This document shows, in pieces, positions 1 through 20,034 of a stretch of 20,034 bases of DNA (position 1 is the first letter of the stretch; each line of letters starts with the position of its first letter). The position numbers and the translations under genes were made by a program. The stretch lies in the IMG/VR virus record IMGVR_UViG_3300032738_000019, positions 1 through 20,034 of that record; one strand, 5' to 3'. This DNA is from a virus. Under the pieces are notes generated by a model. The model saw only the letters and a list, made by a program, of their open reading frames with translations. It was not told where the DNA came from and made no database searches.

Positions 1-610
1 AGTCGATGTCCCAGTTCTGCCCCCACTTGACCAGGAACTCGTAGAGGCTCTGCTTGTGCGCTTGGGTGATGACCTGGCTGGTGTCGTGGTCTGAACTGTT
101 GGCCTGGATGGTCATGCCGGTCAGGACACGGCTAGCTGCGTCCACCGGGTCGGCGTAGGCGTTGGGGGCCATGCAGTAATCGACGATCCATTTGAACCCG
201 TTGTCCAGCTCGTCGTCCGGCGTCTCAAAGTCCCCGGCGCTGGTCTCTGGCAAGCAGTGGCGCCACTTGGTGATACAATCGAGCGGGTCAAGCGTGAGCT
301 CGACGTACTCTCGCACGCCGATGTCGGCGACGGTGTAGCCCCGGTCGTCTTTGCGCAGCATAAAGTCGCGCAGATGATGCTCGCCGAGGTACACGCGAAA
401 GTACCAGTCCTCATTGTCGACCAGATCGTCGGCGAACTTGCTGTCCAGGTGCAACGACAGGGAGCCCTCGCCCTTGCCGAAACAACCAAAGTCAAAGGCG
501 GGCTTGTACGCCTCGTCCAGGAGCCCGATGGTCTCCAGGTCGTGGTTGATGAGTTCTATGCGCAGGTCGCGGCGATGCCACCGGCGCCAGGTGCCGTCAA
601 TCGTTGGCAT
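1..610 (-). CDS. Gp37-like siphovirus tail protein, 3'-truncated by the window
   Basis: The frame is open from the ATG at 608-610 to the window edge, about 203 codons with no stop, so the C-terminus is missing. The start overlaps the stop of the upstream distal tail gene (TAATG). The N-terminal part carries a pattern GxGSLSLHLDSKFADDL followed by a short strand WYFRVYLGEH and a loop DRGY. Later comes a segment in which a DDELDNGFKWIV helix precedes NAYADPVDAASR. This layout resembles the Gp37-like tail proteins of siphoviruses, which sit after the tape measure and distal tail genes and are thought to form part of the tail-tip or baseplate hub. The position in the operon fits that role. The assignment rests on remembered family pattern and gene order, not on a search. 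A generic minor tail protein is the alternative. Confidence 0.75.
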   Translation of the reverse strand, partial: MPTIDGTWRRWHRRDLRIELINHDLETIGLLDEAYKPAFDFGCFGKGEGSLSLHLDSKFADDLVDNEDWYFRVYLGEHHLRDFMLRKDDRGYTVADIGVREYVELTLDPLDCITKWRHCLPETSAGDFETPDDELDNGFKWIVDYCMAPNAYADPVDAASRVLTGMTIQANSSDHDTSQVITQAHKQSLYEFLVKWGQNWDID

Positions 611-1419
611 TATTCAATCGTCTCATACCAATAATACCAGTGGGCTGTGCACGTCCCTGAGCCGCTTGCGCTGGTGATGGTCAGGTTATTCGTCCCCGTC
701 GGCGCTTTCATGTTCAGAAAGTCGCTGCCCGCCTTGCGATAGCAGTAGGCCCGCACCGCGCTCCCCCCGCTGGGCGTGTAGTAGACCGTGATCGGCGGCT
801 TGCAGTCGATGGCCAGCGCATCCCCCACGGCCAGGTCCATGTCAAAGTGCAGCCAGACGTCGCTGTTGAGGGCGATCTTGGGCATGTTGACCGGCCCGGC
901 GATGGCAAAGCGCAGCCACGCCTCCTCCGTGCCCGAGTTGGCCACGGCCAGGGACACGTCCGCCGCATCGCTGAATGTGGCTGCCTGGCTCTGCTCGGTG
1001 TCGTTGCGCCAGTATGGGTTGACCGCCTGGTACACCTGCGTCACGTCGTAGACGTGGCCGCCAACGCGTGACCACTGCGCCCCCATGGCCACGGCATCGA
1101 GGATGTAGGTGTTATTGTTCTCGGTCAGGCGCTTGAACTCGCAGGAGCCGCCGTCCGTGCGGTGCCACGTCTCCCAGTCCTGGCGCTCCGAGTCGATGCC
1201 CGCCTTGGTGTACGGGTCCGGCGCGATCTGCACCGTGACGCCGTACTCGCGGGGCGTGAGCACCGTGCCGCGATAGATGTGGATGCTGGCGTCCCCCAGG
1301 TTCTCCACCGCGTGTTGCCGCGGGGGGGCGCCCATGCCCACCTCGTCTTGCAGGAGCCGCGTCGGCGTGACGCCGCCGGTCATCCACAGCAGGTTGTCGT
1401 TCCACCAGCCAGCGCTCAT
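610..1419 (-). CDS. Distal tail (Dit-like) protein
   Basis: 269 residues. The ATG at 1417-1419 overlaps the stop of the tape measure reading frame (ATGA) and the stop overlaps the next start (TAATG), so it is translationally coupled on both sides. The N-terminal half contains the pattern common in siphovirus distal tail proteins: an early GMGAPP loop, a TPREYGVTV strand, and later NPYWRND, which corresponds to the NPxW/DPxW motif before a C-terminal beta-rich, lectin-like domain. Dit forms the hexameric ring joining the tail tube to the baseplate. Position directly after the tape measure supports this. The C-terminal half is less conserved and could carry a carbohydrate-binding or adaptor role, which is inference only. 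Confidence 0.75.
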   Translation of the reverse strand: MSAGWWNDNLLWMTGGVTPTRLLQDEVGMGAPPRQHAVENLGDASIHIYRGTVLTPREYGVTVQIAPDPYTKAGIDSERQDWETWHRTDGGSCEFKRLTENNNTYILDAVAMGAQWSRVGGHVYDVTQVYQAVNPYWRNDTEQSQAATFSDAADVSLAVANSGTEEAWLRFAIAGPVNMPKIALNSDVWLHFDMDLAVGDALAIDCKPPITVYYTPSGGSAVRAYCYRKAGSDFLNMKAPTGTNNLTITSASGSGTCTAHWYYWYETIE

Positions 1420-4400
1420 GCTATCCCCGCTGCTAGGCGCACGGACTGATTGCCCGCCCGCTTGAGCTTCACTGTCGTCTCGCCCCGTTTCTCGCCCTCA
1501 TAGAACAGATCCACCGTCACCCTCGCCCCGCTCTCGTCTAGGGCCTTGCGGAACGCGGCGGCCAGTCCCCCAGTGCCGCCGCCGCCCAGGTCCGGGTTGG
1601 TGTACGCTGCCTCGGGCACCGTCAGGCCACTGAGCACCGTCGGGGCGCCGAATGTGCCTGCCGCGCCGATGCCCCGCCCTGGATGCCACCCAACACGCCC
1701 TGCCAGCCGCCCATGGTCTGGATGCCGGTGACCATCTCGGTGAACACGCCCAGGCTGTCGAGCACCGCCTGCGGCTTGAGGCCCTTGCTCAGGGCGATCT
1801 CCTCGCCGCTCTTCAGCGCTGTGGCAATGTGGCCGAAAAAGGCCGCGATCTTTTCGACCAGCGTGACAGCCGTGTCCAGGGCCCCGTCCCAGATGGTCTC
1901 GATCTCGGGGAGGGCCACCTTGAGTTGCTTGCTGGCCTCTTTCATCTGCGTGATGAACCGGGCGATCACGACCTCGAAAGCGAACCGGCGCACCGTTGGG
2001 TCTGCCTTGCGCGTCTGTAGGGCCTCGAACGTCGAGGCCAGGCCCATGAGGTCCATGATCGGCCCGAGCTTTTCGGCGATCTCGCCGTTCAGGGCCAGGG
2101 TGTCCGTCTCGACCCCGGCCAACTCGGTGATGTAGGTGCTGCGCAGCTGAGACAAAAAGGGCATCAACGAGGCCATGGCCAGCTTGGCGTTGGCCAGCAG
2201 GTTCGCCAGCCCTGCCTGAAAGTCGCCCGCCGTGGTCTTGACGCTGAGGTCCAGCCCTGCCAGGCCCAGAATGCCGGTGATATGCCCGACGGCCTCGCCG
2301 CCCTTTTCCAGGGCCGACTTGGCGCCTTCCTCGGCCTGCCCCCACTTGACAATCAAGTTGTCAATGACGGGCATGATCTGGTCAACGGCCCACTCTGCGG
2401 CCGCGAGGGTTACGGGCAGGTTCTCGGCAAAGCCCTCGCCGATCTCCCCCGCCTTGAGCTCCTGGCTGCCCAGGCCCAGCAGGCTGGTGATGTGGCCGAC
2501 GGCCTCGGACCCGACCTGCAGCGCGCTCTTGGCGTCGCCCGCGGCCTGGCCGTACTTGGTGACGATGCGCCCCACCATCGGCAGGATCTGGTCAAGCGCC
2601 CACTCGCCCAAGCGCAGGTACTCGGGGAGGCGTTTCTCGTAGCCCTTCTCGGGCAGCTCTGCGCCCATCTTCTGGCTGCCCAGCCCCAGCAGGCTAGTGA
2701 TCCAGCCGACCGCGCCAGAGCCCACCTCGAGCGCCGACTTGGCATCGCCCTCGACTTGCCCCCACTCTCCAAGCATGCTCTCCACGGATGGCATGATCTG
2801 ATCCAGTGCCCACTCGGCCAGGCGCAGGTACTCGGGCAGCGTCTCCTCAAAGCCCTCCTCGGGGAGTTCGGCTTTGAGGTCCTTGCCCATCAGGCCCAGC
2901 AGCCCAGTGATGAAGGGCACCGCCTTGGACGTGTCCTCGTAGGCCTTGTAGGCGTCGGGTGCCAGCGGGTCATCCACCAACCCCAGAATCTTGTCCTTGA
3001 CCAGCCTGGCGAACCCGAACACCTGGTCCAGGTAGGTCGAGGCGTCGTCCAGAAAGTTCTTTGCCCCGCTTGGCTTGATCCCCGCCAGGTTCGCGCCCAT
3101 GAGCTGGAACGTGGAGGCCAGCTGACCAGACCAGACAACTACATCGTCGAGGATGATGCTGCCCAGGCCCGTCTCGGGATCGGTCACCATGCTCACCAGG
3201 CTACGCACGATCTCGGGGAGAAACACGCCAAGCTGGTCCAGGTAGGCCCGCATCTGGGTCATGTCGCCCGGCTTCCACTTGGAGAAATCGGTGACCAGGC
3301 TCTGGAGGATCGTACCCAGGCGTGTCGCTCTGCCCTTCATCTTGGTGATGGTCTCGGAGCCGACGCTCTTGACCACCTCTTGCACTCGGATCACCGCTTG
3401 GCCGGCTGCCCAGGCCCATTCGTCCAGGTAAGCGATCATGCCGCCGCGATCCAGCTCGCCCTCCTTCACGGCCTTGGCGCCTTGGGCGAATTGCATGAAG
3501 GCGGTCGACATATCCTCGATTCCGTCGGCGATGTCCTCAAAGGTCTCGCCGGCGGCCTCCATGCCACTGCTGCCAGCGACCATGGCGAACCGGGTCAGCC
3601 ATCCGACGATGGAGTCGAAGACATCCATCACGCCGCTAAAACTACCCTCGACCTGGGGAATGCCATTGCTGATACCGATACCCAAGCCCTCAACGATGTC
3701 CCCGCCAATCGCCATCATGACTTTCGACGGCGAGTGGGCGTCGTATTCGTCCTTGGTCTTCTTGGGCAACCACCCAGTGGCTTTTTCCCAGACCGATTTG
3801 CCAGTTTGGGCTATCTTGCTGTCGCCCAGGCCCTCAAAGAACCCTGACAACAGGTCGCGGCCAGCCTGCTTGATGGACTCTACTTCATCCTCGATAGACT
3901 GTATCCCCTTTGTGATGATCCCGTCCGGGTCGCCCGTAAACAAGGCGATGAACTTGTCTGTTTCCGCTACACTAAAATCTTCTAGCCCCGTCACCAACCC
4001 CAGTATCCAGTCGCCTATCGCCTTGGGCCACTCTGTATTGCCCGTAAGCCCGTCCATAAACTTCTTCATGACCCCGTTGAAGAACCCTAGAATATTGGCG
4101 CTGCTTTTTGTCTTCCCTGCATCGTCCGCGTCCGCATCTTCACCTGCTTTGTCGAAGATGCCCGTTATTGAATCCCACAGAGTCGTGGCGAACCCGCCAA
4201 CCAACGTTGACAATCCTTTGATGCCCGCTCCTATCACCGCTCCATACACGCCGGCGTGTGCCCCGGCAAGGTCCGGCACCTTTAGCAACAGTTTGGGCGG
4301 CACGGCCTTGAGTATGTCGAGCATCCCTGTGGTGATAGCAGTGGCATAGGCGGCCGAGTTCGCGGAAAGGTGCGTGGTGATGGCATCCGCCAGGCCAGAC

Positions 4401-6019
4401 ATCATAGTTGTGGCCAGCTCTGTGGCGTTTACACCCACGGATCCCGCCGTGGGGGCCCCAACGGTGGGCCCCTCTACGTCACCTAGCCCCTGGGTCTTTT
4501 CCAGAAGCCCTCCTACGACGCTGCCCACACTGTCAAGCGCTGGCCCAAAGCCATCCAGCATGGGGATGACGCTCTCTACGACCTTGGCCGCGAAACTCAC
4601 CAGCGGAGTGAAAAACTTTTCGATCAGCGGCGTCCCGGCCTTGATCATGAACGTCTCGATGGTGCCCTCCAGGGCCTCCATCGCACCGTTGAGACCAGAG
4701 GTGCGGGCAGCGGATACATCGGCGGCGGTCGAGGCCTCGGCGGTGGCCGCGGTCATCTCATCCAGCCCCGTCTGGCCCTCGGCCATCAGCGTGGTCAGCG
4801 CTTTGATGCCGTAGGAGCCTGCGGCCTTTTTGCTGAGAAAAGTGGAGGCCTCGTCGGTCATGATCGCCATGCCAGTGGCCGCGTCATACTGGACCTTGGT
4901 CATATCATTGAGAGCGCGGGCCGTCTGGGCCAGCGTGTCTTGCAGAGCCCAATACTGCCGCACCTCTTCCTCGGTGGCCCCTGCTCCGCCCTCTACCTTT
5001 TCCGTGAGTTCTGTGGAAGATGCAACCAGCCCGTCGTATTCTTCCTGCAACTTGTGAAACGCCCTTGACTGAGCTAGGGTCATGCCTACCGTAAGACCCG
5101 AGGTCGAAGCGTTCTTGAGCAGGATGGTCCCCAGCTCATCCATCATCTCGCCCATGCCGCGGATGTCACCTGTCGCAGTAAAGGCATGGAACCCCGCCGC
5201 GGCCAGAGCGTCCTTGGCTGCGGAGGCGGGGGTTAGTAGCTGCATCATCATCGACTTAAGCGCCGTCCCCGCCTCAGCCCCCCGAATGCCACGGGACGAC
5301 AGCACGGCGAGCAGATTGTTCAACTCCTCGAGGGTACCCATGCCCCCTAACGATTCGCCGTAGAACGAGGCAAACGTCGACCCCACAGTCTCCATGGCAG
5401 CGGCCAGCTCGGGAACGCTGGTCACCGAGGCGTCAGCGGACTGCACCAGATTGTCCGTGATCTTGGTGGCCTCTTCCGCGCTGATGCCAAACGTACTCAT
5501 GGTTGTGGCCAGCAGATCAGAGGCCTGATCCAGGTTCAGCTCTGATGCGGCCTGCAGGTCAATGGCGGCGCGGAAAGCCCCGGAGAGCTCCGCGCCCTCT
5601 TCCATGTAGGCGTTGAGGCCACCGGCTCCGCCGAAGATGTCAGACGTTTTGAGGCCAGCCTTGTAAAAGTTGGTCAGGGCATCGGCGCTCTGGCTTGCGC
5701 TGATTCCGATGAGGCTGGTGTCAGCACCCGTTTGGAGTGCCACGTCGCTCAGGTCGTCGAAACTGACGCCCGAGCCCTTGGCGGCCACCTCCAGCAACTT
5801 GATCTGCGTCTCAAAGTCGGCAGAGACGTCGACCATCTCCTTGATGCCGCCCACGATGGCGCGGCCAGCGAACAGCCCGGCCGCAATCCCGCCGACGCTG
5901 CCCAGTACAGCGCCCAGTCCCCCGACGCGCGTCTTGGCAGAGGCGATGCCCGCGTTCAGGCCCGTGCTATCCGTTTTCAGTTCTAGGACCGCGGTCCCTA
6001 GCTTTTCACTGCCTGCCAA
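1416..6019 (-). CDS. Tail tape measure protein, with a -1 discontinuity near its 3' end
   Basis: The first frame runs from the TTG at 6017-6019 (GGAG eight bases upstream) for 1465 codons to a stop at 1622. The C-terminal coding signal then continues in the -1 frame to the TGA at 1416-1418, which overlaps the distal tail start. The joined product would be about 1534 residues. The N-terminal 300 residues match the TP901-type tape measure core (ADFETQIKLLEVAA, ISASQSADALTNFYKAG, STFGISAEEATKITDNLVQ, SRGIRGAEAGTALKSM). A later segment AHSPSKVMMAIGGDIVEGLG is the motif seen in many tape measure proteins. Hydrophobic alanine/glycine-rich stretches follow the N-terminus. Four 70-residue repeats lie near the C-terminal quarter. 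Tape measures set siphovirus tail length and are ejected with the DNA. The break lies at the GGGG run 1672-1675. One more G would restore a single frame, so mutation or assembly error is likeliest. Confidence 0.93.
2150..2935 (-). repeat. Four tandem 210-bp (70-residue) repeats inside the tape measure gene
   Basis: A marker trinucleotide context (tgat after 'ggt', 'agt' or 'cagt') recurs at 2278, 2488, 2698 and 2908, exactly 210 bases apart. In protein the unit contains EYLRLAEWALDQIMP, a variable GxWGQ/KYGQ segment, GDAKSALEVGSxAVG and ITSLLGLGSQ. The unit nearest the N-terminus and the one nearest the C-terminus are the most diverged. The pattern suggests amphipathic helical repeats, so copy number would translate directly into tail length. 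Confidence 0.9.
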
Positions 6020-6034
6020 TGTCTCGTCTCCGCG

Positions 6035-6732
6035 CTATAGCTGCCCGAGCGCTGCCCGAAGGCCGCGAGCCACGTCCTCGACCGTCCGTGTCCTGTTGTC
6101 GCCGGGCCGCGCCTGTTCCTGCCACGCGTCGATCACGCGCTGTCGCGACCCCGCGCTGATCATGCTGTCACCCGCGTGCAGGACGTTCACGCCCTGCAGC
6201 GCTTCCTCAGCCTGCAGTCGGGGCAGCATGGTGATATAGGCCTGCACCAACCACAGCGGCTGTCTCAGCCAACATCCGGGGTCGCTGCCACCGTAGAATC
6301 GCTGGAGCTTGGGGCACCACTCTCCCCAGTCGATGGGCTTTCCGGGTTCTCCCCCGGCGTCGGGCTCTCCTTCGTCTCCTCCGGGGTCACTCGAAAAACC
6401 TGGGCTATCTGCATCTTCTGCAAGAAGCTCAGTTTTTTACGTGCCGCGTCGGGGAGGGCTGGGAGCACGAGCCGCACCACAACGTCAGCCATGCGGTTCA
6501 AGGACTCTGCCTTGCCGATGTCCTCGTCGCTGGGATCATTCCAGTCGACGTCGTCCACCGCTTGCGCCAGCTGCTGCACCTGCGAAAGCCGCGCCACGCC
6601 TACGGCGTCGATCTCGTCCCGGTCTAGCAGGTCGTATTGCTTGCCATCGACTGTCACATAGCGACGGGCGATAGGCGCTAGAGTTGACAGCTCTAGCACC
6701 TGCTCGCCCGCCAGTCGCTCCTTTCGTGCCAT
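6035..6732 (-). CDS. Tail assembly chaperone GT, predicted -1 frameshift product
   Basis: The downstream frame is open from about 6436 (just after a TAA) to the TAG at 6035-6037. It is -1 relative to the G frame and overlaps G's 3' end. It has no convincing start of its own, while its sequence is strongly protein-like well before any start codon: DWGEWCPKLQRFYGGSDP then WLRQPLWLVQAYITMLPRLQ, a pattern typical of the T part of phage G/GT chaperones (FYGG... followed by W/L-rich and aromatic residues). Candidate slip sites in the overlap are G GTT TTT C (6393-6400) and AAA AAA (6433-6438); neither is a perfect heptamer. GT chaperones recruit the tape measure and tail tube protein during tail assembly and are absent from the virion. 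The gene lies directly before the tape measure, as expected. Confidence 0.75.
6265..6732 (-). CDS. Tail assembly chaperone G (unshifted product)
   Basis: 155 residues, ATG at 6730-6732 preceded by a strong GGGAGGGGGAG site. The N-terminal 110 residues form a compact predicted helical domain (TVDGKQYDLLDRDEIDAVG, then NRMADVVVRLVLPALPDAA and KKLSFLQKMQIAQVF). The last 40 residues are a low-complexity Pro/Ser/Glu/Thr tail, as in chaperones whose functional C-terminus is supplied by frameshifting. It lies between the major tail protein and the tape measure, the standard place for gpG. The low-complexity tail is translated only in the unshifted form. Family recognition is from pattern and synteny. 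Confidence 0.8.
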   Translation of the reverse strand: MARKERLAGEQVLELSTLAPIARRYVTVDGKQYDLLDRDEIDAVGVARLSQVQQLAQAVDDVDWNDPSDEDIGKAESLNRMADVVVRLVLPALPDAARKKLSFLQKMQIAQVFRVTPEETKESPTPGENPESPSTGESGAPSSSDSTVAATPDVG

Positions 6733-6769
6733 ACTCCCCCTCCCGTATGGTGTCAGTCATCCGCTACGC

Positions 6770-7348
6770 TCAGGCCGCAGCCGCGTCCACTGCGTAGACC
6801 TTGTAAAAGTTCCCCGTGCTCGGGTCCTTGAGGATCTGCATGGTCACCGGCTGCACCGTCTTGTCCTCTTTGGTCCAGGCCTGCTCGCCCAGCTCTTTCA
6901 CGCTCACGGCATAGATCAGGATGCGGAACAGGTCGGACATGTACGGGCTAGCCGTGATGTTCTGCAAGATCATGGCCCACTGGTCGTCGTCGGGCTCCCC
7001 CACGCTATAGTGCCGGTAGCCCTTGGTGCCGCCGCCAGCGGCCGCGTCCGTCACCGTTATGTCACTGTAGAACTCGGCGACCTTCTCGAGGGTCATGTTC
7101 GCCAGGGTGAAGGCCACCGTCGGCTCGAACGCCGTCGTCGCCACCTTGAGTGGCCCCAGGCTAGAGTTGTCGAACAAGTTCATCGTGGCCTTGTTCGGCG
7201 CGAACGTGACCGGGCCGTCTGCCTGCCCGATGGTGAGCCAGTTGCCCGCCGGCGTGGCCACGTCTGCCCCTGGGTCGGCCTCGCCGACTGGCCCCAGGTA
7301 CACGTCCATTGTCCCGATTTGCAGCCGGAACGGCTGAAACCCTGCCAT
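6770..7348 (-). CDS. Major tail tube protein
   Basis: About 192 residues. Two adjacent ATGs are possible (7349-7351 and 7346-7348). The AGGAGG lies only two bases before the first and five before the second, so the second is preferred. The protein has the features of a siphovirus tube subunit: an early PFRLQIGTMDVYLGPVG strand region, WLTIGQADGPVTFAPN, then a VAFTLANMTLEKVAEF segment like those of tube proteins that begin with a 'TIG...DG' strand pair and compare a reference spectrum of antigen-like loops. Tube proteins stack as hexamers around the tape measure. The place after the tail terminator and before the G/GT chaperones is diagnostic. Confidence 0.82.
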   Translation of the reverse strand: MAGFQPFRLQIGTMDVYLGPVGEADPGADVATPAGNWLTIGQADGPVTFAPNKATMNLFDNSSLGPLKVATTAFEPTVAFTLANMTLEKVAEFYSDITVTDAAAGGGTKGYRHYSVGEPDDDQWAMILQNITASPYMSDLFRILIYAVSVKELGEQAWTKEDKTVQPVTMQILKDPSTGNFYKVYAVDAAAA

Positions 7349-7357
7349 CATTGCCTC

Positions 7358-7777
7358 CTATACATCTGTCGTCTCTTCCCCTGCCGTCACCAGCCACGAG
7401 GACCAGGTGTAGGGCCAGTGCGTGCGCGGATCGCGCTCCGTCAGCGGCCCGGCGCTCTGGGTGGCCACGTGTAGCAGGGTGTCGTTGTTGTCTTCTCTGG
7501 CGATGTTCTTCATCGCCTCGTACACCGCCAGGAACAGGGTGTGTCCCTGGAGGTGCGTCGCGCCATAGCAGATGATGTCCACCCGGATCGGCTGCAGTGG
7601 CACATAGTGCTCATGGCGCCCGCCGGTAGGCCAGATCGCCACCGCGTAGCGTGGCTGGTTCGTGGCCTCGTCCCATGGCGTCTCGGCGACGTACACCCGC
7701 GTGCTGGCCAACGCGGCCACCGCAGGGTCGGCCTTGAGGTACGTGGCCAGCGATGTGAGCGGGTTCTGGATGGTCAC
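7358..7777 (-). CDS. Tail terminator / tail completion protein
   Basis: 139 residues. The ATG at 7775-7777 overlaps the upstream stop (ATGA). The N-terminus NPLTSLATYLKADPAVAALA followed by a strand RVYVAETP and RYAVAIWPTGG is the usual beginning of a tail terminator (small alpha/beta proteins with an N-terminal helix and a four-stranded sheet). A second part, PIRVDIICYGATHLQGHTLF then VYEAMKNIA, matches the 'v.v..yg....e...l...v...l' region of this fold. Such proteins cap the tail tube and join it to the neck. The evidence is pattern plus gene order between the gp10-like protein and the tube protein. Confidence 0.72.
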   Translation of the reverse strand: MTIQNPLTSLATYLKADPAVAALASTRVYVAETPWDEATNQPRYAVAIWPTGGRHEHYVPLQPIRVDIICYGATHLQGHTLFLAVYEAMKNIAREDNNDTLLHVATQSAGPLTERDPRTHWPYTWSSWLVTAGEETTDV

Positions 7778-8103
7778 TTGTCGAGGTGCTCCTGGATGCG
7801 CTTGGCCAGCCCCGGGTACTCGGTGTCCACCGCGTAGCGCAGGTAGCCGTAGCGGGCCTCGATCGGTAGTGCATAGTTCACGTCATGGCTGCCCCAGCGA
7901 CCCACGATGCCGCCAGGTTCATCGACGGCGGCGTCGCTCTTGATGGAGCCCTTGAGAATCCCCGTGATGACGCCATGCCCCGGATAGAGCTGGCTCTGTG
8001 CCGCTTCCGTGCACTTGAGCGTCGTCTCGTCGATGCCGGCCTTGGTCGCGTCCAGGACCTTCTTCACGACCTCGTTGCCGTGCCAGGTCAGCAGCCTCGC
8101 CAC
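7774..8103 (-). CDS. HK97 gp10-like neck protein
   Basis: 109 residues from a GTG at 8101-8103 overlapping the upstream TAG (TAGTG). The sequence GNEVVKKVLDATKAGIDETTLKCTEAAQSQLYPGHG gives a long N-terminal helix, followed by TGILKGSIKSD and a C-terminal YALPIEARYGYLRYAVD. This matches the HK97 gp10-like family, in which a helix precedes 'TG.Lr.Sl' and a 'y...vE.Gt..' motif. These proteins act in the neck or tail-completion step. Its place between the head closure and tail terminator genes agrees. Confidence 0.75.
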   Translation of the reverse strand: MARLLTWHGNEVVKKVLDATKAGIDETTLKCTEAAQSQLYPGHGVITGILKGSIKSDAAVDEPGGIVGRWGSHDVNYALPIEARYGYLRYAVDTEYPGLAKRIQEHLDK

Positions 8104-8465
8104 TACGACACCTCTTCCAGGGTCAGGATCAGGTGCGTCTTGTGTCGCGCGACCTGGATCACTTCCATCGTCGCGCTGGTCAGCGCCGTGCCGCGTCGGT
8201 CCACGACGCCTTGTACCTGGTCGCGCTCTGTGATGTCGGTGCCCAAAGGCACCATGAGCTGGTAGGTGTAGATGTTCACGTTGCGTTGGCCCTGCTGTTC
8301 ACCGGCGCCGTAGGTGCGCAGAAACGGCTGATACCAGTAGCACGGCTGCGACGCGATGTGCACCTCCGGGGTGCCCTTCTTGGGCGCCCCCCAGGCGTCT
8401 TCGGTCTCGGTCGCTCTCCAGATCGCCGCCCTGTACGCCATGCGCTGCCGAATCGTCGGGCTCAT
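8103..8465 (-). CDS. Head closure (stopper-like) protein
   Basis: 120 residues. The ATG at 8463-8465 overlaps the upstream stop (ATGA). The beginning IRQRMAYRAAIWRATETEDAWGAPKK resembles head-tail joining proteins, which start with a short 'm..R..I.r.t...d..G....' strand. It continues with a beta-rich part (NVNIYTYQLMVPLGTDITERDQVQ) and ends with MEVIQVARHKTHLILTLEEV, typical of the small beta-barrel of this group. These proteins bind below the adaptor ring and close the DNA channel after packaging. The assignment is from pattern and position. Confidence 0.68.
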   Translation of the reverse strand: MSPTIRQRMAYRAAIWRATETEDAWGAPKKGTPEVHIASQPCYWYQPFLRTYGAGEQQGQRNVNIYTYQLMVPLGTDITERDQVQGVVDRRGTALTSATMEVIQVARHKTHLILTLEEVS

Positions 8466-8995
8466 GCAAACCCCATCCCGCCGCGAGGCGCGAGGCTCCG
8501 CATCAGGCGCTCGCGCTCTCGCAGGTGGTCCAGGTACTCCACGTTATAGTCGTTGCCGCCGATGGCCTCTCGCTGCACGCCCTGGTACTGGATGGCCAGC
8601 AGGGCCAGTTGCACCAGGACCAGCTTGCGCTGGTCGCTGCGTGCCTCGGGCACGTAGACGACAGACACGCGGTCGCCCCACTCGGAGCGTGCGTTGGTCC
8701 CGGTGCCCAGGCGCTCCAGCCGCCCACCGCCCCAGTGGCGATAGTCGTCTGCGGCCAGCACCGTGCTAGTTGTGTTGACCGTCTCCGTCACCGAAGTGAA
8801 GGACACTGGCGTGCGCCGAAGCACAAGCCAAAGCTCGCCGCCTGGTAACAGGTCGGTCTGTGTTGCGTGCGCGCCGTACCGGCGGATGATCTCGGTCTCT
8901 TCGGCATCCAGGATGCTCTGCAGCACGCCCTCGGACAGATCGGTCTCGACGTGGCCCCGTAGCTCGCTTGGCGTCAACAGCGTCGCGGTTCCCAT
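8462..8995 (-). CDS. Head-tail connector (adaptor, gp6-like) protein
   Basis: 177 residues, ATG at 8993-8995 with GGAGG six bases upstream. The N-terminus LTPSELRGHVETDLSEGVLQSILDAEETEIIRRYG is the characteristic helical start of gp6/gp15-type adaptors ('t..el..h..t.l.d..l..ll..a...i...'). The middle has SVTETVNTTSTVLAADDYRHW, a strand-turn region that gives the reference site of the tail attachment, and the C-terminal helix KLVLVQLALLAIQYQGVQRE. The adaptor sits under the portal and makes the ring onto which the stopper docks. Confidence comes from gene order and a clear N-terminal pattern. Confidence 0.78.
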   Translation of the reverse strand: MGTATLLTPSELRGHVETDLSEGVLQSILDAEETEIIRRYGAHATQTDLLPGGELWLVLRRTPVSFTSVTETVNTTSTVLAADDYRHWGGGRLERLGTGTNARSEWGDRVSVVYVPEARSDQRKLVLVQLALLAIQYQGVQREAIGGNDYNVEYLDHLRERERLMRSLAPRGGMGFA

Positions 8996-9046
8996 CCTTG
9001 TCCTCCGCCGGTCTCAGCGCCTTGTCCTCGATAGGGCGCCTCATGC

Positions 9047-9493
9047 TCAGTACCTCAGCACCGTCACGCTATAGTCACCCGTCCAGCCGTATGGGTCTAT
9101 GTCCACGGTGACATTCCCCGAGCTGTCGTTGAACAGCGAGGTATTGAACGGCCCGATGATCTTTGGCGAGGAGCTGTAGATGGTGTCCGTCAGGTCCGCT
9201 ACGGCGAACCCGTGGAACGTCGCATCGGTCGTCACGGTGATGTAGTGCGTTCGCGAACAGGTCGTGCTCACCGCACTCTGGATCGCCAGCAAGCATCGGC
9301 CGTTGTTCGCGAACGAAAAGCCGGTGCCGTCCTCAGTCGTCAACGTCATGCTGATGAAGCTGGTCGTGCCGATGTCCTGGGGCGTCACCGTCTGGGCCGC
9401 CATCACGGGCGCGGGCGCAACCAGCAACATCGCCACAAGGCCGACCACCACCGCTACCATCAACAGCGCCGCGAGCCTCTGTCTTTTCTGCAT
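9047..9493 (-). CDS. Decoration-like structural protein with an N-terminal signal peptide
   Basis: About 148 residues. Of two adjacent ATGs the one at 9491-9493 has GGAGG at good spacing (five bases). The first 34 residues look like a Sec signal peptide: KRQRLAALL followed by a long hydrophobic core and a VMA-A cleavage site. The rest, from MAAQTVTPQ onward, resembles the small beta-sandwich decoration family of phage heads: GFSFANNGRCLLAIQ corresponds to the common 'f.ndGrt.l.vkN' strand, then THYITVTTDATFHGFAVADLT and KIIGPFNTSLFNDSSGNV. The signal peptide is therefore unexpected. No SD precedes the internal ATG (residue 32), so the long form seems to be the translated one. Function is inferred from fold pattern and location near capsid genes. 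Confidence 0.68.
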   Translation of the reverse strand: MQKRQRLAALLMVAVVVGLVAMLLVAPAPVMAAQTVTPQDIGTTSFISMTLTTEDGTGFSFANNGRCLLAIQSAVSTTCSRTHYITVTTDATFHGFAVADLTDTIYSSSPKIIGPFNTSLFNDSSGNVTVDIDPYGWTGDYSVTVLRY

Positions 9494-9515
9494 CATGTCC
9501 TCCAGTTCTTGTTCT

Positions 9516-9959
9516 CTACCAAACGAAAGCGAACACGCGGAACGTGTGTGCCTGATCGCCGTCAGCTGAGCCGTCGGTGATTGTCCACCGCGCCCTGATC
9601 TGCGGCCCCAGCAGCGTTGGCCTGACTACGCCAGACGCCGCATCTGCCGTGACCGTGACCACCGTCGCGGCGCCGGTATCCAGGGCCAGCAACGCGTACT
9701 GCTTCGCAGCCGAACCGTTGCCAGCTTGCTGCGTAAAGTGGATCGCATTCAGCCACGTCACTCGGTCGTCCAGCGACACGTCGACGTATACGTCCAGCAC
9801 ATCGCCGGCGTCGGTGGCGCTGGACGCAATGTCCAGCACCACCAGCGCGCGCGTGATCTGCCCGAGAAACGTGGCGTCTCCGTTGATGGCCTCCGAGGTG
9901 CCCGCCGCTGCTGTGCGGCGGGCCTTGTGAGCGAGTTCCAGGAAGCGGGTGCCTAGCAT
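9516..9959 (-). CDS. Small structural-type protein, function unknown
   Basis: 147 residues, ATG at 9957-9959 with a strong AGGAGG upstream. It begins with RFLELAHKARRTAAAGTSEAI and then has an all-beta character: GQITRALVVLDIASSATDAGDVLDVYVDVSLDDRVTWLNAIHFTQQAG, and finally IRARWTITDGSADGDQAHTFRVFAF. The LDVYVDVSLDD..W pattern with an arginine/tryptophan-rich closing strand is common in unnamed phage virion proteins, often found next to fibre or decoration genes. No signal peptide or membrane helix is seen. It is placed between the repeat lipoprotein and the signal-peptide decoration protein. I do not recognise a named family. Confidence 0.7.
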   Translation of the reverse strand: MLGTRFLELAHKARRTAAAGTSEAINGDATFLGQITRALVVLDIASSATDAGDVLDVYVDVSLDDRVTWLNAIHFTQQAGNGSAAKQYALLALDTGAATVVTVTADAASGVVRPTLLGPQIRARWTITDGSADGDQAHTFRVFAFVW

Positions 9960-9967
9960 CTCGCCTC

Positions 9968-11767
9968 CTAGTTATTGCTTGTCGCGAGCTGTTCCCAGTT
10001 GGTCCCATCACTGAGCAGCACAACGGTGTCGTACTGAGCCAACGTGAGGTTGCCCGAAAGCATGAGCGTCGCTGTGTCCGTGAGAACCAGGTTGTTGTTC
10101 GCCGTGTTACGGATGATCAGAAGCTGCCCATCTGTGCCAGCCACAACGCTGTCCGTCCAGATATTCCCGCCGTTCGTGATCTCCATCAGCGTAGCGGTCG
10201 GGGTTATGGGCTCGTCGTTGAACGTCAAGATTTGCTCAACGGCCGTCAGCTGCAAGAAGTTGGACAGAAGAACGTTGGTCGCGGTCATGGCGATAGTCCC
10301 GTCGGCACTGTTTCCGATAGACTCACCCTCGGCTAGGGTCAAGTCCCCATCCTGTAGGTCGATGCCGCCCGTCGTGACGACGGCGCCGCCTGCCGATACC
10401 AGGAGACCACCGGTTGAAACCGTGATCCCTGTCCCGGCCGTGATGTCGCCCACCGTGGTCAGCGAGTCCGAAATTACCACGTTGCCTAGAGTGGTAGAGA
10501 GCCCTATCGTTCCGGCCACGCCGTTGTCTATCCAGGCGTCGTTTTCGAGGATGACGTCCCCGCCGGTCACATCCAGGCTCCCTGACAGCGAGGTCGTAGT
10601 GGCCGTGATCGCGACGATTCCATCTCCTAGCTGGCCGATGGATTCATCTTCCGACAGGGTTAGGGCCCCGTCCTGGATGTCCACCCCGCCGGCCGTTACT
10701 GTCGCACCGCCCGCCGAGATCAGGACTCCGCCAGCGGTAACCGTGATCCCCGTGCCAGCTGTGATGTCGCCGATGGTTGTCAGGGTGTCCGTGACCACGA
10801 CGCCGTTCGTTGCTGACAACCCGATCGTTCCGGCCACGCCGTTGTCGATCAAGCTGTCGTTCTGAAGGATGACATCGCCACCGGTCACGTCCAGAGCCCC
10901 CGACAGGGACACGGTCGTGGCCGTGATGTCGATCTGGGTGGCGACGCTGTTCCCGATGGACTCACCCTCGGCGAGGGTCAAGTCCCCGTCCTGTAGGTCA
11001 ATGCCGCCCGTGGTTACCACGAGGGCATCGCCCACAGTCGTGCCGGCGGTGGATTCCAGCGCAGCCGAGTACAGGCTGGCCGTGCTCGTCACGTAGCCCG
11101 AGGCACTGGCCACAACCGCTGTGGTATTGACCGTCAGCTCATCGCCCACGATCACGTCGTCAGTCGACTTGAGATCCGCCGACTGCACTTGCGCCGTGGT
11201 CGTCAGGTACCCGCTGGCGCTGGCCACGACCGCGCTGCTGCCGACGTTTAGATCGTCGCCGACCAGCACATCGTCCGTGCTTTTCAGGTCCGCCGACTGC
11301 ACCTGCACAGTCGAGGTCACGTAGCCCGAGGCGCTGGCGACGAACGCCGTGGTCGCCACGGTCAGGTCCGTGAGCACATCTACGCCGCTGTTAGCGTCAA
11401 TTGCGCCCGAACACACCAGGGTCCCGGCCGTCGTGATGGTCGTGCTGTGCACGGTCAGGATGTCTGTGCCCAGCTGGTTCTCGACCACCATGATGGCGTT
11501 TGTCTGCGCCTCGTACCCCTGGACCGTCAGCTGTACCTCGTCGGAGCCACCGTCGAGCAACAGCCCGGATGCGTTCGTGATGAACGCCCCGCTCTGCAGG
11601 TCAACGATGCCACCGCTCTTCACCTCTAGCTCGCCGCCAGAGTCCACGGTGAGCTTGCCAGACGTGCGATACACCGGGCCCATATAGCTCGGCGCACAGC
11701 TCACGGCGGCAAACACCGCCGCGATGACAGCCATGGTCAGCAGGAGCGTTCTTGTTCGCTTCGTCAT
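9968..11767 (-). CDS. Repeat-rich fibre-like lipoprotein in the capsid gene block
   Basis: 599 residues, ATG at 11765-11767 with GGAGG six bases upstream. The N-terminus KRTRTLLLTMAVIAAVFAAVSC is a lipoprotein signal with the lipobox AVSC (Cys24). Residues 32-140 repeat short glycine-rich strands such as KLTVDSGGELEVKSGGIVDL, suggesting a beta-solenoid. Residues 141-253 hold three 38-residue repeats; residues 254-500 hold two and a half repeats of about 107 residues. The C-terminus (DGQLLIIRNTANNNLVL, LAQYDTVVLLSDGTNWEQL) matches the end of many phage fibre or surface proteins. This is probably an elongated beta-structural protein, either virion-attached or displayed on the host cell after infection. 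The lipobox favours a cell-envelope location. No enzyme domain is visible. Confidence 0.7.
   Translation of the reverse strand: MTKRTRTLLLTMAVIAAVFAAVSCAPSYMGPVYRTSGKLTVDSGGELEVKSGGIVDLQSGAFITNASGLLLDGGSDEVQLTVQGYEAQTNAIMVVENQLGTDILTVHSTTITTAGTLVCSGAIDANSGVDVLTDLTVATTAFVASASGYVTSTVQVQSADLKSTDDVLVGDDLNVGSSAVVASASGYLTTTAQVQSADLKSTDDVIVGDELTVNTTAVVASASGYVTSTASLYSAALESTAGTTVGDALVVTTGGIDLQDGDLTLAEGESIGNSVATQIDITATTVSLSGALDVTGGDVILQNDSLIDNGVAGTIGLSATNGVVVTDTLTTIGDITAGTGITVTAGGVLISAGGATVTAGGVDIQDGALTLSEDESIGQLGDGIVAITATTTSLSGSLDVTGGDVILENDAWIDNGVAGTIGLSTTLGNVVISDSLTTVGDITAGTGITVSTGGLLVSAGGAVVTTGGIDLQDGDLTLAEGESIGNSADGTIAMTATNVLLSNFLQLTAVEQILTFNDEPITPTATLMEITNGGNIWTDSVVAGTDGQLLIIRNTANNNLVLTDTATLMLSGNLTLAQYDTVVLLSDGTNWEQLATSNN
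10268..11008 (-). repeat. Tandem 318-321 bp repeats within the fibre-like lipoprotein gene
   Basis: The anchor 'actcaccctcggc' (or its diverged form) recurs at 10321, 10642 and 10960, spacing 321 and 318 bases. The unit encodes GGIDLQDGDLTLAEGESIG, SLSGALDVTGGDVILQND, IDNGVAGTIGLS and GDITAGTGITV. Copies one and three are close to identical in DNA around the anchor while the middle copy is clearly more diverged. Only the first part of the third copy is present. Confidence 0.9.
11009..11347 (-). repeat. Three tandem 114-bp repeats within the fibre-like lipoprotein gene
   Basis: The word 'tccgccgactgcac' occurs at 11175 and 11289, 114 bases apart, and a diverged third copy follows. The 38-residue unit is VVASASGYLTTTAQVQSADL followed by KSTDDVIVGDELTVN. 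The third copy differs in its second half (SLYSAALESTAGTTVGDALV). Confidence 0.9.
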
Positions 11768-11791
11768 TTCATGCCTCCTATCTCCTGCTGC

Positions 11792-13105
11792 TCAGATTCC
11801 TGTGATCTTGGCGAACGCGTAGCCGCGGTAGATCACCAGCACAGCACGGAACGTGCAGCGCAAAGCCTGCTTGCCCTTGGTAAAGTAGTCATCGTGCGAG
11901 TCGCTGATCTTGAACGTGATCCCCGCCTTCATCACGAACTCAGAGTACCCGGCCCAGTCGCCGACCAGCCCGGTGTTCTCTGTCTCATAGGTCGTCTGGA
12001 TCACGGGCAGACCCCAAATGCGGTTTGGCCCAGGATCGGCCGGGCCGCCGTAGAGGTAGCGGTCCTCGCCGTCCCGAAGCAGCTTGACGGTCTGCCAGTC
12101 GTTCGGATGGAACACGGCCAAGCTCGGCTCCGCTCGCCCGGTGACGCGCGCCAGCGTCATAGCCTTGTGCACCGCGTCAGGTACATTGTCAGTGCCCAGG
12201 GCCTGTGTCTGGATGGACGACTGCCCCACGTTCCAGTTCAGCACACCCAGCATGTTGGGCGCATTGCCATCGCCGACCAGCACCTGCTGCTCTGCCCTTT
12301 GGTTCATCATCAGGGTGAGTCGGCTGGTGACGTACCGTTGCGCGTAGGTCACGTCCTCTAGCTGCTCGTCGGTCATCGGCAGAAACGTGGCCACTTTGCG
12401 GATGGTCAGCGACTGCTCGGTCAGGCCGATCGCAGCCTCGCCGAACGCCTCGCCTTCCGAGGCCTCGGCGGCGGCGTTGGTGAAGGTGTCCTCGTACATA
12501 AAGACCACGGCGGCCTGGCTGGTCGTGTTGCGTGGAATCCCGTCCATCAGCACGGGCTGCGCCGTCGCAGCGCCGATTACCTTGCCGGTGCGGGTCGTCT
12601 CGGGCGCCCAGCCGTCGCTCGTCTGAAACAGGGTCTTGGTCTGCAGTAAAGGCCGAGGATCGACGCCCTTTAGCTCGTACTCCGCGCCCTTTTCCTGCTG
12701 CGTCCAATCCTGATAGGACTTGCTGTCGGTGAACAGCTCGCCCAGGCTCTTCGGCTCCACGTCGCCGGGCTGGTTTCGGGGCAGGGCGTGCCCAGCGTCA
12801 GGCTTGTCCATGTCCTCGCCTATGCGCCTGACGTTGCGGTCCGCAGCCTCAACCTCGGCCAGGCCCTTGGCCTCATCGGCTAGATCGTTGAGCTCCAGGT
12901 TGAGGCGCTTGACCTCTTTCATCTTGGCCGCGCCGTCGGCCAGGTTCTCAAACTCCTTCACCGCGTCCCAGTCGTATCGCTTCTGGCCCTTGGCCCCATC
13001 AGCTGTGTCGACCTCGCTGTTCGCCGTGGCCTGGTCAAAGATCGCCTGGAGCCGGTTCTGCTTGGCCTCCAGCGTCTTCCGCATCTCTCTCAGTGTCGCT
13101 CCCAT
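11792..13105 (-). CDS. HK97-fold major capsid protein with scaffold (delta) domain
   Basis: 437 residues, ATG at 13103-13105, two bases after the protease stop, with AGGAG upstream. Residues 1-105 are charged and predicted helical coiled coil (RLQAIFDQATAN, VKRLNLELNDLADEAKGLAEVE), the delta domain that acts as scaffold and is removed by the protease. Residues 121-134 (LGELFTDSKSYQDW) and 152-184 lead into the HK97 fold. The remainder has clear capsid motifs: AAVVFMYEDTFTNAAA, KVATFLPMTDEQLEDV, NQRAEQQVLVGDGNAPNMLGVL, FHPNDWQTVKLLRD, and IWGLPVIQTTYETENTGLVGDW with C-terminal strands. Cleavage probably falls between about residues 105 and 125. It directly follows the protease, as is usual for this group. 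Confidence 0.93.
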   Translation of the reverse strand: MGATLREMRKTLEAKQNRLQAIFDQATANSEVDTADGAKGQKRYDWDAVKEFENLADGAAKMKEVKRLNLELNDLADEAKGLAEVEAADRNVRRIGEDMDKPDAGHALPRNQPGDVEPKSLGELFTDSKSYQDWTQQEKGAEYELKGVDPRPLLQTKTLFQTSDGWAPETTRTGKVIGAATAQPVLMDGIPRNTTSQAAVVFMYEDTFTNAAAEASEGEAFGEAAIGLTEQSLTIRKVATFLPMTDEQLEDVTYAQRYVTSRLTLMMNQRAEQQVLVGDGNAPNMLGVLNWNVGQSSIQTQALGTDNVPDAVHKAMTLARVTGRAEPSLAVFHPNDWQTVKLLRDGEDRYLYGGPADPGPNRIWGLPVIQTTYETENTGLVGDWAGYSEFVMKAGITFKISDSHDDYFTKGKQALRCTFRAVLVIYRGYAFAKITGI

Positions 13106-13107
13106 GT

Positions 13108-13893
13108 CTATAGCTCCTGTTCTGCGTAGTTGCTCAGAATGCTCAGAAACGCCGTGTGCAGCTGTGCCGATTCGGGGTCATAGTCCTCGGGCTCGGGCGC
13201 GGCCTCGGGCTCTTCTGGCTCCGGTGCCGGCTCGGCCAGGGCTTCGAGGATGTCCAGATCCCTCTTCATCTCGGCGATGTAGCCGCGGTGGGCGTCGGTC
13301 AGCTGACGACCGTCTTCAGCGCGCAAGGCAGTAAGCGCCTTGGTGCGCTCGATGAGTGCAGCAAAGGTAGCAAGCGCCTTCGTTGCCTCATCTGCGTAGG
13401 TCATCGGTTCGCTGCGCCCCTTCACGTACTCGGTGCGCGTCTGTTGGTTGGCCCCGAGTAGCACCGGCGAGACCTCGTAGGTCTCACCGTGGACCAGCAA
13501 CCGCGCAGGCTTGCCGTCCGTCCATTCGTCGTCCTTGGCTTCTGTCACGCGGAAACCAAAGGACCACTGCTGGAGGGGGCCCATGTTTTTCACCGTCCGG
13601 TAGTGCTGGACGCCGCTATCGGTGTCCATGAAAAAGCGCCCGGTGAACGTCGCGCCCTCAGCGTCAACGTGGATGTTTCCCTTCGCCGGCGGCAGAGACC
13701 CCCAGTCATGCCCCCACGCCGCCATGGCCATCTCTTGCCCCTCGACGAAGAAGGAGGGCAAGACCACGTCGTCCTCTTCGTCGCGCACGTTGAACACGCT
13801 GAAGCGGGCCACTATGGTGCCCTCGGGCGTGTTGTCGTCCGCGTCTGGCAAGTCCACCAGGGCCTTGAACTGCTTAATCTGTGCTTCTGGCAT
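13108..13893 (-). CDS. Prophead maturation protease (HK97 type)
   Basis: 261 residues. The ATG at 13891-13893 is chosen because AAGGAG (13901-13906) lies seven bases upstream; a longer frame extends further upstream but crosses the terminator. The protein carries the serine-protease signature of this family: His62 in WGHDWGSLPPAKG, Ser111 in QQWSFGFRV, and Glu140 in ETYEVSPVLLG. These fit the His-Ser-Glu catalytic residues of the HK97 gp4 family. Residues 221-240 are a Pro/Glu-rich acidic linker before a short C-terminal helix, which may be the domain that targets the protease inside the procapsid. It cleaves the delta domain of the adjacent major capsid protein. Confidence 0.9.
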   Translation of the reverse strand: MPEAQIKQFKALVDLPDADDNTPEGTIVARFSVFNVRDEEDDVVLPSFFVEGQEMAMAAWGHDWGSLPPAKGNIHVDAEGATFTGRFFMDTDSGVQHYRTVKNMGPLQQWSFGFRVTEAKDDEWTDGKPARLLVHGETYEVSPVLLGANQQTRTEYVKGRSEPMTYADEATKALATFAALIERTKALTALRAEDGRQLTDAHRGYIAEMKRDLDILEALAEPAPEPEEPEAAPEPEDYDPESAQLHTAFLSILSNYAEQEL

Positions 13894-13911
13894 GTGTCGT
13901 CTCCTTGTCAC

Positions 13912-13939
13912 AAAAAAAGCCCCGCCTACTGAGCGGGGC
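13912..13939 (-). terminator. Intrinsic terminator immediately upstream of the prophead protease
   Basis: Read on the minus strand: GCCCCGC, a seven-base loop, GCGGGGC and then seven T. The stem is a perfect 7-bp GC-rich hairpin (13919-13925 with 13933-13939) and the T run is 13912-13918. The T run ends five bases before the protease Shine-Dalgarno (13901-13906). On the plus strand no T tract follows the hairpin, so it acts in minus direction only. Confidence 0.88.
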
Positions 13940-14033
13940 CGAGGGGCACTGCCCAGGAAACGGGGCGGGGCGGTGGGCGAGCGCACTCGCCTTGACCGCA
14001 CTGCCTATGATGTTGTCAGATAATGGCTGTCGA
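13940..14033. other. Short noncoding gap before the terminator
   Basis: About 94 bases between the last small gene and the terminator, with a GC-rich palindromic patch (gggcgagcgcactcgccttg, 13977-13996: GGCGAG/CTCGCC around GCGCA). No promoter with proper spacing was found in either direction. The patch could be a second hairpin of the leader. Confidence 0.4.
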
Positions 14034-14141
14034 TTACCTCAAGCCGTACCTCTTGTTAATCCACCCCACAACGAGCAACATGGCCTGACGCAGCACGAGC
14101 ATGAACTCGCGCAGCGTCGCGTCGGAAAGCCGGTCAGCCAC
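14034..14141 (-). CDS. Small hydrophobic-helix protein (35 aa)
   Basis: GTG at 14139-14141 overlapping the upstream stop (GTGGCTGA) with AGG six bases upstream; another GTG lies at 14145-14147. The product is MADRLSDATLREFMLVLRQA then MLLVVGWINKRYGLR, a single amphipathic or membrane-associated helix with a basic end. I do not recognise a named family, but short proteins of this form occur near head genes of siphoviruses. Support is coding quality, start/stop overlap and a ribosome site. A longer frame upstream to 14309 is considered a shadow of the neighbouring gene. Confidence 0.6.
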   Translation of the reverse strand: MADRLSDATLREFMLVLRQAMLLVVGWINKRYGLR

Positions 14142-14433
14142 CGGCACCCTGCCAACCCCACGTGCGCACCGGACATCCGAAAGGCGTTTTGGGCCATCCT
14201 TGCTTGGGAGCCGCCAGCGAGTGAGTAACCTTGCGCCCATCCTGCGTATGGCGCCATATCTGCCTGACATACCCCGCGTCGGCCTCACAGCCCCAGCGAT
14301 AGAGCTCAAGTTCCCAGTCCCCTATGCGTGATCCGATGACGCGCCCATGCAGGTACGCATCAATGTCCTTGTACTCCGGCGGCTCGTCCTTGACCCACAC
14401 CGAACCATCGTCCACGCAGACGTAGCCCCTCAT
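14134..14433 (-). CDS. Small protein of unknown function (99 aa), partial paralogue of the 14740-15102 product
   Basis: The ATG at 14431-14433 is preferred because GAGGAGGGGG lies just upstream; an ATG six codons earlier would put that purine tract inside the gene. Residues 2-42 resemble the C-terminal 44 residues of the 120-residue protein: GYVCVDDG, then W-V-x4-EYKDIDAYLxxR and GSRIGDW, versus DLVCVGTD, WMPLEAAEYDDLAAYLxxR and GDQVGDY. The second half (ELYRWG, VRQIWRHTQDG) is distinct. Not recognised as a named family. It may be a small virion or regulatory protein; no function is assigned. Confidence 0.72.
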   Translation of the reverse strand: MRGYVCVDDGSVWVKDEPPEYKDIDAYLHGRVIGSRIGDWELELYRWGCEADAGYVRQIWRHTQDGRKVTHSLAAPKQGWPKTPFGCPVRTWGWQGAGG

Positions 14434-14468
14434 GTCCCCCTCCTCACACATCCTACACCGACCTACCG

Positions 14469-14723
14469 TCAGCCACCGGTCTCCCGCCGCATCACGTTGC
14501 CCTTGTCGCCAATGCGGCGCCAGAGCTTGTATCCGTTGAGCACCAGGTGCAGCTCCCAGATCCCCACCACGTCGCCCTGACGCGCGGCGTCCATCGCGGC
14601 ACCGTCACAGTCGTCCACCTCGGATGGCGAGGTCTCTACGACCTCAGGCTCTGCCCCGGGCCCCTCTTCCTCTTCCGCGTCGTCCTGCGAATCGTACACC
14701 CCGGCATCTTCGTTGTCCGGCAT
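14469..14723 (-). CDS. Small acidic protein of unknown function (84 aa)
   Basis: ATG at 14721-14723 with AGGAG upstream. The first half is strikingly acidic (DNEDAGVYDSQDDAEEEEGPG, then PEVVETSPSEVDDCDG), and the second half is basic-aromatic: GDVVGIWELHLVLNGYKLWR then RIGDKGNVMRRE. The second half weakly echoes the W-E-L...W-R pattern in the 99-residue neighbour downstream, which I consider only suggestive. An acidic N-terminus could mimic DNA or interact with a basic partner; that is inference. No known family recognised. Confidence 0.68.
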   Translation of the reverse strand: MPDNEDAGVYDSQDDAEEEEGPGAEPEVVETSPSEVDDCDGAAMDAARQGDVVGIWELHLVLNGYKLWRRIGDKGNVMRRETGG

Positions 14724-14739
14724 CGTCTATTCTCCTGCA

Positions 14740-15102
14740 TTACCACGCATAATCGCCCACCTGGTCGCCAGGCTTGCGCGTCGCCAGGTACGCGGCCAAG
14801 TCGTCGTACTCTGCCGCCTCGAGCGGCATCCAGTCATCGCCAGCCTCGTCGGTCCCGACGCAGACGAGATCCCCCACCACGGCATGCTCGGGGTCGGCGC
14901 CTGGCTTGGGCAGGCCGTCGTCCCCGATGCGGGCGACGCACCAATGACAATCTGGATACAGGTGCTCCCAGTAGACTTTTTGCGCCATGGCCAATGGCCT
15001 CGGCAATGCAAACACGGCCGAATCACCGTCGCTGCACCACATAGGCTCTTCGTCGTCTCCGCCTATTCCCCACGTCCCCCACAGCCCCCACAGGTCAGTC
15101 AT
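14740..15102 (-). CDS. Small protein of unknown function (120 aa)
   Basis: ATG at 15100-15102, overlapping the stop of the preceding membrane protein by eight bases, with AGGA upstream. The N-terminus is unusual: WGLWGTWGIGG then DDEEPMWC. A CxxC (CHWC, residues 52-55) sits in the middle. Residues 77-120 contain the motif VCVG...W-M-x3-AAEYDDLAAYLATR-KPGDQVGDY, shared with the 99-residue neighbour. Possibly a small metal-binding or adaptor protein, but the only CxxC has no clear partner. No named family recognised. Confidence 0.72.
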   Translation of the reverse strand: MTDLWGLWGTWGIGGDDEEPMWCSDGDSAVFALPRPLAMAQKVYWEHLYPDCHWCVARIGDDGLPKPGADPEHAVVGDLVCVGTDEAGDDWMPLEAAEYDDLAAYLATRKPGDQVGDYAW

Positions 15103-15223
15103 CGAAGGGGTCCTGCCACCGACGCATAAAGCGCCGGCTACTGCGCTCGCCCAGCTCGTTAATGATCCACATGAGCAACGCTACCCCCAACACCAGCCCC
15201 ATACAGCTCCACAGCTCAGGCAT
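15095..15223 (-). CDS. Small single-span membrane protein (42 aa)
   Basis: Seen by direct translation of the minus strand. ATG at 15221-15223 overlapping the upstream TGA (GATGCCTGA), with GAGG six bases upstream. The product begins MPELWSCMGLVLGVALLMWI, a single hydrophobic span, followed by NELGERSSRRFMRRWQDPFDD, a basic then acidic tail. A membrane topology of N-out, C-in is likely by the positive-inside rule. It could be a holin-like, spanin-like or host-envelope protein, but nothing in the neighbourhood confirms a lysis role. Confidence 0.62.
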   Translation of the reverse strand: MPELWSCMGLVLGVALLMWIINELGERSSRRFMRRWQDPFDD

Positions 15224-15434
15224 CGGCGACCTCGTCGGCACCACCCAAGATCGTCACCTCTGCACCGTCTAGCCCCTCTGTCACCTCGATCAAGTCCCGC
15301 GTGCCGTACAGCGACACATAGACCCTCACAACGTCGCCGACCCTGGCCTCGATCACCAAATGGTATACGGGCGCCTTGATGCCAAGCGCCTTGGTCACCG
15401 CTGTCGTAAAGGCTGCACTGCTACAGAGCGTCAT
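15216..15434 (-). CDS. Small protein of unknown function (72 aa)
   Basis: ATG at 15432-15434 with the stop of the preceding gene one base before (TAG-G-ATG) and a GGAGGGGG tract at good spacing. A short N-terminal region (TLCSSAAFTTAVTKALGI) is followed by a beta-rich body: VYHLVIEARVGDVVRVYVSL, then TRDLIEVTEGLDGAEVTIL. It looks like a small beta-barrel-like fold. No family recognised. Confidence 0.65.
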   Translation of the reverse strand: MTLCSSAAFTTAVTKALGIKAPVYHLVIEARVGDVVRVYVSLYGTRDLIEVTEGLDGAEVTILGGADEVADA

Positions 15435-15435
15435 C

Positions 15436-15549
15436 CTATCCCCCTCCCAGACTCAGCCACCAGCTTATGAACCACGCCTCGCCGCACAGCCAGCAGAACG
15501 CCACCATAGCCAGGACCATGGCTAGACCCAGGATGCTGTGCAGGGTCAT
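15436..15549 (-). CDS. Small single-span membrane protein (37 aa)
   Basis: Found by direct reading. ATG at 15547-15549 overlaps the portal stop (ATGA); no clear ribosome site, so translation probably depends on coupling to the portal gene. The product starts MTLHSILGLAMVLAMVAFCW and continues LCGEAWFISWWLSLGGG, one strong transmembrane span. Next gene starts one base after its stop. A small hydrophobic protein beside another single-span protein two genes on (15095-15223). Function unknown. Confidence 0.6.
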   Translation of the reverse strand: MTLHSILGLAMVLAMVAFCWLCGEAWFISWWLSLGGG

Positions 15550-17894
15550 GGGGCGGGCGCCACCGGCCCCTCGCCCTTGACCACCGGCCCCATCGACCGC
15601 ACGCAGCGCGGGTGCGACAATGGCTGGTCCGCGGCCTCCTGGAAGCTCACCAGCCGCCCGTTGGCCACCAGCGGGTCATCGTGGAACGTCCAGCCGCAAC
15701 CCTCGCCGTCCCACACCCTGATCCCCGAACACTGCGCGTTCCCCTGAAAGCTCTTGATCGCGCTCAGGTTCTGCGCCCTCTTGGTCTCTGTCCTGGCAAT
15801 GGTCTCCCCGCGGTACATCCGCGCTGCCCTGTCGCCGTCTCGCCCGGCTGCCTCGGCGCGCGCAAAGATGCCGGGATACATGTGCCGACCTTCGACATAG
15901 GACCGGATGCGTCTCTCTAGGGCCTTGGCTCCGTCGCCGGCGATGCGCCCGTCGGCCAGTGCCCCGGTGATGGCCCGCCGCGTCTGATCCCCGATGCGCG
16001 TGATCCTCTGGCCGCCCTGCCGGATCATGTCCCGGGCCACGGGGTCGGGCAGCATCACGTTGACCGGCATGGCTAGCCGTTGCGCTACCGTGCCCAGCGT
16101 CGTGTTGATGATCTGCTCATAGTTGGCCTCGTACAGCGTGCGCAGCCCCGCTTGCTCCAGTAGCTCCTCGGGCACCTCGACCGTGACCACCTCGCCGCCG
16201 TCCGGGGTCATGCTGGTAGCCCAGGCCTCGTCTGGGTCAGGCTTCGGGACGGCCTCCTTTGCCGCCTCGCGCACCGTGATCTCTACGGCGTCAGCCAGCT
16301 TGACCAGCGCCCGGCTGACGTCCATCTGGAATCGCTTGGCCAGACTCCGCGCCTCGCGCTCGGTACGCTGCAGGTAGATGCGATCCGCGTTGCTGGCCTT
16401 GGTCTCGTCTGGGTACCGGGCCTTGCCGGCCCAGATGCGCTCATCCGAGCACAGCGTCTTGGTCGCGGCGCCCTCAAAAGGGCGCGCCGTCTCGGCGCCC
16501 GCCGCCCCCCTTCCGGGCGACTTCGCTGCTTTTTCGCCTTCGTCCTCGCCGTCATCGTCTGGCTCTTCGTCCTCTTCCTCGCCGCGTAAGTCCCCGGGGG
16601 CGATCTCGCCCTGGTCGCTGGTCGGCTCTGTAAGCTCCGGCTCGGGGGCGTCAGGTCCCACCTCCACCACGTTGATCGGCCGCAGGTAGATGTTGTCGCC
16701 GTCCTCGGGCGTCTCGCCCACGATTTCCTTGGCACGCAGAATGGTCATCCAGCCGCCGCGCACCGCTGTGTCCGTGCGCGTCCACTTGGCGTCTTCGTCC
16801 TCCTGCAGTACGCGTACCTTGCTGTCGTCAAAGCCTATCGCCGCCTTGGCCGGGTCCTCAAAGTCTACCAGCAGCTGCGACTCGACCTGCCCCCCCGTAA
16901 GGCGCTGCATCGGAATGATGTGTGACTCGTAGGCCAGCTCGCGCAGCTCGCGCAGCGTGGCCCCGACCTTGGTCTGCTGCATGCCCGTGCCCAGCCCCAC
17001 AACCGCCGCCGGGATGCCCATGACGGCACAGACGCGCTCCTCAGGGATCTCGCGCAGCTGGCCCAGGTCCATCTGCTGCGGCGACAGCGACACGATCTGC
17101 ATATTCATCGGCTGTTCCATGACCAGCGGCTCGCCGCGCTTGTCCCCGGTGAACTTTTGCCTAAAGTTCTCCTTGATCGCGTCCTGCTCGTCAGGGTTTG
17201 GCCCGGGTGTGCCCAGGTCCGCGCCGCTCGGGCTCAGGATCACCCCCGGCACGCCCATGTTTTTCAACAGCGCGGCGCTGAACGCCGCCGCCTCGTCATC
17301 GGTAAACACCTCGCGCCACAGCGACTGCAGCGGGGCCAGGCCCTTGCGCACGTTCTCGGGGTCCAGGCCCCATCGAAAGTGCACCACGTCCTCGGGCGCC
17401 AGGTGCTCCGTTTGGCCGTCTACGGTATAGTCATAGTGCGAGATATAGTCGGTGCCATGCTGTGACCAACGGGGCTCCGTCGTGGCCTGGGGCATCCACC
17501 ACAACTGCACGGGCGCGCCGTAGCCGTTGCGAATCTTGCGCCAGTAGGCGTTGCCCATGGTCTCCAGGTCGCCCATCGTGGCCTGCCACAGCAACTCGCC
17601 AGGATAGTACGGGTTCGGCCTCTCCAGGAGGGCCAGCAGCTTGTGCTGCTCCACGGCCTCCATGGCCCCCTCAGCGTTGCGCCTGAGTACCTGCACCGGC
17701 GCCTCGGGGAACGTCCGCATCACCCAGCCCACGCAGGCCATGACCACGGACGACTTGCGCCCCGTGCCCACCTCGGTCTGATAGTCGATGTCGCTCCGCG
17801 GCATGATCCACGAAGCAAAGGACCCCGCCCCCGGCCAGCGCATGGCCGCGCTAGCGGCCTTGTATGCCCGCCCCAGGCGTTGGATGATGTTCAC
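15546..17894 (-). CDS. Portal protein fused to a MuF-type minor head protein
   Basis: 782 residues from GTG 17892-17894, overlapping the terminase stop (GTGA). Residues 1 to about 430 are an HK97-type portal: an N-terminal strand region with SSVVMACVGWVMRTFPEAPV, NPYYPGELLWQATMGDLETMGNAYW, the EHLAPEDVVHFRWG motif, and EERVCAVMGIPAAVVGLG. An acidic hinge (EEEDEEPDDDGEDEG) occupies roughly 437-455. The C-terminal 280 residues are MuF/SPP1 gp7-like: TLGTVAQRLAMPVNVMLPDP, the RGETIARTETKRAQN helix (about 695-709) and the end CGWTFHDDP, LSHPRCVRS. MuF proteins are minor head components linked to genome ejection. Fusion of the two is known in some phages but unusual. Confidence 0.9.
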   Translation of the reverse strand: MNIIQRLGRAYKAASAAMRWPGAGSFASWIMPRSDIDYQTEVGTGRKSSVVMACVGWVMRTFPEAPVQVLRRNAEGAMEAVEQHKLLALLERPNPYYPGELLWQATMGDLETMGNAYWRKIRNGYGAPVQLWWMPQATTEPRWSQHGTDYISHYDYTVDGQTEHLAPEDVVHFRWGLDPENVRKGLAPLQSLWREVFTDDEAAAFSAALLKNMGVPGVILSPSGADLGTPGPNPDEQDAIKENFRQKFTGDKRGEPLVMEQPMNMQIVSLSPQQMDLGQLREIPEERVCAVMGIPAAVVGLGTGMQQTKVGATLRELRELAYESHIIPMQRLTGGQVESQLLVDFEDPAKAAIGFDDSKVRVLQEDEDAKWTRTDTAVRGGWMTILRAKEIVGETPEDGDNIYLRPINVVEVGPDAPEPELTEPTSDQGEIAPGDLRGEEEDEEPDDDGEDEGEKAAKSPGRGAAGAETARPFEGAATKTLCSDERIWAGKARYPDETKASNADRIYLQRTEREARSLAKRFQMDVSRALVKLADAVEITVREAAKEAVPKPDPDEAWATSMTPDGGEVVTVEVPEELLEQAGLRTLYEANYEQIINTTLGTVAQRLAMPVNVMLPDPVARDMIRQGGQRITRIGDQTRRAITGALADGRIAGDGAKALERRIRSYVEGRHMYPGIFARAEAAGRDGDRAARMYRGETIARTETKRAQNLSAIKSFQGNAQCSGIRVWDGEGCGWTFHDDPLVANGRLVSFQEAADQPLSHPRCVRSMGPVVKGEGPVAPAP

Positions 17895-19984
17895 CAGGAT
17901 CGCCAGCCTCGTCTCTTTTGTGCCAGGGCGCTTGAAACATATCTGATGGCGTCCATGGAGTGATCATTGTCCTTCACCGGCTTGTCGAGGGCCTGGCCAT
18001 CGCGCGTCTTGGCCCAGACGTAGCTCTCGAACTCACTCGCCGTGTTCGCGCAGGCTGGGTCCAGCGTCAGCCGTGGCAGCCCATCGCCCTGCACTGCCAG
18101 CCGCGCCTTGACGGCTTGTATGCCGTCCGTCACCGCGTTGTTCGCCGGCATAACGGGCAGACCCGCGTGGGCCATCGCTCCGATCAGGCCCGCCGCCGAG
18201 GGGTCCACGTAGAACCGCTCCACGGTGTAGCGCTCATGGATACCCACGCACTCGGTGACGAACGTCTCTTGGCGCACTTGGCGCTTGTAGAACTCTTCGA
18301 GCACGTGCGCCCTGCCGTCACCGTCCACCCCGATGACCAGCGCCACCGCTGGGTTGGTGTAGCCCTCGTCGACCCCGACCACGACGCGCGAGAACTCTGC
18401 CGCCTTACGGCGCTGTGTGTGCACGTCCCGGTCGTACTCGCCATAGATCAGGCCCTCGAAGGCCACGAACTCGCCGCCTAGCTCCTGGAGGGCAAAGTCG
18501 CCGCTGTAGGCCCTCTCTAGCGAGGCCACGAACTCGGGGGACAGGTACCAGTTGTCCTGCGTCCTGGCCTTGAATATGCGCATCTGATCGCGGCGTTCCC
18601 ATAGCCAATTGCGCCCCTTGGGTGTTGTCGTGATCCAGCACGGCCCAGCCTTGCCCCCGGCGCGCAGTCGGCCTATGAGGATGTCCCACGTCTGGCGATG
18701 GCATAGCGCGGCCTCGTCGATCCAAACGCCGCTCAGGTTTGGCCCGCGCAGTCGCTCGGGGTTGTCTGCGCTGCGAAACAGGATCTCGCTGCCCCCCTGG
18801 ACCGTGGCCACCATCTCGGCCTTGTTGAATCCCGTAAGGCCCCGGCCCAGCACCTCCCGGGCAGACCTCAGCGTTGCGTCCCGGAGCATGGGATAGGTTG
18901 GCGAGATCACACCGTAGAGGCCTGGATTCTCGCCACACTGGACCAACAGCTTGATGGCCCCCGCATACGTCTTGCCGCTGTTGTGGTGCCACAAGCCATG
19001 AGCTCGGTAGTGGTTGCCATCCGGCACTGACAAATCGTAGAAGTCACCGTGCCGTGAGTAGGATATAGTTGTTATTCTGTCCCAAAATGTGCTATAATAA
19101 GGCCATGAACAAGTCCGGGAACCATCGGGGCCGGGCCCGCCAATATGATTATGCTCTGATTGTGCACACCTTTCAGGAACTCGGGAACCAGCGCCTTGTT
19201 GCTCAGCAACTCGGGATGCTCCAGTCAACCGTATCCAAGATTCTGATTTCGCAGGGAATCCGAGTTGGCAAGGGCCGCCTACCTGTTCATCAACTCCCGA
19301 TGGATGAGATCGCAGACCGCTATCTGACGGGCGAGTCCACCATTGATCTCGGCCAGGCCTATGGCGTGTCACCCGAGGTAATCCGCCGACGCCTACGCTC
19401 TCACGGTACAAGTCGCCGCGGGCTAGTTGAGTCGCGCGCAACTGGCCCCAAGAATGCCCAGTGGAAGGGCGGAAAGAGTCAGAGAACGACCTTGCACTAC
19501 TATCGCCGCCAGTGTTATGAGGTCGCCGCAATCTGCTTTGGCCAGCCGCTCCCACAGGGATGGATAATCCACCACCTGGATGAGGACGCGACGCACAACG
19601 CTCCGACCAACCTCGTGGTGTTCCGCTCACAGAATGATCATGCCCGCTTCCATCAGCAGCTACGAAAGACCCAGCGGACAGGCGCGCAAGCGGACGCCAC
19701 CCTTCTGGCGTTAGGAAGCGGTGCTGTTCAGTTACCACAACCGCCGCGCCCGATTGTGTTTGAACACGATACAGATCAGCTCGCCCCTTCCGAAAAGCCC
19801 TCGACGCCATCGCTGGCCCGTGCAGCGTCGTAACTTGCCCCGCCGAGTCTCGCTCGGCAATCGGGACGCCCTCAACGATAGTCTCGGCGGCGACGCAGCC
19901 AATGCCGCCGATGAACGCCGTAAAACGCTCGGTACAGGCCACAAAGTCGTGCTGGGCTCCGTAGAGTTGGCGCGTTACCTCCAA
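17891..19984 (-). CDS. Terminase large subunit, interrupted by an in-frame intein
   Basis: 697 residues from TTG 19982-19984, with AGGA seven bases upstream; an in-frame TGA lies two codons before. The precursor has a 29-residue N-extein, an intein at residues 30-335, and a 362-residue C-extein, for a mature protein of 391 residues. The joined P-loop reads FIGGIG-SGKTYAGAIKLL. Other motifs: Walker B GVWIDEA (419-425), coupling motif WITTTPKGRNW (450-460), and RNase H-like nuclease residues in VVVGVDEGY (534-542), FYVDPSA (591-597) and DNDHSMDAIRY (672-682). It cuts and translocates phage DNA into the procapsid. Size and motif set fit a short TerL of the GTA/PBSX-like type. Terminase activity would require splicing. 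Confidence 0.93.
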   Translation of the reverse strand: MEVTRQLYGAQHDFVACTERFTAFIGGIGCVAAETIVEGVPIAERDSAGQVTTLHGPAMASRAFRKGRADLYRVQTQSGAAVVVTEQHRFLTPEGWRPLARLSAGSFVAADGSGHDHSVSGTPRGWSERCASRPHPGGGLSIPVGAAGQSRLRRPHNTGGDSSARSFSDSFRPSTGHSWGQLRATQLARGDLYRESVGVGGLPRVTRHRPGRDQWWTRPSDSGLRSHPSGVDEQVGGPCQLGFPAKSESWIRLTGASRVAEQQGAGSRVPERCAQSEHNHIGGPGPDGSRTCSWPYYSTFWDRITTISYSRHGDFYDLSVPDGNHYRAHGLWHHNSGKTYAGAIKLLVQCGENPGLYGVISPTYPMLRDATLRSAREVLGRGLTGFNKAEMVATVQGGSEILFRSADNPERLRGPNLSGVWIDEAALCHRQTWDILIGRLRAGGKAGPCWITTTPKGRNWLWERRDQMRIFKARTQDNWYLSPEFVASLERAYSGDFALQELGGEFVAFEGLIYGEYDRDVHTQRRKAAEFSRVVVGVDEGYTNPAVALVIGVDGDGRAHVLEEFYKRQVRQETFVTECVGIHERYTVERFYVDPSAAGLIGAMAHAGLPVMPANNAVTDGIQAVKARLAVQGDGLPRLTLDPACANTASEFESYVWAKTRDGQALDKPVKDNDHSMDAIRYVSSALAQKRRGWRSW
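19069..19098 (+). promoter_or_regulatory. Sigma70-type promoter for the antisense HNH gene
   Basis: A -35-like TTGTTA (19069-19074), an 18-base spacer and a perfect TATAAT (19093-19098) with TG one base upstream (TGCTATAAT, extended -10). The predicted transcription start is about 19105, the A of the HNH ATG, giving a leaderless mRNA. The promoter sits inside the C-splicing coding region, or immediately at its edge. Confidence 0.75.
19105..19833 (+). CDS. HNH homing endonuclease on the strand opposite the terminase intein
   Basis: 242 residues from ATG 19105-19107. A TTG at 19069 and an ATG at 19087 are earlier in-frame starts but lie upstream of the predicted +1. Residues 15-55 and 66-100 are two helix-turn-helix segments (GNQRLVAQQLGMLQSTVSKI; TIDLGQAYGVSPEVIRRRLR). 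Residues 115-183 form an HNH nuclease: the KNAQWKGGK loop, WIIHHLDEDATHNAPTNLVV (His156, His157, Asn165, Asn169) and SQNDHARFH (His179, His183). The core ends at about 19653. The remaining 59 residues, Pro/Ala/Ser-rich, are antisense to the intein's N-splicing segment and may be an acquired tail. Predicted to cleave intein-free terminase alleles. It is the only plus-strand gene. Confidence 0.9.
   Translation: MNKSGNHRGRARQYDYALIVHTFQELGNQRLVAQQLGMLQSTVSKILISQGIRVGKGRLPVHQLPMDEIADRYLTGESTIDLGQAYGVSPEVIRRRLRSHGTSRRGLVESRATGPKNAQWKGGKSQRTTLHYYRRQCYEVAAICFGQPLPQGWIIHHLDEDATHNAPTNLVVFRSQNDHARFHQQLRKTQRTGAQADATLLALGSGAVQLPQPPRPIVFEHDTDQLAPSEKPSTPSLARAAS
19842..19858 (+). promoter_or_regulatory. Perfect 6-bp inverted repeat just after the HNH stop
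   Basis: GCCGAG (19842-19847), five-base loop, CTCGGC (19853-19858), nine bases after the TAA. There is no T tract, so it is not a standard intrinsic terminator. The same bases encode intein residues 43-48 on the minus strand. A weak stop or an RNA-stabilising hairpin is possible. Confidence 0.35.
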
Positions 19985-19987
19985 GGC

Positions 19988-20034
19988 TCATTCCTGCGGC
20001 TTTTCTGCCCGTACAATGTTGACCACAAGCGGCG
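19988..20034 (-). CDS. End of the gene upstream of the terminase, possibly terminase small subunit (partial)
   Basis: Only the last 15 codons are inside the window: PLVVNIVRAEKPQE followed by TGA at 19988-19990. The next start, TTG of the large terminase, is three bases downstream of the stop. Small terminase subunits usually precede the large one and often end in a short strand of this kind, so this is the likely identity, but the fragment is too short for recognition. Confidence 0.45.
   Translation of the reverse strand, partial: PLVVNIVRAEKPQE

Follow-up and report, generated by a model that had tools for sequence, protein, structure and literature searches.

A phage terminase intein with a putative homing endonuclease gene on the strand opposite its middle

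Inteins are usually regarded as single-chain elements whose splicing and endonuclease functions share one frame; at the locus described here the putative mobility gene is uncoupled and lies on the other strand. Dassa and colleagues reportedly described, in 2009, split-intein loci with a free-standing endonuclease gene between the splicing halves. Inteins in the P-loop of the mycobacteriophage terminase (TerL) are among the mobile inteins that carry a fused homing endonuclease (Kelley et al. 2016, PMC5050341). Insertions of the ShiLan type, found in phage methylases, contain an HNH gene on the same strand and out of frame, without splicing blocks (2025, PMC11855218). Antisense homing endonuclease genes occur in nuclear rDNA group I introns, and expression and cutting have been shown for I-DsqI (Lian et al. 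2022, PMC9548176). An earlier note on this DNA, made from the letters alone, had remarked that such antisense genes are known from introns and not, clearly, from inteins; they are indeed established in group I introns, and a literature search of incomplete coverage (most subscription papers lay outside it) returned no report of an antisense endonuclease in an intein.

The window (the whole stretch of DNA analyzed) is a 20,034-bp IMG/VR virus record whose minus strand carries phage tape measure, capsid, protease, portal, and terminase genes. Near its 3′ end the tape-measure ORF appears to change frame (1416–2345 and 1622–6019, minus strand): the tail of the long ORF, ASARQAHSAPRRCSVA, looks unnatural, and a plausible C-terminus, GIGAAGTFGAPTVLSGLTVPEAAYTNPDLGG..., is found in another frame; the break is either an assembly indel or a real frameshift. 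The ORF list also contains a 599-aa protein (9968–11767, minus strand) whose N-terminus is signal-like and which contains internal repeats (SASGYVTSTVQVQSADLKSTDDV...). A scan of the whole window against Rfam gave no family at its gathering score, and thus no ribozyme of a group I intron.

The TerL ORF (17891–19984, minus strand) matches the profiles phrog_2 (5e-44) and Terminase_6N (1.5e-10) and is interrupted by an intein inside the Walker A motif (GGIG/C...HHN/SGKT, slashes marking the junctions). By ORF and translation, the N-extein (19898–19984, minus strand) comprises 29 codons from a TTG at 19984 and ends with the GGIG of Walker A; the C-extein (17891–18979, minus strand), with the ATPase and nuclease parts, begins with SGKT, whose serine is residue +1. 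The intein itself (19897–18980, minus strand) is 306 codons long, and the TerL frame is open throughout, from the Cys1 codon (19897–19895) to the last Asn codon (18982–18980) and the +1 Ser codon (18979–18977). Its N-terminal splicing half (19643–19897, minus strand) contains Cys1 and a block B with the T-E-Q-H signature (HRFLTPEGW at 19723–19697; the block is also given as TEQHRFLTPEGW), and its C-terminal half (18980–19102, minus strand) contains block F (YDLSVPDGNHYRAHG) and block G (LWHHN). The motifs of a class 1 intein are present (C1, T56-E-Q-H59, H305-N306, and S+1), and C1, H59, H305, and N306 are invariant in the 28 inteins compared. The Pfam Intein_splicing model matches on the terminase strand only; a match of PF14890 to the intein (1.2e-7) lies under that family's gathering score. 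The proposal of complete splicing blocks at both ends, in frame with the terminase, thus holds in coordinates and motifs. An independent contig (IMGVR_UViG_3300032608_000576) differs at two positions in 3966 bp, neither of them within the element; with the TerL and HNH frames intact in both assemblies, the frame break that might have undone the proposal was not found in either gene.

An AlphaFold model of the intein, built with an alignment of 28 related inteins, has pLDDT values of about 95–98 at residues 1–80 and 94–98 at residues 271–306, and mostly below 50 between them. The Hint (horseshoe) fold is confidently predicted at both ends. The best Foldseek matches are the Ssp DnaB and Npu DnaB mini-inteins (E 1e-6 to 3e-6), and the search groups the intein ends with DnaB and RecA mini-inteins. 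By its motifs and predicted fold the window intein is a complete intein of the class 1 type, and would be expected to splice. The sense-frame linker between the halves (about 19103–19642, minus strand) is predicted to be disordered, has no recognizable domain, and faces the HNH core on the other strand. Between the splicing halves, a Pfam search over 28 members found neither a LAGLIDADG nor an HNH domain in the sense frame; with only Intein_splicing matched and pLDDT mostly below 50, the sense-strand endonuclease fold that would have argued against the proposed arrangement does not appear in the linker.

The plus strand of this region carries a gene (19105–19833), open from an ATG at 19105 to a stop at 19831–19833, for a 242-aa protein with two helix-turn-helix (HTH) domains, an HNH core, and a tail, assigned from profiles (HNH_3, 7e-5; phrog_7545, 2e-10). 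The PHROG and Pfam HNH models match the plus strand only, opposite the terminase. The catalytic motif (19570–19641, plus strand, placed by alignment) starts with a histidine pair (HH) at 19570–19575 and includes His157, Asn169, and His179, all three invariant in 33 HNH relatives; a solved HNH homing endonuclease (1u3e) matches the protein by profile with an E value of 0.004. The AlphaFold model, confident at residues ~11–50, 61–100, and 141–220 and uncertain over the last ~20 residues, predicts helix-turn-helix units and a strand-strand-helix HNH core. Foldseek returned no match to it below E 0.001, mostly HTH proteins being listed, and the HNH identity therefore rests on sequence profiles.

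On profiles, open frame, and conserved catalytic residues, the complementary strand of the intein middle does contain the intact two-HTH and HNH gene that had been described there. The further claim, that the HNH core coincides with the region between the splicing halves, needs amending: the core faces the linker, but the gene is longer than that core, and its last ~60 codons (19643–19833) lie on the strand opposite the N-terminal splicing half, and the two genes thus overlap past the linker. In most relatives the HNH ORF also crosses the N-terminal half, with its stop between intein residues 2 and about 80, and overlap with conserved splicing blocks is therefore general. The central idea of the earlier note, one DNA segment serving as splicing linker on one strand and as mobility enzyme on the other, is supported, homing itself being the presumed function.

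Which strand is selected can be decided, because position 3 of the HNH codon faces host position 2 and host position 3 faces HNH position 2. Substitutions were counted by codon position in 43 independent pairs. In the linker they fell at HNH positions 1/2/3 in the numbers 2392/1899/4250; counted by the host frame, the excess sits at TerL position 2, which is not what selection on the sense protein would give. In the splicing halves and exteins of these pairs, substitutions are most numerous at TerL position 3. Identity across the pairs is 60% for the HNH protein, 33% for the sense linker, and 54–60% for the splicing halves. In five pairs dN/dS is 0.02–0.26 in the HNH frame and 1.7–6.9 in the sense linker; the closest pair (L134 and L146) gives 0.02 and 6.9, and the window with L089 gives 0.20 and 1.69. 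Because changes in the linker gather at HNH position 3 and those in the splicing halves and exteins at TerL position 3, we conclude that the HNH frame is under purifying selection and that the sense linker is filler kept open.

How strictly the filler is kept open is evident from its stops: none was observed across 83 loci, versus 421 expected (a mean of 5.1 per locus after synonymous shuffling of the HNH codons). For the window's own HNH gene, 200 synonymous shuffles produced a mean of 5.3 sense stops in the linker, and 0/200 were stop-free. Sixteen antisense-HNH loci fell outside this count (intein start unrecognized, or contig end); upstream of the C-end these too are free of stops over the length that they cover. 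Each of the two remaining antisense registers, and each of the two remaining frames of the sense strand, contains hundreds of stops. Since the sense linker stays stop-free, translation of the host protein most likely runs through it, and all that it needs is to lack stops.

The arrangement recurs widely. IMG/VR, scanned by pattern for Walker A motifs that contain an intein C-end, yielded 185 loci, which were searched for HNH genes with a profile of the two closest HNH proteins (those of the window and L089) and then with one of 39 non-redundant antisense HNH proteins. An antisense HNH gene is present in 113 of the 185, and 97 of the 113 have a recognized intein start; at least 112 uncultivated virus contigs besides the window thus share the two-strand arrangement. 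The suggestion that homologs might reveal an HNH segment lying outside any intein is answered by these 113 contigs, in which it lies inside one, on the antisense strand. The register is identical in all 113, HNH codon positions 1/2/3 facing host positions 1/3/2. HNH_3 matched 33/33 HNH members and Intein_splicing 27/28 inteins. These results confirm that the antisense-HNH intein is a class, more than a single oddity or a product of chance. Most of its inteins are 259–384 aa long; loci with terminase-type C-ends and no HNH gene are mini-inteins of 128–174 aa or cut or unresolved records, and a sense HNH was found in none of the terminase-type C-end loci that lack the antisense gene. The hosts sampled were terminases in nine cases of ten; in the tenth (L136) the host is a phage clamp loader, and the class therefore extends beyond terminases. 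L136:1616-3451 resembles the loci of the form GPxGCLRGDT...HHN/CGKTTL, such as L162, L187, L194, L196, and L199. Weak sense-strand matches to HNH profiles were seen in other P-loop inteins (L024, L031, L055, L081, L083, and L110), where ordinary sense endonuclease domains are possible.

The C-end pattern (F or Y after SGKT) had 0 matches in 84,980 prokaryote species genomes and matches 49 viral loci; this C-end type is rare in sequenced hosts, zero matches not being proof of absence, and the element may occur only in phages that are lytic or unsampled. A query of prokaryote genome contigs with the whole TerL confirmed no relative, and single-sequence searches with the HNH protein or TerL yielded nothing beyond the sister contig and remote matches to HNH or TerL. 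No sufficiently similar intein was found in cultured phages; Brochothrix phage BL3 showed only a weak fragment match, in TerL.

Allelic states bear on mobility. Sampling of one related TerL family by its C-extein recovered empty alleles (GGYG/SGKT), mini-inteins of 149–159 aa, and 359-aa antisense-HNH alleles, the three states that had been sought among related terminases. The mini-inteins of this family are L203, L204, L207, L208, L210–L212, L228, L230, and L232. An empty and a full allele (L220 and L221) differ by an exact 1077-bp insertion, and the flanks on its two sides are 96.4% (1422 bp) and 95.6% (2570 bp) identical. In another pair (L090 and L105) the splicing halves are 82% identical and the C-exteins 38%. 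The pattern fits horizontal spread of the whole element with repeated loss of the HNH gene, the HNH enzyme being the putative driver of that spread; presence and absence could partly reflect loss instead of homing. In the window's own TerL family no empty or mini allele was found, and mobility of the window intein is therefore argued from its class.

Signals for separate expression of the HNH gene were also identified. A promoter-like site (TTGTTA-18-TATAAT with an extended −10 TG, 10/12 consensus positions; 19069–19098, plus strand) precedes the gene; three such sites were found in the region versus 0.6 expected. Transcription from it is predicted to begin at about the ATG (19105), which would give a leaderless HNH start. 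This evidence for a promoter is suggestive, and TGTGCTATAAT is also present upstream of the HNH start in the relative L143. Across loci, plain TATAAT before the HNH start is not significantly enriched (15 versus 9.9 expected). Shine-Dalgarno motifs precede the putative start in 19 of 82 loci, versus 4.8 expected and a maximum of 10 in 100 controls that keep the sense protein constant; HNH starts were assigned by rule, and the figures are approximate. Such signals point to HNH expression that may be separate from that of the terminase, in timing as well.

Taken as a whole, the window very probably contains a mobile TerL intein whose homing endonuclease is an independent gene on the opposite strand of the intein middle. 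Translation would yield a TerL precursor whose Walker A is interrupted by the intein; intact motifs and the predicted fold suggest that the splicing halves fold around the long disordered linker and excise themselves, leaving GGIGSGKT. The plus strand would separately yield the HNH enzyme, with its two HTH domains for DNA binding, and this enzyme may cleave or nick TerL alleles that lack the intein, at their Walker A codons, repair of the cut allele then copying intein and enzyme gene together. Selection would act on the HNH protein in the middle and on the splicing protein at the ends, the sense frame of the middle having only to remain open; loss of the HNH gene would leave a mini-intein of 128–174 aa. 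With somewhat less assurance, we regard the dual-strand class as probably widespread and long kept, at the Walker A of terminases and of at least one clamp loader, with the HNH gene always antisense and in a fixed register, an arrangement that would set the silent sites of the HNH gene against linker positions free to vary, permit expression from an antisense promoter of the gene's own, apart from the late terminase gene, and permit loss to a working mini-intein.

Other readings account for parts of these data. HNH proteins assist the terminase of cos phages, and the antisense protein might likewise be an active nuclease that serves the phage, as a packaging partner of the terminase or in attack on competing phages, and is merely housed in the intein; strong purifying selection on its frame would agree. 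Yet empty and mini-intein alleles without it occur in TerLs 79–94% identical, its gene lies inside a splicing element common to TerLs only 38% identical, and the class is present in a clamp-loader gene too, and we consider this reading improbable. Still more improbable is a decaying or untranslated relic in an intein inherited only vertically: mini-inteins without HNH are common, as a relic would predict, but the low HNH-frame dN/dS of all five pairs, catalytic residues invariant in 33 sequences, and Shine-Dalgarno enrichment before the start all speak against it.

We give very little credence to a reading in which the sense linker serves some function of its own, with the antisense gene secondary to it; the sense frame is held stop-free, but the linker has the high dN/dS of those pairs, 33% identity, predicted disorder, and no domain, and mini-inteins do without it. 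Long antisense ORFs are frequent in GC-rich genomes, and the window has many others, which might suggest that the HNH frame arose by chance from the openness of the sense frame, or from faulty assembly. This suggestion, the least credible of those weighed, is refuted by true HNH and HTH domains confined to the antisense strand, by selection acting in the HNH frame, and by the one register shared by 113 contigs.

The arrangement of intein and opposite-strand HNH gene has apparently been overlooked in many uncultivated phage lineages, because annotation retains just one ORF when two overlap. It provides a large natural collection of genes that overlap in antisense, in which opposing selection is resolved codon by codon, a testable case of endonuclease expression timed apart from a late phage gene, and, in mini-inteins with matched full and empty alleles, material for protein engineering and homing tests.

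As in the split-intein loci reportedly described by Dassa and colleagues, the endonuclease gene lies apart from the splicing polypeptide and between the splicing halves; there, however, the host gene is said to be split, whereas here TerL and intein form one continuous ORF that overlaps the endonuclease gene. The intein shares with the fused-endonuclease TerL inteins (PMC5050341) an in-frame class-1-type splicing domain at the terminase Walker A, a sporadic distribution, and an endonuclease between the splicing halves; theirs is a sense-frame domain, whereas here the sense middle is predicted disordered filler and the endonuclease an opposite-strand gene. ShiLan (PMC11855218) resembles it in an insertion open in the host frame, an HNH in an alternative frame, a disordered host-frame product, and empty alleles, but the HNH of ShiLan shares the strand of its host gene and comes without a splicing domain, whereas here it is antisense in an intein with complete splicing blocks. 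A parallel in strand is with the I-DsqI introns (PMC9548176), self-splicing mobile elements with an antisense endonuclease gene, as this intein is predicted to be; those are RNA introns with a His-Cys box enzyme in eukaryotic rDNA free of translation, whereas this is a protein intron whose opposite strand must stay translatable.
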